Source of the DNA: Candidatus Acetothermia bacterium
Lineage (GTDB): Bacteria > Bipolaricaulota > Bipolaricaulia > Bipolaricaulales > Bipolaricaulaceae
Direction of reading: 5' to 3'
Assembly: GCA_024653305.1 (NCBI GenBank)
Contig: JANLFW010000001.1
Location: 93,780 to 157,779, forward strand
Length of the DNA stretch: 64,000 nucleotides
This document shows, piece by piece, positions 1 through 64,000 of this stretch (its first letter is position 1; every line of letters starts with the position of its first letter). The translations under genes were made by a program, and so were the position numbers. Under the pieces are notes generated by a model that was given only the letters and a program-made list of their open reading frames with translations, ran no database searches and was not told where the DNA came from.

Positions 1-1
1 C

Positions 2-907
2 GCCGACTACTACCTACCTGGGGTCCCCAAGCTCGACGCGGCCACGTTCCGCTTTCTCCCCGACCCGGCGGCCCAGCTCGCCGCGCTGCGGGCAGGGGAC
101 GTGGACCTGGTGGCGGAGGTGGCCCCGGAGATCGCCGTGACACTGGCCGATGACACCATGCTTCAGGTGATCTCCGGGCCTCAGGATCTCGTGCAGATCC
201 TGGCCATCAACAAAGCCCGGGCCCCGTTCTCCGACCTCCGCGTGCGCCAGGCCCTCGCCCATGCGGTGGACCGTGACCAACTGATCGCTCTGGTCTCGTT
301 CGGGTTCGCTTCCCCCATCGGGAGCCACCTCGCCCCGACCGCCCCGTACCACGCGGACATGACCTGGGTCTACCCCTACGATCCGGCCCGGGCGCGGGAA
401 CTCCTCGCCGAGGCCGGCTACCCGAACGGGTTCACCGCCACCCTGACCCTGCCCGCGAACTACGCGTTCCACGTGCGCACCGGGGAGCTCATCGCCGCCC
501 AGCTCCGGGAGGTCGGGGTGACGCTCGACCTCAAGCTCGTGGACTGGGGGACATGGCTGGATCGGGTGTTCGGTCAAGCGGACTACGACCTCACCGTGAT
601 CGGGCACCCGGGCCGGCTTGATCCGGCGTTGATGCTCACCGGTTACGGGGAGGACCGGCCCGATTACTACTTCCGCCGCGGGTGGGAGAACCACGAGCTC
701 GCCGAGCTCCTTCGCCTCGGGGCCTGCACCCCGAACCCTGCCGTTCGGCGTTCCATCTACACCGTGGCCCAGTACCTGATCGCGCGGGAGGTGGTGAACG
801 TGTTCCTCCAGGCGCCGCACCAGATCCTGGCCATGCGCCGCGGGATCACGGGGGCGAAGGTGCTGCCCATCTACGTCCTCGACCTGCGCGACGTCGCCAA
901 GGGGTGA
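2..907 (+). CDS. ABC transporter peptide-binding protein, C-terminal part (SBP family 5)
   Basis: This is the C-terminal ~301 residues of a periplasmic solute-binding protein of the DppA/OppA type; the gene begins before the window and is open from base 2. The segment reading PDPAAQLAALRAGDVDLV and the later VRQALAHAVDRDQLI and PYDPARARELLAEAGYPNGF stretches are the usual conserved blocks of family-5 peptide or nickel binding proteins. It would capture a small peptide or similar ligand and deliver it to a DppBC-type permease. The last 62 bases overlap the 3' end of the oppositely oriented permease gene dppC, so the binding protein and the permease pair converge rather than forming one operon. 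The ligand cannot be read from sequence. Confidence 0.85.
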   Translation, partial: ADYYLPGVPKLDAATFRFLPDPAAQLAALRAGDVDLVAEVAPEIAVTLADDTMLQVISGPQDLVQILAINKARAPFSDLRVRQALAHAVDRDQLIALVSFGFASPIGSHLAPTAPYHADMTWVYPYDPARARELLAEAGYPNGFTATLTLPANYAFHVRTGELIAAQLREVGVTLDLKLVDWGTWLDRVFGQADYDLTVIGHPGRLDPALMLTGYGEDRPDYYFRRGWENHELAELLRLGACTPNPAVRRSIYTVAQYLIAREVVNVFLQAPHQILAMRRGITGAKVLPIYVLDLRDVAKG

Positions 908-1709
908 GGTGCCGGGCCGCGGGATCGAGGAGGTCCCGCAGCCCGTCCCCAAGGAGGTTGAGCCCGAGCACGGTCAGGCCCAGGACGAGGCCGGGGAACA
1001 CGGCTGGCCATGGCGAGCGAGCCAGGTACGTCTGGGCCTCCCGCAGCATCCGCCCCCACGCGGGCTGGGGGGGCTGGACCCCGAGCCCGAGGTAGCCGAG
1101 CGAGGCCTCAGCGAGGAGGGCACCGGCCAGGCTGACCGTGGCCTGCACGAGCAGGGGCGAGGCCAGATTGGGGAGCATGTGCCGCAGGAGGAGCCGGGCG
1201 CTACCCACCCCAACCGCCTTCGCCGCCACCACGAACTCCCGCTCCCGCAGCGAAAGCACCCCGGCGTGGGCGAGGCGAGCGAAGAACGGGACCTGGAACA
1301 GGGCGATCGCTAGGGTAACCCCGAGAAGCCCCGGCCCGAGCACGGCCGCGAGGAGCAGGGCCAGGAGTACAGCCGGGAACGCGAGCAGGAAATCACTCAC
1401 CCGCATCGCCAACTCCCCCAGCACGCCCCTGGCGTAGCCGGCGAGCCCCCCGAGCACGGTCCCCACGAGACCGCCCACCGCCACCGCGCCCGCGGCCACG
1501 GCCACGCTCGCCCGGCCCCCGGCCATGACCCGCGCCAGCACATCCCGGCCGAACCAGTCGGTGCCCATCGGGTGGGCCAGGCTCGGCGGGGCAAACGGCC
1601 GCCGGCCGAGGGCGTTGGGATCGGCCGGGAGCCACAAGAGCCCGACCAGAATCAGTCCTACGCCCAGCGCCGTGAGCAAAGCGCCCAGTGCCAGGCCAAC
1701 GTGCCTCAT
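846..1709 (-). CDS. dppC: ABC transporter permease, DppC type
   Basis: A 287-residue inner-membrane permease of a peptide/nickel ABC importer. After an N-terminal membrane anchor it has the DppC-type motif HPMGTDWFGRDVLARVM and the cytoplasmic EAA-like loop around AAKAVGVGSARLLLRHMLPN, followed by further hydrophobic helices. It should pair with the DppB-like permease encoded immediately upstream. The start ATG at 1709 shares an ATGA overlap with the dppB stop, which indicates translational coupling. The C-terminal ~20 residues after LLDPAARHL are Arg-rich, atypical for the family, and are encoded in the region overlapping the convergent binding-protein gene. That tail may be a recent extension. 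Confidence 0.85.
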   Translation of the reverse strand: MRHVGLALGALLTALGVGLILVGLLWLPADPNALGRRPFAPPSLAHPMGTDWFGRDVLARVMAGGRASVAVAAGAVAVGGLVGTVLGGLAGYARGVLGELAMRVSDFLLAFPAVLLALLLAAVLGPGLLGVTLAIALFQVPFFARLAHAGVLSLREREFVVAAKAVGVGSARLLLRHMLPNLASPLLVQATVSLAGALLAEASLGYLGLGVQPPQPAWGRMLREAQTYLARSPWPAVFPGLVLGLTVLGLNLLGDGLRDLLDPAARHLTPWRRRAGRGRRWAAPSPP

Positions 1710-2644
1710 CGGTATCGGATCCGCGGGTCGAGGAGCCCGTACGCGAGGTCGGCCAGGGTGCTCACCGCCACCACCGCCCCGGCGGCGATCACCGCCACCG
1801 CGAGGAGGAGGGGGAGGTCCCGCCCGCGCGCCGCAGCCAGGGCGAACCAGCCCATCCCGGGGAGGGAGAACACGTTCTCCACCACGAGCGTCCCGGCGAG
1901 CAGGCGCCCGAACGTGAGCCCGAGGGCGGCGAGCACGGGGACGAACGCGTTGCGCAGGGCGTGCCGGGCGATGAGGCGCCGCTCCGGGACGCCCCGGGCC
2001 CGCGCGGCGCGGATGTAGTCCGCGGAGAGCACGTCGGCCAGCGTGGCCCGGACCATCCGCGCCAGGTACGCCCCCCGGGGCAGGGCCAGGGCCAACGCTG
2101 GCAAGACCAGGTAGGCCAGCGCCCCGGGCCGGCCCCACCCGGGGAACCCGCCCGAGGGCAGCACCCGCAGCCGCACGGCGAAGTACCCCATGAGCAGGAT
2201 CCCCAGCCAGAACTCGGGCAGGGCCATCCCCAGTTGGGCGACGGCCATCACCCCGAGATCGGCCCATCCCCCAAGCCGGGCCGCAGCGAGGACCCCGAAC
2301 GCGAGCGCCGCCACCAGGGCGAGGCCGGTGCTCATGAGGGCCAAGGGCAGGGTCACGCTGAGGCCACGGGCCACGAGGTCGGCCACCGGCCACCGGTAGA
2401 CGAGGGACTCCCCAAGGTCCCCGTGGAGCGCCCGCCCCAGCCAATCCGCGAACCGGGCCGGCCACGGTCGGTCCAGGCCCAGGGCGTCCCGGGCCGTCCG
2501 GTACGCGTCCTCGGTGGCCTCCGGCCCGACCACGAGGCGGGCGGCATCGCCGGGGATCACGGTGAGGAGGAGGAACACGGCGAGCGCTACCAGGAACAGG
2601 GTAAGGCCGAAGGCGGCCGCACGGACCAGGACGAACCGGAGCAT
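1706..2644 (-). CDS. dppB: ABC transporter permease, DppB type
   Basis: A 312-residue permease of the DppB/OppB family, partner of the adjacent DppC. It shows the family N-terminus (MLRFVLVRAAAFGLTLFLVA), the large periplasmic segment with DRPWPARFADWLGRALHGDLG, and the EAA loop YIRAARARGVPERRLIARHALRNA. I chose the ATG at 2644 because the family begins with MLRF-like sequence; an in-frame start 14 codons upstream lies in a perfect hairpin. That hairpin (2651-2678) puts a GGAG on its loop ahead of this start, so dppB may be read from the ppdK transcript or regulated by the stem. Four to six membrane helices are visible. Confidence 0.85.
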   Translation of the reverse strand: MLRFVLVRAAAFGLTLFLVALAVFLLLTVIPGDAARLVVGPEATEDAYRTARDALGLDRPWPARFADWLGRALHGDLGESLVYRWPVADLVARGLSVTLPLALMSTGLALVAALAFGVLAAARLGGWADLGVMAVAQLGMALPEFWLGILLMGYFAVRLRVLPSGGFPGWGRPGALAYLVLPALALALPRGAYLARMVRATLADVLSADYIRAARARGVPERRLIARHALRNAFVPVLAALGLTFGRLLAGTLVVENVFSLPGMGWFALAAARGRDLPLLLAVAVIAAGAVVAVSTLADLAYGLLDPRIRYR

Positions 2645-2650
2645 TACGGT

Positions 2651-2678
2651 GCCGGGGAGGGCCTCCGCCCTCCCCGGC
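2651..2678. terminator. Perfect 12-bp GC hairpin between ppdK and dppB
   Basis: GCCGGGGAGGGC, a 4-base loop, then the exact reverse complement. It begins 5 bases after the ppdK stop. There is no U-tract. It is either a ppdK terminator or a structure around the dppB ribosome-binding region, since on the minus strand the loop reads GGAG. Confidence 0.6.
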
Positions 2679-2682
2679 CGTC

Positions 2683-5403
2683 TCACCTCGCTAGCGCTGC
2701 CTGGGCCGCGGCGAGCCGGGCGATGGGCACCCGGAACGGGGAGGCGGACACGTAGTCGAGCCCGATCTCGTGGCAGAAGTGGACGGAGTGGGACTCACCC
2801 CCGTGCTCCCCGCAGATCCCAAGCGAGATGTCGGGACGGGCGCTCCGTCCCTTCTCGACCGCGATCTTCATCAGCTCCCCGACCCCGGCCCGGTCGATGG
2901 TCTCGAACGGGTCCTCGGGGAGGATCTTGCGCTCGAGGTACTCCCGGATGAACTTCCCCGCGTCATCGCGGCTGTAGCCGAACGTCATCTGGGTGAGGTC
3001 GTTGGTGCCGAACGAGAAGAACTCCGCGGCCTCGGCGATCTCGTCCGCGGTGAGCGCGGCCCGAGGCACCTCCACCATCGTCCCCACCTTGTAGTCGATC
3101 TCGACCCCTTCTTCGTCCATGACCTCGCGGGCGATTTGGTCCACCCGCTCCCGCACAGCGCGCATCTCGTTCACGTGGCCGACGAGGGGCACCATCACTT
3201 GGGGCTTGGGATGAAGCCCTTCCCGGACGAGCTTGGCCGCGGCGCGGAAGATCGCCTCCACCTGCATGTCGTAGAGATCGGGATGGGTGATCCCCAGCCG
3301 GCACCCACGGTGCCCGAGCATCGGGTTGAACTCGTGCAGGGATTCGATCCGGGCCCGCAGCTCCGCCGGGTCCACGCCGAACCGCTTGGCCAGGGCCACG
3401 ATGTCCTTCTCTTCCTGGGGAAGGAACTCGTGGATCGGCGGGTCGAGGAGGCGGATGATCACCGGCTTGCCGTCCATGACCCGCAGGATCCCCTCGAAGT
3501 CCTCGGCCTGCATCGCCCCGAGGTGGCGCAGGGCCTCTTCCCGCTCTCGGGGGTTGGTGCCCACGATCGCCTGCTGGACGTAGGGGATGCGCCCCTCCCC
3601 GAAGAACATGTGCTCGGTGCGACAGAGCCCGATCCCTTCCGCGCCGAACGCGAGGGCCACCGCGGCCTGGTCAGGCTTGTCCGCGTTGGCCCGCACCCCG
3701 AGCCGGCGGCGCTGGTCGGCCCAGGCCATGAGCTTGGCGTAGAGCTGGTGGACGGGGGCCTTCTCCGGGGGCAGGGTCCTCTCGATCAGGACCTGGACGA
3801 CCTCCGAGGGCACGGTTGGGATCTTCCCGGCCATCACCTCGCCGGTGGTGCCGTCGATGGAGATCCAGTCCCCTTCCTTGATCGTCCTCCCGCCCACCAC
3901 CACCTGGCCGGCCTTGTAGTCGATGTGGAGGGCCTCGCACCCCACCACCGCCACCTTGCCGATCTGGCGGGCCACCACCGCGGCGTGGGAGGTGAGGCCA
4001 CCGCGGGCGGTGAGGATGCCCTGGGCCACGGCCATCCCCTTGATGTCGTCCGGGGACGTCTCGTGCCGCACCAACACCACCGGGTCCCCGCCCTCGGCCA
4101 GCTTGACCACCCGGTCCGCGGTGAGGGCCATCCGGCCCGAGGCCGCCCCTGGCCCGGCGGGAAGGCCCTTCCCGAGGACCAAGGCAGCCGCCTTCTCCTT
4201 GGGGTCGAAGATCGGCTGCAGGAGCTGCGCGAGCTGCTCGGCCGGGTTGATGCGCAGGATCGCCTCGTCCTCGGTGATCAGGCCTTCCTCGGCCATCTCC
4301 ACCGCGATCCTGACCGCGGCGAACCCGGTGCGCTTCCCGGACCGGGTCTGGAGGATGTAGAGCTTCCCCTCCTCGATGGTGAACTCGATGTCCTGCATGT
4401 CCCGGTAGTGCCGCTCGAGGCGGTCGCGGATGCGCAGGAGCTCCCGGTAGACCTTGGGCATCGCCTCCTCCAAGGACACCTGGGACGGATCGGACTTGGC
4501 CGCCTTAGCGATCGGCTGGGGGGTACGGATCCCGGCCACCACGTCTTCCCCCTGGGCGTTGAGGAGGTACTCCCCGTACAGCCGGTTCTCCCCGGTGGCC
4601 GGGTCGCGGGTGAACATGACCCCGGTGCCGGAGTTGGCGCTCAGGTTCCCGAACGCCATCGCCTGGACGTTCACCCCGGTGCCCAAAGTGTCGGGGATCC
4701 GGTTCAGCCGCCGGTATTCCCGGGCTCGCTCGTTGTTCCACGAGCGCATCACCGCGCCGATCGCCCCCCACAGCTGCTCCCACGGGTCCTGGGGGAACGC
4801 CTTGCCCACCCGCGCGATGAGGCCCTTGTAGCGGGCGATGAGCTCGGCGAGGTCGTCCGCGGTCAGGTCGAGGTCGGACTTGGCGCCGCGCTCCGCCTTG
4901 AGCTCCTCCATCGCCGCGTCGAACGGGTCCACGCCGGCCTCGCCCTCGTCCGTCACCCCTAGCACCACCGACCCGTACATGGCCAGCAGCCGCCGGTACG
5001 CGTCGTGGGCGAACCGGGAGGAGGTCTGGGCGGCGAGGCCCTCCACCACGGCGTCGGTGAGGCCGAGGTTGAGGATGGTGTCCATCATCCCCGGCATCGA
5101 CGCCGGGGCCCCGGACCGCACCGACACGAGGAGGGGGTTCCGCCTGTCCCCGAACCTGCGGCCGGTGAGCGCCTCCAGATGGGCGATCCCGGCCCGCACT
5201 TCTTCCTCAAGCCCGGCCGGGTACCGCCCGCCGTGGCCGTGGTAGTAGCGGCAAACCTCGGTGGTCACGGTGAACCCCGGCGGGACCGGGATCCCCAGGC
5301 GGGCCATCTCCGCCAGGTTCGCCCCCTTGCCGCCGAGGAGATCCCGCATCTGTGCGGTCCCATCGGCTTTGCCGTCGCCGAACAGGTACACGTGCTTTCC
5401 CAT
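2683..5403 (-). CDS. ppdK: Pyruvate, phosphate dikinase
   Basis: A full-length 906-residue PPDK, which interconverts pyruvate + ATP + Pi with phosphoenolpyruvate + AMP + PPi. The N-terminal ATP-grasp domain carries GGKGANLAEMARLGIPVPPG. The swivelling phosphohistidine domain has GGLTSHAAVVAR with the catalytic His near residue 473. The C-terminal PEP/pyruvate barrel ends with LGICGEHGGES, with the acid/base Cys near 864. In an anaerobe it can serve as a PPi-linked glycolytic or gluconeogenic enzyme. It is the last gene of the spoVS-argS-ftsY-ppdK run, starting 2 bases after the ftsY stop, and is followed by a strong hairpin. Confidence 0.97.
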   Translation of the reverse strand: MGKHVYLFGDGKADGTAQMRDLLGGKGANLAEMARLGIPVPPGFTVTTEVCRYYHGHGGRYPAGLEEEVRAGIAHLEALTGRRFGDRRNPLLVSVRSGAPASMPGMMDTILNLGLTDAVVEGLAAQTSSRFAHDAYRRLLAMYGSVVLGVTDEGEAGVDPFDAAMEELKAERGAKSDLDLTADDLAELIARYKGLIARVGKAFPQDPWEQLWGAIGAVMRSWNNERAREYRRLNRIPDTLGTGVNVQAMAFGNLSANSGTGVMFTRDPATGENRLYGEYLLNAQGEDVVAGIRTPQPIAKAAKSDPSQVSLEEAMPKVYRELLRIRDRLERHYRDMQDIEFTIEEGKLYILQTRSGKRTGFAAVRIAVEMAEEGLITEDEAILRINPAEQLAQLLQPIFDPKEKAAALVLGKGLPAGPGAASGRMALTADRVVKLAEGGDPVVLVRHETSPDDIKGMAVAQGILTARGGLTSHAAVVARQIGKVAVVGCEALHIDYKAGQVVVGGRTIKEGDWISIDGTTGEVMAGKIPTVPSEVVQVLIERTLPPEKAPVHQLYAKLMAWADQRRRLGVRANADKPDQAAVALAFGAEGIGLCRTEHMFFGEGRIPYVQQAIVGTNPREREEALRHLGAMQAEDFEGILRVMDGKPVIIRLLDPPIHEFLPQEEKDIVALAKRFGVDPAELRARIESLHEFNPMLGHRGCRLGITHPDLYDMQVEAIFRAAAKLVREGLHPKPQVMVPLVGHVNEMRAVRERVDQIAREVMDEEGVEIDYKVGTMVEVPRAALTADEIAEAAEFFSFGTNDLTQMTFGYSRDDAGKFIREYLERKILPEDPFETIDRAGVGELMKIAVEKGRSARPDISLGICGEHGGESHSVHFCHEIGLDYVSASPFRVPIARLAAAQAALAR

Positions 5404-5405
5404 GT

Positions 5406-6317
5406 CTACCCCCTGACCAGGGCCCGAACGAAGTCCTTCGTCCGGAACAGTTCTATCTCATCCATCCCCTCGCCCACCCCGACCCACAGGATGGCCAGGC
5501 CGAGCGCCCGGTGGATGGGGACCACCGCCCCGCCCCGGGCCGTGCCGTCGAGCTTGGTCACCACGAGGCCGGTCAGCCCCACCGCGTCGTGGAAGAGCTG
5601 GGCCTGGGAGATCGCGTTCTGACCCACGGTGGCGTCCACCACGAGCAGGCGCTCGTCCGGCGGGCGGCCGAGGAACTTCTCCACCACCCGGCGGACCTTG
5701 CCCAGCTCCTCCATGAGCGGGCGCTTCGTCTGAAGCCTTCCGGCGGTGTCGACCAAGACCGCATCATACCCGCGGGTCTGGCCGTGCTCCAGGGCGTCGT
5801 GGACCACCGCCCCAGGGTCGGCCCCCGGGCGGTGGGCGACCACCGTGGCCCCGATCGCCTCGCCCAGGCGGGCCAACTGGTCAATGGCCGCGGCCCGGAA
5901 CGTATCCGCGGCGGCGAGCACGACCCGCGCCCCGTCTCCCTGCAGGAGGCGGGCCACCTTGGCCACGGTGGTCGTCTTCCCCGACCCGTTGACCCCCACG
6001 AACAGGAGCACCGCCGGCCGGGCCGCGGGGAGGGTGAACACGCGCTCCGCCCCGGAAAGGGCATCCACCAGGGCCTCTTCCAACGCCGCTTGGACCGCCG
6101 ACCAGTCCGCCACCCCGCCGCCGAGCCGCGCCTGGACCGCGGCGGCGATGCCGGCCGCCTCGCCCGGGCCGACGTCGGCAGCGATCAGGACCTCTTCCAG
6201 CCGATCGAGCACCTCCCGGTCGAGCCGGCCCTTGCCGCGCACTGCAGCCTCGAGGGGCCCGAGGAGGCCGTCCCGGGTCCGGGCCAGGCCCCGCCGCAGC
6301 CGGTCCAATAGGGCCAT
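5406..6317 (-). CDS. ftsY: Signal recognition particle receptor FtsY
   Basis: A 303-residue SRP-GTPase that docks ribosome-nascent-chain/SRP complexes at the membrane. The NG domain is complete: a helical N domain (~1-95), P-loop GVNGSGKT (108-115), [19 protein letters not shown] (190-199) and [10 protein letters not shown] (254-263). It lacks the long acidic A domain of enteric FtsY and ends shortly after the G5 region, as in many short FtsY proteins. The ATG at 6317 overlaps the argS stop by one base (TGATG), which fits translational coupling. Ffh is not in the window. Confidence 0.95.
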
Positions 6318-7957
6318 CACATCGCCTCCGGGGCGGACACCCCGAGGATCCCAAGCCCCCGGCCAAGGACGAGCTTGAGGCCGGCGAGGAGGGCGAGGCG
6401 GGCCGGCGTGGCCGCCCCTTGCCCCAGGATCCGCACCCGCGCGTAGTACGGGTGGAACAGGGCGGCGAGAGCCTCCAGGTACGCGCACAGGAGATGAGGG
6501 GCGAAGTCGCGGGCCACAGCGCGGACCACGTCCGGAAAACGGTCGATCTCCTTGATCAGCGCCAGCTCCTCCGGGTCGACGAGGGGGGAGAGGTCCACGG
6601 AAACGAAGTCGGCGGGGAGCTCCCCGCCCTTCTCCGCCTCCCGGAACACGCTCGCGATGCGGGTGTGGGCGTACTGCACGTAGTACACGGGGTTCTCCAT
6701 GCTCGTCTTCCGCGCGAGCTCGTAGTCGAACACGAGGTGGCTCTCGGGCTTCCGCATCACCATGAAGTAGCGGGCCACGTCGCGTCCGACCTCGGCCACG
6801 AGGTCCTTGAGCTGGAGGAACCGCCCGGCCCGGGTGGACATGCGCTGCACCCCTTCTCGCCCCTTGAGGGTCACGAACTGGTGCAGGCAGTAGCGGAGGA
6901 AGTCGTCCGGCAGGCCGAGGATCCTGAGGGCCAGCTTGACCTGGCGTTGCTCGTCCACGTGGTCCGCCCCCTGGACGTCGATCACCTGGGCGAAGCCGCG
7001 CCGGAACTTGTCGACGTGGTAGGCGATGTCCACCATGAGGTAGGTCGGGGTGCCGTCGGAGCGGATGAGGACCGGGTCCCGTGACAGACCGTGGTCGGTG
7101 CTGCGCAGCCAGTGGGCCCCGTCCTTCTCGTACACCGCCCCGAGCTCGCACAGCCGGTCGAACACCTCCCGCACCAGCCCCCGCCGGTGCAGGTCCCCTT
7201 CGCGCGTCCACACGTCGAACCGGACCCCGATGGCGTCGAGGTCCTCGTGGATCATGGCCATCATCCGCGCCACCGCCTCCCGGCGGAGGGCAGCCCGGGC
7301 GGCCTCGTCCCACGTCGGGTACCGGTCCCCCCATGCCTGGGCCAGCTCCTCGCCGAGGGCAGCGAGGTAGTCCCCGTGGTAGCCTTCCTCGGGGATCGGT
7401 TGCCGGTCGCCCAGGCTCTCGCGGTACCGGGCCCAGAGGGACTGGGCGAGGAGGTCGATCTGGTGGCCCTCGTCGTTCAGGTAGTACTCGCGCACACACC
7501 GCCAGCCGAGCTGGGCATAGGCTTCGGCCAGGACATCCCCGATCGCCGCCTGGCGGAGGTGGCCAATGGTGAGGGGGCCGGTGGGGTTGGAGGACACGAA
7601 CTCGACCTGGAGGAGCCGGCCGCGGCCCTCGTCGTTCTGGCCGTACCGGTCCCCATCCCGCAGGGCCTCCCGCAGCACCTCGTGGAGGGCCCCAGGATCG
7701 AGGAAGAAGTTGACGAACCCGCGTTCGGCGCGCACCTCACGGAACGCAGGGTGGGAAACAAGACGTCGGCTGAGCTCCTGGGCGATCTCGGGCGGGGGGA
7801 CCCGGCGCTCCGCGGAGAGGAGGAACGCAACGCGGCTCGCGAGGTCCCCGTGTTCCGGCCGGGAGGGGCGATCCACCGGGATCTCGGCCGGAGGGGTCAA
7901 CCCGAGCCCCGCCAGGGCGTCCTGGATGGAGGCCCGGACCAGGGCTTCGAGGCGCAT
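6317..7957 (-). CDS. argS: Arginyl-tRNA synthetase
   Basis: A 546-residue class I synthetase that charges tRNA-Arg. It has an N-terminal Add-1-like domain, the HIGH-equivalent in [20 protein letters not shown], the MSTRAG signature that replaces KMSKS in many ArgRS, and the C-terminal DALR helical bundle ([12 protein letters not shown] onward). Length is normal for bacterial ArgRS. The ATG directly abuts the spoVS TAA, so the two genes are read from one message. The promoter lies upstream of spoVS at 8270-8298. Confidence 0.97.
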
Positions 7958-8218
7958 TTACTTTTGGATCACGAACCGCATGCCCGTCTTGATCTCGCCC
8001 CCGATCTCGACGTCGATGAATCCGGGCACGACTTTGATCTCCGCCTCGCCCTCCCGTTCCACAAGGCGGCGGGCGATGGCGATGGCCTTGATGGCCTGGT
8101 TCACCGCACCGGCACCGATGGCGTGGGCTTCCACGATCCCATGGGTTTCAAGCGCCCCGGCGATGGCCCCGGCGACCGCATTGGGATTGGACGTGGACGC
8201 GACCTTGAGGATCTCCAT
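7958..8218 (-). CDS. spoVS: Stage V sporulation protein S homologue (Alba-like)
   Basis: An 86-residue SpoVS-family protein: MEILKVASTSNPNAVAGAIA at the start and GGEIKTGMRFVIQK at the end match the family closely over its full length. SpoVS has an Alba-like fold and is found in many non-sporulating deep-branching bacteria; its molecular role there is not settled, with nucleic-acid binding or a regulatory function suggested. A good Shine-Dalgarno (GGAGG) precedes the ATG. It is the first gene of the argS-ftsY-ppdK operon. No sporulation gene is near, so sporulation is not implied. Confidence 0.95.
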   Translation of the reverse strand: MEILKVASTSNPNAVAGAIAGALETHGIVEAHAIGAGAVNQAIKAIAIARRLVEREGEAEIKVVPGFIDVEIGGEIKTGMRFVIQK

Positions 8219-8262
8219 TGCTGCCTCCTATCAGCCCTAGCTTGGGCGAACTCGACGTCTAG

Positions 8263-8298
8263 GTTTAGTATTCTAGCCGCTCTCCACGCGGGGATCAA
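8263..8298 (-). promoter_or_regulatory. Promoter of spoVS-argS-ftsY-ppdK
   Basis: On the minus strand TTGATC (8298-8293), a 17-bp spacer and TAGAAT (8275-8270), predicting a start near 8263 and a leader of about 45 nt with a GGAGG site before spoVS. It is one of the clearest sigma70-type promoters in the window. Confidence 0.75.
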
Positions 8299-8354
8299 CG
8301 ACGCCGGCCGGTCAGGAACGACCCGTTCCGGGTGGCAACGCCCGTCCCGAACCG

Positions 8355-8360
8355 TATAAT
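8355..8360 (+). promoter_or_regulatory. -10 box of the thiamine transport operon
   Basis: A perfect TATAAT located 16 bases before the conserved start of the TPP aptamer. The -35 region (GTGGCA at 17-bp spacing) is weak. Confidence 0.6.
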
Positions 8361-8371
8361 GTTCTTGGGGT

Positions 8372-8456
8372 AACTGGGGGAGCTCGTAAGGGCTGAGAGG
8401 AGGCAGAGGCCTCGACCCCAGAACCTGACCTGGGTAATGCCAGCGGAGGGAAGGTT
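8372..8456 (+). promoter_or_regulatory. TPP riboswitch (THI element)
   Basis: The aptamer contains the diagnostic blocks GGGCTGAGA (8390-8398), GAACCTGACCTGG (8421-8433), TAATGCCAGCG (8435-8445) and the closing AGGGAAGG. It sits between a TATAAT box and genes for a thiamine-type ABC transporter, so thiamine pyrophosphate should repress their expression. About 155 nt separate the aptamer from thiB. That stretch contains a 9-bp hairpin (8473-8500) with AAGGAGGTCG in its loop and a GTG on its 3' arm, and then a second small hairpin (8581-8597) just before the thiB ribosome-binding site. Confidence 0.95.
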
Positions 8457-8472
8457 ACCCGTCGCCGGCAGA

Positions 8473-8500
8473 GCCCACGCCAAGGAGGTCGGGTGTGGGC
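8473..8500 (+). promoter_or_regulatory. Hairpin with SD in the loop, likely riboswitch expression platform
   Basis: GCCCACGCC (8473-8481) can pair with GGTGTGGGC (8492-8500), leaving AAGGAGGTCG in the loop. A GTG at 8493 lies in the 3' arm and opens a reading frame that runs into thiB in another phase. This looks like a ribosome-binding-site switch for a leader peptide or upstream frame rather than a U-tract terminator. Confidence 0.45.
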
Positions 8501-8580
8501 GTTATGTTTTGTCGGGACCGATCTCCATCGAGGTGTGCCTCCCGCCGTTCCCCCAGCGCCCCAGGGTCATCCCATGATCC

Positions 8581-8597
8581 GGCCCCCGATGGGGGCC
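8581..8597 (+). promoter_or_regulatory. Small hairpin ahead of the thiB ribosome-binding site
   Basis: GGCCCCC, a GAT loop, then GGGGGCC, ending 3 bases before the GGAGG that serves thiB. It may modulate access to the site or pair alternatively with upstream leader sequence. Confidence 0.4.
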
Positions 8598-8610
8598 AAA
8601 GGAGGGCATC

Positions 8611-9630
8611 GTGAGGAGGATCGTCTTGTCCCTGCTCGTGCTGGGAGCGCTCGGTGCCGCCGCGGGCGCCGAGCAGCTCGTGGTGTACACGTACCGGTCG
8701 TTCGTCAAGTGGGGGCCGGCCGCGGCCATCGAGGAGGCGTTCGAGGCGGCCCATCCGGGCGTAGACCTGGTGTGGGTGGCCCCGGCCGGAGGGGCGGAGA
8801 TGCTCTCCCGTCTCATCGCCGAGCTCGCTTCCGGGGGCAGTGGGGCCGACGTGTTCCTGGGAATCTCGGCGATGGACCTCCCCCGAGCGCTGGCCCATAC
8901 CGTGTTCCGCCCCTACGACCCCGCCCTCATCCCCAACCTCGCCCAGGTGCCTGAGGACCTCCTGTTCGACAGGACCGGCCACGTGGTGCCGTTCGACCAC
9001 GGCTACGTCACGTTCGTGGCAAGCGACGCCCTTCGGGAGGACCTCGTCCCCCGCACGTTCTCGGACCTCCTGCGGCCGGAGCTCAAGGAGAAGATCATCC
9101 TCCAGGACCCGCGCACCTCCACGACCGGGCTCGCGTTCCTCCTGTGGACGGTGGCCCGGTTCGGCGAGGACTGGACCGAGTTCTGGCGGGCGCTCCTCCC
9201 CAACACGCTCACCATCACCAAGGGGTGGTCCGAGGCGTTCGCGATGTTCGAGGCCGGGGAGGCCCCGATCGTGCTCTCCTACTCCACCGATGCCGCCTAC
9301 GCCTATATCACCGCGGGCTCCCTCCGGTACCGCGTCCTGACCCCGGACGGGGAGGCGGCGCGCCTGGTGGAGGGCATGGGCATCGTCCGCACCAGCGAGA
9401 AGGCCGACCTCGCCCATGCGTTCCTCGACCTCGTCCTTTCCCGCGAGGTCCAGGAGCTGATCCCCACCTCCCAGTGGATGTTCCCGGTGAACCGCGAGGC
9501 CACCTTGCCCCCGGACTTCGCCCGGTACGCGGTGCTCCCCGAGGTCCCGGTGTTCCTCGACCCGGCGTACGCGGCCGAGCACCTCGAGGCGTGGCTGGAC
9601 CAGTGGCAACAGGTGCTGGGCACGCCGTGA
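8611..9630 (+). CDS. thiB: Thiamine ABC transporter substrate-binding protein
   Basis: A 339-residue exported solute-binding protein of the TbpA/ThiB type, which would bind thiamine or its phosphates outside the membrane. An N-terminal signal peptide (RRIVLSLLVLGALGAAAGA) precedes LVVYTYRSFVKWGPAAAIE, the usual start of the mature ThiB fold. The GTG at 8611 has a GGAGG site 5-6 bases upstream. Control by the TPP riboswitch just upstream and the immediately following thiP and thiQ genes make the thiamine assignment much stronger than sequence alone would. Its TGA overlaps the GTG of thiP. Confidence 0.9.
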   Translation: MRRIVLSLLVLGALGAAAGAEQLVVYTYRSFVKWGPAAAIEEAFEAAHPGVDLVWVAPAGGAEMLSRLIAELASGGSGADVFLGISAMDLPRALAHTVFRPYDPALIPNLAQVPEDLLFDRTGHVVPFDHGYVTFVASDALREDLVPRTFSDLLRPELKEKIILQDPRTSTTGLAFLLWTVARFGEDWTEFWRALLPNTLTITKGWSEAFAMFEAGEAPIVLSYSTDAAYAYITAGSLRYRVLTPDGEAARLVEGMGIVRTSEKADLAHAFLDLVLSREVQELIPTSQWMFPVNREATLPPDFARYAVLPEVPVFLDPAYAAEHLEAWLDQWQQVLGTP

Positions 9631-11309
9631 GGTGGCGCGGCGGGGCAGGATGGGCGCTCGCCCTCCTGCCCCTCGCCTTCCTCGCCCTCGCGTTCTTCTG
9701 GCCCCTCGCGGACGTGTTGCGGCTCGGCCTCCAGGTGGACGGCCGCTGGACGGGCGACCGCCTTTCCGCGCTCCTCGCCGACCCTTACGTGCGACGGCTC
9801 CTCCTCTTCACCCTCGACCAGGCCCTGCTCTCGGCGGCGGTGAGCCTGGGGCTTGGGTTCCCGCTCGGGTGGCTCCTCACCCGGTATCGGTTCCCAGGGA
9901 AAGGCCTCGTGCGCGCGTTCACCCTGGTTCCGTTCGTGCTGCCCTCGATCACCGTGGCCCTTGGGTTCATCCTGTTCTTCGGCCGCGCCGGCTACCTCAA
10001 CCGGTTTCTCATGGGGGCGTTCGGCCTCGGAGAGCCCCCGATCCGCGTCCTCTACACCCTGTGGGGGATCGTGCTCGCCCACGCGTTCTACAACGCCCCG
10101 GTGGTGGCACGGTTCGTGAACGTGGCCTGGGAGCGGCTGGACCCGACGCTGGTCGAGGCGGCTCGGGTGTTGGGAACTGGGCCCGTCCGGGCGTTTCTGA
10201 CCGTCACCCTGCCGCTATTGCTCCCGGCGGTGCTGTCCGCCCTCGCCCTCGTGTTCGTCCTGTGTTTCCTGTCGTTTTCCATCCCCCTTGCCCTGGGCGG
10301 GGCCCGCTACGCCACGGCCGAAGTCGGGGTTTATCTCTTCGCCCGGGTGTACGTGGACTTCCCGCGGGCGGCGGCGTTGGCGACCCTGATGCTGGGGATC
10401 TCGCTTGCGCTGACGTACCTGTACCTGCGCGGCGGGGGGCTGTTCCAAGCCCGGGCCGGTGGGGTCCGGGGTCAGCCCACGGTCCCGCTTCTGTCCCGCA
10501 ACCGGCCGATCCGGTCCCTGTGGCTCGGGTACCTCTTCCTCGCGGCCCTCGTGTTCCTGGGCCCGATCGCCGCGGTGGTCGCCGACTCGTTCCTCCGGGC
10601 GGCCCCAGGGGCAGGGAGTCCCACCCTGTACTGGTACCGCCTCATCTTCTCCCCGGCCTGGAATCCCTTTCTCGAGTCCTCGCCCGCAGGAAGCGTGGAG
10701 ACGAGCCTCGTCGTCGCCGCCGGGGCCACCGTCCTGGCCCTGGCCCTGGGGGTGGCGGTCAGTTGGACCTTGCACCGGGTCCGATCCCGGGCCCTGGAGA
10801 CCCTGCTCATGGCCCCGCTCGCCGTATCGTCGGTGGTGCTGGGCCTGGCCCTCCTCTTCGCGTTCCGCCGGCCGCCCCTGGCGGCCGTGGGCCGTGGGCC
10901 GTGGGCGATCGTGCTCGCCCATGCCCTGATCGTGTACCCGCTCGTGGTGCGGGCGATCCGCCCGCTCTGGGAGGGCCTCGATCCCAGTTGGGTGGAGGCG
11001 GCGCGGACGCTCGGGGCCCGGCGCCTGGCGGCGTTCTTCACCGTGGAGCTGCCCCTGCTCCGGGGCGGGGTGCTTGCGGCCGGGGCGTTCGCGTTCGCCC
11101 TATCCTTGGGAGAGATGACCGCGGTGGCGATGCTCGCAGGAGCCGGGGTGACGACGATGCCCCTTGCCATTTACCACTTCCTCTCCGCGCGTGAGTTCGG
11201 GGCGGCGTCGGCGATGGCCACGGTGCTCATCGCGGTCACGGCCGCGGCGGCGTGGGCCTGGGACCGGGCCGGGGCACGGTGGCTGGGGAGGGACCATGGC
11301 GGCCGTTGA
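9627..11309 (+). CDS. thiP: Thiamine ABC transporter permease, two-domain
   Basis: A 560-residue inner-membrane permease made of two fused binding-protein-dependent transport domains, as in ThiP and FbpB. Each half carries an EAA loop: [20 protein letters not shown] in the first and [20 protein letters not shown] in the second. About twelve hydrophobic segments are visible. The start is GTG at 9627, whose GTGA overlaps the thiB stop, and the end overlaps thiQ by 14 bases. It would form the thiamine channel with ThiQ as motor. The internal [12 protein letters not shown] segment near the C-terminus is typical of the family. Confidence 0.92.
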
Positions 11310-12315
11310 GGTCCGGGAGCTCGTGAAGCGGTTCGGCCCGGTGGTGGCCGTAGACCGGCTGTCCCTGGCCGTGGGAGACCGGGAGGTCGTGGCCCTCCTT
11401 GGCCCGTCCGGCTGCGGCAAAACCACGGTCCTGCGCGTGATCGCCGGCCTGGAGCGGCCGGACGAGGGGCAAGTGCTCCTCGCCGGCCAAGACGCCACCG
11501 CCTGGCCGCCGGAGGCCCGCGGGGTGGGCCTTGTGTTCCAGAACTACGCCCTGTTTCCTCATCTCTCCGTGGTCGGGAACGTCGCCTACGGCCTCCGGTT
11601 CAAGCGTGGCGTGGACCGGAAGAGGCGGGTACGCGAGCTTTTGGAATTGGTGGGCCTTGCGGGCTACGAGCGGCGCCGGCCCCACGAGCTTTCCGAGGGC
11701 CAGAAGCAGCGCGTGGCCCTGGCGAGGGCTCTGGCCCCGGCGCCGCGGGTGCTCCTCCTCGACGAGCCGCTATCGGCGCTGGACGCGGCGTTGCGCAAGG
11801 AGCTGCGCGGAGAGCTGCGCCGGATCCTAAGCGACCTCGGGATGACCGCGGTGTACGTGACCCACGACCAGGAGGAGGCGCTGGCCCTGGCGGACCGGGT
11901 GGCGGTGATGCGGGCCGGACGCGTGGAGCAGGTGTCCCGGCCGGAAGACCTCTACCGGAGCCCCCGGACCCCGTTCGTGGCGTCGTTCCTGGGGCGGGCC
12001 AACCTGTGGCTGGGGCGGGTGGTGGCGGTGGACGGGGACCGGGCGGCGGTTGAGGTGGCTGGGGAGCGGTTCGCGGCGGTGGGCGAGGAGGTTGCGGCCG
12101 GGGACGAGGTGTATCTCTTCTTCCGCCCGGAGGCGGTTGCGGTGGGCGAAGGGCCGTACGTCGCGGAGGTCGAGCGCGCGGAATACCTCGGCGACCGGTG
12201 GGAGGTCCATGCCCGGTTCCGCGGCCTGCCCCTCGTGGTGCTCGTCCCGGGGCCCCCGGACGCCCACCTCCGGTTCGCCCTTCCCCGGGCGCAGGTCATC
12301 CCGCACCGGCCCTAG
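11296..12315 (+). CDS. thiQ: Thiamine ABC transporter ATPase
   Basis: A 339-residue ABC ATPase driving ThiBP. Walker A GPSGCGKT near residue 36, Q-loop [10 protein letters not shown], signature [16 protein letters not shown] (LSEGQ instead of LSGGQ), Walker [13 protein letters not shown] and the switch His in VTHDQEEAL are all present. Beyond the nucleotide-binding domain there is a C-terminal TOBE-like regulatory domain (~245-339), so it is longer than enteric ThiQ (~230 residues) and closer in shape to FbpC/PotA. It is the last gene of the riboswitch-controlled operon; about 150 bases without a gene follow. Confidence 0.9.
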
Positions 12316-12464
12316 CGAAGGGCCCTGTTCTGGACGACGCGGCCCGGTCCTCGTCTCCGCAGAGAGCGAGAGGCATCAAGTGGGAGAAGTACGAAGACGC
12401 AAGCCGGAGGACCTGCGGGCCAGCCCCGGCTTGCAGGAGTGGGCTTGGCGCCCCCGTCCGGTCA

Positions 12465-13622
12465 CTACTTCAGGGCCTCCTCGAGGGCGAACGCGCGGTA
12501 GGGGGAAAGCGCGTCCAGGATCTCCCGGTCTTCCGCGGTCACGCTATCGGCCACCATCCGGGCCAGAAGCTCGCCCAACCCCGGCCCAAGCATCACCCCC
12601 TGCCCGCACATCCCGATCGCCAGGAGGTACCCGTCCACCTCGCGGGCCCAGCCCACGAGCGGGGAGCCGTCCGGGGTCATCGGGTACAGGCCCCGCCACG
12701 TCCGCCGTACCCGCAGGTTGGCGAGCCTCGGCATGAGCTCGATCATGCGCCGCGCCACCATCGGCAGGAACGTGCTCGTCTCCCGCCGGTCCTCACCCCA
12801 GATCGGCGGCTGGGGGGTGATGCAGAACGCGAGCTGACCGGATGCGAGCTGGTGGAAGTAGTGGTTGGCCGACCCCGGCGCGGGGCGGATGTCCACCACC
12901 ATCGGGTCGAGGAAATGGGCCACCGGCTCGGTGATCCCGGCCTCATGGGAATCGGGGCTCACGGGGTGGTCCAGCCCCAGGAGCGCCCCCACCTCCCGGG
13001 CCCACGGGCCGGCGGCGTTCACCACCACGTCCGCCCCGTATTCGCCCTTGTCCGTACGGACCGCGCGCACCCGCCCTCCCCGGACCTCGATCCCGGTCAC
13101 CCGCTCGCCGAACCGGAACGTGGCCCCGCACCGCACGGCCTGGTCGTAGAACGCATGGGCAGCAAGGAGCGGGGAGCAGTGGCCATCGTTGGGGGCATAG
13201 GTCCCGCCGCGGAGGCCCCGCGGGTTGAGGTCCGGTACGATCTTGAGGAGCTCCCGTGCGTCGTACCAGTCGATGGAAAGGCCGTAGGCACGTTGGACCA
13301 CGAGGAGGTCCCTGAGGGTCTTCTCCTCGCGGGGGGCGTAGGCGACGAACACGTACCCCCCGCTCTTCCACTCGATGTCGTGGCCGTAGGCTTCTTGCCA
13401 CGTGGACATGATCTCGATCGTGCGCAAGGATAGGCGGATCTTGGCCGGGTCGGAGTGGGTGGCCCGCACCCCGCCGATCGCCGCCTTGTTCGAACCCTGG
13501 CCCACGCTCGGGAACCGGTCGAGCACGAGGACCTCGACCCCGGCACGGGCCATCGCCCACGCCGCCGGGGTGCCCACGCTCCCGGCCCCGATGATCACCA
13601 CGTCGTAGTGAGCCCTACCCAT
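12465..13622 (-). CDS. FAD-dependent amine/amino-acid dehydrogenase, small subunit (DAO family)
   Basis: A 385-residue D-amino-acid-oxidase-fold flavoprotein. The N-terminal dinucleotide fold reads DVVIIGAGSVGTPAAWAMAR, and the second FAD contact lies in GLYPMTPDGSPLVGWAREVDG followed by GMCGQGVMLGPGLGELLA. Relatives are sarcosine oxidase beta, HcnC and the beta subunit of archaeal dye-linked L-proline dehydrogenase. It overlaps the larger Fe-S/FAD subunit gene upstream by 8 bases, the SoxAB/HcnBC/PDH1 arrangement. It probably oxidises a secondary amine or imino acid (proline, sarcosine, glycine or opine). The substrate cannot be fixed from sequence. No oxidase partner is nearby, so electrons probably pass through the partner's iron-sulfur centres. 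Confidence 0.85.
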   Translation of the reverse strand: MGRAHYDVVIIGAGSVGTPAAWAMARAGVEVLVLDRFPSVGQGSNKAAIGGVRATHSDPAKIRLSLRTIEIMSTWQEAYGHDIEWKSGGYVFVAYAPREEKTLRDLLVVQRAYGLSIDWYDARELLKIVPDLNPRGLRGGTYAPNDGHCSPLLAAHAFYDQAVRCGATFRFGERVTGIEVRGGRVRAVRTDKGEYGADVVVNAAGPWAREVGALLGLDHPVSPDSHEAGITEPVAHFLDPMVVDIRPAPGSANHYFHQLASGQLAFCITPQPPIWGEDRRETSTFLPMVARRMIELMPRLANLRVRRTWRGLYPMTPDGSPLVGWAREVDGYLLAIGMCGQGVMLGPGLGELLARMVADSVTAEDREILDALSPYRAFALEEALK

Positions 13623-15714
13623 CGCGCTCCTGCCTCACCCCGGCGAACACGCCCAGCGGGACCTCGATGAACAGGGGGCGCGGGACGTAGTCGGTTACTT
13701 CTTCTTCCGGGACCCCCTCTTCCCGGAACAGGCGCTTGATGAGGGGGCCGCAGGTCTTCCCGCCGCAGGCGCCCATCCCGGCCCGGCTGATCGCCTTGAT
13801 CTCGTTCATGTCCCGGCACCCGTTGCGGATGAGCTCCCGGACCTCCCCGGCGGTGACCCGCTCGCAGCGGCACACGATCTGGTCGTCGGGGAGGCGCCCG
13901 ATGGCCTCGGGGAGCGGCTCCGCAGCCCACGGCACCTGGACCCGCACCCCGGCGATGCCCTTGGCGATCGCCTTGGGGGCTCGAACCTTGAGGAGCACCG
14001 TGCGGTCGTTGCGGGGGATCGCCCGGACCTCGACCACCTCAACCTCCCCTAAGGCCGCCCCGCCCACGTCGACCACGGTCACCACGTCCCCGACCTGGAC
14101 CCGGTCCTGGGCGAACTCGAACGGGATGGTGACGGTGGGCATCTCCGGATCCTTCCTGAAATCCACAAGGGTGATCGCCAGGCCCGGGCAGATCACGACG
14201 CACCGCTCACAGCCGATGCAGCTCTTTCCGAGGTTGGGCCCGAGGAACTCTGGGACCTTGCGGATGTCGCCCGGGTCGATGTGGATGAGCCCCTGCGGGC
14301 ACACCGAAGCGCACGGGTTGCACGGGATCTCCTCCACGCAGTGGAACACGGGGAACACCCCGTCCTCCTGCGGCGGGGGCGTGGGCGGGATACGATCTCC
14401 TGGCCTCGACTTGAGGACCTCGGCCATCCGGACCCAGTCCTCGGGGACTTCGGCAGTCTCAGCTCCCAAAGCCCGGGCGATCCTGAGGCCCGCGATCTTC
14501 CCGGAGAAGATGGCCGCCGACGCCTCGGCGATCTCCGCGGCGTCCCCGGCGGCGAAGGCAGGCATCCCGAACGCGAGGGCCTTCCGGTAGAAGTAGAACT
14601 CGTCCACCGGATCGAGGCCCACCGCCACAAGCACGGTGTCACAGGCAAACGAGCGCTCCGTCCCCGGGATGGGGCGGAACGCCTCGTCCACCCGGGCGAT
14701 GGTCACCGACTCCACATGGTCCCGGCCGTTCGCGGAGACGATGGTGTGCGAGGTGTAGATGGGCACGCCCAGCCGGGCCAGCTTGTCCCGGTGGACCTTG
14801 TACCCACCGCACTCGGGCAGCGCCTCCACCAGGCCCACAACCTCGATCCCGGCCTGGAGGGCGTGGTAGCCCGCGATCAGCCCTACGTTTCCCCCGCCCA
14901 CGATGAACAGGCGCTCCGCAGCCCTTACCAGGTCCCGATTCACCAGGGTCTGGAACGCCCCGGCCCCGTACACGCCGGGAAGGGTGTTCCCCTTGAACAC
15001 GAGCGACCTCTCCCGCGCCCCGGCCGCCACCAGGAGCACGTCGGGGGCGACGAGCACGTACTCGTGCCCCTCGCGCAGGATGCCGACCTTGCGGTCGCTG
15101 AACACGGCCAGGGCCGTGGAATTGAGCCACACCTCCACAGATGGGCAGGCCCGCACCTCGCGCTCGAGCCGTTCGGCGATGTCGATGCCCCGCGTCCCGG
15201 CGTAGACGGCGTCGATCGACCCGAAGAACCGGTGGGTCTGGAGGACGAGCTTCCCCCCGAGGCGGTGCTTGTCGTCCACGAGGAGGGCATTGATCCCCCG
15301 CTTCCCGAGCTCAATGGCCGCGGACATCCCGGCTGGGCCGCCGCCGATGATCAGGACCGGGACGGCGATCGTCGCGATCTCCCGCATCGGCGGGGGCGCG
15401 TCCACCTTGGGCAAGGCCGGAAGTCCCCCCATCGGCTCCACCCGCATCCCCGGCCGGACGAGGGTCATGCACGCCTTGACCGGCTTCCCATCCGCGATCA
15501 CCAGGCACTGGGCGCATTGGCCGTTGGCGCAGAAGATCCCCTGGGGCGCGCCGTCCTTGGGGTGGTGACCGAAGATCCGCACCCCGCCCGCGTAAAGCGC
15601 GGCGGCGATCGTCTCCCCGGGGTACCCCTGCATCGTCTGGCCAGCGAACGCGAACGTGAACGGCTCCCCCCGCTCGACGGGGAGGATCGGATGTGCCTCA
15701 ATCCGCATCGCCAT
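13615..15714 (-). CDS. FAD/NAD(P) and iron-sulfur dehydrogenase, large fused subunit
   Basis: A 699-residue multi-domain redox protein. In order: a SoxA-type [2Fe-2S] domain (Cys 62, 67, 70, 82), an FAD/NAD(P) reductase core with LIIGGGPAGM near 121 and a second Rossmann motif FIVGGGNVGLIAG, a two-cluster ferredoxin domain (CNPCASVCP near 460 and CIGCERCVVICP near 500), a linker barrel, and a BFD-like [2Fe-2S] domain (CRCERV near 615, CGGKTC near 655). In archaeal proline dehydrogenase and in HcnAB these parts are spread over separate alpha, gamma and delta subunits; here they are one chain. The start at 15714 lacks a strong ribosome site; ATG 15708 is the alternative. Confidence 0.85.
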   Translation of the reverse strand: MAMRIEAHPILPVERGEPFTFAFAGQTMQGYPGETIAAALYAGGVRIFGHHPKDGAPQGIFCANGQCAQCLVIADGKPVKACMTLVRPGMRVEPMGGLPALPKVDAPPPMREIATIAVPVLIIGGGPAGMSAAIELGKRGINALLVDDKHRLGGKLVLQTHRFFGSIDAVYAGTRGIDIAERLEREVRACPSVEVWLNSTALAVFSDRKVGILREGHEYVLVAPDVLLVAAGARERSLVFKGNTLPGVYGAGAFQTLVNRDLVRAAERLFIVGGGNVGLIAGYHALQAGIEVVGLVEALPECGGYKVHRDKLARLGVPIYTSHTIVSANGRDHVESVTIARVDEAFRPIPGTERSFACDTVLVAVGLDPVDEFYFYRKALAFGMPAFAAGDAAEIAEASAAIFSGKIAGLRIARALGAETAEVPEDWVRMAEVLKSRPGDRIPPTPPPQEDGVFPVFHCVEEIPCNPCASVCPQGLIHIDPGDIRKVPEFLGPNLGKSCIGCERCVVICPGLAITLVDFRKDPEMPTVTIPFEFAQDRVQVGDVVTVVDVGGAALGEVEVVEVRAIPRNDRTVLLKVRAPKAIAKGIAGVRVQVPWAAEPLPEAIGRLPDDQIVCRCERVTAGEVRELIRNGCRDMNEIKAISRAGMGACGGKTCGPLIKRLFREEGVPEEEVTDYVPRPLFIEVPLGVFAGVRQERDG

Positions 15715-15864
15715 CACCCATGGCGGTCGAGTTCCTGGGGGGGTGGACGGGCATTCCCCTCCAACTTCGACCCGCCCCGCGGGCGAACCCGGGGAGCGCC
15801 GCAGGGGGTGCGGCGGGACAAGCTGACACGGCGAGCGCGGTTCGCATCCGCGGACCCGTTGGCA

Positions 15865-15900
15865 CAAGGCGATTGTACCGGGGGGTCTCGCCCGTGTCAT
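15865..15900 (-). promoter_or_regulatory. Promoter of the amine dehydrogenase pair
   Basis: Minus-strand ATGACA (15900-15895), 17-bp spacer, TACAAT (15877-15872). The predicted transcript has a GC-rich leader of ~150 nt before the coding start at 15714. That leader can fold (for example GCCGCACCCCCTGCGGC), but I recognise no known riboswitch in it. Confidence 0.6.
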
Positions 15901-15989
15901 GCCGGGGGAAACGGCGTGGCCGAGAGCCGAGCCACGGCCGTGCCAGCAGGAGCCGCAGGGCAAGGGAGAGGAGCCCGCCCAACGATGCG

Positions 15990-16454
15990 CTCAGGATCGG
16001 GATGGTGGAACCGAGAACTGGGCCCATGCGTGTGCCCTACGTCCAACTGGCCTGCGCCGGGTTCGACCCGGATCCGCGCCGCCCTCCCTCCCGGGATGCG
16101 CACCGTCACTTCCCCGGACCCGCCGACGAGGGTCGCTTGCAGTCGGCCGCGCGCGGGCAGGGTGACCGTCGCCGTCCCGTCCCCGGCCCGCACGATGAGC
16201 TCGGTCAGGTTCAGGCCGAAGAGATACGGAGGGAAGGCCGGGGCGACGTTCGGTGACGAGCGTGAAGCGGATCATGTCTCCGAGCTGGACTAAGTTCCAC
16301 TTCACCTGGTCGTGCCAAGCGATGGTCAGGGTGCCGGCGACGAACAGGGCGGGATCAGGGGCGGCGCGGACGAGGACCGTGCCCACGTGCCCCACACGTC
16401 CCACGGGACAAGGCCGACGAGGGCGTCGGACCGGCTACGGTACAGTTTCGCCAT
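15990..16454 (-). pseudogene. Decayed PspC/LiaF-like toastrack protein gene
   Basis: Fragments of one membrane-stress type protein occur in three different minus-strand frames. An ATG at 16454 opens MAKLYRSRSDALVGLV, which resembles the start of PspC domains. A second frame then gives PDPALFVAGTLTIAWHD. A third gives LFGLNLTELIVRAG and TATVTLPARGRLQATLVGG then GEVTVRIPGGRAARIRV, the beta-repeat pattern of toastrack (LiaF/DUF4097-like) domains. At least two frameshifts plus the loss of most of the PspC membrane part make it non-functional. It fills most of the otherwise geneless stretch 15.7-16.6 kb. Confidence 0.45.
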
Positions 16455-16577
16455 GGACACCCGTTGTGAATCGGCCGATGGCCGTGCTAACCCAATTCAG
16501 TGTACCACCTGAAGTCGAGCAGGGCACATGGGCGACCTAGGACCACCGGACATGAAGGCGGTAGACTTGGCTCAACA

Positions 16578-17321
16578 ATGGCGACGGTGGACACGCTTTC
16601 GGACCCGGCAGCGGTCCTATGCGTTCTCTTTCTGGTGGCCGCCATCCTGTCCTTCCGCCGGCTGGGGTGGCTGGGCCGGGGGTTGTTCATGGTGGGACTA
16701 GCCGCGTTGTATTTCCTGAGCACGCCAGTCGGGGCCGACCTGCTCCTGCGGCCGCTGGAGACCCGGTATCCACCGCTCTTCTCCGCGCCGAACGCGGACG
16801 TGGCGGCGATCGTCGTCCTCACCGGTGGCGAGGGGTGGGACGGAGGACGGCCGATCACCAGCGCCCTGTCCAGTTCGTCCACCGACCGACTGGTGGAGGC
16901 GATCCGGGTGTGGCGGATGCTGGGGGAGGGTGTACCGATCCTGTTCGTGGGCGGGATCGGGGAGCCGGGAGGGCACGCGGAGGCCCCGCTCATGGCCCAA
17001 GCGGCGATCGCCCTGGGCGTCCCCCAGGAGGCGCTGTCGTGGGAGGCGGCGTCCCGCAACACCTACGAGAACGCCCTGGCGGTGCGGGAAATGCTGGGGG
17101 ATCATCGGTTCGTGCTCGTGACCTCGGCCGTGCACATGCCCCGGGCAATGGCGGTGTTCCAGAAGCTCGAGATGGACCCGATCCCCGCCCCCGGCGGCTA
17201 CGGGACCCGCACCGGCCGCGACGCCTGGGACTACGTGCCCCACAGCCAAAGCCTCTGGTATTCCGCCCGGGCGATCCGCGAGCACCTGGCCTTCCTGTGG
17301 TACCGCCTCCGCTACCGCTGA
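16578..17321 (+). CDS. YdcF/DUF218 family membrane-anchored protein
   Basis: A 247-residue protein with two N-terminal membrane helices (VLCVLFLVAAILSF and FMVGLAALYFLSTPVG) and a DUF218 domain. Diagnostic motifs are AAIVVLTGGEGWDGG, the acidic-basic SRNTYENALAVREM near the middle, and VTSAVHMPRAMAVFQKL. This family (YdcF, SanA, ElyC) is linked to cell-envelope metabolism and polyprenyl carriers, but the biochemical reaction is not established. The ATG at 16578 was chosen because the membrane helix follows directly; no clear ribosome site precedes it, and a TAGACT hexamer lies 10 bases upstream. Confidence 0.85.
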   Translation: MATVDTLSDPAAVLCVLFLVAAILSFRRLGWLGRGLFMVGLAALYFLSTPVGADLLLRPLETRYPPLFSAPNADVAAIVVLTGGEGWDGGRPITSALSSSSTDRLVEAIRVWRMLGEGVPILFVGGIGEPGGHAEAPLMAQAAIALGVPQEALSWEAASRNTYENALAVREMLGDHRFVLVTSAVHMPRAMAVFQKLEMDPIPAPGGYGTRTGRDAWDYVPHSQSLWYSARAIREHLAFLWYRLRYR

Positions 17322-17327
17322 CCGCCG

Positions 17328-17356
17328 TTGTAGCCGCTGGAAAAGACCGGTAGAAT
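17328..17356 (+). promoter_or_regulatory. Promoter of hypCDE
   Basis: TTGTAG (17328-17333), a 17-bp spacer and TAGAAT (17351-17356), starting 7 bases after the preceding gene. The predicted start near 17363 leaves a leader of only ~13 nt before the HypC ATG. Confidence 0.7.
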
Positions 17357-17375
17357 GGGTAGGGTGACCTCGTTC

Positions 17376-17609
17376 ATGTGCCTTGCCGTGCCAACCCGGG
17401 TGGTGGCGGTGAACGGAAACCTGGCCACTGTGAACGTCCAGGGGGTCCACGCTCAGGCCCGGCTGGACGCGCTGGGGGAGCCGGTGGCCGTCGGGGATTA
17501 CCTCCTCGTCCACGCCGGGTTCGCCATCCGCCGCCTCGACCCGGAGGATGCGCGGGAGACCCTGCGCTTGTTCGACGAGATCTTCGCCCTCCAAGCCGAG
17601 GATGGCTGA
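17376..17609 (+). CDS. hypC: Hydrogenase maturation chaperone HypC
   Basis: A 77-residue HypC/HupF protein. It begins MCLAVPTRVV with the essential Cys at position 2, which is why the ATG at 17376 is chosen over an in-frame start 7 codons upstream. HypC carries the Fe(CN)2CO unit with HypD and delivers it to the large subunit of [NiFe] hydrogenase. It is the first gene of the hypC-hypD-hypE operon. No hydrogenase structural genes or hypA, hypB, hypF lie in this window, so these must be elsewhere if the pathway is complete. Confidence 0.95.
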   Translation: MCLAVPTRVVAVNGNLATVNVQGVHAQARLDALGEPVAVGDYLLVHAGFAIRRLDPEDARETLRLFDEIFALQAEDG

Positions 17610-17680
17610 ACGGGTCGCCCTCCCCCGGGGAGGAGGAAAAGACTCCGCCCTTCTCCACAAGGGGGCATCGGGAGGTCGGT

Positions 17681-18793
17681 GTGCCTCACACGGGGTTTGA
17701 GATGAGCCCAGATCCTTTTCGGTTGCGGGACCCGCTGCGGGCACGGGCGTTCGCCGACCTCCTCGCCCGGCACGCCCCGCCCCGGCCGGTGCGCATCGTC
17801 CACGTGTGCGGGACCCACGAGATCACCATCGCCCAGCACGGCCTGCGCGAGCTCCTCCCGGACGGGGTGGAGGTGTTGGAGGGCCCGGGGTGCCCGGTGT
17901 GCGTGACCTCGACCCGGGACCTGGACCGGGCGGTGAAACTGGCCGAGTCGGGGGCGATCGTGTGCACGTTCGGGGACATGACCCGCGTCCCGGGAACGCG
18001 CCGCACCCTGGCCGAGGCCCGCGCCGAAGGGGCGGACGTGCGCGTCGTCCTCTCCGCCGCCGATGCTGTGACCATCGCCCGCGAGCACCCCGACCGGCCA
18101 GTGGTGTTCTTCGCGGTGGGGTTCGAGACCACTGCCCCCGGCACCGCCGCCGTGCTCCTCGAAGGCCCGCCCGCCAACTTCTCCGTGCTTTGCACCCACA
18201 AGCTCATCCCCCCCGCCCTCAGTGCCCTCATGTCTACCCCTCCCGTGCACATCGACGCGTTCCTCGCCCCCGGGCACGTGTCCACGGTGATCGGCGCCCG
18301 CGCCTACGCCGGGGTGGCGGAGCGGTTCCACGTGCCCATCGTCATCGGAGGGTTCGAGCCGTTGGATGTCCTGTACGCCCTGTGGCTTGCCCTGCGCGAG
18401 CTCCGGGAAGGGCGGGCCGAGGTGGTGAACGCCTATCCTCGGGCGGTGACCGCGGATGGCAACCGCCGCGCCCAGGAGCTTCTCGCCCGCGCGTTTGAGC
18501 CCTGCGATGCCGTGTGGCGGGGGATCGGCACGATGCCCGCCTCCGGCCTGCGCATCCGCGAGGACCTGGCCCGCTGGGACGCGGAACGACGGTTCGCGAT
18601 CGAGGGCGAACCCGAGGAAGAACGTCCGCCGGGCTGCCGGTGCCCGGACGTGCTCATGGCCCGGGCCGTGCCCGCCGACTGTCCCCTGTTCCGCACCGCC
18701 TGTACCCCGCTCTCCCCAGTGGGGCCGTGCATGGTGGGGGCAGAGGGGGCGTGCCACGTGTGGTACCGGTACGGAGGGAGGCCGAAGCTGTGA
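17681..18793 (+). CDS. hypD: Hydrogenase maturation protein HypD
   Basis: A HypD of 370 residues, the Fe-S scaffold on which the Fe(CN)2CO group of [NiFe] hydrogenase is built. Family signatures seen: RIVHVCGTHEITIAQHG, EGPGCPVCVT, TFGDMTRVPG, VGFETTAPGTA, APGHVSTVIG and IGGFEPLDVL. The C-terminal Cys set lies in GCRCPDVLMARAVPADCPLF and PVGPCMVGAEGACHVWY. A GTG at 17681 has a GGAGG exactly 5 bases upstream, so I prefer it over the ATG at 17702 seven codons later. The stop overlaps the hypE GTG (GTGA). Confidence 0.95.
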   Translation: MPHTGFEMSPDPFRLRDPLRARAFADLLARHAPPRPVRIVHVCGTHEITIAQHGLRELLPDGVEVLEGPGCPVCVTSTRDLDRAVKLAESGAIVCTFGDMTRVPGTRRTLAEARAEGADVRVVLSAADAVTIAREHPDRPVVFFAVGFETTAPGTAAVLLEGPPANFSVLCTHKLIPPALSALMSTPPVHIDAFLAPGHVSTVIGARAYAGVAERFHVPIVIGGFEPLDVLYALWLALRELREGRAEVVNAYPRAVTADGNRRAQELLARAFEPCDAVWRGIGTMPASGLRIREDLARWDAERRFAIEGEPEEERPPGCRCPDVLMARAVPADCPLFRTACTPLSPVGPCMVGAEGACHVWYRYGGRPKL

Positions 18794-19815
18794 CCAGGCG
18801 CGAAAGCGACCGGGTGACCACCCTCCACGGGGCGGGCGGTGAGCCCGCAGGGAAGCTCCTCGCCGAGCGGATCCTGCCCCGGTTCAAGCTCAGGAGCGCT
18901 GGCCCGATCGGCCTCGATGCCCTGGACGATGGGGCGGTGCTTGAGCTTCCCCCCGGCCAGGTGGTCGTGAGCACCGACAACCACGTGGTGAAGCCGATCT
19001 TTTTCCCCGGCGGCGACATCGGCCGGCTCGCCGCGTGCGGGACGATCAACGACCTCGCGGTGATGGGGGCGCGGCCGGTGGCGATGACGATGGGGCTAAT
19101 CCTGGAGGAGGGGTTCCCGTTGGCCGACCTCGACCGGGTCCTGACCTCGGCAGCGGAGGTGCTGGCCGAAGTGGGGGTGGCCCTCGTGGCCGGGGACACC
19201 AAGGTAATGGGGAAAGGGGAGCTGGACGGAATCGCCATCAATACCACCGGGATCGGAGTCGCAGCGCGAGCGATCTCCGACGCCGGCCTTCGGGTGGGGG
19301 ATGCGATCTTGATCACGGGGACGATCGGCGACCACGGCATGGCCCTCCTCGCCGCTCGGGAGGGATTCGCTCTCCAGACCCAGCTCGAAAGCGATGTAGC
19401 CCCTCTGTGGCCACTGGTGGCGCAAGCCCTGCAAGTCGGCGGGATCACGGCGATGAAGGACCCTACCCGGGGCGGGCTCGCCGCGGCCCTGAACGAGATG
19501 GCAAGGAAAGCCCGGGTGGGGATCGAGGTCCGTGAGGCGGACATCCCCCTTCGGCCCGAGGTCCAGGCCGTATCCGAGCTCCTCGGCATCCACCCCCTCG
19601 AGGTGGCGTGCGAGGGGCGGGCCGTGATCGGGGCCGCCCCTGACCGAGCGGACGCGGTCCTCGCCGCCCTCCGCGGCCATCACCTCGGCCAGGATGCCCG
19701 GATCATCGGCCACGCCATCCCCGACTACCCGGGCCGGGTGATCCTGGACACCGGGATCGGGGGCCGGCGGTTCCTGGAGATGCCCATCGGCGACCCGGTC
19801 CCCCGCATCTGCTGA
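18790..19815 (+). CDS. hypE: Hydrogenase maturation protein HypE
   Basis: A 341-residue HypE of the AIR-synthase (PurM-like) fold. It dehydrates the carbamoyl group on its C-terminal cysteine to the thiocyanate that donates CN to HypCD. The protein ends PRIC, carrying the required terminal Cys. Other family blocks are STDNHVVKPIFFPGGDIGRLA, CGTINDLAVMGARP, GDTKVM and MKDPTRGGLAAALNE. Normally HypF carbamoylates HypE, and HypF is not encoded nearby. The start is the GTG at 18790, coupled to the hypD stop. Confidence 0.96.
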   Translation: MTRRESDRVTTLHGAGGEPAGKLLAERILPRFKLRSAGPIGLDALDDGAVLELPPGQVVVSTDNHVVKPIFFPGGDIGRLAACGTINDLAVMGARPVAMTMGLILEEGFPLADLDRVLTSAAEVLAEVGVALVAGDTKVMGKGELDGIAINTTGIGVAARAISDAGLRVGDAILITGTIGDHGMALLAAREGFALQTQLESDVAPLWPLVAQALQVGGITAMKDPTRGGLAAALNEMARKARVGIEVREADIPLRPEVQAVSELLGIHPLEVACEGRAVIGAAPDRADAVLAALRGHHLGQDARIIGHAIPDYPGRVILDTGIGGRRFLEMPIGDPVPRIC

Positions 19816-19879
19816 AGGACATCCGAAGGCTTGCGGCGCACGCTGTGGGGAGAAGGGGGATCGGGGATAATCGAGTGCC

Positions 19880-20854
19880 GTGGACGATACGCGGTTTCTG
19901 GACAAGCTTGCCCAGTCGTTCGGCGGGCCAGGCCAGCTCCCCGGGGCCCTCCCGGCCGCGGCCTCCGGCCCGGACCTCGGCCCGGCCGAGGAGCTGGTCA
20001 CCCCGTTCGGCCCGTGCCTGCGGTTGGTCTCGGGCCACGCGGTGCACCTTGCGTTCCCCGCGCCCGCCCTGGCCGAAGGAGCGGTGGCCCAGGCACTGAG
20101 CCTCCTCTATGGGGTGGGCCCGGTGCGGGAGGAGGGCCTCCGCGCTTCCGGCGTGCGCACCCTTGCCGATCTCGCCCATCATCCCCGGCACGGGGCGGAG
20201 GCACGGCGGTGGCTGGCGGCCCTGGCCGGACGGGATCTCCCCACCCTGTATCGGGGCATCTGCCGGTGGTACTCCGCGTCCCACACGCTCCTCCTCTACC
20301 TCCTCGCCCTGGCCAGCCCGCAAGAACTCGTGTTCCTCGACCTCGAGTCCCTAGGCCTTTCTGGCCTCCCCACGTTCCTCGCCGGGGTGGGCCGCCTGGA
20401 CGGCAAGGGCCTCCGCGTCCACCAGTACCTGGCCCGGTCGCTTGGCGAGGAGCCGGCCATCCTGTGGGCGCTCCTCACCGAGCTCCCCGCCCGGCCGTTC
20501 GTCGTCTCCTATAACGGCAAGGCTCACGATTGGAACCACCTCCAGGCGCGGCTTGCCTACCACGGCCTCACCCCCCTGCCGGAGGCGGCGCACCTCGATC
20601 TCCTGTTCTTCGCCCGCCGGCGGTGGGGCCGGGACCTCGCGGACTGTTCGCTCGCCCAGGTGGAGCGGGCCGTGCTCGGGCTCTCGCGCGCGGTGGACGT
20701 GCCCAGCGCGTACGTGCCCGCGTGTTATCAGGCGTACCTGCGCACCGGATCGGTCGCTCCCCTCGTCCCGGTGGTCGCCCACAACCGCGAGGACGTGACC
20801 ACGTTGGCCCGCCTGCTCGCGGTGCTCCTCGCGGAGGTGGCCGAAGGTGCCTGA
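19880..20854 (+). CDS. mrfB: RNase H-fold exonuclease, MrfB/YprB family
   Basis: A 324-residue protein of the YprB RNase-H-like family. The exonuclease core shows VFLDLESLGLSGLPTFLAGV (first acidic motif), PFVVSYNGKAHDWNHLQARL (second, with Asp) and VVAHNREDVTTLARLL (last His/Asp motif). In Bacillus, MrfB acts with the helicase MrfA to remove mitomycin-C type DNA adducts. Here it directly precedes and overlaps the mrfA homologue by 8 bases, the reverse of the Bacillus order. The GTG start at 19880 has no Shine-Dalgarno but a GATAAT hexamer 8 bases upstream, suggesting a leaderless message. Confidence 0.85.
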   Translation: MDDTRFLDKLAQSFGGPGQLPGALPAAASGPDLGPAEELVTPFGPCLRLVSGHAVHLAFPAPALAEGAVAQALSLLYGVGPVREEGLRASGVRTLADLAHHPRHGAEARRWLAALAGRDLPTLYRGICRWYSASHTLLLYLLALASPQELVFLDLESLGLSGLPTFLAGVGRLDGKGLRVHQYLARSLGEEPAILWALLTELPARPFVVSYNGKAHDWNHLQARLAYHGLTPLPEAAHLDLLFFARRRWGRDLADCSLAQVERAVLGLSRAVDVPSAYVPACYQAYLRTGSVAPLVPVVAHNREDVTTLARLLAVLLAEVAEGA

Positions 20855-23057
20855 CCTCCTCTCTCAGCTGGAACGGGAGCCTTGGTACCGAGGGCAGGTG
20901 ATCCAGGTGGAGGAGGTCCCGCCCCGGCCGGGCGTCTACGCCGACCCTCCGCCAGCCCTTCCCTCTTCGGCGCGGGCCTGGCTTGAGGATCAGGGGATTC
21001 GGCTCTTCGCCCACCAGGCCCAGGCCATGGCCCACCTCCTCGCCGGACGGGACGTGGTCCTGGCCACCGGGCCTTCGTCCGGAAAGACCCTGGCCATGGC
21101 CCTCCCGGTGGTGGCGGCGCTCGCCCAGGACCCCACGGCCACCGCCCTCCTCCTCTGCCCGATGAAGGCCCTGGCCCAGGACCAGCTCGGGAAGTGGACC
21201 GCGCTCGCCCGGGCGCTCGGGGTGGCAGGGGCGGTGGGGGTGTACGACGGGGACACCCCGGCCCACCGCCGGCCGCGGCTCAGGAGCGAGGGGCGGATCC
21301 TCCTCACCAACCCCTATGCCCTCCATCAGTACCTGGAATGGCACCACCGCTGGGCCCCGTTCCTGCGCGGGGTGCGGTTCGTGGTCGTGGACGAGGGTCA
21401 CTGGTACCGGGGCGTGTTCGGGTCCGGGGTCGCCCTCCTCCTCAGGCGCCTGGAGCGGGTGCTCGGCCGCTACGGCGCGACCTGGACATACGCCCTGGCC
21501 TCGGCCACGGCCGGCGATCCCCGCCTCCTCGGGGAGAGGCTCCTCGGCCGGCCGGTAGCGGTGGTGGACGCGGACGGCTCGCCTCAAGGGAGGCGCACGT
21601 GGTGGTTCTGGGAGCCGGACCGCGATCTCCAGCTGTCCCCATTTCAACAGGCGGTGCGGCTCGCCGCGTTCCTGGCGCGGGAAGGCCAGCAGACGCTGGC
21701 GTTCCTGCCCTCCCGCCGGATGGCCGAGGCCCTGGCCCAAGCGGTGCGGAAGACATGGCCAGGGCAGGCCGTGGCCGCGTACCGCGCCGGCTACCGCCCG
21801 GAGGAGCGGCGGGCGCTGGAGGGGGGCCTGCGCGACGGGACGCTGCGCCTGGTGGCTTCCACCTGTGCCCTGGAGCTGGGGGTGGACGTGGGCGGGCTGG
21901 ACGCGGTGGTGCTCGTGGGCTACCCGGGGTCGGTGGCCTCGGCCCGCCAAGAGGGCGGGCGGGCGGGCCGGGCCGGCCGCGATGCCCTGGTGGTGTACAT
22001 GCCCCAGGACGATCCCCTCGACCGCTACTTCCTCCATCACCCGCGGGAGCTCGTGGACGGGGTGGCGGAGGCGCCGGTGCTCAACCCCGGCCATCGGGAG
22101 CTCGCCGTCCGCCATCTCCTGTGCGCCGCCGCCGAGCTCCCCTTGCGCCGTGAGGACCTGCCGCGCTTGGGCGCCACCGCTGAGGATGTGGCCGCCCTCG
22201 AGCAGGCTGGGCTCCTCGCCGCTACCCCGAGCGGTTGGTCGTACGCGGGCCGGGTCCGGCCGGCCGAGGCGGTGTCCCTGAACGCCCTCACCGCCCGCCA
22301 GGTGCAGCTCGTGGTGAACGGGAAAGTCCTGGAGACGTGGGACGAGCTCCGGGCGCGGCGGGAGGCGTTCCCCGGGGCGGTGGTTGCCCACCAAGGGGAG
22401 CTGTTCCGGGTACGGGCGCTGGACCTCGACCGCGGGGTGGCCGAGGCCGAGCCGTCTCCCGACGAGCTCACCACCAAGGCCCTCGCCGTGGAGGAGGCGC
22501 GGATCCTCGCCCCCATTGCGCTCGCGCGGGATGTGGCGTTCGGCCGGATCCACGTCCGGGAGACGATCTCCGCGTACAAGGTGCTCGACCGGGGCCGGGT
22601 GGTGGACGTGCGGCCGCTCGATCTTTCGCCGGTGGAGTTCGAATCGGAGGGGGTATGGCTGATCCTTGACTCCGCCGCCGTCCCTGCTGCGGCCCTCCCT
22701 GGCGGGCTGCACGGGGCGGAGCACGCCCTGGTGGCGCTGGTCCCGCTTCTCGCCCGGTGCGAGCCCGGGGACGTGGGCGGGGTCGCCTCACCGCTCCACC
22801 CGGACACCGGGCGGCCCACGGTGCTCGTCTACGACGCGTTCCCCGGGGGGATCGGGATCGCCTCCATCCTGTACGCGCGGGCCCAGGAGTGGATCGGGCG
22901 CACCGCCGCCCACCTCACCGCCTGTCCGTGCCGGGACGGCTGCCCGCGGTGTGTGCTCTCCCCGCGGTGCGGGACCGGGAACCAGCCCATGGATAAGGCC
23001 GCCGCCCTCCATCTCCTGGGCCATTGGTTGCGGAAAGGGCATGGCACTCTGGGTTAG
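20847..23057 (+). CDS. mrfA: DEAD/DEAH-box helicase MrfA/YprA with C-terminal DUF1998
   Basis: A 736-residue superfamily 2 helicase. Motif I is ATGPSSGKT (near 72), motif II VVDEGHWY, motif III ASATAGDP, and motif VI EGGRAGRAGRDALVV. The C-terminal DUF1998 region has the metal-binding cysteines in CPCRDGCPRCVLSPRCGTGNQ-type sequence (near 692-712). This is the MrfA architecture: a 3'-5' helicase that works with the MrfB nuclease in UvrA-independent repair of mitomycin-type lesions. It starts at the GTG at 20847 inside the mrfB end. A third short gene overlaps its 3' end by 17 bases. Confidence 0.9.
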   Translation: MPDLLSQLEREPWYRGQVIQVEEVPPRPGVYADPPPALPSSARAWLEDQGIRLFAHQAQAMAHLLAGRDVVLATGPSSGKTLAMALPVVAALAQDPTATALLLCPMKALAQDQLGKWTALARALGVAGAVGVYDGDTPAHRRPRLRSEGRILLTNPYALHQYLEWHHRWAPFLRGVRFVVVDEGHWYRGVFGSGVALLLRRLERVLGRYGATWTYALASATAGDPRLLGERLLGRPVAVVDADGSPQGRRTWWFWEPDRDLQLSPFQQAVRLAAFLAREGQQTLAFLPSRRMAEALAQAVRKTWPGQAVAAYRAGYRPEERRALEGGLRDGTLRLVASTCALELGVDVGGLDAVVLVGYPGSVASARQEGGRAGRAGRDALVVYMPQDDPLDRYFLHHPRELVDGVAEAPVLNPGHRELAVRHLLCAAAELPLRREDLPRLGATAEDVAALEQAGLLAATPSGWSYAGRVRPAEAVSLNALTARQVQLVVNGKVLETWDELRARREAFPGAVVAHQGELFRVRALDLDRGVAEAEPSPDELTTKALAVEEARILAPIALARDVAFGRIHVRETISAYKVLDRGRVVDVRPLDLSPVEFESEGVWLILDSAAVPAAALPGGLHGAEHALVALVPLLARCEPGDVGGVASPLHPDTGRPTVLVYDAFPGGIGIASILYARAQEWIGRTAAHLTACPCRDGCPRCVLSPRCGTGNQPMDKAAALHLLGHWLRKGHGTLG

Positions 23058-23552
23058 GCGCGGCCGGAGCCGGTGGGAAGAGGTGCGTTCCCTCGCGCCC
23101 TATCTCCCGCCCCAATACCTGCACATTGCCCCGGGCCGTCCCTCCGGCCCGGGGTGGCGCCTGTCGTGGACCGTGGGGCCGGAGTACGGAGCCGACGCGT
23201 TCCCCGAGCTCCTCGACGCGCTGCTTGCGGTGTCCCGGACCCTCCCCGGCGAACCGGGGTTGGCCCGGGAGGAGCCCACCGGCGAGCTCGTCCCCACCGA
23301 GGCCATCGCCCCGTTCCACCCTGCCGCGTTGTGGGGCTTGGGTGCGTCCTGTGCCGCGTGCTGCGCGACCCGGCCCGCTGGCTCCTCACCCTTCACGTGG
23401 CCCGCCCCGGCCCGGGGAAGATCGTGGCCGCGGCCGTGGAACGGTACATGGGGGGGTGGTGGCCGGTGCTCCACGCGCTACGACGGGCCTGCTCGGGGGG
23501 AGAGGGTGGGGAGGGGCCGATGGCCCCCCGTGGGCAGTGGGGCTCCCGCTAG
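23041..23552 (+). pseudogene. Unknown small gene after mrfA, apparent frameshift
   Basis: An ATG at 23041 opens a frame (MALWVRRGRSRWEEVRSLAP) with strong G/C bias at third positions until about 23335. There the bias moves to the next frame, which continues CVLCRVLRDPARWLLTLHVA to the TAG at 23550. A single-base deletion around the GGG at 23339-23344 would explain this, whether real decay, a programmed shift or an assembly error. The joined product would be ~170 residues. I do not recognise it. Overlap with mrfA suggests a third component of the repair operon. Its stop shares a CTAG palindrome with the convergent neighbour. Confidence 0.55.
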
Positions 23553-24298
23553 TCGCAGTTCCCGAAACAGATGTTGACCTTGATTTGCCACCGCCCGTCC
23601 GGGCCGAGGTACCAGCAAATGCCGGTCCCGCTCGGACAGCCGCCGATGAAGAAGTGCCAGGTCCCACCCGGATCACAGAACCAGCTGGCCCCGGGCGGGG
23701 CGGGCGTGACCCCGAAGCACGGGGGACACGGCCCGATCCCGAAGCACGGCGGGCACGGCCAGAACTCATAGCCCGGGCTGGGCAGGATCTGAACGGTCGT
23801 CCAAGCGGTAACGCAACACCCACAGCCCGGCTCGGGCACGAGCCCCAGGACCCGGGCCCGGCCAGCATCGACGTCCGGGCCGAGGAGGGGATAGGGCTCG
23901 GCGGACGTGCCGGGCGAGAAAGCAAGCGGGTTGGTACAGGCCACGATCTGCAACGTCTCCATCCCACCAGGCGGGGTAACCTCAAGCTGGTAGGTCGGCC
24001 GGTCCGGCAGGGTGTGGATCCCAGCGGGCACGTACGGATTCGGCGACCAGAAGTTGGGGAAGAGCTGGCGCACCCGCCCCGACGGCTCGATGTCGAAGAT
24101 GTACACGTAGGCCGGCTGGGACACGTAGAAGAAGATCCTTGCCTCCTCACCGATGGTGTACTGCGGCCGCTCAGTCCAGATGGACACGGAAAAGCCCGGG
24201 ATGGGCGCCGGCACGATCCCCAGCGGGGATACGCCGGACTGAGCCATCCCCAGGACCGCACCGAGGACGAGCGATACCAGGACGAGCCATTTACGCAT
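23549..24298 (-). CDS. Secreted DUF4384-like protein with Cys-rich tail
   Basis: A 249-residue exported protein. It has a signal peptide (RKWLVLVSLVLGAVLGMAQS), then a DUF4384-type beta domain: SIWTERPQYTIGEEARIFFY, AYVYIFDIEPSGRVRQLFPN and YQLEVTPPGGMETLQIVA match the usual pattern of that family. The last ~90 residues are unusual: 14 or so cysteines, two tandem copies of PCPPCFG, and many Trp/Pro/Gly, which suggests disulfides or metal binding outside the cell. A GGAGGTG ribosome site precedes the ATG. The function is unknown. It is divergent from the fakAB fusion gene. Confidence 0.75.
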   Translation of the reverse strand: MRKWLVLVSLVLGAVLGMAQSGVSPLGIVPAPIPGFSVSIWTERPQYTIGEEARIFFYVSQPAYVYIFDIEPSGRVRQLFPNFWSPNPYVPAGIHTLPDRPTYQLEVTPPGGMETLQIVACTNPLAFSPGTSAEPYPLLGPDVDAGRARVLGLVPEPGCGCCVTAWTTVQILPSPGYEFWPCPPCFGIGPCPPCFGVTPAPPGASWFCDPGGTWHFFIGGCPSGTGICWYLGPDGRWQIKVNICFGNCD

Positions 24299-24381
24299 CG
24301 GTTATCACCTCCACCGGATATACACCGCGGCCGGGGCCCGGGTTCACCTCGGTTCGGCTGGCAAGCCCATTGGGCCACGGC

Positions 24382-24387
24382 TATCAT
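24382..24387 (+). promoter_or_regulatory. -10 box of fakAB-plsY, possibly leaderless
   Basis: TATCAT ends 9 bases before the ATG at 24397, and no Shine-Dalgarno is present between them. CTGGCA lies 18 bp upstream as a possible -35. Confidence 0.5.
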
Positions 24388-24396
24388 CCTTTGGCC

Positions 24397-26253
24397 ATGG
24401 CAATCACGCGTCCGGTAGGGATTGCCCACCTCACCGGGGAACGCCTGCGGCAGGCTGTGGCCGCCGGAGCGCAGAAGGTCATCGCCTCCGCCGACCAATT
24501 GGATGAGATCAACGTGTTCCCGGTGGCCGACTTCGACACCGGGAAGAACTTGGCCGCCACGATGTGGGCCATCCTCCAGGAACTGCGCGGGGCCCGGCGC
24601 CAGCCGGTGGCCGAGGTCTCCCAAACTGTCGCCCAGGCCGCGCTGCACGGGGCGCGGGGGAATTCCGGGGTCATCGTGGCCCAGTTCTTCCAGGGGCTGG
24701 CCGAGGGGTTAGCTGGGAAGCTGCGGGTGGACGTGCCCGCCTTTGCCCACGCCGTGCGCCGGGCCGCGGAACGGTCGTGGGAGGCGTTGGCAACCCCGAA
24801 GGAGGGGACGATCCTGTCCGTGATCTCCGCGTTCGCCGCCCGGGTGGAAGAGCTGGCCCGGGGGATGGCCGACTTCGTGCCCCTGGTCAAGGAAGGGTTC
24901 ACGGCGGCGGAGGCGGCCCTGGAACGGACCCGCGGGGCCCTTCCCGCCCTGCGCGCGGCCGGGGTGGTGGACGCGGGGGCGCTGGGGTTCGTGCGGTTCC
25001 TGCAGGGGATCCTCCACTACATCGCCACCGGGCACACGGAGGAGGTCGGCCGGGCCGGGGTCACCCCTACCCCGGAGAAGGCCCAAGTCAAGTACGACCC
25101 GGCGGGGGTCGCCTTCCGCTACTGCACCGAGTGCACCGTGCGCGGGGTGGTCCTGCCCCAGGTCGCGGTCAAGGAGGCGCTCTCCACCCTGGGCGACTCG
25201 GTGGTGGTGGCCGGGTCCGCAACCTTCCTCCACCTTCATGTGCACACCAACACCCCGGCCCGGGTCGTGGAGGTGGCCCGCGGCTTCGGCGAGGTGGCCG
25301 AGGAAAAGGTGGACGACATGTGGGCCCAACACGCCGAGGCCGCCGGGGAGGCGGTCAAGGGGGAACTGGTCGTGGTGGTGGACACGTCCTGCGATCTCCC
25401 GGAGTTCCTCATGACCCGGTACCGGATCCCCATCGTCCCCTTGCGGGTGCGGGTGGCAGGCCAGGAGTTCAAGGACCGGATCGAGCTCACCGTCCAGGGG
25501 TTCTACGAGCGGATGAAGGAGGGCGCGGACACGGGCACCTCGCAACCGCCGCCCGGGGACTTCCTGGACATGTTCCGCCACCTCGGCCAGCGCTACGCAG
25601 GGGTGCTGGCGGTGCTGTTGGCGAAGGGCCTCTCCGGGACGTGGAGCGTGGCCGCCCAGGCCGCGGGGGAGCTGGCGCGGGAGGGGATCCGGGTCGAGGT
25701 GGTGGACTCGGGGACCCTGTCCGGGGGGCTGGCCCTGGTGACGTGGGCCACGGCCAAGGGGGTCCAAGCCGGCCTCGGGCTCGCTGCGGCGGGGGCACTG
25801 GCTCGGGAGTGCTCGGAGCGGGTCCGGTTCTGGGCGGCGCTCCCAGACCTGCGGCCGCTGGCCCGTTCCGGGCGGGTGCCGTGGGCGGCGGGGTGGCTGA
25901 CCGGCCGGGCCCGCCTGGGGCTGGTGGTAGCGGTCACCGGTGGCAACATCCACCCGGTGGCCCCGGCCTTGGGCACGGGAGGACTGGTGGGGCGGCTGGC
26001 CGCCCTCGCCGGCAAGGCCGTGGCGGACATGGAGCGCCCAGCGGTGATCATCCCCCATGCGGTGGCCATCGGCGCCGCCGAGGCCCTCGCCGGCCGGATC
26101 GGCGAGGTCTGCCGTTCCCCGGGGCTTGAGGTGCACCTGGTGGACGCCTCCCCGGCGCTCGGCGTCCACGCCGGCCTCGGCGCGTTCGGGGTCGGGGTGC
26201 TGGACATGGGCTGGGTGGACCGGCGGATCGCGGAGCTTGGAGGCCACCCATGA
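24397..26253 (+). CDS. Fatty acid kinase fusion, FakA (DhaL + middle domain) with FakB/DegV
   Basis: A 618-residue fusion. Residues 1-215 are a DAK2/DhaL kinase domain with the Mg-ATP loop NVFPVADFDTGKNL (canonical DGDTG is DFDTG here) and HGARGNSGVIVAQFF. Residues ~225-310 are the FakA middle domain (YCTECTV, GDSVVVAG, HVHTNTP). From ~323 a complete DegV/FakB lipid-binding domain follows: VVVDTSCDLPEFL, DTGTSQPPPGDF and the GLSGTWSVA block. FakB binds a free fatty acid and FakA phosphorylates it to acyl-phosphate. The product is the substrate of PlsY, encoded next with an ATGA overlap. Fusion of kinase and carrier in one chain is uncommon. Confidence 0.88.
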   Translation: MAITRPVGIAHLTGERLRQAVAAGAQKVIASADQLDEINVFPVADFDTGKNLAATMWAILQELRGARRQPVAEVSQTVAQAALHGARGNSGVIVAQFFQGLAEGLAGKLRVDVPAFAHAVRRAAERSWEALATPKEGTILSVISAFAARVEELARGMADFVPLVKEGFTAAEAALERTRGALPALRAAGVVDAGALGFVRFLQGILHYIATGHTEEVGRAGVTPTPEKAQVKYDPAGVAFRYCTECTVRGVVLPQVAVKEALSTLGDSVVVAGSATFLHLHVHTNTPARVVEVARGFGEVAEEKVDDMWAQHAEAAGEAVKGELVVVVDTSCDLPEFLMTRYRIPIVPLRVRVAGQEFKDRIELTVQGFYERMKEGADTGTSQPPPGDFLDMFRHLGQRYAGVLAVLLAKGLSGTWSVAAQAAGELAREGIRVEVVDSGTLSGGLALVTWATAKGVQAGLGLAAAGALARECSERVRFWAALPDLRPLARSGRVPWAAGWLTGRARLGLVVAVTGGNIHPVAPALGTGGLVGRLAALAGKAVADMERPAVIIPHAVAIGAAEALAGRIGEVCRSPGLEVHLVDASPALGVHAGLGAFGVGVLDMGWVDRRIAELGGHP

Positions 26254-26888
26254 CCGCGGTGCCCTTCCTCATGGTGGCGGCGCTTGGCTACCTCATCGGG
26301 GGCGTCCCCACCGCGTACCTCGCCGGCCGCCTGCGCGGGGTGGATATCCGCGAGCATGGCTCCGGCAACGTGGGCGGGACAAACGCGGTGCGCGTCCTGG
26401 GATGGAAGCTCGGCCTCCCGGTGATGGTCGTGGACGTGGTCAAGGGGTACCTCGCGGGAGCCTGGCTCCCCCGCCTCCCCCTGCCCGGGACGCCCGACCC
26501 GGTGTACCTCGCGCTCGCGGCCGGGCTGGCTGCGGTGCTCGGGCACGTGTTCTCCCCGTACCTCCGGTTCCGCGGGGGCAAGGGGGTCGCGACGGGGGCG
26601 GGGGTGCTCCTGGCGCTCACCCCGATCCCGGTGGCCATCTGCGCCGCTCTCTTCCTCCTCCTGGCCTTGGGATCGGGAATGGTGTCCGTGGGCTCCCTCG
26701 GGGCCGCGGCCGCGCTCCCGCTCACCGTGTTCCTCCTCGGGCGCTACGCCGGGGCCGCGGTCCCACCGGCGATCCAGTGGCTCACGGTAGGGTTGGCCCT
26801 GTTCGTGGTCTTCACCCACCGCACCAACATCCGCCGGCTCCTCGCCGGCCGCGAGAACCGGTTCCGTCGGCCGTGGGAGCCGCGGTGA
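26250..26888 (+). CDS. plsY: Acyl-phosphate:glycerol-3-phosphate acyltransferase
   Basis: A 212-residue polytopic membrane enzyme, PlsY, which transfers an acyl group from acyl-phosphate to glycerol-3-phosphate as the first step of phospholipid synthesis. The three family motifs are visible: GSGNVGGTNAVRVLG, GHVFSPYLRFRGGKGVAT, and the C-terminal HRTNIRRLLAG. Five membrane segments fit the topology. The ATG overlaps the stop of the FakA-FakB fusion, so exogenous-fatty-acid activation and use are translationally coupled. The de novo route to acyl-phosphate (PlsX) is encoded at 59-60 kb. Confidence 0.96.
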   Translation: MTAVPFLMVAALGYLIGGVPTAYLAGRLRGVDIREHGSGNVGGTNAVRVLGWKLGLPVMVVDVVKGYLAGAWLPRLPLPGTPDPVYLALAAGLAAVLGHVFSPYLRFRGGKGVATGAGVLLALTPIPVAICAALFLLLALGSGMVSVGSLGAAAALPLTVFLLGRYAGAAVPPAIQWLTVGLALFVVFTHRTNIRRLLAGRENRFRRPWEPR

Positions 26889-26943
26889 CGGCACTGGACT
26901 CGGAGGACGAACACGGTGGCCATACCAAGCGCATCCGCTCGTT

Positions 26944-26972
26944 TTGTCCCCCGCCTGCCCGGGCGCTAGAAT
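26944..26972 (+). promoter_or_regulatory. Promoter upstream of the gene at 27067
   Basis: TTGTCC (26944-26949), a 17-bp spacer and TAGAAT (26967-26972). The predicted start near 26979 excludes the in-frame ATG at 26971 as initiator and leaves an ~88 nt leader. Confidence 0.6.
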
Positions 26973-27066
26973 GGCGCGCCGGGGTTGTCCGGCTTGCGGA
27001 TGCAGCGCTTACGGGTATTGCCACGCTGACCGGTTGTTCGTGGTGGGCTCTTCGGTGGGGGATGGG

Positions 27067-27960
27067 GTGAAGGTCTCCGAGAAGCGGATCGCCGAGTGGT
27101 GGGAAGCCCCGGGCATCGACGGCCGGGAGGCATTCGACGAGGAGATCCTCTACTTGAACAGCCTCATCGACGAGATCAAGCTCCCTCGATGGGCAATCCT
27201 GGTGCGGGACCTGATGCCGCGCTGGGGGTTTGAGCCCTGTTCCCACCGGTTTCTCGACGGCCTGGAGCAGGTCATGGCCATGATCGGCACGGCCCGGGTG
27301 TGCTCCCGGTTCGGCGGGTGCGGCGATATCCCGTTGAGCGTCCATGAGCAGCTGGAGGGGATCGGGAGCGCCCTCGTCCGCTGGGCACGGGCGGAGGGGA
27401 ACGGCCGGATGGCCAGCGCGGTAGGAGGCTGGCTCGGCCCCCATACCCCGGAGCACGCCGAGGCCGCCCAGGCGATGGGGGAGGCGGCGTTGGCGGTGGG
27501 CCATGGCCGAGCGGCGTTGGACGAGGTCCTGGAGCGCTGGGCAGAGCGGGCCCGATCCCCCATGACCCGGGCCTTGGTAGACGGGGACGACGCCCCGCTG
27601 GCGGTGCTCCTGCGCCACGCCTGCTGTTTCAACGTGTTGGCGAACCTGGAACGCCTCGCCCAGGGGATCGGCCGGGGCGAGGTGGTACCGGTTCACGTGT
27701 GCCTGGACGCCCTGCGCCATGCCCCTGAGCTCGACCCGACCCGCCTTGCCCTCCTCCGGGGGATCGCCGACGCCCTGGCCCACTGGCTCCAGGAGCTCCC
27801 GCCCCACGGCGGGTTCGAGGTCCGGGTCTACACGTTCCTTGGACCCCGGGACGAGGTCCGGCGCTGGCTCGTGGCTTCCCTGTACAAAACGCTCAAGCTG
27901 TGGCAGGTCCACCTGGATCGCCTGTTGGGCGAGAAGCACAGCTACCTCTCCCTCATCTAA
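27067..27960 (+). CDS. Unknown mostly helical protein
   Basis: I do not recognise this 297-residue protein. It is rich in Leu, Ala, Arg and Glu, predicted largely alpha-helical, with no signal peptide or membrane segment and no obvious catalytic motif. Cysteines are scattered (PCSHRF, RVCSRFGGCG, HACCFNV). The GTG at 27067 follows a GGGGGAT ribosome site and agrees with the promoter upstream; an earlier in-frame ATG at 26971 would add a short Cys-rich lead (MARRGCPACGCSAYGYC). That lead looks like a zinc knuckle but lies before the predicted transcript start. The next gene, upp, begins 39 bases downstream. Confidence 0.7.
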   Translation: MKVSEKRIAEWWEAPGIDGREAFDEEILYLNSLIDEIKLPRWAILVRDLMPRWGFEPCSHRFLDGLEQVMAMIGTARVCSRFGGCGDIPLSVHEQLEGIGSALVRWARAEGNGRMASAVGGWLGPHTPEHAEAAQAMGEAALAVGHGRAALDEVLERWAERARSPMTRALVDGDDAPLAVLLRHACCFNVLANLERLAQGIGRGEVVPVHVCLDALRHAPELDPTRLALLRGIADALAHWLQELPPHGGFEVRVYTFLGPRDEVRRWLVASLYKTLKLWQVHLDRLLGEKHSYLSLI

Positions 27961-27999
27961 GGTTGCGCCGGGGCCGGCGCTGGTTACCCTTCGGAACGT

Positions 28000-28623
28000 A
28001 TGGGTACGTTCGTTCTCGTGCAGCACCCGTTGATCCAGGCCAAACTGACCAAGCTGCGGGACCGGCATACGGATCGGCTGCAGTTCAGGCTCATCCTCGA
28101 GGAACTTACCTCGCTCATGGTGTACGAGATCACCCGCGACTTCCCGGTGCGGGAGGTGGAGGTGACGACCCCGCTGGAGGAGACGCGCGGGGTGGAGCTG
28201 GCCCAGCCGGTGGTGCTGGTGCCCATCCTGCGGGCCGGGATCGTGATGCTGGACGGGGTATTGTCCCTGATCCCGAGCGCCCGCGTCGGGCACATCGGGC
28301 TTTACCGCGATCCGTGCACCCTCCAGCCGGTGGAGTACTTCGTGAAGCTGCCCCCGAACCTGGCCGATGCCCTGGTGATCGTGGTGGACCCGATGCTGGC
28401 CACCGGGGGGTCGGCGGCGCACGCCGTGAAGTTGGTCAAGGACCGGGGGGCGAAGGACGTGCGGTTCCTGTGCCTGGTGGCCGCGCCGGAGGGGCTGCGG
28501 GCGATGCGAGAGGCCCATCCCGACGTCCCCATCTACGCCGCGGCGCTCGATCGTCAGCTTGACGAACACGGGTACATCCGCCCTGGGTTGGGAGACGCTG
28601 GGGACCGACTGTTCGGGACCTGA
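28000..28623 (+). CDS. upp: Uracil phosphoribosyltransferase
   Basis: A 207-residue UPRTase converting uracil + PRPP to UMP in pyrimidine salvage. The PRPP-binding loop is VVDPMLATGGSAAHAVKLVK, preceded by LVPILRAGIVMLDGVLSLIP. The C-terminal uracil-binding block is DRQLDEHGYIRPGLGDAGDR. Length and ends match the family. No Shine-Dalgarno precedes the ATG; a weak TTGCGC-16-TACCCT lies 9 bases before it, so it may be read from the upstream gene's message or be leaderless. Confidence 0.97.
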   Translation: MGTFVLVQHPLIQAKLTKLRDRHTDRLQFRLILEELTSLMVYEITRDFPVREVEVTTPLEETRGVELAQPVVLVPILRAGIVMLDGVLSLIPSARVGHIGLYRDPCTLQPVEYFVKLPPNLADALVIVVDPMLATGGSAAHAVKLVKDRGAKDVRFLCLVAAPEGLRAMREAHPDVPIYAAALDRQLDEHGYIRPGLGDAGDRLFGT

Positions 28624-28641
28624 ACGAATCAGGGGGATAAG

Positions 28642-29379
28642 GTGAAGCGTTGCGCGCTTGTGACCGGGGGTTCACGGGGCATCGGCGCGGCCACGGTGGC
28701 GAAGCTGGCAGCGATGGGGTACGACGTGGCCCTGACCTACCGCACCCAGCGCACCGAGGCCGAGAAAGTGGCGGCGGCGGCGCAGCGGTTGGGGCCGCGG
28801 GCGGTGGTCCTGCAGGCGGACCTCGCCGACCTCGAGCGGGCCCGGGCTGTGGTCCACGAGGCGGCGGAGGCCCTGGGCGAGCTCCACGTGCTCGTGAACA
28901 ACGCGGGCTACGTGCAGCGGGTGCCCTGGGATGAGCTCTCGATCGAGGACTGGGACAGGATGCTGCGCGTGGGGTTAAGCGCCGCGTTCGTGTGCGCCCG
29001 GGCGGCCGTGCCGTACATGAACGAGGCCGGGTTCGGGCGCATCGTCAACGTGTCCTCGCTCCGCGCCCTCACCGGGGCTGCCCACGGCGTGCACTACGCC
29101 GCGGCCAAGGCAGGGCTCCTCGGCCTCACCAAGTCCCTGGCGCTGGCGTTGGCTCCGCTCGGGATCACGGTGAACGCGGTTTGTCCGGGGTTCGTGGCCA
29201 CCGAGATCAATCGGGAGGCCCTCGCCACGCGGGGGGAGGAGATCCGGGCCCAGATCCCCCTGCGGCGGCCGGCCGAACCGGAGGAGATCGCGGCGGTGAT
29301 CGCCTTCCTGTGCTCGGACGAGGCAGGCTACATCACTGGGGAGACGGTATCCGTCAACGGCGGAATCCGCATGGACTGA
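28642..29379 (+). CDS. Short-chain dehydrogenase/reductase, FabG-like
   Basis: A 245-residue classical SDR. TGGSRGIGAAT is the NAD(P)-binding loop, NNAGYVQRV the structural NNAG motif, and the catalytic set is Ser in VNVSSLRAL with YAAAK. C-terminal NGGIRMD is typical. It resembles 3-oxoacyl-ACP reductases, but the true FabG lies in the fab operon at 57 kb and this copy sits between upp and a sugar-isomerase-like gene. A different carbonyl substrate is therefore likely. A GGGGG-type ribosome site precedes the ATG. Confidence 0.88.
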   Translation: MKRCALVTGGSRGIGAATVAKLAAMGYDVALTYRTQRTEAEKVAAAAQRLGPRAVVLQADLADLERARAVVHEAAEALGELHVLVNNAGYVQRVPWDELSIEDWDRMLRVGLSAAFVCARAAVPYMNEAGFGRIVNVSSLRALTGAAHGVHYAAAKAGLLGLTKSLALALAPLGITVNAVCPGFVATEINREALATRGEEIRAQIPLRRPAEPEEIAAVIAFLCSDEAGYITGETVSVNGGIRMD

Positions 29380-29380
29380 C

Positions 29381-30184
29381 ATGGACCGCAAGCGCCTTGC
29401 TCTCTCCACCTTCCTTCTCCCCGGGATGGACCTCTGGCGGTGGCTCGCCCTGGCCTCCGACCTCGGCCTGGGCGGGGTGGAGCTGCGCGCCGACCCCGGC
29501 ATGGCCCACGCCGACGACCTTGGGCCTGTGGACCGACGGCGCCTGCGGGAGGCGGCCCGCGATGCCGGCCTGTGGCTCACCGTCCACATGCCCATCTACG
29601 GGGTCAACCTGGTGAGCCCGATCCGATCCCTCGCCGCCGCCTCCCTCGCCGAGGCCGTGGCCACGGTGGATCTGGCAGCCGACCTCGGGGCAGGCCTGGT
29701 GGTGGTCCACCCCGGCGGGATCCCCGAGGATTACGCCGCCCTGGATGGGGAGTACGAGCGGGCGTGGCGAAGGTTCATGTTTGCCCTGGCCCTCCTCGTC
29801 CCCCACGCCGGTCGCCGCGGGGTGCGGATGGCCCTGGAAAACAAGCAGCAGGGCCGGGATCGGGACCTCATCCTCACCCCGGAGGAGCATGTGCGGGCGC
29901 TCGCACCGTTCCCGGAGCTCGGGGCGTGCCTGGATTTCGGGCACCTCCACACCGTGGGCGGGGATCCCCGGGCGTTCGTCGCCGCCCTCGGGAACCGCCT
30001 GATCCACGTCCACCTTCACGACAACCACGGCCAGGGGGACGAGCACCTGCCCCTGGGACATGGCGACGCCCCCTACGCGGAGGCCCTGACTGCGCTCTCC
30101 GACCATGGGTATACGGGATGCGCCGTCCTGGAGATCCCGGACCAGGCCGGGCTCCGGGAGAGCGCGGCGGTGATCGGGGCATGA
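29381..30184 (+). CDS. Sugar phosphate isomerase/epimerase-like TIM barrel
   Basis: A 267-residue protein of the xylose-isomerase-like/AP-endonuclease-2 superfamily. Metal-ligand type segments are visible: LGGVELRADP, LTVHMPIYGVN, VVVHPGGIPEDY, GVRMALENK, LGACLDFGHLHTVGGD and LIHVHLHDNHGQGDEHLPLG. Such proteins are sugar isomerases, epimerases or endonuclease IV relatives; the lack of the full endonuclease IV His/Asp set favours sugar chemistry. It starts 1 base after the preceding dehydrogenase and overlaps the MFS gene, so the three may handle one sugar-like compound. The substrate is unknown. Confidence 0.8.
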   Translation: MDRKRLALSTFLLPGMDLWRWLALASDLGLGGVELRADPGMAHADDLGPVDRRRLREAARDAGLWLTVHMPIYGVNLVSPIRSLAAASLAEAVATVDLAADLGAGLVVVHPGGIPEDYAALDGEYERAWRRFMFALALLVPHAGRRGVRMALENKQQGRDRDLILTPEEHVRALAPFPELGACLDFGHLHTVGGDPRAFVAALGNRLIHVHLHDNHGQGDEHLPLGHGDAPYAEALTALSDHGYTGCAVLEIPDQAGLRESAAVIGA

Positions 30185-31452
30185 AGGCGCCGAAGTGGTA
30201 CTGGGCGTTCCTCGTGGTCAACGCCGCCATGGGGGCGGCGTCGCCGCTTCTGCCGCTCTATGCGTACCACCTTGGGGGCACCGCCGCCGACGTGGGGGCG
30301 ATGTCCGCGGCGGCAAGCATGGTGAACGTGATCGGCAGCCTCCTCTGGGGGCGGCTGGCCGACGTCACCGCCCGCCGTCGGCTGTTCGTGCTCCTGAGCT
30401 TCGCCGGGTTGTCCTTGGCCTACCTCGCCCTGCCGTTCCTCCTGCGGGTGCCCCAGCTCATCCTCCTCAACGCTGGGGTCTCCCTGGTGTGGACAGCCAG
30501 CGCCACCGTGTCCGTCCTCATCCTCCTTGGGAACTTCCCCCGGGCGGACTGGGAGCGGGAGATCGGACGGTTCAACGTGTACTCCGGGGTGGGGTGGACG
30601 TTGGGATTGGCCATCGGCGCGGCGTGGACGTCGGTGTTGGTGCGGCTGGTGGGGGAGGGGTGGGGGCTCCGCTCGCTGGGGCTGGTGGTGGCCGTGCTCG
30701 CCGCTGCGGCGGCGGCGATGGCCGCCCGGGAGCTCCGGGAGCCGTCGCAGCGGGTGGAGGCCCGTTCGCTCCGGCACTTGGTGGTGGCGGTGGGGAATTT
30801 CCTGTACGAGCGGTTCCGCTATGGGCCCACCCATCTCCAGGACGTCCTCCGGCCAAGCCAGCTCCTGCGGTTCCTACAAGGCCGGACCGCGTTCGGGCCG
30901 GAGCTCGTGTTGTGCTACTACGGGGCCTTGCTCGCGTTCGTGGGGTTCGCCACGGCGTTCGTCCCGTTCCCCATCTTCGTACGACAGGCTCTCGGGTGGC
31001 CGAGCGAGCTCGTGTTCGCCCTGTACGTGGCCCACCATGGGGTGAGCGTGCTCGCGTTCGGGTTGGCGCGGCGGGCCGTGACCAAATGGGGTCACCGCCC
31101 GGCGGCGGCGCTGGCGCTGCTCGGACGGACCGGGATCTTCATCGGGTTCGCCGTGGTCGGGGGAACGACGGCGAAGTGGATGTTGCCCATCCTGTTTGGG
31201 TTGGCCGGGACGACGTGGTCGTTCTTCCAGCTCGCGGCCACGGCCCTGGTGTCGCGGCTGTCCCCACAAGGGCTTCAAGGGCAGGGGCTGGGCCTGTACA
31301 ACGCGATCGCCGGGCTGGGGAACGTGCTAGGGGCCTTAGCCGGCGGGTATCTCGCCGAGTTCATCGGGTTCCCGGCCACGTTCCTGTGCGGGGCGGTGCT
31401 GGTGTTCCTGACCATGCCCATCCTCCTTGTGGAGGGGCGGCCCGTGTCTTGA
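30181..31452 (+). CDS. Major facilitator superfamily transporter
   Basis: A 423-residue integral membrane protein with about 12 hydrophobic helices. The loop between helices 2 and 3 reads LLWGRLADVTARRRLF, the MFS signature, and a long cytoplasmic linker rich in Arg/Glu separates the two halves (about residues 180-235). The C-terminal half contains AIAGLGNVLGALAGGYLAE. The ATG at 30181 overlaps the preceding stop (ATGA). Co-transcription with an SDR and a sugar-isomerase-like gene hints at a sugar or polyol substrate. The substrate cannot be read. Confidence 0.88.
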   Translation: MKAPKWYWAFLVVNAAMGAASPLLPLYAYHLGGTAADVGAMSAAASMVNVIGSLLWGRLADVTARRRLFVLLSFAGLSLAYLALPFLLRVPQLILLNAGVSLVWTASATVSVLILLGNFPRADWEREIGRFNVYSGVGWTLGLAIGAAWTSVLVRLVGEGWGLRSLGLVVAVLAAAAAAMAARELREPSQRVEARSLRHLVVAVGNFLYERFRYGPTHLQDVLRPSQLLRFLQGRTAFGPELVLCYYGALLAFVGFATAFVPFPIFVRQALGWPSELVFALYVAHHGVSVLAFGLARRAVTKWGHRPAAALALLGRTGIFIGFAVVGGTTAKWMLPILFGLAGTTWSFFQLAATALVSRLSPQGLQGQGLGLYNAIAGLGNVLGALAGGYLAEFIGFPATFLCGAVLVFLTMPILLVEGRPVS

Positions 31453-31582
31453 CGAGCCTCACCCTAGCACCGCGGGGAGCTCACAAGGGCTGCGCCCTCA
31501 GCGGGTTGGGCGGTGAACAACCTGGCTCCGGCGGGGATTGCTGGGAACTCGGGTCGCGGCGAACGCCCTCGGTCCCGGAGGG

Positions 31583-31771
31583 TTACCCCTTCTCCTTGAC
31601 GGCCACCACCGACATCCCGTTGTAGTAGCCGCAGTGAGGGCAAACCCGATGGGGAAGCCGAAACTCACGGCACTGCGGGCACTCCACCCCGGGCACCATG
31701 TGCGCCCGCCAGTGGGTGCGGCGAAGCCTCACTTCCCGATGAGAGCGGCGTGACTTCGGAACTGCTGCCAT
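31583..31771 (-). CDS. rpmF: 50S ribosomal protein L32
   Basis: A 62-residue L32. It begins MAAVPKSRRSHREVRLRRTH and has the zinc ribbon CPQC...CPHC. The ATG at 31771 has an AAGGAGGT site 4 bases upstream; a start 7 codons earlier is unlikely. In most bacteria rpmF heads the plsX-fab operon, but here it lies 28 kb from it, behind dtd and rnhA. The 130 bases beyond its stop, up to the convergent MFS gene, contain no other gene. Confidence 0.95.
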   Translation of the reverse strand: MAAVPKSRRSHREVRLRRTHWRAHMVPGVECPQCREFRLPHRVCPHCGYYNGMSVVAVKEKG

Positions 31772-31792
31772 GAGGACCTCCTTCTCGGCCAC

Positions 31793-32242
31793 CTATTGTG
31801 CCGGGGAACGCGCCAAGATCAAGGTCACCGGCCCGTCGTTGACCAGCCCCACCTCCATCTTCGCCCCGAACACGCCGGTCTGAACGGGAATCCCCTGCTC
31901 ACGCAGCAGGGCCACGAACCGGTTGTACAGGGCCGCGGCCTCCGGCCCCGGGGCCGCCTGGTCGAAGCTTGGGCGAAGGCCGTGGGTCACGTCCCCGTAC
32001 AGGGTGAACTGGGACACGCACAAGACCTCGCCCCTCACGTCAAGGAGCGAGCGGTTCATGCGGCCGGCGTCGTCAGGGAACACGCGGAGCCGCGGGATCT
32101 TCCCGGCCCAGAACCGGGCTTCCTCCTCGCCGTCCCCTTTGGCGAGTCCCACCAAGAGGAGGAGGCCATGGCCGATGCGGGCCACTTCCCGCCCGTCCAC
32201 GCGGACGAACGCCTCCTTGACCCGCTGGAGGACGATGCGCAT
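31793..32242 (-). CDS. dtd: D-aminoacyl-tRNA deacylase
   Basis: A 149-residue DTD that hydrolyses D-amino acids mischarged onto tRNA. Family landmarks are MRIVLQRVKEAFVRVDG at the N-terminus, CVSQFTLYGDV (active-site SQFTLY) and the Gly-cisPro-type loop VNDGPVTLIL near the C-terminus. Length is normal. It starts 5 bases after the rnhA stop and is followed by rpmF after 21 bases, so rnhA-dtd-rpmF look like one unit. Confidence 0.96.
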   Translation of the reverse strand: MRIVLQRVKEAFVRVDGREVARIGHGLLLLVGLAKGDGEEEARFWAGKIPRLRVFPDDAGRMNRSLLDVRGEVLCVSQFTLYGDVTHGLRPSFDQAAPGPEAAALYNRFVALLREQGIPVQTGVFGAKMEVGLVNDGPVTLILARSPAQ

Positions 32243-32247
32243 CGGGG

Positions 32248-32772
32248 CTACATCCCTGGGGCATGCAGGCTGCGCAGGTACGCGAGGACCTTGTGGAGAT
32301 CGTCCAGGGGGAGGTCCTGGAGGTAGGCCTCGATATCCCGGAAAAGCTGGTTTCGCTCCCGTTCCAGGCGGTTCCGCTCCCGGAACGCAGCCTCCGCCAA
32401 GCGGTGGGCGGCGTGGTTGACATCTCGTTCCACGAAGTTGACCCGCCACCGGGGCAGCTGGGCGAGGAGGTCCAAGGCCACCTGGTTCAGGTATTGAAGG
32501 TTCGGTTCCCGCACCTGGTAGAAGCCGTTGACCTGGTTGGCCACGAGCTGGTTGTCGGTGAGGAACACGGCCTCGTCCGGGGCAAGGCGGATGGCGAGGC
32601 GGATCCCCTCGATGAGGGCCTTGTACTCGGCGGCGTTGTTGGTGGTGCGACCGATGAGTTTGGACACCTGCTCGAGGACGTGGCCACGGTCGTCGGTGAT
32701 GAGGACCCCGATCGAGGACTCACCCGGGTTGCCTCGGGAGCTCCCGTCCACGTTCACGAAGATCTTTTTCAT
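32248..32772 (-). CDS. rnhA: Ribonuclease HI with C-terminal extension
   Basis: A 174-residue RNase H-fold nuclease. Catalytic acids are visible in FVNVDGSSRGNPG, NNAAEYKALIEG, FLTDNQLVANQV and ERDVNHAAHRLAE. This is the shorter archaeal/Bacillus-type RNase HI lacking the basic protrusion. It has a ~35-residue charged helical tail (RLERERNQLFRDIEAYL and on), longer than most. It degrades the RNA of RNA-DNA hybrids. It lies 60 bases after tRNA-Met on the same strand, beyond a 10-bp hairpin. Confidence 0.9.
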   Translation of the reverse strand: MKKIFVNVDGSSRGNPGESSIGVLITDDRGHVLEQVSKLIGRTTNNAAEYKALIEGIRLAIRLAPDEAVFLTDNQLVANQVNGFYQVREPNLQYLNQVALDLLAQLPRWRVNFVERDVNHAAHRLAEAAFRERNRLERERNQLFRDIEAYLQDLPLDDLHKVLAYLRSLHAPGM

Positions 32773-32795
32773 CTCCGAACATCCCCCATAGGGGT

Positions 32796-32823
32796 CCCCG
32801 CGCAACCGTCAGATTGCGCGGGG
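32796..32823. terminator. 10-bp hairpin between tRNA-Met and rnhA
   Basis: CCCCGCGCAA, an 8-base loop and TTGCGCGGGG, beginning 9 bases after the tRNA 3' end on the minus strand. It has no U-tract. It may terminate or process the tRNA transcript. Confidence 0.5.
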
Positions 32824-32831
32824 TGAAGCTA

Positions 32832-32903
32832 TGGGCCCGGCAGGGTTTGAACCTGCGACCAACCGGTTATGAGCCGGCTGCTCTACCCCTGAGCTACGGA
32901 CCC
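32832..32903 (-). tRNA. tRNA-Met (anticodon CAT), elongator type
   Basis: A 72-nt cloverleaf on the minus strand: acceptor GGGTCCG/CGGGCCC with one G-U pair, D-arm GCTC...GAGC, anticodon stem GCCGG/CCGGT around loop CTCATAA, T-arm GCAGG-TTCAAAC-CCTGC, discriminator A. The CCA end is not encoded. The G1-C72 pair argues for elongator rather than initiator tRNA; an Ile tRNA with modified CAT cannot be excluded. Its first ten bases are also the end of tkt: bases 8-10 (TAG) are the tkt stop codon. It has its own promoter inside the tkt 3' end. Confidence 0.95.
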
Positions 32904-34993
32904 ACGGTGGATGTTAGTCCCTTCTGTCCGGGCCGACAACTCGGCGAGAGGACGCGCCTGGCCGCGGCCACCACCGCGCGAGCGGTGATGCCGAACTTCT
33001 CCATCACCACTGGCCCTGGGGCGCTCGCTCCGAAGCGCGAAAGCCCCACCACCTCTCCATCCAGGCCCACGTAGTGCTCCCAGCCGAGCTTCATCCCGGC
33101 CTCCACCGCCACCCGTGCCCGCACCCCGGGCGGGAGCACGGCATCCCGGTACCCCTGAGGCTGTCGGTCAAAGAGCTCCCAGCTTGGGAGGGCCACCACC
33201 CGGACCCGGATCCCGTCGGCGGCGAGTTCCTCCCCAGCGGCGAGGGCCAGGTGGACCTCGGACCCGGTGGCGATGAGGATCAGATCCGGGACCTCCGGAC
33301 CCGATTCCCACAGCACGTACCCCCCCCGGTGGAGCCCGTCCGCCCCCGTATACCGGTTGCGGTCGAGCACCGGCAGGTCCTGGCGGGTGAGGATGAGGGC
33401 GGTGGGGCCATCATCGCGGCGCAGGGCCGCCTTCCACGCCTCCACGGTCTCGGTCGCGTCTGCGGGACGGATCACGACGAGGTTGGGGACAGAGCGCAGG
33501 TTCATGAGCTGCTCGATCGGCTGATGGGTAGGGCCGTCCTCGCCGAGCCCAATCGAGTCGTGGGTGAACACGAACACGGCCGGGGCGTGCATGAGGCTGG
33601 CGAGCCGGATCGGGGGGCGCATGTAGTCGGAGAACACGAGGAACGTCCCGGTGAACGGGCGGATCCCGCCGTGGCGGACAAGCCCTACGGCGATGGCGCC
33701 CATGGCGTGCTCGCGCACGCCGAAGTGCAGGTTGCGCCCGGCGTAGTTCCACCCGCCCCCCACCGCACCCTGGACCTCGCCGGGGCCGTCCGGGGCCTGG
33801 AAGTCCCCGTGTCCCTTGAGCCAGGTCAGGGTGGACGGGTTGAGATCGGCCGAACCGCCGATGAGCTCAGGCACCCGTGATCCCAACGCCTGGAGGACGA
33901 CCTCGGAGGCCTTGCGCGTGGATGGGCCCTTGGGCCCGGGGGGGAACGTGGGGAGATCCTCGTCCCACCCCGGCGGGAGCTCCCCCCGCATCCGGCGCTC
34001 GAACTCGGCGGCCAGGTCCGGGTGCTCCGCGGCATAGCCACGGAATAGCTCTCGCCAAGTCCCCTCCCACCGCTCGCCTCGGGCCACCGCCTCGCGGAAG
34101 TGGGCGCGCACGTCCTCTGGGATGAAGAACGGCGGCTCCTCCGGCCACCCCAAGGCCCGTTTGGCCGCGCGCAGCTCCTCCTCCCCGAGGGGAGCGCCGT
34201 GGGCGTGGAACGTGCCCTGCTTCGTGGGGGCGCCGTAGCCGAGCACGGTGCGCACGCAGATCAAGGAGGGGGAGACCGTCTCCGCCTTGGCCGCGGCGAT
34301 CGCCCGGTCGATGGCGTCGAGGTCGTTGCCATCGGCGACCTCCAGCACGTGCCACCCGCAGGCCTCGAACCTGAGGCGCACGTCCTCGGTGAACGCAAGC
34401 GCGCAAGACCCGGCGAGGGAAATCCCGTTTTGGTCGTAGAGGACGATCAATTTCCCCAAGGAGAGGTGTCCGGCGAGGGCACAGGCCTCGGCGGCCACCC
34501 CTTCCATCAAGTCGCCGTCGCTGGCGAGGACGTAGGTGAAATGGTCGACGACCGGGTAGCCGGGGCGGTTGAACGTGGCCGCGAGGTGGGCCTCGGCGAT
34601 GGCCATCCCCACCGCCATCGCCAGCCCCTGCCCGAGAGGGCCGGTGGTGACCTCCACCCCCGGGGTAAGGTCCGCCTCGGGATGCCCCGGGGTCTTGCTC
34701 CCCCACCTCCGGAAACGCTGGATCTCCGCAAGCGAAAGGCCGTAGCCGGTGAGGTGGAGGAGAGCATAGAGGAGGGCCGACCCGTGCCCGGCGGAGAGGA
34801 CGAACCGGTCCCGGTCCGGCCACGTGGGGTTGCGCGGGTTGTGCTTGAGGTGGCCTGTCCACAGGACGTAGGCCATCGGGGCCGCCCCCAGGGGGAGCCC
34901 CGGGTGCCCGGACTTGGCGTGCTCGATGGCGTCCGCAGCCAGGAACCGGACCGTGTTCACCGCCCGCTCGGCATGCGCTTTCTCTACGGTCAT
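32894..34993 (-). CDS. tkt: Transketolase
   Basis: A 699-residue transketolase, thiamine-diphosphate dependent, of the pentose-phosphate pathway. The N-terminal ThDP half has [20 protein letters not shown] and the [15 protein letters not shown] motif. The middle domain has [16 protein letters not shown] and [16 protein letters not shown]. The C-terminal domain has [12 protein letters not shown]. The ATG at 34993 follows GGGGGAT. The last ~17 residues ([10 protein letters not shown] onward) go beyond the family end and are encoded by the tRNA-Met promoter region and the first bases of that tRNA, whose TAG supplies the stop. Confidence 0.95.
32911..32939 (-). promoter_or_regulatory. Promoter of tRNA-Met inside tkt
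   Basis: Minus-strand TTGTCG (32939-32934), 17-bp spacer, TAACAT (32916-32911). Only 7 bases separate the -10 from G1 of the tRNA, so transcription should begin at or next to the mature 5' end. The same -10 sequence and spacing occur at tRNA-Leu. Confidence 0.7.
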
Positions 34994-35015
34994 GATCCCC
35001 CTTTCAGCGCTCGGG

Positions 35016-35021
35016 ATTATA
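35016..35021 (-). promoter_or_regulatory. -10 box of tkt
   Basis: TATAAT on the minus strand, 22 bases before the tkt ATG, with a GGGGGAT ribosome site in between. No convincing -35 at 16-18 bp. Confidence 0.5.
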
Positions 35022-35078
35022 GCGACGACGGCCGGCCACCGGTGGCGAAGAGGCTGGCAACAAAGGGGGAAAAGATCT

Positions 35079-36416
35079 ATGCTCAATCCCGTGATGTTCG
35101 CCCGGTATGCGCTTCCGCCGATGAAGGACCTGTGGACCATGGACGCCCAGTACCAGGGGTGGCTTTCCGTGGAGCTCGCCGCCCTGGGGGCGCTGGAGGA
35201 ACTGGGCCATGTCCCGTCGGGGGTCACGCAGGCGGTGCGGGCCAAAGCCGAGATCGACCTCGATCGGATCCGTGCCCTGGAACAGGAGGTGGGCCACGAC
35301 CTCGTGGCCTTCCTGTGGGCCCTCGAGGAAGAGGTCGGACCGGAGGCGAGGTGGCTCCACTTCGGCCTGACCTCGTCTGACGTCAAGGACACCGCCCTCG
35401 CCCTGACCTTGGTCCAGGCGTTGGACCTCGTGATCGGGAAGGCTTCCCGACTTGGGGAGGCCCTGGGGGAGCTGGCCCAGCGGTATCAGGAGGCCCCAAT
35501 CCTCGGCCGGACCCACGGCCAGTGGGCGGAGCCCACCACGTTCGGGCTCAAGGTCCTTGCCTGGCACGACGAGGTCGGGCGCGTCGAGGACCGCCTCCGC
35601 CGGGCGCGGGAAGGGATCGCAGTGGGCAAGCTCTCGGGGGCGGTGGGGACCTACGCGTACTTCCCGCCGGAGGCCGAGGAGCGGGCCCTGACAAGCTTGG
35701 GCCTTCGGCCGTGCCCGGTGGCCACCCAGGTCATTTCCCGGGACCGCCACGCCGAGGTCCTGTTCGCGCTCGCCTCCGCGGCCTCGCTCGTGGAGAAGAT
35801 CGCCCTCGAGGTGCGCCACCTCTCCCGGTCGGAGGTGGGGGAAGTGGAGGAGGGCCGGCCGGAGGGCTCTTCGGCCATGCCCCACAAGCGGAATCCCATC
35901 CTGTCCGAGCGTTTGAGCGGCCTTGCCCGCCTGGTGCGGGCCGCCCTCGGCCCGGCCTTGGAGGACAACGCCCTGTGGCACGAGCGGGACATGTCCCACT
36001 CCTCGGTGGAGCGGGTGCTCTTCCCCCAGTGCTTCACCCTCGTGGACTACATGCTCGACCGTGCGGAGGGCCTCATGCGGGGGCTCAAGGTGTTCCCGGA
36101 CCGGATGCTGGCCCGCGTGGCGGAGGCCCGGGGGCTTCCGTTTTCCGAGGGGCTGCTCCTTGCCCTGGTGCGGAAGGGGATGGCCCGGCGGGAGGCCCAC
36201 AAGCTCGTGGCCCGCCTTTCCGCCCGGGCCGAACGGGAAAGCCGGGACCTCGGGGAGGTGGCCCGCGAGGATCCGGAGGTGCGGGCCCGGCTCAGCCGAG
36301 AGGAGCTGGACGCCGTGTTCGACCTGCGGAGGGCGCTGCGTCATGTGGATGTCCCGTTTGGCCGGGTGCTCGGCGAGGAGGCCGGGTATAATGCGCCCGG
36401 AGGCCGCGATGCCTGA
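35079..36416 (+). CDS. purB: Adenylosuccinate lyase
   Basis: A 445-residue member of the fumarase/aspartase superfamily, cleaving adenylosuccinate and SAICAR in purine synthesis. Signatures: [29 protein letters not shown] (catalytic His) and the flexible loop [14 protein letters not shown]. It begins [15 protein letters not shown]; the ATG at 35079 is preceded by GGGGGA about 10 bases away, and a second ATG at 35094 is possible. It starts a run with ileS, purA and a FAH-family gene, so AMP synthesis steps (purB and purA) flank a tRNA synthetase. Confidence 0.96.
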
Positions 36417-36440
36417 TCCGAGACGAGTCCGCCGCACCAT

Positions 36441-36460
36441 CCTGCCCCGCCAGGGGCAGG
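36441..36460. terminator. 8-bp hairpin between purB and ileS
   Basis: CCTGCCCC, loop GCCA, GGGGCAGG, 24 bases after the purB stop and without a U-tract. It may partly end the purB message. Confidence 0.4.
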
Positions 36461-36552
36461 AATAAACATACTCCAACGTCTTTCCCGGTGTTCAACAAAG
36501 AAGCAGCAGTCCACTCTTGTCCTGTGTTTTGGGATGGTTGAAGGAGGAATGG

Positions 36553-39500
36553 GTGGGGTTCAACAAGCTTGAGGCGGATCCAGGGCGGCGTGAGCGGGCG
36601 GTGCTCGACTTCTGGGAGGAGCGGCGGATCTTCGCGCGGTCGCTTGAAGGGCGACGGGATGGGCCGCAGTTCGTGTTCTACGAGGGCCCGCCCACGGCCA
36701 ACGGGCGCCCCCACTTCGGCCATCTCCTACCGCGCCTGTATAAGGACCTGTTCCCCCGGTACAAGACCATGCGCGGCTACCTCGTGGAACGGAAGGCGGG
36801 GTGGGACTGCCACGGCCTCCCGGTGGAGCTCGAGGTGGAAAAGGAACTGGGGATTGGCACCAAGGCCGAGATCGAACGGTACGGGATCGAGCGGTTCGTG
36901 GAGCGGTGCCGAGCCTCGGTGAACCGGTATATCGGCGATTGGGAGACCATGATCCGACGCATGGGCTTCTGGATCGACCTTGATCACCCGTACATCACTT
37001 ACAAGGACGACTACATCGAGACCCTGTGGTGGGAGCTGAAAGCCATCCACGACCAAGGGCTCCTCTACCAGGGGTACAAGATCCTGCCGTACTGCCCGCG
37101 GTGTGGGACCTCGCTTTCCTCGCATGAGGTGGCCCAGGGCTACCGGCGGGTCGCTGACCCCTCCGTGTTCGTACGGATGCCCTTGATCGACGATCCTGAG
37201 GTTTCTCTCCTCGTGTGGACCACCACCCCTTGGACCCTGCCCGCCAACGTCGCCCTGGCCGTGGACCCGGACGCAGTCTACGCTGAGGTCGCTTGGCATG
37301 GGGAACGCCTGGTCCTCGCCCGCGCCCGCCTCGCCGCAGTGCTCGGAGACGAGACGAACGTGGTGCGGGAACTCCTCGGCCGGGATCTCGTGGGCCTCCG
37401 TTACGAGCCGCTCTACCCGCGGGCCCGCGGGGAAGGGGCGTACCGGGTGGTCGGGGCGTCGTTCGTGACCATGGACGAGGGGACGGGGATCGTCCACATC
37501 GCCCCCGCGTTCGGGGAGGAGGACTACGAGCTGGGGAAGGCGGAAGGGCTCCCGTTCCTCCAGCCGGTGGACCGGACCGGCCGGTTCACCGACCAGTTCC
37601 CGCTCGCCGCCGGGATGTTCGTCAAGGACGCCGACGCCCGTATCCTCCAGGATCTTAAGGGCCGCGGCCGCCTGTTCCGGGCGGAGACCTACGAGCACGA
37701 CTACCCGTTCTGCTGGCGGTGCGAGGCCCCCCTCCTCTACTACGCCGTGGATTCCTGGTTCATCGCCACCACCCAGGCCAAGGACGCCATCCTCGCCGCG
37801 AGCGAGGGCGTGCACTGGCACCCGGAGCACGTGGGGGAGAGCCGGTTCGGCGACTTCCTGCGGTCGATGCGCGATTGGGCCCTGTCCCGTGACCGCTTCT
37901 GGGGAACCCCCCTGCCGGCGTGGACCTGCGCCCGCTGCGGCGCGGTCAAGATCATCGGCTCACGGGCCGAGCTGGTGGAGCACGCGGCCGACCCGGACCT
38001 CGCCCGGACGGTGGAGCTGCACCGCCCCTACGTGGACCGGGTGGAGCTCCGGTGCCCGTGCGGCGGGTCGATGCGGCGGGTGCCGTACGTCCTGGATACG
38101 TGGTTCGACTCGGGCAGCATGCACACCGCGCAGTGGCACTACCCGTTCGAGAACGAGGACCTGTTTTGGGCCTCGTATCCTGCGGACTTCATCAGCGAGG
38201 CCCTTGACCAGACCCGGGGCTGGTTCTACACGATGCTCGTGACCGGGGTTCTCCTCCATGGCAAGAGCCCCTACCGCCACGTGCTGGTCACCGGGATGGG
38301 CCTGGATGCGCGGGGCCAGAAGATGAGCAAGTCCCGGGGGAACGTGCTCGACCCCCTCCCCATCGCCGAGGAGCACGGGGCGGACGCGATCCGGTGGTAC
38401 CTGACCTCGGAGTCGGCGCCGTGGACGGAGCGGAGGCTCGCCGAGGACGGGGTGCGGAAGAGCCGGTTCGGGTTCCTGGACACGGTGCGGAACTGCCACG
38501 ACTTCTTCGCCCTCTACGCCGGGATCGACGGGTTCACCCCGGAGGTAGAGGATGTGCCGTGGGTGGAGAGGCCGGCCGTGGACCGCTGGCTCCGGTCGCG
38601 CCTTTCGGCGACCGTGGACGCGGTCACCGCCGCCCTGGAGGAGTACGATCCGCTGGAAGCGACCCGGGAGCTCGGCCGGTTCGTGGACGACCTCTCCAAC
38701 TGGTACATCCGCGTGTCCCGGCCCCGGTTCTGGAGGGAGGGGCTCGCTCCGGACAAGCGGTGCGCGTATCATACCCTGTACGCGGCCCTCAAAACGCTCG
38801 CCTTGCTCCTCGCCCCGTTCACCCCGTTCCTCGCCGAGGCGATGTGGCAGTCCCTGCGCACGGACAGGGACCCGGAGTCGGTGCACCTCGCCGACTGGCC
38901 CGAGCCCGGCCCGCGGGAGGGCGCGCTCGAAGGGCAGATGGCCCGGGTGCGGGCCGTGGTCTCCCTCGGCCTTGGGGCGCGGCATCTGGCCAAGGTCAAG
39001 GTGCGCCAGCCGCTCCCGGCCCTGTTCGTGCTCGCCCGGGCCGGGGACGAGGCGATCCCCGAGGAGCTTTGGAACCTCGCCAGGTACGAGCTCAACGTGG
39101 TCAACCTGGAAGTGGTGGGAAACCTGGATGCGTTCTGGCGGCCGAAGCTGGCCCCGGACTTCCGCCGCCTGGGGCCGCGGCTGGGTCCCCTCGCGCCCAA
39201 GGTGGCGGCGGCGCTCGCCACCGGCGCCCGCGCCGTGGCCGACGCGCTCGCGGAGCGCGGCCACGCCGAGGTCACGGTGGATGGGCAGACGGTCACCGTA
39301 AGCCGGGAGGACGTGAAGCTGGAATGGGTGCCCAACGACGGGTTCGTGGTGTTCCAGGACCAGGACGGGGGGGTGGCCCTCGACCTGCGCCTGGACGAGG
39401 AGCTCAAGGCCGAAGGGGACCTGCGCGAGCTCGTCCATAAGCTCCAGCTCCTGCGAAAAGAGGCCGGGTTCGAGGTCACGGACCGGATTGAGGTCGGCTA

Positions 39501-39669
39501 CCAGGGGGGCCTGGCTGCGATCTTCCTCCGGTTCCCGGAGCGGATCCGGGAGGAGGTGCTGGCGGTGTCCTTGAACGAAGGGGAGCTCGTCGGTGCCGAC
39601 CACACGGCGGAGCTCGACGTCCACGGGCGCTGCGGCCGGGTGTGGCTGCGGCGGGTCCGCAGGGGGTAA
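36553..39669 (+). CDS. ileS: Isoleucyl-tRNA synthetase, eukaryotic-like type 2
   Basis: A 1038-residue class I synthetase. HIGH equivalent is in PTANGRPHFGHLLPRLYKDL, followed by AGWDCHGLPVELEVEKELG. The editing domain has WTTTPWTLPANVALAV and DEGTGIVHIAPAFGEEDYE, and KMSKS is intact in GQKMSKSRGN. The overall pattern, including YKILPYCPRCGTSLSSHEVA, follows the Thermus-type/eukaryotic-like IleRS (type 2), which is often resistant to mupirocin. That resistance is family knowledge and is not shown here. The GTG at 36553 has AAGGAGG 5 bases upstream; an ATG four bases earlier is out of frame. Confidence 0.95.
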   Translation: MGFNKLEADPGRRERAVLDFWEERRIFARSLEGRRDGPQFVFYEGPPTANGRPHFGHLLPRLYKDLFPRYKTMRGYLVERKAGWDCHGLPVELEVEKELGIGTKAEIERYGIERFVERCRASVNRYIGDWETMIRRMGFWIDLDHPYITYKDDYIETLWWELKAIHDQGLLYQGYKILPYCPRCGTSLSSHEVAQGYRRVADPSVFVRMPLIDDPEVSLLVWTTTPWTLPANVALAVDPDAVYAEVAWHGERLVLARARLAAVLGDETNVVRELLGRDLVGLRYEPLYPRARGEGAYRVVGASFVTMDEGTGIVHIAPAFGEEDYELGKAEGLPFLQPVDRTGRFTDQFPLAAGMFVKDADARILQDLKGRGRLFRAETYEHDYPFCWRCEAPLLYYAVDSWFIATTQAKDAILAASEGVHWHPEHVGESRFGDFLRSMRDWALSRDRFWGTPLPAWTCARCGAVKIIGSRAELVEHAADPDLARTVELHRPYVDRVELRCPCGGSMRRVPYVLDTWFDSGSMHTAQWHYPFENEDLFWASYPADFISEALDQTRGWFYTMLVTGVLLHGKSPYRHVLVTGMGLDARGQKMSKSRGNVLDPLPIAEEHGADAIRWYLTSESAPWTERRLAEDGVRKSRFGFLDTVRNCHDFFALYAGIDGFTPEVEDVPWVERPAVDRWLRSRLSATVDAVTAALEEYDPLEATRELGRFVDDLSNWYIRVSRPRFWREGLAPDKRCAYHTLYAALKTLALLLAPFTPFLAEAMWQSLRTDRDPESVHLADWPEPGPREGALEGQMARVRAVVSLGLGARHLAKVKVRQPLPALFVLARAGDEAIPEELWNLARYELNVVNLEVVGNLDAFWRPKLAPDFRRLGPRLGPLAPKVAAALATGARAVADALAERGHAEVTVDGQTVTVSREDVKLEWVPNDGFVVFQDQDGGVALDLRLDEELKAEGDLRELVHKLQLLRKEAGFEVTDRIEVGYQGGLAAIFLRFPERIREEVLAVSLNEGELVGADHTAELDVHGRCGRVWLRRVRRG

Positions 39670-39671
39670 GC

Positions 39672-40910
39672 ATGCCCGGGATCGCGGTGATCGGGGCCCA
39701 GTGGGGGGATGAGGCCAAGGGCAAGGTGGTGCACTTCCTGGCCCGCGACGCGGACATGTGCGTGCGGTTCAACGGCGGTCCCAACGCCGGCCACACCGTG
39801 GAGGACGACCACGGCACGGTCCGGCTTCACCTCGTGCCGGCCGGGGCGCTGCGCCCCAGGTGCCGGGGGGTCCTCGCCCATGGGGTGGCCCTCGACCCGT
39901 GGGCGCTAGAACAGGAGCTCGCCGAGCTCGCCGCCCAACGCCGCCCTGAACCGGACCTCCTGCTCTCGGAACGGGCCCACCTCATCCTCCCCCACCATCG
40001 CCTCGTCGAGGAGCAGGAGGGGACCGCGGGCCGGCTGGGAACGACCCGCCGCGGGGTGGGGCCGGCGTACCAGGACCGCGCCGCCCGGCAGGGGCTGCGC
40101 CTGGCCGATCTCGCTGACGTGGACCTCGTGCGGGAACACCTTCACGACGTCGCCTGCCGCGTCGGCGGGTTCGCCCCCGACCCGATCGCGGGCGATCTCA
40201 TTCGGTTTCAGAACCGGTTCGCCGACCGGATCGGCGACGCCCAGGGCGCGATCGAGCAGGCGCTCGCCGCCGGGAAGACGGTGATCTTCGAGGGGGCGCA
40301 GGGGACCCTCCTCGACCTCGACTTCGGCACCTACCCCTACGTGACCTCGTCCTGCACCACCGTGCATGGGGTCGGGTGGGGGGCGGGGATCCACACCGAT
40401 CGCGTGGAACGGGTGATCGGGGTGGCCAAGGCCTATACGACCCGGGTCGGGGAGGGCCCGTTCCCCACCGAGGACCACGGCCCGGCCGGGGAGAGGCTGC
40501 GGGAGGGCGGGTCCGAGTTCGGCGTCACCACCGGCCGCCCCCGCCGCTGCGGGTGGCTGGACCTCGTCGCCCTCCGCTACGCCCACCGCGTGAACCGGTT
40601 CACCGAGCTCGCCCTGACCAAGCTCGATGTGCTCGCCGGGATCCCCGAGGTGCGGGTCTGCGTGGCCTACCGGATCGACGGGGCCCGCACCGACCGCTTT
40701 CCCGTCACCGCCCGGGAACTGGCCCGTGCCGAGCCGGTGTACGAGGCCCTCCCGGGCTGGCGAGGGGACGTGCGGAAGGCCCGGTCGTTCGAGGACCTGC
40801 CCGCCGCCGCCCGGCGCTACGTCGCGTTCATCGCGGACGCCGTGGGCGTCCCGGTGACGCTGATCGGCGTCGGTCCGCACGAGGTGGAGACGTTGAACGT
40901 GGGGAGATGA
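39672..40910 (+). CDS. purA: Adenylosuccinate synthetase
   Basis: A 412-residue PurA, which makes adenylosuccinate from IMP, aspartate and GTP, the step before PurB in AMP synthesis. It starts [20 protein letters not shown] (P-loop and Mg site), then [11 protein letters not shown], the IMP-binding [35 protein letters not shown] and the GTP-specific [10 protein letters not shown] at 39672 was chosen because the GDEGKGK-type loop must begin within the first ~15 residues. It starts 2 bases after ileS and overlaps the next gene by 4 bases. Confidence 0.97.
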
Positions 40911-41659
40911 GGATCGTCCGGTTCGACCGCGGCACGTGGGGGAGCCTAGAGGGCGAGGTGATCCGGGCCACCCGCGGCCCGGGGGGAGCCCCTACCGGGC
41001 GCATGCACCGCTTGGGCGCGGTCCGCCTCCTTCCTCCGGCGGTCCCCACCAAGATCGTGTGCGTGGGCCGCAACTTCCGCGGCCACATCCGGGAGATGGG
41101 CCACGACAGCCTCCCCCAGGAACCAGGCCTGTTCCTCAAGGCCCCCAATGCCCTCGCCGCTCCGGACGAGGCCATCCCGTATCCGGCGTTCACCCACCTC
41201 CTTCACTACGAGGGGGAGCTGGCGGTGGTGATCGGGCGGACGATGCGGGAGGTGCCGGAGGAGGCGGCGCTGGATCACGTGTTGGGCTACACGTGTGCCC
41301 TCGACCTCACCGCCCGGGACGTGCAAGCGAAGGACCTCCAGTGGGTACGGGCCAAGTCCGCCGACAAGTTCCTCCCCTTGGGGCCGTGGCTCGCGACCGA
41401 TCTCGACCCGGAGGACGTGTGGCTCCGCACCTATGTGAACGGGGAGCTCCGCCAGGAGGGGCACACCGCGGACATGATCTTCCCGGTGGCCCGCATCCTC
41501 GCGTACATAAGCTCGTTCATGACCCTCGTCCCGGGGGACGTGGTGCTCACCGGGACGCCGGAGGGGGTGGGGGAGCTCCGGCCAGGGGACGAGGTGGAGG
41601 TGGCCGTGGACGGCGTGGGTGTCCTCCGCGTCCGGATCGCGCCCGCGGTGCCTGGTTGA
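40907..41659 (+). CDS. Fumarylacetoacetate hydrolase-family protein
   Basis: A 250-residue FAH-superfamily enzyme. The metal site is seen in [13 protein letters not shown] (E-x-E type), [14 protein letters not shown] and [15 protein letters not shown], with the C-terminal [20 protein letters not shown] block. Close relatives act as oxaloacetate tautomerase/decarboxylase or acylpyruvase, hydrolysing or decarboxylating 2,4-diketo acids. The exact substrate cannot be told. The ATG overlaps the purA stop (ATGA), so it is translated with purA, which might suggest removing a reactive keto acid. Confidence 0.88.
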
Positions 41660-41683
41660 GGAGGGGCACCGATCCTCTATAAT
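41656..41683 (+). promoter_or_regulatory. Promoter of rplM
   Basis: TTGAGG (41656-41661), 16-bp spacer, perfect TATAAT (41678-41683). The predicted start near 41690 leaves a ~17 nt leader with a GAGGAGG site. The -35 overlaps the stop of the upstream gene. Confidence 0.75.
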
Positions 41684-41707
41684 CGTTGATCTAACGAGGA
41701 GGGACCG

Positions 41708-42151
41708 ATGCAGAAGACGTACATGGCCAAAAAAGAAGACGCCGGGATCACGTTCCGCCGCGAATGGTACGTGGTGGATGCCACCGATCAGCCCCTCGGG
41801 CGGCTCGCCTCCAAGCTGGCCATCATCCTCCAAGGGAAGCATAAGCCCACCTACACCCCGTTCTTCGACGTGGGGGACTACGTGATCGTGATCAACGCGG
41901 ACAAGGTCCGGTTGACCGGGGGAAAGTGGGACCAGAAGATGCATTACCGCCATTCTGGGTACATCGGCCACCTGAAAGCCACCCCGTACCGTGAGCTTCA
42001 GAGGCGGCATCCGGAGCTTCCGATCAAGCTTGCGGTGCGGAGGATGCTCCCCAAGAACACGCTGGGCCGGCGCATGCTGCGCAAGCTCAAGGTCTATCCG
42101 GGCCCAGAACATCCGCACCAGGCGCAAACCCCAGCCATCCTCTCCCTTTAG
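41708..42151 (+). CDS. rplM: 50S ribosomal protein L13
   Basis: A 147-residue L13: WYVVDATDQPLGRLASKLAI, DVGDYVIVINADKVRLTGGK, YRHSGYIGHLK and the AVRRMLPKNTLGRRMLRKLK block are all typical. A short N-terminal extension (MQKTYMAKKEDAGITF) is normal for many phyla. In most bacteria rplM is followed by rpsI; here it stands alone with its own promoter and a terminator at 42188-42234, so S9 must be encoded elsewhere. Confidence 0.97.
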   Translation: MQKTYMAKKEDAGITFRREWYVVDATDQPLGRLASKLAIILQGKHKPTYTPFFDVGDYVIVINADKVRLTGGKWDQKMHYRHSGYIGHLKATPYRELQRRHPELPIKLAVRRMLPKNTLGRRMLRKLKVYPGPEHPHQAQTPAILSL

Positions 42152-42187
42152 CCGCGGCGGTCGCGAGGCCACCGCCGAGGTGATCTA

Positions 42188-42234
42188 GGTCACCCCCACC
42201 CCAGACAAAGTGAGGGTAGGGTGGCCTCTTCTTT
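42188..42234 (+). terminator. Rho-independent terminator of rplM
   Basis: Arms 42188-42201 and 42214-42226 pair over ~12 bp with one mismatch and a bulge, followed by TCTTCTTT. This is the only hairpin in the window with a convincing T-rich tail. Confidence 0.7.
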
Positions 42235-42387
42235 CCTGGGTCGTCGTGCCCCCCTTGGGTAGGATGAGCCAGCCGAAAGTAGGCCGGAAATGCAAAGGGG
42301 GGTGATTCAAGTTACAGACGAAGGACGCCGTTTGGCGATAGACTGCTTTCCTGGATGGAAGGGATTGCCATAAGTAAGGAGGTCGAT

Positions 42388-44571
42388 ATGGTGAGGAAGA
42401 TCAGCCTGTGGACCTTGATCGTCCTCGGGGTCGCCCTGCCCCTGCTCGGTCAGGGGTACTTCGAGGTGGCCCAGGGGACGGTCAAGGCCGCCGTGCCGCC
42501 GCTCGCGGGCACCACGGGAGCCCGGGAGTTCTATGGCTATGACCAAACGCAGTTCTCGTCCACCAACCCGCTCACGGAGTCCCGCGCCACCGTGATGTTC
42601 CTGTACCGGGAGCCCACCGGGCAGCTTTTCCTGTTCATCATCCACGACAAGCCCGTGGCCGGTGCCGGGGGAAGGGTCCAGTTCGGCATCCGCGGTGTCC
42701 CGCTCGGGGCGGACTTCATCGTCCAGGACGACCCGTCCAACATCAACCCCACCGACCGCTACGACATCGCCGGCGGGCAACTGGCCTGGGAATGGGGGTC
42801 GCCCCGCACCGACGGGGGCGTGCTGGGGCCCCTCGGGGAGGAGTTCGAGATCACCCTGACCCCGGCCCAGATCACCGGCATCCAGCGCATCGTGTTCCTG
42901 TCGGGGAACATCGCCGCCCCCACCCGGACCGAGCTCAACATCACCGATCCCATCACCATCCGCGGTCTGCGGAACCAACCGCCGGTGCCCAAGCTCACCG
43001 TCACCCCAGCCGCCCCACGGGCGCGCCAGGAGGTGGTGTTCGACGCCTCCGGAAGCTACGACCCGGACGGCCGCATCGTCGAGTACCGGTGGGACTTCAA
43101 CGGCGACGGGACGGTGGATCTGGTGAGCACCGAGCCCGTGGTCCGCTACACCTATGCCGCCGGCGGCCCGTACAACGTCCGGCTCCTGCTCGTGGACAAC
43201 GCGGGGATGGAGGCGACCTACACGGCCCCCCTGTACGTGTCCCCGATCACCGTCACCGCCACCCGCTCCATCTCCACGAACGCCGCCCTCCCCGGGACCA
43301 CGTTCCGCGTCCAGGTGCGCATCCACACCGATCAAGACCTGGTGGGCGCGGGCCTCGACGAGGACCCGCCGGTGGGGTGGGAGATCACCCCGGTGGCCAA
43401 CGCCGGCGCCGTGTTCAAGCGACCCACCCTGCAGTGGGTGTTCCTGGACACGATCAAGGCCGGCAGCGAACGGGTCATCATCTACGACGTCACCGTGCCC
43501 AAGGTGGAGCTCCTCGCCTCGATTCGCCTGCCGCAGCAGTTCTGCATCACCGGCGTGTTCCAGGCCAAGGTGCCGGACATCGTGGTCGAGGTGCTGGGCG
43601 AGTCCTGCTTCATCGTCAACGATTGTCTCCCGATGCTGGACGCGATCGCCCACCTCGTGCCCGCCGCCGCCCCCGGGGAGCCGGACCGGATCGACCTGCG
43701 TCTGGCGGAGTCCATCACCGATGCCCAGCTCATCCGGGCCGGGGAGCTGTGGCGCACCGATCGCCCGGTGGTGGCCACGTGTGGGGAGCGGATCAACCTG
43801 GAGCAGTTGAAGCTCATCACCGCCTACGCCGCCTCCTGCACCCCGGTCGACCAGCCGCTGCCGAGCATGCCCGCGGCCAAGGTGACGGCCCGGCGGACCA
43901 TCATCACCCCCATCCCCTGCGAGGGCGTGGTGATCGGGTTCTACGACTCCATGGGCAACGCCATCGGCAACAAGTTCACGGTTAAAGTGGAGATCACCAC
44001 CGACAAGGACGTCTATGGGGTGGGCCTCGACGAGGACCTGCCCGTGGGGTGGCGGGTCACCCCGATCCAGAACGATGGCTTTCTCTACAAGCCGGGCGTG
44101 GACCAGTGGGTGTTCACCGGCACCCTGCGCGCCGGCCAGACCAAGACCGTCATCTACCAGGTGGAGGTGCCCCCCACCATCACCGTGGAGACCACGCCCC
44201 CGGATCCGTGCCGGGTGCTGTCGGCGGAGACGGTGGTGGGCCGCGTGGACACTGGGCTGCCCTGCGTAGAGGCGGACGTCCTTGGGCAGAGCCGGGTCGA
44301 GCTCACCGATTGTTTGTCGGTGATCGTGGCCATCTCCCGATGGGACGTGGCCCGCGAGGGCATCGACCTCTCGCTCTCCGACAAGATCACGTTCCCCCAG
44401 GTCCAGCGGGCGATCGCGTTCTGGCTGGAGGACACCCCTGTGCCCCGGACCTGCCCGCCGGGGGTGGTGGACTACGAGACGATAAAGAAGATCATCGCCA
44501 TGTGGCTCACCGGCACCCCGATCTGCGAGCTTCTTCCGGGGCAGGTGCCCGGGGTGTGCGAGGGCCGGTAG
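42388..44571 (+). CDS. Secreted modular protein: PKD domain and two copies of an Ig-like + dockerin-like unit
   Basis: A 727-residue exported protein. A signal peptide (RKISLWTLIVLGVALPLLGQ) is followed by an unassigned ~180-residue domain and a PKD domain (~205-290; FDASGSYDPDGRIVEYRWDF). Two copies follow of a beta module holding GLDEDPPVGWEITP (~304-370) and GLDEDLPVGWRVTP (~527-592). Each copy leads into a paired-helix block: ITDAQLIRAGELW and INLEQLKLITAYA, then ITFPQVQRAIAFW and VDYETIKKIIAMW. The helix pairs with trailing TPV/TPI resemble dockerin-type repeats but lack the Ca-binding Asp pattern. Paired cysteines occur in each unit. It is probably a surface or matrix protein. ATG 42388 has AAGGAGGT 5 bases upstream. 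Confidence 0.75.
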   Translation: MVRKISLWTLIVLGVALPLLGQGYFEVAQGTVKAAVPPLAGTTGAREFYGYDQTQFSSTNPLTESRATVMFLYREPTGQLFLFIIHDKPVAGAGGRVQFGIRGVPLGADFIVQDDPSNINPTDRYDIAGGQLAWEWGSPRTDGGVLGPLGEEFEITLTPAQITGIQRIVFLSGNIAAPTRTELNITDPITIRGLRNQPPVPKLTVTPAAPRARQEVVFDASGSYDPDGRIVEYRWDFNGDGTVDLVSTEPVVRYTYAAGGPYNVRLLLVDNAGMEATYTAPLYVSPITVTATRSISTNAALPGTTFRVQVRIHTDQDLVGAGLDEDPPVGWEITPVANAGAVFKRPTLQWVFLDTIKAGSERVIIYDVTVPKVELLASIRLPQQFCITGVFQAKVPDIVVEVLGESCFIVNDCLPMLDAIAHLVPAAAPGEPDRIDLRLAESITDAQLIRAGELWRTDRPVVATCGERINLEQLKLITAYAASCTPVDQPLPSMPAAKVTARRTIITPIPCEGVVIGFYDSMGNAIGNKFTVKVEITTDKDVYGVGLDEDLPVGWRVTPIQNDGFLYKPGVDQWVFTGTLRAGQTKTVIYQVEVPPTITVETTPPDPCRVLSAETVVGRVDTGLPCVEADVLGQSRVELTDCLSVIVAISRWDVAREGIDLSLSDKITFPQVQRAIAFWLEDTPVPRTCPPGVVDYETIKKIIAMWLTGTPICELLPGQVPGVCEGR

Positions 44572-44605
44572 GGGGACGCGCGGGCTGGTCTTCCTCAAGG
44601 ATCGA

Positions 44606-44635
44606 GCGGGCGGGGGCCTTGCGGCCCCCGCCCGC
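44606..44635. terminator. Perfect 13-bp GC hairpin
   Basis: GCGGGCGGGGGCC, loop TTGC, then the exact reverse complement, 35 bases after the large secreted protein gene and 20 before the next. No U-tract. Probably a terminator or stabiliser between the two secreted-protein genes. Confidence 0.6.
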
Positions 44636-44654
44636 TCCGCACGCGGGAGGCATC

Positions 44655-45317
44655 ATGAGAACTGCGATCGTAGCGTGTTTGGCAAGCATGACCGTAATTG
44701 GCTTGGCCAATGGGGTAACGGTGGTCCCATCGACGTTCATCCCCGCTCCTGGGGCGGAGATCACCCTCCAGGCCGTGGGGGCACCTGCCGGGGCCACGTT
44801 CCGTTGGGATCTGGGCGCCGACGGCCGGCCGGATGTGACCACCGACCAGCCGTGGGTGCGGTGGACGGTGCCCGCCGGGTACTGGGAAGTCGGCCTCGAG
44901 GTCGTCCAAGGTGGGAGGATCGTCGATCAGGCCAAGATTGCGGTGGTGGCCGACGCCCGCCTGGGCGCGGTTCGGACCGTGCAGTGGGTGAACGGAGCCT
45001 TGGAGATCACGGTCACCGTGCTGGCCAAGGTCCGTCTCCTCGGTCCCGGGGTTGTGGAGGACATACCCCTGGGCTGGGTGGCAACCGCGTCTGGACCTGA
45101 AAGCGCCCTTGCCAAGGTGAATGAGAAGAATCAGATTGAGATCCTTGTGCCCAGTTTGGAGCTGCAGCCTGGCGAGGAGGCGACGATACGGTACCTCCTG
45201 TACCCGCCGTCACTTGACGCCAGAGCCCGGTTCACAGGATGGGTCACCGGTTACTCCAGCGGTGATGGACGTGTGGAGCGGGTCGAGGTTCCTGTGGCAG
45301 GGACGGTGACGTTCTAG
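44655..45317 (+). CDS. Secreted protein related to the preceding modular protein
   Basis: A 220-residue exported protein with a signal peptide (RTAIVACLASMTVIGLANG). The middle resembles a PKD-type fold (GAPAGATFRWDLGADGRPDV, WTVPAGYWEVGLEVVQGG). The C-terminal half has one divergent copy of the beta module of the upstream protein: GVVEDIPLGWVATA aligns with GLDEDLPVGWRVTP, and LQPGEEATIRYLLYPP with the upstream RAGQTKTVIYQVEVPP. It lacks the helical dockerin-like part. The two genes therefore probably arose from a common modular set. Its TAG shares a CTAG with the convergent phospholipase-D-like gene. Confidence 0.7.
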   Translation: MRTAIVACLASMTVIGLANGVTVVPSTFIPAPGAEITLQAVGAPAGATFRWDLGADGRPDVTTDQPWVRWTVPAGYWEVGLEVVQGGRIVDQAKIAVVADARLGAVRTVQWVNGALEITVTVLAKVRLLGPGVVEDIPLGWVATASGPESALAKVNEKNQIEILVPSLELQPGEEATIRYLLYPPSLDARARFTGWVTGYSSGDGRVERVEVPVAGTVTF

Positions 45318-46369
45318 CGCAGAGGGCGTCCCGTCGTCCACAGCTCCTCGAACATCAGGGTTAGCGGTCGGCCAAGCTCGGGGACCCCGAGGAGGGCGAG
45401 GCCGGCCTCCACGTTGCGCGCGAGCGAGTAGTACGACCAGTTGGCCGAGGTCACCATCACGTCCCGCTCGTCCACGATCAGGCACTTGGCGTGCAGGGTG
45501 GTCCCGGGCGGGTCGAACCGCACCGCCGCCCCGCACGTGGTGAGGTACGCTGCGCTGAGCCGGTTCTCCTGGGCGAGGTCGGGGAAATCCTCCCCGCCCT
45601 CGAGGAGGACGCGGACCTGGACCCCACGGGCGGCGGCGGCGCACAACGCGTCCACGATCCGGTTCGCGGGGCTGTCCGCGAACTGGGGGTAGTAGACGAG
45701 CCGGTACAGGAGCACATCCACTCGCCGGGCCGCCCGGGCGATGAGCTCGGGGATCACCGACGCGTGCAGGTTCCCCTCGGGAAGGTCGAACAAGGGCACC
45801 AGCGCCGGCTCCGGCCACGGCGGCTCCGAAAGCCGGGGTCGGGCCCGCAACCTCCCGTCCCAAAGGAGATCGAAGAACACGGCGAGGAAGGCGGCCAATT
45901 CCGGCGAATCCACGGCCAGGTCCACCTGGACGCTCCGCTCCAACGCCGACCACGTCCAGTGGGTGGACCCGATCACCGCCCACCGCCCGTCCACCACCAG
46001 GAACTTGGCGTGCAGGGTCACCTCCGGGTCATCCCCCGCCACCTCCACGCCCCTGTCCCTGAGGTACGCGACCGCCGCTTCCTGCTCCCGGTAGGGTTCC
46101 CCTTCCCGGCGTTCGACCAGCACCCGCACCCGGACCCCGCGCCCGGCGGCGGCGACGAGGGCGTCCAAGAGGGGCAGGGTAGCTCCGTTCCCGTACAGCC
46201 GCATGTCGGAGAGCGCGATCTGGATCTCCTCTTCGGCGGAGGCAATGAGCTCCAAAACCAGGTCCACGTACGCGGGCTGCCCGGGGCGGGTGACCAGGGG
46301 GGCCACCGGCATCGCCCACATCGCCCCCGTCCAGGCCAGAACCAGCACGACAATGGCGACCCTGTTCAT
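45314..46369 (-). CDS. Secreted phospholipase D-like protein
   Basis: A 351-residue exported protein with a signal peptide (RVAIVVLVLAWTGAMWAMP) and two PLD active-site motifs: HAKFLVVDGRWAVIGSTHWT and HAKCLIVDERDVMVTSANWS, each HxK(x4)D. It should be a monomeric two-HKD phosphodiesterase acting outside the cytoplasm; substrates of such enzymes include phospholipids and nucleic acids, so the target is open. The start at 46369 has no spaced ribosome site. A -10-like TATCAT lies 8 bases before the ATG and overlaps the -10 of the divergent Lon-like gene. Confidence 0.85.
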   Translation of the reverse strand: MNRVAIVVLVLAWTGAMWAMPVAPLVTRPGQPAYVDLVLELIASAEEEIQIALSDMRLYGNGATLPLLDALVAAAGRGVRVRVLVERREGEPYREQEAAVAYLRDRGVEVAGDDPEVTLHAKFLVVDGRWAVIGSTHWTWSALERSVQVDLAVDSPELAAFLAVFFDLLWDGRLRARPRLSEPPWPEPALVPLFDLPEGNLHASVIPELIARAARRVDVLLYRLVYYPQFADSPANRIVDALCAAAARGVQVRVLLEGGEDFPDLAQENRLSAAYLTTCGAAVRFDPPGTTLHAKCLIVDERDVMVTSANWSYYSLARNVEAGLALLGVPELGRPLTLMFEELWTTGRPLR

Positions 46370-46376
46370 CCCTGGG

Positions 46377-46383
46377 TATGATA
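46377..46383. promoter_or_regulatory. Symmetric bidirectional -10 element TATGATA
   Basis: The 21 bases between the divergent starts at 46369 (minus) and 46391 (plus) contain TATGATA. It reads TATGAT toward the plus gene and TATCAT toward the minus gene, each ending exactly 8 bases before an ATG. -35 matches are weak on both sides. Both messages would be leaderless. Confidence 0.6.
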
Positions 46384-46390
46384 CTGGGCC

Positions 46391-48796
46391 ATGGTCGAGG
46401 TGCTGACGCCGGATCGGCTCCGCCGTGCTTGTGACCCCCGCTCTTTTTCGTTCGCCACCACCGATGAGCTGGAACCGCTGTCGGGGATCATCGGCCAAGA
46501 TCGGGCGCTGGAGGCGTTGTACGTCGGCCTGCGCATCAAGGATCCCCGCCATCGCTACAACATCTTCGTGTCCGGCGAGCCGGGGCTCGGCAAGACGTCG
46601 GCGGTGACCCACTTCCTGGCCAAGGTGTCCCGCGACCAACCCACCCCGCCGGACATCTGCTACGTCCACAACTTCCACGTGCCGCACGCCCCGCGGTACC
46701 TCCTCCTCCCGGCGGGGCGCGGCCGGGAGCTCAGGGCAGACATGGACCGGTGCGTGGAGTTCCTGGCCCGGGAGCTCCCCAAGGTGCTGGAGTCAGAGGA
46801 GTTCAAGGCCCGGGCCAAGAAGGAACGGGAGCGCTTTGCCGCTGAGCGGGACGGGATCTTCCACGACCTCGAGGCGCGGGCGGCGGCGCTGGGGTTCACC
46901 GTTCAACGGACCCCAGTGGGCATCAACACCATCCCCCTCAAGCCCGACGGTGCCCCCTACTCCCAGGAGGAGTACGAGTCCCTGCCCGCTGAGGAACGGG
47001 CGGCGATCCTCCGCCGCCAGGAGGAGCTACAGGAGCTGGTGCGCGACACGTTCCAGAGGCTCGGGCAGCTCGAGGAGGCGTGGCAGGAGGCCCAGCGGCA
47101 CCTGACCAAACAGGCGGTGCAGTTCCTCATCGAGCCTCGGTTCGCCCAGCTCCGCGCGAAGTACGCGGATCTGGATCGGGTGCAGACGTTCCTCTCGGAG
47201 GTCCAGGCGGACATCGTGGAGAACGTGGAACAGCTTCAGGCCGCCAATAAGAAGCCCCCCTTGCCGGTGCCCATGCTGGAAGGGATGGATCGGTTCCACC
47301 GGTACCGGGTGAACGTGATCGTGGATCGCTCCGGGACGGAAGGGGCACCGGTGGTGGTGGAGGAGAACGCCACGTACACGAACCTGGTCGGCACGGTGGA
47401 ACGGAAGGTCCAGTTCGGGGTGGTGACCACCGATTTCACCCAGATCCGCGCCGGGTCCCTGCACCGGGCGAGCGGCGGGTATCTGGTGCTGTCGGCGACC
47501 AACCTCCTCCGGTTCTCGCTGAGCTGGGAGGCGCTGAAGATCGCGCTCAAGACCGGGGAGATCCGGATCGAGGACCCGGCCCAGATGCTCGGGTTCGCCT
47601 CCACCGAGGGCCTCAGGCCGGAGCCAGTGCCCCTGGACGTGAAGGTGATCGTCATCGGCTCCCCGTACCTCTACCACCTCCTGCACTCCTACGACGAGGA
47701 CTTCCGGAAGCTTTTTACCATCCGGGCCGACTTCGACACGGAGATGCCGTGGACCGAGGACGCCCCCCTCGCCGTGGCCCGGTTCATCCGGGCGCGGCGG
47801 GACGAGGACCCGTCCGTCCTCCCGTTCGCCCCGTCCGGGGTGGCCCGGGTGGTGGAGTACGCGGCCGAGCTCGCCGGAGACCAGAAGAAGCTGGCCACCC
47901 GGTTCGCCTCCCTCGCGTTCCTCGTGAAGGAGGCGAGCTTTTGGGCCCGCGAGGCCGGGGCCGCGGTGGTGGACGGGGAGCACGTGCGGGTGGCCATCAA
48001 CAAGGGGCGCTCCCGCCACTCCCTGATCGCGGAGAAGGTACGGGAGTGGATCGCCCGCGGGAAGCTCATGGTGGACGTGCACGGGGCGACGGTGGGGCAG
48101 GTGAACAGCTTGGCCGTGATCGACCTCGGGGAGATGGCGTTCGGCAAGCCGAGCCGGATCACGGCCAACGTGTTCACCGGAAAAGATGGGGTGGTGGACA
48201 TCGAGCGGGAGGCGGAGCTGGGGGGGAAGCTGCACACGAAGGGGGTCATGATCCTCAAGGGGTACCTGGGGGCCAAGTTCGCCCGGCAGAAACCCCTCTC
48301 CCTGGCGGCCAGCCTGGCCCTGGAACAGTCGTACACCGGGGTCGAGGGGGACTCCGCGTCCGCCGCCGAGCTCTATGCCCTCCTCTCCGCACTCGCCGGC
48401 GTTCCCCTCAAGCAGGGGATCGCCGTGACCGGGGCCATCGATCAGAAGGGGCGTCTGCAACCGATCGGCGGGGTCAACGAGAAGATCGAGGGCCACTACC
48501 TCGTGTGCAAGGAGCTCGGCCTCACCGGGGACCAGGGGGTGATCATCCCCCGCGGCAACGTGGACGACCTCATGCTCCCCGAAGAGGTGGTGCAGGCGGT
48601 GGCCGAGGCCCGGTTCCACGTGTGGGCCTGCGACACGGCCGACGAGGGGATCGAGCTCCTCACCGGGATGGCGGCCGGGGAGCCGGACCCGGAGGGGAAC
48701 TACCCGCAGGGAACCCTGTTCTACCTCGTCGCACGGCGGCTCGAGGAGATCCGGGAGAGCCTGCGCACGGCGGAGGAGAAGGACGAGGGCGACTGA
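46391..48796 (+). CDS. Lon-related AAA+ protease (LonB-like, AAA_32 type)
   Basis: An 801-residue ATP-dependent protease of the Lon-related family with a large N-terminal AAA_32 region. Walker A is SGEPGLGKTS (near residue 60). A long helical insertion (~140-280) follows, then the second ATPase part. The C-terminal Lon protease domain has the Ser-Lys dyad in GVEGDSASAAELYALL (Ser) and IGGVNEKIEGHY (Lys). It lacks the N-terminal substrate domain of LonA and any membrane helices seen in archaeal LonB. It degrades misfolded or regulatory proteins in the cytoplasm. The ATG at 46391 lies 8 bases after a -10 box and has no ribosome site. Confidence 0.9.
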   Translation: MVEVLTPDRLRRACDPRSFSFATTDELEPLSGIIGQDRALEALYVGLRIKDPRHRYNIFVSGEPGLGKTSAVTHFLAKVSRDQPTPPDICYVHNFHVPHAPRYLLLPAGRGRELRADMDRCVEFLARELPKVLESEEFKARAKKERERFAAERDGIFHDLEARAAALGFTVQRTPVGINTIPLKPDGAPYSQEEYESLPAEERAAILRRQEELQELVRDTFQRLGQLEEAWQEAQRHLTKQAVQFLIEPRFAQLRAKYADLDRVQTFLSEVQADIVENVEQLQAANKKPPLPVPMLEGMDRFHRYRVNVIVDRSGTEGAPVVVEENATYTNLVGTVERKVQFGVVTTDFTQIRAGSLHRASGGYLVLSATNLLRFSLSWEALKIALKTGEIRIEDPAQMLGFASTEGLRPEPVPLDVKVIVIGSPYLYHLLHSYDEDFRKLFTIRADFDTEMPWTEDAPLAVARFIRARRDEDPSVLPFAPSGVARVVEYAAELAGDQKKLATRFASLAFLVKEASFWAREAGAAVVDGEHVRVAINKGRSRHSLIAEKVREWIARGKLMVDVHGATVGQVNSLAVIDLGEMAFGKPSRITANVFTGKDGVVDIEREAELGGKLHTKGVMILKGYLGAKFARQKPLSLAASLALEQSYTGVEGDSASAAELYALLSALAGVPLKQGIAVTGAIDQKGRLQPIGGVNEKIEGHYLVCKELGLTGDQGVIIPRGNVDDLMLPEEVVQAVAEARFHVWACDTADEGIELLTGMAAGEPDPEGNYPQGTLFYLVARRLEEIRESLRTAEEKDEGD

Positions 48797-48812
48797 CCCC
48801 TTGGGGTCAGTC
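48791..48812. terminator. Palindrome containing both convergent stop codons
   Basis: GACTGACCCC-TT-GGGGTCAGTC is a perfect palindrome. The plus-strand TGA at 48794-48796 ends the Lon-like protease and the minus-strand TGA at 48809-48807 ends the SHMT-GcvT fusion. Each is preceded by the same Asp codon. It can act as a terminator for both genes. Confidence 0.6.
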
Positions 48813-51800
48813 CTCCCCGGCCATCGGCAGCGCCTCCCGCTTGAGAAACCGCGACACCGTCTTGCCCCACACCACGAGGGGCAGGCGCGCCCCGGGCCGG
48901 ATCTCCCGCGGCAGTTCCCTGTCCCCGATCACGAACCCAAGCGGGGTGCCCTCGCCCACACCGCGGCGGTCGAGCAAGGCCATCCCCACCTGGCCGTTCT
49001 CCAGGACCACGCAGCTCGTGACCGTGCCCACGACGTGGCCGGTTCGGTCCACCACCGGCGCCCCGGCGCGGACCGGGCGCTGCCCGGGATCAATGGCGAA
49101 CCGCACCACCTCCCGGGACGGGCGGCCCAGGGCGCGAAGGTAGGCGGCTCGCCCCACGAAGAACGCCTTGTGCAGCTTCACGTACGGGGCGAACCCGGCC
49201 TCGTGGGGCCACACCCGGTGCTCGCCCCCAAGCTCATGGCCGTACAGGGGCAGCCCGGCCTCGGTGCGCAGGGAGTCCCGGGCGGCGAGGCCGCACGGCA
49301 CCACCCCAAGCCCCTTGCCCGCATCCAGGATGAGGTGCCAGATTTCCTCCGCCTGGGATGGGGGGACGAGGAGCTCGTAGCCCATCGGCTCCCCGGTGTA
49401 CCCGGTGCGGGCACAGAGGACCGAAGCGCCGTCGATCGTGACCTCCCGGAACTCGGTGCGGCGCAACGCGATCAACCGGTGCTTGTCCCGCCCCGCAAGG
49501 AGGCGCAACAGGACGGCCCGGGACGCCGGGCCTTGGAGGGCCAGGTCGACCCGCCCGCCCGCGGCACCAGGGGCCTTGAGGTCACGCAGGTCCACCGGGC
49601 CGTCGGGCTCGACCCACGGCCGGTCCGGGTCGAGGAGGACCCGCCCAGAGTTGACCGCGTTGAGCCAGTCCCAATCCTTGCCCTCGTTGGCCGCGTTCAC
49701 CACGAGGAGGAACCCGTCCTTCCCCGTCCGGTAGACCATGAGGTCGTCGATGACCTCCCCGTCCGGGGCAAGGAGGAACCCGTACTGGGATTGGCCGGGA
49801 TGGAGCCACCCCGCGTAGTTGGTGGTCACCACGTTGAGGAAGCCCTCCGCGTAGCGGCCGGCGACCTCGAAGGCGCCCATGTGCCCGAGGTCGAACAGGG
49901 CTGCTCGCTCCCGCACCGCCCGGTGCTCGTCCAGGGCCGACGTGTACCACAGGGGCATCTCGTACCCGGCGAACTCGGCCATCCGTGCCCCGAGGGCCCG
50001 ATGGACCTCGGCGAGCGGGGTCCTCTGGAGGGGCCGCTCCGGGGCCTGCGGCCGGTAGGACTCCTTCGTGGCAGGGACGACGAACAGGTGCTGGCCCACG
50101 AAGTACGGTTTGCCGAGGGCGAACAGCTCGGGGTGGCGGGCGTAGATGGCCTTGGCGTCCCCGCTCAGGCCGAGGAACGGCTCCGGTGGGTGGCGCCGAC
50201 GCCCCGCCTCCTCGGCGCTCACGACCAGGATGCGGCCGCCCCCGTCCAGCGCCAGGCCTTCCTTCCCATCGCGGAGGAACGCGGGACGCAGGCCGTGGGC
50301 GGAGAGGTCGTCCACGGCCGCCGGGCCCTGGACCTTGCGGTAGATGTCGGCCGGATCGAACAGCACGTACCCATCGGACAGGGCGGAAAGCCACCGCTTG
50401 AGAGCCTCGCCGGTCTCCGGAGGGGCGAGGACGAGGAACCGCTCCCGGCCGAGGTCGTCGTCGGGGAGACGGCCCACGATGGCCTCGGACAGGACGTTCC
50501 CCTCACCGTCAAGGAACAGGGTCCTGCGGGCATGCCCAGGGTCAAGGCACAGCACGCTCGCCGTGCCCGCCTCGTGGAGGAGGTGGGCGGCCCGCCCGCC
50601 CCGCACGAGGAGGGCCACGCAGTCCCCGAGGTCGACGTGCTTGCCCGCCGCAGCCGTGCGGTGGGGCGAGTCGGCCCGGACCACGGCGGGGACCCCGCCG
50701 AACCGGGCCAGGAGGGCCTGCACCCGCTGCCGCGCCTCCTCGAGCACGGGAAGGGGGAGCTTCCCCCGCGGGAGAGGCCCGCCCGCCCCGTGGTACGTGA
50801 ACGGACGGATTGCGGTGAGGACCATCCCCGTAACCTCGGCGATCTCTTCCATCTCCGCCTCCCCCATCCCGCGCTGGGTGGCCCAGGGGGTCCCGTACCG
50901 GATCCCGCGGGCGTCGGCGGCGGAGGTGTCCCCGGGAATCGTGTTCTTGTTGGCCACAAGGCCGGCGAGGTCGAGGATGCGGGCCGCGGTCTCCCCCGCG
51001 AGCGGCTCTCCATTGGGGGTCGCGACCCCGCGCAGGTCGAGCACGAGGAGGTGGGTGTCCGTGCCCCCGTACGCGAGGCGTAGCCCGCGTGCGGCGAGGG
51101 CGTGGGCGAGGTGGCGGGCATTGTCCACGATCCGGTGCATGAGATCGCGGAACGCGGGAGTCCGAGCAAGCTGGAACGCGCAGGCGATGGCGGCGAACTT
51201 GTTCACATGGGGCCCCCCTTGGGCCCCGGGGAACACGGCGGCGTCGATGCGGGCGGCGATCTCCGGATCACAGGACAGGATCACCGCCCCACGCGGGCCG
51301 CACAGGGTCTTGTGGGTGGTGAACATGACCACGTCCGCGTACCCGATCGGGTTCGGGTAGGCCCCGGCGATGGCCATCCCCGCCACGTGGGCGATGTCGG
51401 CCATGAGGAACGCCCCACACGCGGACGCGATCTCCCGGAACGCCCGCCACTCCGGGGCCCACGGGTACGAGGTGTACCCGGCAATGACCATCCGCGGGCG
51501 GTGCTCCTTGGCCAGGGCCATGATCCGGTCGTAGTCCAAGCGCTCGCTCGCAGGGTCCGCCCCGTACGTCACCACCCGATACCGCCGGCCCGATTGGTGG
51601 AACGGGGACCCGTGGGAGAGGTGCCCCCCCTGAGCGAGGTCCATGGCCAGGATCGTGTCCCCGGGCCGGAGCAACGCCTCGTAGATCGCCATGTTCGCTG
51701 CCGCCCCGGACAGGGCTTGGACGTTCGCGAAGATGTCGTCCGCCCCTACCTCGGCGGTGGCAAAGCACTCCGCCGCCCGCCGGCAGGCCAGCGCCTCCAC

Positions 51801-52109
51801 GAGGTCGGCGAACTCCACGCCCTTGTAGAACCGCCGGTCACTGTACCGGCGGAAGTACGCGAGCTGTTCGGCGATATCGCTCAGACGCGCCTCGGGGAGG
51901 CGCAGCATCTCCTCCCTGGGATACCCTTCCGCGTAGATCGAGGTGAACGCCGACCCCAGGGCCTCGCGCACCGCCCGTGGGGTCAACGATTCGGACGGGA
52001 TCAGGATGATCTTGTCCCGCTGCCGCGCCTCTTCCGCCCGGACCAGTCCCTCAAGCGCCCGGTCGATCTCCGTCAGCCCCAGCTCCCAGATCGCACGTTC
52101 CTCGTCCAT
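48807..52109 (-). CDS. glyA-gcvT: Fused serine hydroxymethyltransferase - glycine cleavage T protein
   Basis: An 1100-residue fusion. Residues 1-~470 are a complete SHMT: IILIPSESLTPRAVREALGS, RRFYKGVEF, and the PLP-lysine motif VMFTTHKTLCGPRG (Lys267). Residues ~690-1100 are a complete GcvT aminomethyltransferase: FAGYEMPLWYTSALDEHRAV, LFDLGHMGAFEV, TGYTGEPMGYELLV, and the C-terminal barrel. Between them ~200 residues look like a worn GcvT/YgfZ-type half (LFLDGEGNVLSEAIVG and on). SHMT makes glycine and methylene-THF from serine; GcvT makes methylene-THF from aminomethylated H-protein. Both share THF, so channelling is plausible. GcvH and GcvP are not in the window. The ATG at 52109 has AGGAAGG upstream. 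Confidence 0.93.
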   Translation of the reverse strand: MDEERAIWELGLTEIDRALEGLVRAEEARQRDKIILIPSESLTPRAVREALGSAFTSIYAEGYPREEMLRLPEARLSDIAEQLAYFRRYSDRRFYKGVEFADLVEALACRRAAECFATAEVGADDIFANVQALSGAAANMAIYEALLRPGDTILAMDLAQGGHLSHGSPFHQSGRRYRVVTYGADPASERLDYDRIMALAKEHRPRMVIAGYTSYPWAPEWRAFREIASACGAFLMADIAHVAGMAIAGAYPNPIGYADVVMFTTHKTLCGPRGAVILSCDPEIAARIDAAVFPGAQGGPHVNKFAAIACAFQLARTPAFRDLMHRIVDNARHLAHALAARGLRLAYGGTDTHLLVLDLRGVATPNGEPLAGETAARILDLAGLVANKNTIPGDTSAADARGIRYGTPWATQRGMGEAEMEEIAEVTGMVLTAIRPFTYHGAGGPLPRGKLPLPVLEEARQRVQALLARFGGVPAVVRADSPHRTAAAGKHVDLGDCVALLVRGGRAAHLLHEAGTASVLCLDPGHARRTLFLDGEGNVLSEAIVGRLPDDDLGRERFLVLAPPETGEALKRWLSALSDGYVLFDPADIYRKVQGPAAVDDLSAHGLRPAFLRDGKEGLALDGGGRILVVSAEEAGRRRHPPEPFLGLSGDAKAIYARHPELFALGKPYFVGQHLFVVPATKESYRPQAPERPLQRTPLAEVHRALGARMAEFAGYEMPLWYTSALDEHRAVRERAALFDLGHMGAFEVAGRYAEGFLNVVTTNYAGWLHPGQSQYGFLLAPDGEVIDDLMVYRTGKDGFLLVVNAANEGKDWDWLNAVNSGRVLLDPDRPWVEPDGPVDLRDLKAPGAAGGRVDLALQGPASRAVLLRLLAGRDKHRLIALRRTEFREVTIDGASVLCARTGYTGEPMGYELLVPPSQAEEIWHLILDAGKGLGVVPCGLAARDSLRTEAGLPLYGHELGGEHRVWPHEAGFAPYVKLHKAFFVGRAAYLRALGRPSREVVRFAIDPGQRPVRAGAPVVDRTGHVVGTVTSCVVLENGQVGMALLDRRGVGEGTPLGFVIGDRELPREIRPGARLPLVVWGKTVSRFLKREALPMAGED

Positions 52110-52131
52110 GGCCTTCCTTTCCGGCCTGAGT

Positions 52132-53226
52132 TTACCCGGGAAACGAAAGCGGACGGCAGCGGACCTCGCGGTCCGCATTGAGCCAGGCCAGCTCGGCCGC
52201 GAGGTACATCCCCCCCGAGACCAGGCAATGCCCCCCGAGGAGGAACGGCGTCGGGGCCTCGGCGCAGGCCCGCACGAGATCCCTTAGGAAGGGGTGGCCG
52301 ACCTTGTCGTACTGGAGGAGATCCGCTGCAAACCGCTCCTCCGCCGGCGGCCACGTGCCGAGGTGGGCCATGAGGACGCGGGTGTCCCACACCACTCCAT
52401 CGCCGAGCTCGCTTAGGACCTGAACGAGGCGTACCGGTGATCCGACGACGATCCCGAGGAGCGACCGCACCGCCCCCCGCTCGGCCCGCCCGCTCGCCTC
52501 CATCCCCCGCTCCTCGGAGAGCACCCGCACCCGACACGCCGCTTCCATCTCCAGGTAGCGCAGGAGGTGTCCCCCCACCCGCCCGAGGAGGAGGACCTCC
52601 GCCTCGGGATCGGCGAGGAGCCGGACCACGTGCCGGGCGCGTTCGGTGGGGATCTCCGCCAGCACGCGGCGCAGGCCATCCGGAAGGTCGGGGTGGAGGG
52701 CGAGGACTTGGAGCTCGCCTGGGGTATCGATGTCGAGCTGGGTGGCCGCGGAGCGGGGGAGCTCATAGCACACATACCCGGCCTGCCAGAGGCGGATCCC
52801 GAGCGGGTTATCCCGGGCGAGGTCGGCCACCGGGCCCGGGGGGGCGATGAGCGCGAAGTCGGTGGAGTAGAAGTTGTTGAGCACCGCGTACGGGGGCGGG
52901 CACGGGGCCGCGGTCACCACGCGGTCCAGTTCATCGTCCCCAAGGAGGAACGCGCTCCCGGCGGAGACGTACAGGAGGCGCTCCGGGCGGTACTTCCGGA
53001 CGAGGTCGTTGAGGCGGGCCCCGTACCGCCACGGTCCAGGCGGATCCGGTTCCACCGTCGCCGCTGTGCCCTGCCACGGGCCGAGGACCGGGGTAGACAC
53101 CACCACCTGGGCAACGGCGGGATGGCGAGCGAGCCGGCGAACGAGGGCCCGGGCGGCCTCGGTGCGGGCCCGCCCGACCACGTCCTCCCCCCCACGATCG
53201 AAGAGGAAGACGACGACCTCCGGCAT
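52132..53226 (-). CDS. Unknown protein with nucleotidyltransferase-like N-terminal half
   Basis: A 364-residue cytoplasmic protein. The N-terminal ~180 residues read like a nucleotidyltransferase/glycosyltransferase-A fold of the CofC or MobA kind: PEVVVFLFDRGG, AVAQVVVSTPVLGPW, RYRPERLL-type strand then YVSAGSAFLLGDDELDRV, and QLDIDTPGELQVLAL (the DIDTPEDL motif). The classical nucleotide loop LxxGxGxR is missing, so activity is doubtful. The C-terminal half (VLLLGRVGGHLLRYLEMEA and on) is unassigned. It sits 4 bases after rpsR in the rpsF-ssb-rpsR operon, where rplI normally lies, and before glyA-gcvT. Confidence 0.6.
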   Translation of the reverse strand: MPEVVVFLFDRGGEDVVGRARTEAARALVRRLARHPAVAQVVVSTPVLGPWQGTAATVEPDPPGPWRYGARLNDLVRKYRPERLLYVSAGSAFLLGDDELDRVVTAAPCPPPYAVLNNFYSTDFALIAPPGPVADLARDNPLGIRLWQAGYVCYELPRSAATQLDIDTPGELQVLALHPDLPDGLRRVLAEIPTERARHVVRLLADPEAEVLLLGRVGGHLLRYLEMEAACRVRVLSEERGMEASGRAERGAVRSLLGIVVGSPVRLVQVLSELGDGVVWDTRVLMAHLGTWPPAEERFAADLLQYDKVGHPFLRDLVRACAEAPTPFLLGGHCLVSGGMYLAAELAWLNADREVRCRPLSFPG

Positions 53227-53230
53227 CCCG

Positions 53231-53488
53231 CTACGGGCGTTCCTCGTACGGCAGGAGGGCGAGCTTACGGGCGCGGTCGATCTCCGTGGCCAACCAGTTC
53301 TGGTGCTTGGCACACAGGTGAGTGATCCGCCGGGACAGGATCTTCCCGCGGCGGTTCATGAACTGCCGGAGCGCCTCCGGCTCTTTGTAGTCGAACTTGA
53401 GCCCCTGCTGGCAAACGCGGCACACCTTCTTGTGTCGTTGCAACATCGGCTTGTGTCGGTGGACCATCGGCTTGTGTCGTTGCACCAT
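53231..53488 (-). CDS. rpsR: 30S ribosomal protein S18 with tandem-repeat N-terminus
   Basis: An 85-residue S18. The conserved body has zinc-ligand type CRVC and LCAKHQNWL and the core FDYKEPEALRQFMNRRGKIL. The first 21 residues are three 7-residue repeats (MVQRHKP, MVHRHKP, MLQRHKK), each beginning with Met and encoded by 21-bp tandem repeats; the third is the family's usual start. The first ATG has GAGGAGGT 9 bases upstream and overlaps the ssb stop (TGATG). Initiation at any of the three Met codons is conceivable. Confidence 0.93.
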   Translation of the reverse strand: MVQRHKPMVHRHKPMLQRHKKVCRVCQQGLKFDYKEPEALRQFMNRRGKILSRRITHLCAKHQNWLATEIDRARKLALLPYEERP

Positions 53489-53913
53489 CAGAATGGAACC
53501 TCCTCTTCTGGTTCGGGCGTGGGTTCTTCTTCAGTGGGCTGGGTCGGCTGGACTTCCCCTTCCAATCCCGGGGCCTCCGGCCTCGCCCCCAGAAAGTGCA
53601 CGGATTGGGCGACCACCTCGGCCACCCGACGGCGTTCTCCGGCCTGGGTCTCGAACGACCGGACCCGCAGCCGGCCGTCGATGGCCACCTGGCGTCCCTT
53701 GCGCAAGTAGGTGGCGCAACTCTCGGCCTGCTTGCCCCAGACCACCACCGGGACGAACGTCGCTTCCTCCTCCGCCGCCCCGGTTTCCGGGTTCTGCCAG
53801 GTCCGGTTCACGGCGATGCTGAACCGCACCAGGGCCCGGCCGCTCTGGGTGTAACGGAGGTCGGGGTCGGCCGTCAACCGCCCGGTGAGCACCACCCGGT
53901 TGATGTCGCTCAT
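53488..53913 (-). CDS. ssb: Single-stranded DNA-binding protein
   Basis: A 141-residue SSB. The OB fold starts MSDINRVVLTGRLTADPDLR and continues with RFSIAVNRTWQ, FVPVVVWGKQAESCATYLRKG and VAIDGRLRVRSFE. The C-terminal ~35 residues are acidic and Pro/Glu rich and end EEEVPF, the tip that recruits SSB partner proteins. It lies between rpsF and rpsR as in most bacteria, overlapping both. Confidence 0.97.
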   Translation of the reverse strand: MSDINRVVLTGRLTADPDLRYTQSGRALVRFSIAVNRTWQNPETGAAEEEATFVPVVVWGKQAESCATYLRKGRQVAIDGRLRVRSFETQAGERRRVAEVVAQSVHFLGARPEAPGLEGEVQPTQPTEEEPTPEPEEEVPF

Positions 53914-54215
53914 CCGCCCCCGTCCATGCGAACGATCTGGTAGCGGAGGAGGGCGTCGTCCATGGAGAACCGACCCTCCACGCTACGGACCCGTTCGGCC
54001 GGGAGGGAAAAGGTGACGAGGACGTAGTACCCCTCGCGAAAGCGGTCGATCTCGTAGGCCAGGATGCGCGGACCCCACTCGTCCGTGCCCTGGACCTGTC
54101 CGCCCTCGGACTCGATCACCTGCTGGATCTTGCCGATCTTGTTGCGTCGCTCCCCCTCGTCCAGGTCGGGACGGAGGATGTACACCATCTCGTAACTGCA
54201 AACCTCACCGGCCAC
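53910..54215 (-). CDS. rpsF: 30S ribosomal protein S6
   Basis: A 101-residue S6 with the usual beta-alpha-beta pattern: SYEMVYILRPDLDE, VIESEGGQVQGTDEWG, RILAYEIDRFREGYYVLVTF and ALLRYQIVRMD. The start is GTG at 54215 with AAGGAGG about 8 bases upstream; ATG within the first ten residues would truncate strand 1. It is the first gene of rpsF-ssb-rpsR from the promoter at 54255-54283, which diverges from the HU promoter. Confidence 0.96.
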   Translation of the reverse strand: MAGEVCSYEMVYILRPDLDEGERRNKIGKIQQVIESEGGQVQGTDEWGPRILAYEIDRFREGYYVLVTFSLPAERVRSVEGRFSMDDALLRYQIVRMDGGG

Positions 54216-54254
54216 CTCAGCAGCCTCCTTATGGAAAGGGATCGTCTTGGTCGT

Positions 54255-54283
54255 ACTTTACCGCCGTTCCCCGGGCGCGTCAA
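54255..54283 (-). promoter_or_regulatory. Promoter of rpsF-ssb-rpsR operon
   Basis: Minus-strand TTGACG (54283-54278), 17-bp spacer, TAAAGT (54260-54255). Leader of ~32 nt before the rpsF GTG. Confidence 0.75.
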
Positions 54284-54324
54284 CCGTTTTTCCACGAAAA
54301 GGGGCATGGGAAGGGGGTTTACAC

Positions 54325-54353
54325 TTGACAACCCCCTGAAAGTGCACTATACT
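54325..54353 (+). promoter_or_regulatory. Promoter of the HU gene
   Basis: Consensus TTGACA (54325-54330), 17-bp spacer, TATACT (54348-54353). It is the strongest promoter in the window, as expected for an abundant nucleoid protein. Confidence 0.85.
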
Positions 54354-54388
54354 TGGGCATCCTTGACCTAGGGAGGGGGTGGTAACCC

Positions 54389-54712
54389 GTGAACAAGGGC
54401 GAACTGGTGGATCGGATGGCAGCGCGGACAGGGCTTACGAAGAAGGATGCCCGGAAGGCATTGGACTCCATGATCGACATCATCACCGACAGCATCGCCA
54501 ACAACGAAGAGGTGCTGCTCACTGGTTTTGGCAAGTTCGAGGTGCGGACGCGCAAGCGCTCGCAGCGCATCAACCCGCAGACGCAGAAGCGGATCATGGT
54601 CCCGGAGAAAGTGGTACCCGCCTTCAAGCCCGGCAAGAACCTGAAGAACCTGGTGAGCCAGCGGCTCAAGGTGGTCGTGGACCGGGGCGAGCTCAAAGTC
54701 AAGAAGGCCTGA
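54389..54712 (+). CDS. hup: HU-family DNA-binding protein
   Basis: A 107-residue HU/IHF-family nucleoid protein that bends and packages DNA. It begins MNKGELVDRMAARTGLTKKD and has the arm region LTGFGKFEVRTRKRSQRINPQT with the intercalating Pro and the basic C-terminal KPGKNLKNLV. A Lys/Arg-rich tail of ~15 residues extends the normal 90-residue length. The start is GTG at 54389; a GGGAGGGGGTGG site lies upstream. It is followed by a perfect 12-bp hairpin. Confidence 0.95.
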   Translation: MNKGELVDRMAARTGLTKKDARKALDSMIDIITDSIANNEEVLLTGFGKFEVRTRKRSQRINPQTQKRIMVPEKVVPAFKPGKNLKNLVSQRLKVVVDRGELKVKKA

Positions 54713-54732
54713 CCGCGACGTATCCAGGGGTT

Positions 54733-54761
54733 GTGGGCGGCTGCTCCGCGCAGCCGCCCAC
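54733..54761. terminator. Perfect 12-bp hairpin after HU
   Basis: GTGGGCGGCTGC, loop TCCGC, GCAGCCGCCCAC, 20 bases after the HU stop. Only a short CGTTTG follows, with no T-run. Confidence 0.6.
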
Positions 54762-54784
54762 CGTTTGGGATGCTCAGGAGGCGG

Positions 54785-54857
54785 GGGGAGCAGGATCCCC
54801 AGGGGCACACGGCGCTCGAAGGGCCATGTCCACCAATGCCGATGAACCCTGCTCCCC
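54785..54857. other. Long-range inverted repeat in the HU-asnS gap
   Basis: GGGGAGCAGG at 54785-54794 is matched by CCTGCTCCCC at 54848-54857, enclosing ~53 bases that can fold further. It lies in the 236-base geneless gap between the convergent HU and asnS genes. It could be a small structured RNA or the asnS 3' end structure. I could not match it to SRP RNA, tmRNA or 6S RNA. Confidence 0.35.
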
Positions 54858-54948
54858 TAGCGTGCTGGTGTGTTGTCGGCGTGTGAGGCTTTGGCTACGT
54901 GCCTTGCCTTGTTGCGCGGAGGAAGTTTACCCGCCCCCCACCGCCCGG

Positions 54949-56244
54949 TCAAGGGCAGAGGCGGTCCAAGGTCCGGGGGAAGGGAACCGCCTCCCGGATG
55001 TGCGGGATCCCCGCGACCCAGGCCACGACACGCTCGACCCCGAGGCCGAACCCGGAGTGGGGCACCGACCCCCAACGGCGCAGGTCCATGTACCAACGGT
55101 AGGCCTCTTCCGGGAGGTTGGCCTCGCAGAGCTGGCGGAGCAGCTCCTCCTCGCTGTCCACCCGCTGCGAACCCCCGATGATCTCCCCGTAGCCCTCCGG
55201 AGCGATGAGGTCGGCGTTCAAGGCCAGGTCTGGGTTCTCCGGGTCGCGCTTCATGTAGAACGGTTTGATCCGGGCCGGGAACCGCTCCACGAACACAGGG
55301 CGCCCGAAGTGCTGGGACAAGGCGTCTTCCCCCGGGGCCCCGAAGTCCTCCCCCGGCTCCATCGCCACCCCGCGCGCCCGCACGATGTCCACCGCCTCAT
55401 GGTAGGTGACCCGGGCGAACGGGGCGGCCACCTCGGCGAGGAGTACCTCCGGATCGCGATCCAACTCCTCCAGGTCCCTCCGGCGCTCGGCCACCACCGA
55501 CTCCACGATGTACCGCACCAGGTCCTCTTGGAGCTGGAGGTTCCCATCGTGTTCAAGAAACGCCACTTCGGCCTCGGCCATCCAGAACTCGGTGAGGTGG
55601 CGGCGGGTTTTGGACTTCTCGGCGCGGAACACGGGGCCGATCCAGTACACCTTGCCCAGGGCCATGCACGTGGCCTCGAGGTAGAGCTGGCCGGACTGGG
55701 AGAGGTAGGCCGGCTGGCCGAAGTAATCCAGGGGGAACAGGGTGGTGGTGCCCTCCACCGCCGTGCCCACCACGATCGGGGCCTCGGTGGCCACATAGCC
55801 CCGCTCGTGGAAGAACGCGCGGATCGCCCACAGCACCGCGTCCCGCACCCGGAGGATCGGGACTTGGCGACGCATGCGGATCCACAGATGACGGTGATCC
55901 ATGAGAAACCCGACCCCGTGTTCCTTGAGCCCGATGGGGAAAGGTTCCTTAGGGATGTGAACCGGCTCGATGCGGGTCACGGAGAGCTCGTGGCCGCCCG
56001 GGGCGCGGGGATCGACGCGCACCGTACCCCACACCCGGAGCGAGGCCTCCTGGGGGAGCCGCTCTGCGAGGGCGAACGCGTCCGGGTCGGCGTCCGGGGT
56101 GACCACCCCCTGTACGAGGCCGGTCCCGTCCCGGACGATGACGAACCGCACCTTGCCCGAAGAACGCTTGTTGTAGAGCCACCCCTGGACGAGGACCTCG
56201 CGGCCGACGTGCCGCGCCAGTTCCTCAATGTACACCGCGTTCAT
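54949..56244 (-). CDS. asnS: Asparaginyl-tRNA synthetase
   Basis: A 431-residue class IIb synthetase. The N-terminal OB fold has VLVQGWLYNKRSSGKVRFVI. Motif 2 is PVFRAEKSKTRRHLTEFWMAE, and motif 3 is GFGLGVERVVAWVAGIPHIR ending PFPRTLDRLCP, where the PFPRT form favours AsnRS over AspRS. ATG at 56244 is the natural start before AVYIEEL. It follows acpP after 35 bases and closes the plsX-fab operon. AsnRS presence suggests direct Asn-tRNA charging. Confidence 0.93.
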   Translation of the reverse strand: MNAVYIEELARHVGREVLVQGWLYNKRSSGKVRFVIVRDGTGLVQGVVTPDADPDAFALAERLPQEASLRVWGTVRVDPRAPGGHELSVTRIEPVHIPKEPFPIGLKEHGVGFLMDHRHLWIRMRRQVPILRVRDAVLWAIRAFFHERGYVATEAPIVVGTAVEGTTTLFPLDYFGQPAYLSQSGQLYLEATCMALGKVYWIGPVFRAEKSKTRRHLTEFWMAEAEVAFLEHDGNLQLQEDLVRYIVESVVAERRRDLEELDRDPEVLLAEVAAPFARVTYHEAVDIVRARGVAMEPGEDFGAPGEDALSQHFGRPVFVERFPARIKPFYMKRDPENPDLALNADLIAPEGYGEIIGGSQRVDSEEELLRQLCEANLPEEAYRWYMDLRRWGSVPHSGFGLGVERVVAWVAGIPHIREAVPFPRTLDRLCP

Positions 56245-56279
56245 CCGCCACACCGCCTACGAAAAACCGCCGCAGCCGG

Positions 56280-56543
56280 TCACGGCCTCCCTTCCGCGTT
56301 CTCCTTCTCCTGGACGCGGCTCTCGATGTAGGCGATCGCCTCGCCCACGGTCTGGATCCCATCCGCGTCTTCGTCGGGAATCTCGATGCCGAACTCGTCC
56401 TCGAATTCCATGATCAGCTCGACGGTGTCCAGGGAATCGGCCCCGAGGTCGTTCACGAAGGAGGCCTCGTCGGTGACCTCCTCCACATCCACCATGAGTT
56501 GTTCAGCGATAATCTCACGCACGCGATCCGCGATCTCGCTCAT
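56280..56543 (-). CDS. acpP: Acyl carrier protein
   Basis: An 87-residue ACP. The phosphopantetheine site is [19 protein letters not shown], and the overall charge is strongly acidic as expected. I use the ATG at 56543 ([11 protein letters not shown]); a TTG four codons earlier with a close GGAGG is possible. It carries growing acyl chains for FabD, FabH and FabG encoded just upstream. Confidence 0.97.
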
Positions 56544-56567
56544 CGACTTCAACACCTCCCGATCTTT

Positions 56568-57320
56568 TTATTCGCATGGCACGAGGCCACCGTCCACGTA
56601 AAACACGTGCCCAGTTATATAAGAGGCCTTGGGGGAAAGCAAGAACACGATGACCTCGGCCACCTCCGCCGGATCCCCGGCCCGGCCGAGCGGGATCCGG
56701 GCGAGGTAGGCCTGGCGGGCCGCCTCCGGCAGCGCCTGGGTCATCGGGGTGTTGATGAACCCGGGGGCGACCGCGTTGACCCGGACCCCCCACGGGGCCG
56801 CCTCCTGGGCCAGGGTCCGGGCTAGGGCCACCAGGCCGGCCTTGGCCGCGGCGTAGTTGGCCTGGCCCACGTTCCCGGTCAGGCCCACCACCGAGGTCAC
56901 GAACACCATTGCCCCCGCGCGGGCGCGGGCCATCCGGGCCAGGGCCTCCCGGGCGCACAGGTACCCGCCGGTGAGGTGGGTCCGCACCACCTCCTCCCAG
57001 TCCCCGGGCCTCATGCGCAGGAGGAGCTTGTCCCGAACGTGCCCGGCGGCGTGGACGAGGAAGTCCAGCCGCCCCCCCCAGTCGGCCACGGCGGCGAACG
57101 CCCCCCCCACCTCCTCCGAAACCCCCACGTCGCACGGGAAGAACCGGGCCCCGGGGCCGAGCGTCGCTGCCGCGTCCTCGCCTCGGGTCGGGTCCCGGCC
57201 GATCACGGCCACCTTGGCCCCGGCGGCCACGAGGAGCCTCGCCGTAGCCAGGCCGATCCCGGACGTGCCCCCGGTGACCACCGCCACCTTCCCGTCAAAC
57301 GTCTCCGACCACCTCCGCAA
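56568..57320 (-). CDS. fabG: 3-oxoacyl-ACP reductase
   Basis: A ~250-residue SDR in the fab operon, reducing 3-oxoacyl-ACP with NADPH. TGGTSGIGLATARLL is the cofactor loop, HAAGHVRDKLLLRM replaces NNAG, and the active site is Ser in FVTSVVGLTG with YAAAK. It ends GLVPCE instead of the usual GGMYM. The start is uncertain: no ATG or GTG fits, so I take the TTG at 57320 inside fabD. A TTG at 57359 or a later GTG at the KVAVVTGG strand are alternatives. Confidence 0.93.
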   Translation of the reverse strand: MRRWSETFDGKVAVVTGGTSGIGLATARLLVAAGAKVAVIGRDPTRGEDAAATLGPGARFFPCDVGVSEEVGGAFAAVADWGGRLDFLVHAAGHVRDKLLLRMRPGDWEEVVRTHLTGGYLCAREALARMARARAGAMVFVTSVVGLTGNVGQANYAAAKAGLVALARTLAQEAAPWGVRVNAVAPGFINTPMTQALPEAARQAYLARIPLGRAGDPAEVAEVIVFLLSPKASYITGHVFYVDGGLVPCE

Positions 57321-58179
57321 GCGCCCGGAAGCGTACCCGGGACGTACAGCGCCTGCCAAGTCGGGTCAGGACCTCCCCCGGGCCGGCCTCCACCGCCTCC
57401 ACGACGCCCAACGTGGGGAGCGCCTCCATGACCTTCGTCCACACCACAGGCGACGTCATCTGGCGCTCGAGGAGGGATCGGATCCGCTCTGGGTCGTCCT
57501 CCACCGCGCCGCTCGTGCCTGACACGATCGGGACCGCGGGCGGGGCGAACTCCACCCGGGCCAGGGCCTCGGCAAGCCTCGCCTCGGCCTCGGCCATGTG
57601 CGGGGAGTGGAACGCCCCGGCCACCGGCAGGGGCAGTGCTCGCCCTCCGTGGGCGTGGATGAGGGCGGCGGCCCGGTCCAAGGCATCCGCCCGGCCGGAG
57701 AGGACGGTCTGCCCGGGGGCGTTGTAGTTGGCCACGTGACAGCCGGCCATCTCCGCGATCTCCGCCGCCGCTTCTGCGGGGATGCCGAGCGCCGCCACCA
57801 TCCCGCCGGGGTGGGCGGCGGCTGCCTCTTCCATGAGCCGCCCCCGCAGGGTTACCAGCCGCAGCGCCTCCGGCCACGGGAGGACCCGGGCCGCGGCCAA
57901 CGCCGCGAACTCCCCCAGGGAGTGGCCGGCCACGGCAGTGGGGCGCAGCCCGGCCCTCGTCAGAGCTGCCCACGCCAGCCATTCCACCACGAGGATCGCC
58001 GGCTGGGCCACCGCGGTCCGGGCGAGTTCAACGTCCGTGAGCTCGGGGAGGTCCCGCCACGGCATCCCGGTGGCCTCCTCCGCCTCCTCCACCAGGGAAC
58101 CGGCCCACGGCTGGGCGAGGAGCCCGCGGCCCATCCCCCGGTAGTGGGAGCCCTGCCCCGGGAACAGGAACGCTACCAC
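57295..58179 (-). CDS. fabD: Malonyl-CoA:ACP transacylase
   Basis: A 294-residue FabD which moves malonyl from CoA to ACP. Signatures: FLFPGQGSHYRGMG at the N-terminus, VAGHSLGEFAALAAARVL with the catalytic Ser, VANYNAPGQTVLSG, and the second catalytic His in PVAGAFHSPHMAEA. The GTG start at 58179 overlaps the end of fabH by 7 bases, and its end overlaps fabG. Confidence 0.96.
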   Translation of the reverse strand: MVAFLFPGQGSHYRGMGRGLLAQPWAGSLVEEAEEATGMPWRDLPELTDVELARTAVAQPAILVVEWLAWAALTRAGLRPTAVAGHSLGEFAALAAARVLPWPEALRLVTLRGRLMEEAAAAHPGGMVAALGIPAEAAAEIAEMAGCHVANYNAPGQTVLSGRADALDRAAALIHAHGGRALPLPVAGAFHSPHMAEAEARLAEALARVEFAPPAVPIVSGTSGAVEDDPERIRSLLERQMTSPVVWTKVMEALPTLGVVEAVEAGPGEVLTRLGRRCTSRVRFRALAEVVGDV

Positions 58180-59156
58180 CGCAGGATCACCGTCCCGTAG
58201 CAGGCCCCGGCCCCGAACGCGGTCACCGCCACCACCTGTCCGGGTTCAACCCGACCCGTGCGGACCAGCTCGTCCAGGGCGATGGGGATGGAGGCGGTGG
58301 ATGTGTTCGCGACGCGATCGATGTTCACCACCACCCGCTCCGGGGGGAGCTTGAGGCGCTTGGCGAGGGCGCCCACGATGCGCAGGTTGGCCTGGTGGGG
58401 GATGACCCAGTCGATGTCCTGGAGCGTGAGTCCGGCCCGGGCCAGGGCCTCGCGGGTGGCGCGGGCCATCATCGTCACCGCCGGTCGAAACAGGCCCTCC
58501 CCTTCCATCCTGAGGAAGTGCAGCCCCTCGCGCACCGTGTCCGCCGTCGTCGGCCGCCGCACCCCCCCAGCCTCAATCCGCAGGAGGGAGAGCTTGGCGG
58601 GGTCGCCGTGCAGGGAAACCCCGAGGATCCCGGCGGTCCCCTCCGCCGGGACGAGCACGGCCGCCCCGGCCCCATCGCCGAACAGGACACACGTCGAGCG
58701 ATCCTCCCAATCCACAAACCGGGATAGGGCTTCGGTGCCCACCACCAGGGCACTCCTCGCCAGGCCGACGGCGATCATCGCCCCGGCCAGGGCCAGGGCA
58801 TACACGAACCCGGCGCAGCCGGCGGTGACGTCGAAGAACGGGGCGTCCTTCGCGAGCTTGAGCGCGGCGGCAAGGTGAGGCGCCGTGCCGGGGATGATCT
58901 CCTCCGGGACGTTGGTGGCCACGATGAGGAGGTCCACGTCGGCCGGACCTTTTCCGGCCGCGGCCAAGGCGGCGCGGGCCGCGGCCACCCCCATCTCCGC
59001 CGGCACGTCCCCGGCAGCGAGGATCCGGCGCTCGCGGATCCCGGTGCGGGTGCGGATCCACTCGTCACTCGTGTCCATCCGCCGCGCCAGGTCGTCGTTG
59101 GTGAGCCGCGTGGGGGGAAGGTAAGACCCGGTCCCTGCGATCCTGACCTTAATCAA
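58173..59156 (-). CDS. fabH: 3-oxoacyl-ACP synthase III
   Basis: A 327-residue KAS III that starts fatty-acid synthesis from an acyl-CoA and malonyl-ACP. The triad is visible: Cys in FDVTAGCAGFVYALALA, His in WVIPHQANLRI, and Asn in VANTSTASIPIAL. The start is the TTG at 59156, overlapping the plsX stop by 8 bases; the sequence IKVRIAGTGSYLPPTRLTN directly after it is the family start. The primer (acetyl or branched) cannot be told. Confidence 0.96.
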   Translation of the reverse strand: MIKVRIAGTGSYLPPTRLTNDDLARRMDTSDEWIRTRTGIRERRILAAGDVPAEMGVAAARAALAAAGKGPADVDLLIVATNVPEEIIPGTAPHLAAALKLAKDAPFFDVTAGCAGFVYALALAGAMIAVGLARSALVVGTEALSRFVDWEDRSTCVLFGDGAGAAVLVPAEGTAGILGVSLHGDPAKLSLLRIEAGGVRRPTTADTVREGLHFLRMEGEGLFRPAVTMMARATREALARAGLTLQDIDWVIPHQANLRIVGALAKRLKLPPERVVVNIDRVANTSTASIPIALDELVRTGRVEPGQVVAVTAFGAGACYGTVILRW

Positions 59157-60135
59157 CGGCGGGGATGGCGGCCTTGATCCTGTCCACCAGGCCGGCTTGG
59201 CAGGCGAGGAACGTCCGTTCCACTGCAGCCTCGATCGCGGAGGCGTCGGACCGGCCGTGGGCGGCCATCACCAGCCCGTTCACCCCGAGGAGGGGGGCCC
59301 CGTTGTGCCCCTCGTAGCGGAGCTTCCTCGCCACCTCCCTCAGGGACGGGCGAGCGAGCCACGCCCCGGCCTTGGCCCGCGGGGAGCGGGAGAGCGCCGT
59401 CCGCAGCGCCAGCCAAACCACCTCCGCTCCGCCCTCAACGGCCTTGAGGAACAGGTTCCCGGCGAACCCGCCGGTGACGAGGACGTCGGCCGGCCGCGCG
59501 ACAAGAACGGTGTGCGGCTCCACGTTGCCCACGAAGTTGTCGCGGGCGGCGAGGAACTCATGGGCGGCGCGCACCAGCTTATCCCCCTTGCCGGGCTCGA
59601 CCCCGATGTTGAGGAGGCCCAGCGTGGGGGAGGCGATCCCCAGCACCTCCCGGGCGTAGGTGATCCCCATGTCCGCGAACTGAACAAGGTGCTGGGGTTT
59701 AGGGTCAGCGGTGGCCCCAGCGTCGATGAGCAGCACCGCCGGCCCGGCAAGCGTGGGCAGAGCCGCACACAGGCCTGGCCGCAGGATCCCGGGGAGCCGC
59801 CCGAGGACGAGCAGGGCGGCGGCCACCACCGCCCCGGTGTTGCCCGGGGACAGGAACGCGGCCGCCTTCCCCTCGGCCACGGCCTCCAACCCCCGGACGA
59901 TGGACGACGTTCGATCGCGGACGGCCTCCACCGGATGGGCATCCGGGGCGACTACCCCGTCGCAGTGGAGGACCTCCACCGGGGCCGCGGGAGGGAGGTG
60001 GGGCTCGATGTCCTGGCGGCGGCCGGCGAGGATGAGGTGGACGGGCATGCGCTCGCCGGCCCGCACCGCTCCGGCCACCAACTCCCGGGGCGGGCGGTCC
60101 GCCCCCATCACGTCGACCACGATGGAAAGGGTCAC
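59149..60135 (-). CDS. plsX: Phosphate acyltransferase PlsX
   Basis: A 328-residue PlsX, which makes acyl-phosphate from acyl-ACP for PlsY. It begins TLSIVVDVMGADRPPRELV. Further signatures are FLSPGNTGAVVAAALLVLGR, LIDAGATADPKPQHLVQFA and VTGGFAGNLFLKAVEG. I take the GTG at 60135, since upstream in-frame sequence is the tRNA-Leu gene. That leaves only 8 bases between the tRNA 3' end and the start and no ribosome site, so processing of the tRNA would create a nearly leaderless plsX message. Confidence 0.95.
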   Translation of the reverse strand: MTLSIVVDVMGADRPPRELVAGAVRAGERMPVHLILAGRRQDIEPHLPPAAPVEVLHCDGVVAPDAHPVEAVRDRTSSIVRGLEAVAEGKAAAFLSPGNTGAVVAAALLVLGRLPGILRPGLCAALPTLAGPAVLLIDAGATADPKPQHLVQFADMGITYAREVLGIASPTLGLLNIGVEPGKGDKLVRAAHEFLAARDNFVGNVEPHTVLVARPADVLVTGGFAGNLFLKAVEGGAEVVWLALRTALSRSPRAKAGAWLARPSLREVARKLRYEGHNGAPLLGVNGLVMAAHGRSDASAIEAAVERTFLACQAGLVDRIKAAIPAVD

Positions 60136-60143
60136 GGGTACTA

Positions 60144-60227
60144 TGCCGAGGGTGGGATTTGAACCCACACAGGCCGAAGCCCACTGCCCCCTCAAGACAG
60201 CGCGTCTGCCAATTCCGCCACCTCGGC
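60144..60227 (-). tRNA. tRNA-Leu (anticodon GAG)
   Basis: An 84-nt class II tRNA on the minus strand: acceptor GCCGAGG/CCTCGGC, D-arm GCGGAATTGGCAGACGC, anticodon stem CTGTC/GGCAG with loop TTGAGGG (anticodon GAG, reading CUC/CUU), a long variable arm containing GGGCTTCGGCCTG, T-arm TGGG-TTCAAAT-CCCA and discriminator A. CCA is not encoded. It is transcribed into plsX. An 8-base GCCGAGGC directly before the tRNA repeats its own first bases. Confidence 0.97.
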
Positions 60228-60235
60228 GCCTCGGC

Positions 60236-60264
60236 ATGTTAGCGGTGGCACCGAGTCCCGTCAA
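60236..60264 (-). promoter_or_regulatory. Promoter of tRNA-Leu-plsX-fab operon
   Basis: Minus-strand TTGACG (60264-60259), 17-bp spacer, TAACAT (60241-60236), then 8 bases to G1 of the tRNA. The -35 lies back to back with that of holA, 3 bases apart. Confidence 0.75.
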
Positions 60265-60267
60265 GAG

Positions 60268-60296
60268 TTGTCCCCGTTTGGGTTCTCGGGTAAGGT
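60268..60296 (+). promoter_or_regulatory. Promoter of holA, leaderless
   Basis: TTGTCC (60268-60273), 17-bp spacer, TAAGGT (60291-60296). The GTG start codon begins 7 bases after the -10, so the predicted +1 is the initiation codon itself. Confidence 0.65.
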
Positions 60297-60302
60297 GCGG
60301 GC

Positions 60303-61196
60303 GTGGCCGCGGTTCGGCTCGGCGTCTATTCCGGGGATCCGCTGGCGGTGGAGCGCACGCTCGCCCAGCGGCTGAGCGCCCTCGGCCCCCACCAGCGGGT
60401 GGCCCTGTTCGGGGATGAAACTTGTCTGGGAAAGCTACTGGACGAGCTCGGCACCCAAGACCTGTTCGGGGAGGCCAAGGTGGTGGTGGTGCGGCGGGCG
60501 GACGCGCTGACCCACGAGCCGCGGCTGGCGACGGCGCTCGCCAGGGGCCTCCCGCCGGGCACGGGCCTGTTCCTCATCGGGGAAAAGCTCACCGGACCGG
60601 TGACGCGGGTCGCCGAGGAGGTGCAGCACTTCCCGGCCCCCACCGGCCGGGCGCTACGGGAACTGGCGAGAGAGCTCCTGGTCGAGGTCGGCCTTCCCAC
60701 CCCGGCGTTCCTGGTGGACCTCCTCGCCGAGGCCAGCGGTGGGGACACGTTGCGCATGGCCCAGGAGGTGGCCAAGCTCGCCCTGTGGCAGGGGGCGCGG
60801 CTCCCCCCCGGGGCACGCCTCCCCGAGCTCCTGTTCTTCTCTCAGCCCCCGCCGTACGCGTTCCTGGACGCCGTGGGCACACGAAAGATAGCCCGGGCCT
60901 TGGCTGAGCTCGCGAAGCTTTTGCGCTCAGGGTGGAACCCGGCCTCCCTGTTCTTCCTCCTCGTGAGCCACATCCGGTCGCTCCTCGCCGCGCAGGCGGC
61001 GGCTTCCGCCGGGCGGAAGCCGCCCGGGCCAGAGTGGCTCGTGCGGCGGCGGCTGAACCAAGCCCGTCTGTTCGGCGAGCCGGCGCTGGTACGGCTGCTT
61101 GGCCGCCTGCAGGAGCTCGACCTGGCCATCAAAACGGGGAGGCTCTCCCCGGACGCGGCCCTGTACCTGTTTACGCTTGACTTGACTCCGGTTTGA
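60303..61196 (+). CDS. holA: DNA polymerase III delta subunit
   Basis: A 297-residue HolA-type clamp-loader subunit. Divergent like most delta proteins, but it keeps the family layout: the N-terminal DELGTQDLFGEAKVVVVRRA (after a degenerate P-loop-like GVYSGDPLAVE), a central AAA lid (LRELARELLVEVGLPTPAF and LLAEASGGDTLRMAQEVAKL) and a helical collar with VGTRKIARALAELAKLLRSG. The start GTG at 60303 has no ribosome site. Its 3' end overlaps the convergent secD by 26 bases. The identification rests on overall pattern and length. Confidence 0.82.
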   Translation: MAAVRLGVYSGDPLAVERTLAQRLSALGPHQRVALFGDETCLGKLLDELGTQDLFGEAKVVVVRRADALTHEPRLATALARGLPPGTGLFLIGEKLTGPVTRVAEEVQHFPAPTGRALRELARELLVEVGLPTPAFLVDLLAEASGGDTLRMAQEVAKLALWQGARLPPGARLPELLFFSQPPPYAFLDAVGTRKIARALAELAKLLRSGWNPASLFFLLVSHIRSLLAAQAAASAGRKPPGPEWLVRRRLNQARLFGEPALVRLLGRLQELDLAIKTGRLSPDAALYLFTLDLTPV

Positions 61197-62529
61197 CCGG
61201 GATGCGCTCGCCGATCCCGGTGGTCTCGAGCAACAGCCGCGATGCCACCAGGGCGGCGAACAGGGACGCGGCCACGCCCAGGCCGAGGGTGATCGCGAAC
61301 CCTTCCACCGGTCCGGAGCCCAAGGTGAACAGGATCACCGCGGTGATGATCGTGGTGATGTTGGCGTCCAGCACCGCCGGCAAGGACTTCGCGAACCCGG
61401 CGGTGATGCAGGCCGTGGGGGACTTGCCCGTCCGGCGCTCCTCCTTGATACGCTCGAAGATGATGACGTTGGCGTCCACGGCCATGCCGATGGTGAGGAT
61501 GAGGCCGGCGATGCCGGGCAGGGTCAGGGTGGCCCCGAACGCGCGCAGGGCGGCGAACACGATGAGCATGTTTAGGATCAAAGCGACATCGGCTACCAGG
61601 CCCAGCCACCTGTAGTAGAGGATCATATACCCGAGGACGATGACGAAGCTGATGACAAGCGCGGTCATGCCGCGCCGGATGTAGTCTGCCCCCAGGGTGG
61701 GGCCGACGGTCTGCTCTTCGATCACCTGGACCCGGGTCGGCAGGGCCCCCGAACGGAGGACCACCGAAAGGAGCTTCGCCTCCTCGAACGTGAACCGGCC
61801 GGTAATCGTTGTGGAGTCCTGCACCGCCCGCCACCCGCCTTGGGCGGCCTGCTTGATGGACGGGGAGATGGCCGGCGCCGAGTACACCACGTTGTCCAGG
61901 ATGATCGCCAGCCGGTCGTCGACCTGGAGGGTCCGTAGGACCTCGACGAACCGCTCCGCCCCGGTGCGGTTGAAGGTGAGGGCGATGTAGAGACCAGGGC
62001 TGCGGGGATCGGTGGACGTGCGCACCACCGCGCCCTCCAGCACCTCCCCGGTGAGCAGGGGTTCCCCCTGCACCAGGTAGTACTCGGATCGGTCGTTGCT
62101 GGGGAAAATCTCCTGGGGCTCGACCCGTTTAGCTTCCAGATCCCCCCGGTTCGCCGCCGCGTCCAGCACCTTGCGGAACTCGAGGAGCGCGGTGCGCCCG
62201 AGGAGCTGCTTGGCCTCCTCTGGATCTGCGGCGCCGGGGATCCGCACCTCCACCCGGTCGCCCCCCATGGGACGGATCTCGGCGTTGGCGAGACCGTACT
62301 GGTCCACGCGTTCGGAGAAGATGGTCACCAACCGGTCCACCACATCCCGGCGCTGGGCAGGCTCCACGTCCTCCAGGCCCTCCGCCTGGAGGACCAACCG
62401 CACCCCGCCCTGGAGGTCGAGGCCAAGCTTGATCACGTTCCCCAGGGGCCAAAACGGGTAGAGGAGCCCCACCACGGCGAACAGGGCTGCCAACACCACC
62501 CCGAACCGAATCCAGTCGTTGCGTTTCAT
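61171..62529 (-). CDS. secD: Protein translocase subunit SecD
   Basis: A 452-residue SecD. After the first membrane helix comes IKLGLDLQGGVRLVLQ, the family D1 motif, then a periplasmic region with RIPGAADPEEAKQLLGRTALLEF. The C-terminal block of five helices contains GPTLGADYIRRGMTALVISF, TLPGIAGLILTIGMAVDANV and IIFERIKEERRTG. SecDF uses the proton gradient to help release exported proteins. The gene follows yajC after 12 bases. There is no secF downstream: the gene ends against the convergent holA. Confidence 0.96.
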   Translation of the reverse strand: MKRNDWIRFGVVLAALFAVVGLLYPFWPLGNVIKLGLDLQGGVRLVLQAEGLEDVEPAQRRDVVDRLVTIFSERVDQYGLANAEIRPMGGDRVEVRIPGAADPEEAKQLLGRTALLEFRKVLDAAANRGDLEAKRVEPQEIFPSNDRSEYYLVQGEPLLTGEVLEGAVVRTSTDPRSPGLYIALTFNRTGAERFVEVLRTLQVDDRLAIILDNVVYSAPAISPSIKQAAQGGWRAVQDSTTITGRFTFEEAKLLSVVLRSGALPTRVQVIEEQTVGPTLGADYIRRGMTALVISFVIVLGYMILYYRWLGLVADVALILNMLIVFAALRAFGATLTLPGIAGLILTIGMAVDANVIIFERIKEERRTGKSPTACITAGFAKSLPAVLDANITTIITAVILFTLGSGPVEGFAITLGLGVAASLFAALVASRLLLETTGIGERIPVKPESSQA

Positions 62530-62541
62530 CTCCTCACTTCC

Positions 62542-62841
62542 TCACTTGCGCGCCTTGTCCACGATGCTCGACCTGGATAGCCTGAGCTTTCCTTCCTCTA
62601 CGGTGAGGACAACGGAGTCGTCCTCGATCTTCTCCACGGTGCCGAAGATCCCGCCGGCGGTAATCACCCGGTCCCCCCGCTTCAGGGAGGAGATGAGCTC
62701 GCGGTGTTCCTTTTGCCGCCGCCGTTGTGGCCGGATGAGGAGGAAGTAGAAGATGGCGGCGAACACCACGAGCAGGATGACCATGGAGATGAGGGATTGG
62801 CTGGCTTGGGCGTCCCCTGCAACCTGGGCGTACGCTGTCAT
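62542..62841 (-). CDS. yajC: Preprotein translocase subunit YajC
   Basis: A 99-residue YajC with one membrane helix (LISMVILLVVFAAIFYFLLI) directly followed by RPQRRRQKEHRELISSLKRG and the conserved GDRVITAGGIFGTVEKIED. It associates with SecDF. The ATG at 62841 starts 4 bases after the preceding gene. Confidence 0.95.
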   Translation of the reverse strand: MTAYAQVAGDAQASQSLISMVILLVVFAAIFYFLLIRPQRRRQKEHRELISSLKRGDRVITAGGIFGTVEKIEDDSVVLTVEEGKLRLSRSSIVDKARK

Positions 62842-62845
62842 GTCA

Positions 62846-63322
62846 TCACCCCTTAGCACGTTGAACCCGCAACACTCCGCGCGCCACGAAGGGAATGGCG
62901 ACCACCGCCACACCCCCGCTCCAAGCCCAAAACGCCGGGCCGGAAAGGCCACGGCCCAACGCCACGAGCTGGTGCAGCACGGCGAAGAGGTCCAACCACA
63001 GTATAGCGTAAACGGGGGCGGCGAGCGACCGGGGCCGGGCGAGGTCGAGGGCCACAGTGAGCGGGGGAACAGCGAGCCATGCCGCGAGCGCGGCCCGGGC
63101 CCCGACCAGCCCGAGGCCGAGGAAGAGGAGGGCATGGCCGGGGAGGAGGCGGACCGGGGAGTTGCCCGCCAGCGGTCCCCGCCGGACGCGCCAGAGCCCA
63201 TGGCCCCATAGGCCGAGGAGCAACGCCCCGCCGGTGAGCCGCCATGGGACGGGGAGCGGGGCGAGGGCCGCGGCGATCAGCACCACGAGCAGGCTCCCCG
63301 AGAGGAAGACGATGCCCCTCAT
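62846..63322 (-). CDS. Unknown small integral membrane protein
   Basis: A 158-residue hydrophobic protein with about five predicted membrane helices (GIVFLSGSLLVVLIAAALAP, LTGGALLLGLWGHGLW, LPGHALLFLGLGLVGARAAL, APVYAILWLDLFAVLHQLVA, AFWAWSGGVAVVAIPFVARG). No known family motif is recognised. It lies between mgtE and yajC, overlapping the former (ATGA) and 4 bases before the latter, so it is part of that operon. It may be an accessory to transport or secretion, but nothing in the sequence decides. Confidence 0.7.
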   Translation of the reverse strand: MRGIVFLSGSLLVVLIAAALAPLPVPWRLTGGALLLGLWGHGLWRVRRGPLAGNSPVRLLPGHALLFLGLGLVGARAALAAWLAVPPLTVALDLARPRSLAAPVYAILWLDLFAVLHQLVALGRGLSGPAFWAWSGGVAVVAIPFVARGVLRVQRAKG

Positions 63323-64000
63323 ACCAGGTACGGGAGGAACGCGGTGGCCAGGCCCAGGAACAGGAAGATGCCGATGAGGTCGCCGATCGTGGTCGCCACC
63401 GGCCCGGACACCATCGCCGGGTCGATGCCCAACCGCTTGAACAAGAAGGGGAGGACGCCGCCCGTCAAACACGCGCCCACGGTGGTCCCCGCCAACGCCA
63501 CCCCGGCCACGGCCCCGAAGAATGGCCTCCGCCAAAGCAGGGTAGCGATGAGCCCGATTTGGGCCCCGAGTGCCAACCCAGCCAGAAGCCCCACCCTGAG
63601 CTCCTTCCACACCACCCAGGGCAGGTCTTTCCACTGAACTGCGCCGATGGCCATGCCCCGGATGGCCACGGACAGGGCCTGGGCCGCGGCGTTGCCGCTC
63701 ATGTCCGCAATCAGAGGCATCAGCGCTGCCACAAACGCCAGTTCCGCGATCGTCGCCTCGAACCGGCTCACCACGGCGGCCACGGTCATGTTGAGAATAA
63801 CTAAGGCCATCAGCCATGGCAGCCGTTTGCGCACCGAGGTCTGCGGAGGGTCCAAGGGATGATCCTCGCCGGCCGGGATGCCGCCCAGGCGAAGGAGGTC
63901 CTCGGTGGCCTCCTCGCGGATCACGTCGATCACGTCGTCCACGGTGACGATGCCGAGGAGCTTCCCCCCCCCATCCACCACCGGAAGGGCGAGGAAGTTG
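63319..64000 (-). CDS. mgtE: Magnesium transporter MgtE, C-terminal part
   Basis: The C-terminal ~226 residues of an MgtE Mg2+ channel; the N-terminal part lies beyond the window. Visible are the end of the second CBS domain (LPVVDGGGKLLGIVTVDDVI and DVIREEATEDLLRLGG), the plug-helix region and five membrane helices with the pore motifs LMPLIADMSGNAAAQALSVA and TTIGDLIGIFLFLGLA. It mediates regulated magnesium uptake. It is the most upstream gene visible of the mgtE-membrane protein-yajC-secD run. Confidence 0.95.
   Translation of the reverse strand, partial: NFLALPVVDGGGKLLGIVTVDDVIDVIREEATEDLLRLGGIPAGEDHPLDPPQTSVRKRLPWLMALVILNMTVAAVVSRFEATIAELAFVAALMPLIADMSGNAAAQALSVAIRGMAIGAVQWKDLPWVVWKELRVGLLAGLALGAQIGLIATLLWRRPFFGAVAGVALAGTTVGACLTGGVLPFLFKRLGIDPAMVSGPVATTIGDLIGIFLFLGLATAFLPYLV

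Follow-up and report, generated by a model that had tools for sequence, protein, structure and literature searches.

The heptamer TATGATA, located between a Lon-like protease gene and a divergent gene for a secreted phospholipase D (PLD)-like protein, is probably the shared −10 element of a bidirectional promoter, which would be used in one orientation at a time and would give rise to two mRNAs with leaders of 0–2 nt. As judged from sequence, the locus holds a real, conserved, and very compact bidirectional promoter driving two predicted leaderless or near-leaderless mRNAs. It lies in a 64,000-nt stretch of DNA (hereafter, the window) from a “Candidatus Bipolaricaulota” MAG of 1.59 Mb and roughly 70% GC. 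The nearest named relatives are “Candidatus Bipolaricaulota”/Acetothermia MAGs, and the Lon protein is 97% identical to that of a Bipolaricaulaceae bin.

The gap between the divergent start codons comprises 21 nt (46370–46390) and reads CCCTGGG-TATGATA-CTGGGCC, with TATGATA in the centre, 7 nt from each start codon. CAT at 46367–46369 is the minus-strand ATG of the PLD-like gene, and ATG at 46391–46393 is the plus-strand start of the Lon-like gene. The latter (46391–48796, +) encodes a LonB-like ATP-dependent protease of 801 aa with AAA_32, LonB AAA-LID, and Lon_C domains, in an open frame of 804 aa. The PLD-like gene (45314–46369, −) encodes a protein of 351 aa with two PLDc_2 domains bearing HxK(x)4D motifs and a signal-peptide-like N-terminus. 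On the evidence of the reading frames, both start codons are well founded, since a TGA in frame with the Lon ATG is located within the −10 element itself (46379–46381, +) and excludes an upstream Lon start, and an in-frame stop is found closely upstream of the PLD ATG in several relatives, in which the open frames are just 351–353 aa (G005, G010, G012, G018, G029, and G032–G035). Neither start has a spaced Shine–Dalgarno (SD) sequence; an AGGG motif touches the PLD ATG at zero spacing. The surroundings of the locus include a 1123-aa ORF at 48807–52178 (−), in which a serine hydroxymethyltransferase (GlyA, residues ~108–448) is fused to an aminomethyltransferase (GcvT, ~723–995). At 42355–44571 (+), a protein of 738 aa is encoded that has a PKD domain, a signal-peptide-like N-terminus, and repeated dockerin-like tracts, the latter likeness being judged by eye only; a shorter related ORF is located downstream of it.

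The core (46377–46383) reads as TATGAT in the Lon direction (46377–46382, +) and as TATCAT in the PLD direction (46378–46383, −), each 8 nt before the respective ATG. Re-reading of the sequence thus reproduced the geometry described in the initial annotation, namely start codons 21 bases apart, TATGATA in the middle of the gap, both −10 elements 8 nt before an ATG, and no spaced SD on either side. The two hexamers are shifted by one base relative to each other, and A46378 and T46382 serve both of them. Therefore, −11A and −7T, which are the most important positions for promoter melting, are formed on both strands by one set of two base pairs, and this reciprocal coincidence is the mark by which bidirectional promoters are recognized. 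Starts at the optimal distance from the −10 element would fall at 46389 and 46371, each two bases before the ATG; if transcription began at the A of each ATG, the distance would be 22 bp, so that the predicted start separation is 18–22 bp. The predicted +1 zones, derived from the −10 position and a published spacing rule (PMC10268837), are 46389–46391 (+) for the Lon mRNA and 46369–46371 (−) for the PLD mRNA. Thus, “leaderless” should be read here as a leader of 0–2 nt. Read in this way, the spacing fits the two leaderless mRNAs that had been proposed: A2 of TANNNT is located at −13 from the ATG on both sides, within the range of −14 to −8 given for leaderless (TA-led) genes (PMC3160421), and SD is absent upstream of both starts. 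The pattern CAY-N7-TATNATA-N7-RTG was found once in the 1.59-Mb genome, at the Lon/PLD locus, and at 11 sites in 61 genomes, 6 of which were the Lon/PLD locus. The backward control pattern had no sites in this genome and 2 across all genomes searched.

Genome-wide statistics were calculated on 800 kb of stretches with 758 predicted genes, using a home-made gene finder with imperfect start calls. TANNNT upstream of the predicted starts peaked at −16 to −12 (73 of 758 genes, vs 13–16 in distant five-base windows), and a separate SD peak was observed at −15 to −10. At −26 to −22, TANNNT was found in 40 genes, a region into which ordinary short-leader promoters also fall. According to these sequence statistics, leaderless-type promoters are a real class in this genome, comprising roughly 5–8% of the genes, although the simplicity of the gene finder limits this estimate. 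When such promoters were chosen by TANNNT position alone, T−35 was present in 59%, G−33 in 49%, and G−14 in 66% of them. These unselected features match the conserved flank of the core on the Lon side. Our literature search found no study of leaderless genes in Bipolaricaulota.

Outside the core, the promoter is asymmetric in sequence, with G−14 and the −35-like T and G facing Lon only. G−14, which is half of an extended −10 element, is located at 46375 (+) and was found in 36/36 loci of family f1 and 23/24 loci of the sister family f2. The −35-like TGGCGA (46354–46359, +) is separated by a 17-nt spacer and lies within PLD codons 4–6; anchored on the core, T−35 was retained in 32 and G−33 in 34 of the 36 f1 loci. 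A mirrored −35 for PLD was sought within the Lon gene and was not found. The consensus promoter scan detected nothing at its threshold, because the −35 is weak. We favour the interpretation that PLD codons 5–6 (Ala-Ile) are conserved as part of the −35, since T−35/G−33 is a genome-wide pattern and is absent from PLD genes split from Lon; nevertheless, this conservation may partly reflect the coding constraint of the signal peptide. Scored with a matrix built from the genome's own leaderless-type promoters, with the Lon/PLD locus left out, the Lon direction with its flanks ranked at the 96th percentile among genomic TANNNT sites, and the PLD direction, with weak flanks, ranked at the 87th; the family medians were at the 91st and 63rd percentiles, respectively. 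The promoter probably favours Lon, and PLD would use the opposite face of the same −10 element. Of the symmetric bidirectional promoter put forward in the initial annotation, the two-way −10 core was retained, whereas the symmetry did not extend to the flanks.

In 36 of the 40 genomes of family f1, the two genes were neighbours and the gap could be read. The core was TATSAT in all 36 and the full TATSATA in 28, the heptamers being TATGATA (24), TATCATA (4), TATGATT (7), and TATGATC (1). The middle base was G or C in every locus and never A; in the other leaderless-type −10 elements of this genome, A is the commonest middle base (36/61). The distance from the core to the PLD start codon was 7 nt (32 loci) or 6 nt (4 loci), while the spacing on the Lon side ranged from 4 to 20 nt. 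In 23 loci (genera g1, g5, g10, and g12), Lon had no SD and the distance to its ATG or GTG was 7–8 nt, with one locus at 4 nt. In the other 13 (g2, g3, g7, g8, g9, and g13), Lon was SD-led, with an AGGAG-type SD and a distance of about 18–20 nt. Thus, alignment across the relatives agreed with the expectation that the element is kept where the pair is kept, in f2 in another register. The equal 8+8 spacing around TATNATA, also expected, held for the core and the PLD side and failed on the Lon side in the loci with an SD and in the one at 4 nt.

On the Lon protein tree with f2 and f7 as the outgroup, the 23 leaderless-type loci formed one group (SH-aLRT 98), for which one change suffices. Since every outgroup locus with a clear state was SD-led, SD-led Lon is probably ancestral, and its leader was probably lost once, with the same −10 element being retained. 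By its sequence layout, PLD is leaderless-type throughout family f1, also in genomes where it has been separated from Lon. In G004, G006, and G011, PLD is located elsewhere and still has TANNNT 5–9 nt before its ATG; its leaderless layout is thus independent of the Lon neighbour. In G017, no clear PLD orthologue was found. Lon standing alone in G004, G011, and G017 is SD-led. The first T of the PLD −10 element has been lost in g13, g7, and G008, which is a weak point for a promoter working in both directions.

In family f2, the gene pair flanks CAT-N6-TASAATNNTA, and Lon is SD-led in nearly all loci (two were unclear). On the minus strand, the terminal NNTA completes a second TANNNT, which is often part of a perfect palindrome (CTAGAATTCTAG). 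The two bases required by the PLD direction only, T and A, were in the same register in 21 of the 24 anchored loci; in the remaining three, they were closer by one base (TAGAATCTA). The overlapping TANNNT pair was therefore present in 24/24 anchored f2 loci, and the overlap is conserved together with the gene pair in both f1 and f2. The PLD ATG in f2 is about 10 nt from the hexamer, and its mRNA is thus expected to carry a short leader of about 3–4 nt. The overlapping layout was likewise present in f7 (TAAGATTATA), where PLD is farther off and has a leader. Given their presence in f2 and f7, the overlapping divergent −10 elements of this locus predate leaderless Lon.

Overlapping divergent TANNNT pairs are not confined to this locus. 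They were found in 27 of 65 divergent gaps of 10–300 nt, compared with 13.8 in shuffles, an excess of about twofold, and occurred in registers +1, −4, and −2; a count of 27 was reached in 1 of 200 shuffles. By this count, shared −10 cores are a wider habit of this genome. One further candidate is a RimP-like/pseudouridine-synthase-like divergent pair (G000 C4:11657–11707) around ATTATACT, 8 nt from the minus-strand start, which is possibly another shared −10. There was no support for the double-leaderless layout being common, as just two of the 85 divergent pairs were clear cases. The second case, outside the window (G000 C1:162848–162867), is the gene pair for a PHP-domain protein and a flavodoxin-like protein, with a 20-nt gap, overlapping −10 elements (AGTATAAT), and 6+6 spacing to the start codons. 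This arrangement is present in both g1 genomes, and in several relatives in which the flavodoxin gene is not the neighbour, the PHP side is still leaderless-type.

We propose that TATGATA is the −10 core of a single bidirectional promoter of the housekeeping sigma factor, which RNA polymerase would bind in either orientation and never in both together. Rightward, G−14 and the weak −35 would help to produce the mRNA of the Lon-like protease; leftward, polymerase would rely mainly on the shared −10 element to produce that of the secreted PLD-like protein. Both mRNAs, with leaders of 0–2 nt, would be translated from the start codon without SD. The proposal is favoured by the near-constant distance between the core and the PLD start against a varying Lon side, and by the reciprocal coincidence of −11A and −7T, which in shared −10 bidirectional promoters defines the class with starts 18 bp apart (PMC10268837). 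The TANNNT peak with its matching flank features, the TANNNT of the split PLD genes, the overlapping −10 elements at the same place in f2, and their excess in the divergent gaps of this genome point in the same direction. It is weakened by the lower score of the PLD direction, which has neither a −35 nor G−14, and by the fact that any TATGAT yields part of the symmetry for free, as its −11A and −7T serve both strands.

A one-way promoter, in which TATGAT serves Lon only and the PLD −10 is a by-product of near-symmetry, is unlikely. PLD would then have a promoter within the Lon gene and a leader devoid of SD, or would scarcely be transcribed. The strength of the organism-specific features toward Lon alone and the decay of the PLD −10 in g13, g7, and G008 agree with such a promoter. 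However, it does not account for the PLD-start spacing being held in 36/36 loci while that of Lon varies, for the close TANNNT of PLD genes split from Lon, or for the retention in f2 of the bases needed by the PLD direction only; in addition, a longer PLD leader would have no SD to rely on. It is highly improbable that both directions fire with short leaders or from other starts, so that initiation is of a non-SD short-leader kind and not strictly leaderless. The optimal −10 to +1 distance, which implies a 2-nt leader on both sides and also tells against a strictly leaderless reading of the shared promoter, and the f2 spacing speak for this; nevertheless, A2 of each −10 lies within the range of bacterial leaderless genes (PMC3160421), and a very short leader has no room for SD anyway.

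The initial annotation had also proposed a coupling of two stress-type genes through a single opening event. In favour of this idea, the −10 element is indeed shared, and 36 of the 40 family genomes have the two genes side by side. However, at bidirectional promoters of E. coli, polymerase is engaged in just one of the two orientations at any moment; at basal activity, neither side affects the other, and strong activation of one side can repress the other (PMC12825309). Since opposing polymerases cannot share the site, coupled opening is not expected, and any coupling would be competitive. The flanks are asymmetric, three family genomes have the two genes at separate places, a fourth lacks PLD, and no sign of stress regulation was found. 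We therefore give this idea almost no credence. A related and doubtful possibility, rated as quite improbable, is that the core has been retained as a balanced, mutually exclusive switch, in which the orientation of polymerase selects the cytoplasmic Lon-like protease or the secreted PLD-like enzyme, each made from an mRNA for which SD is dispensable, as a recurrent gene-pair design in Bipolaricaulota. The invariable G or C in the middle of the core, where A would favour one strand, and the PHP-domain protein/flavodoxin pair are consistent with it.

If confirmed, the shared promoter would come near the lower size limit of a divergent gene-control unit, with 21 bp accommodating the promoter core for both genes and next to no leaders. 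The family provides a natural series with the same core, Lon SD-led or leaderless, the pair joined or split, and two core registers in sister families, which allows direct tests of the effects of leader loss and −10 sharing. In addition, the genome comparisons support, for Bipolaricaulota, both the existence of leaderless genes and an enrichment of overlapping divergent −10 elements.

Bidirectional promoters have been defined by opposite-strand TSSs 7–25 bp apart (Warman et al., 2021, as cited in PMC12825309 and PMC10268837). Those with a shared −10 resemble the Lon/PLD locus in the near-symmetric −10, the coincident −11A and −7T, and predicted starts 18–22 bp apart. The promoters described there are usually leadered, and one RNA is often non-coding; at the Lon/PLD locus, unlike in these, both predicted RNAs are mRNAs starting no more than 2 nt from the start codon across a 21-nt gap. 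In lysG/lysE of Mycobacterium tuberculosis (PMC5648196), divergent genes likewise have overlapping promoters and one leaderless transcript; however, the gap is 108 bp, the pair is regulator-controlled, and the leaderless transcript originates from a separate second promoter. TA-led genes carry TANNNT about 10–12 nt upstream (PMC3160421). With them, including those of Deinococcus-Thermus (PMC12340547), the locus shares A2 at −13, the absence of SD, and the ATG start, and switching between SD-led and TA-led orthologues is also known (PMC3160421; PMC12340547). It differs from them in that one −10 would serve two genes and in its host phylum, Bipolaricaulota. Thus, by its sequence features, the locus combines a known shared −10 promoter with known leaderless genes, and what is new is that both predicted products are leaderless or nearly so.
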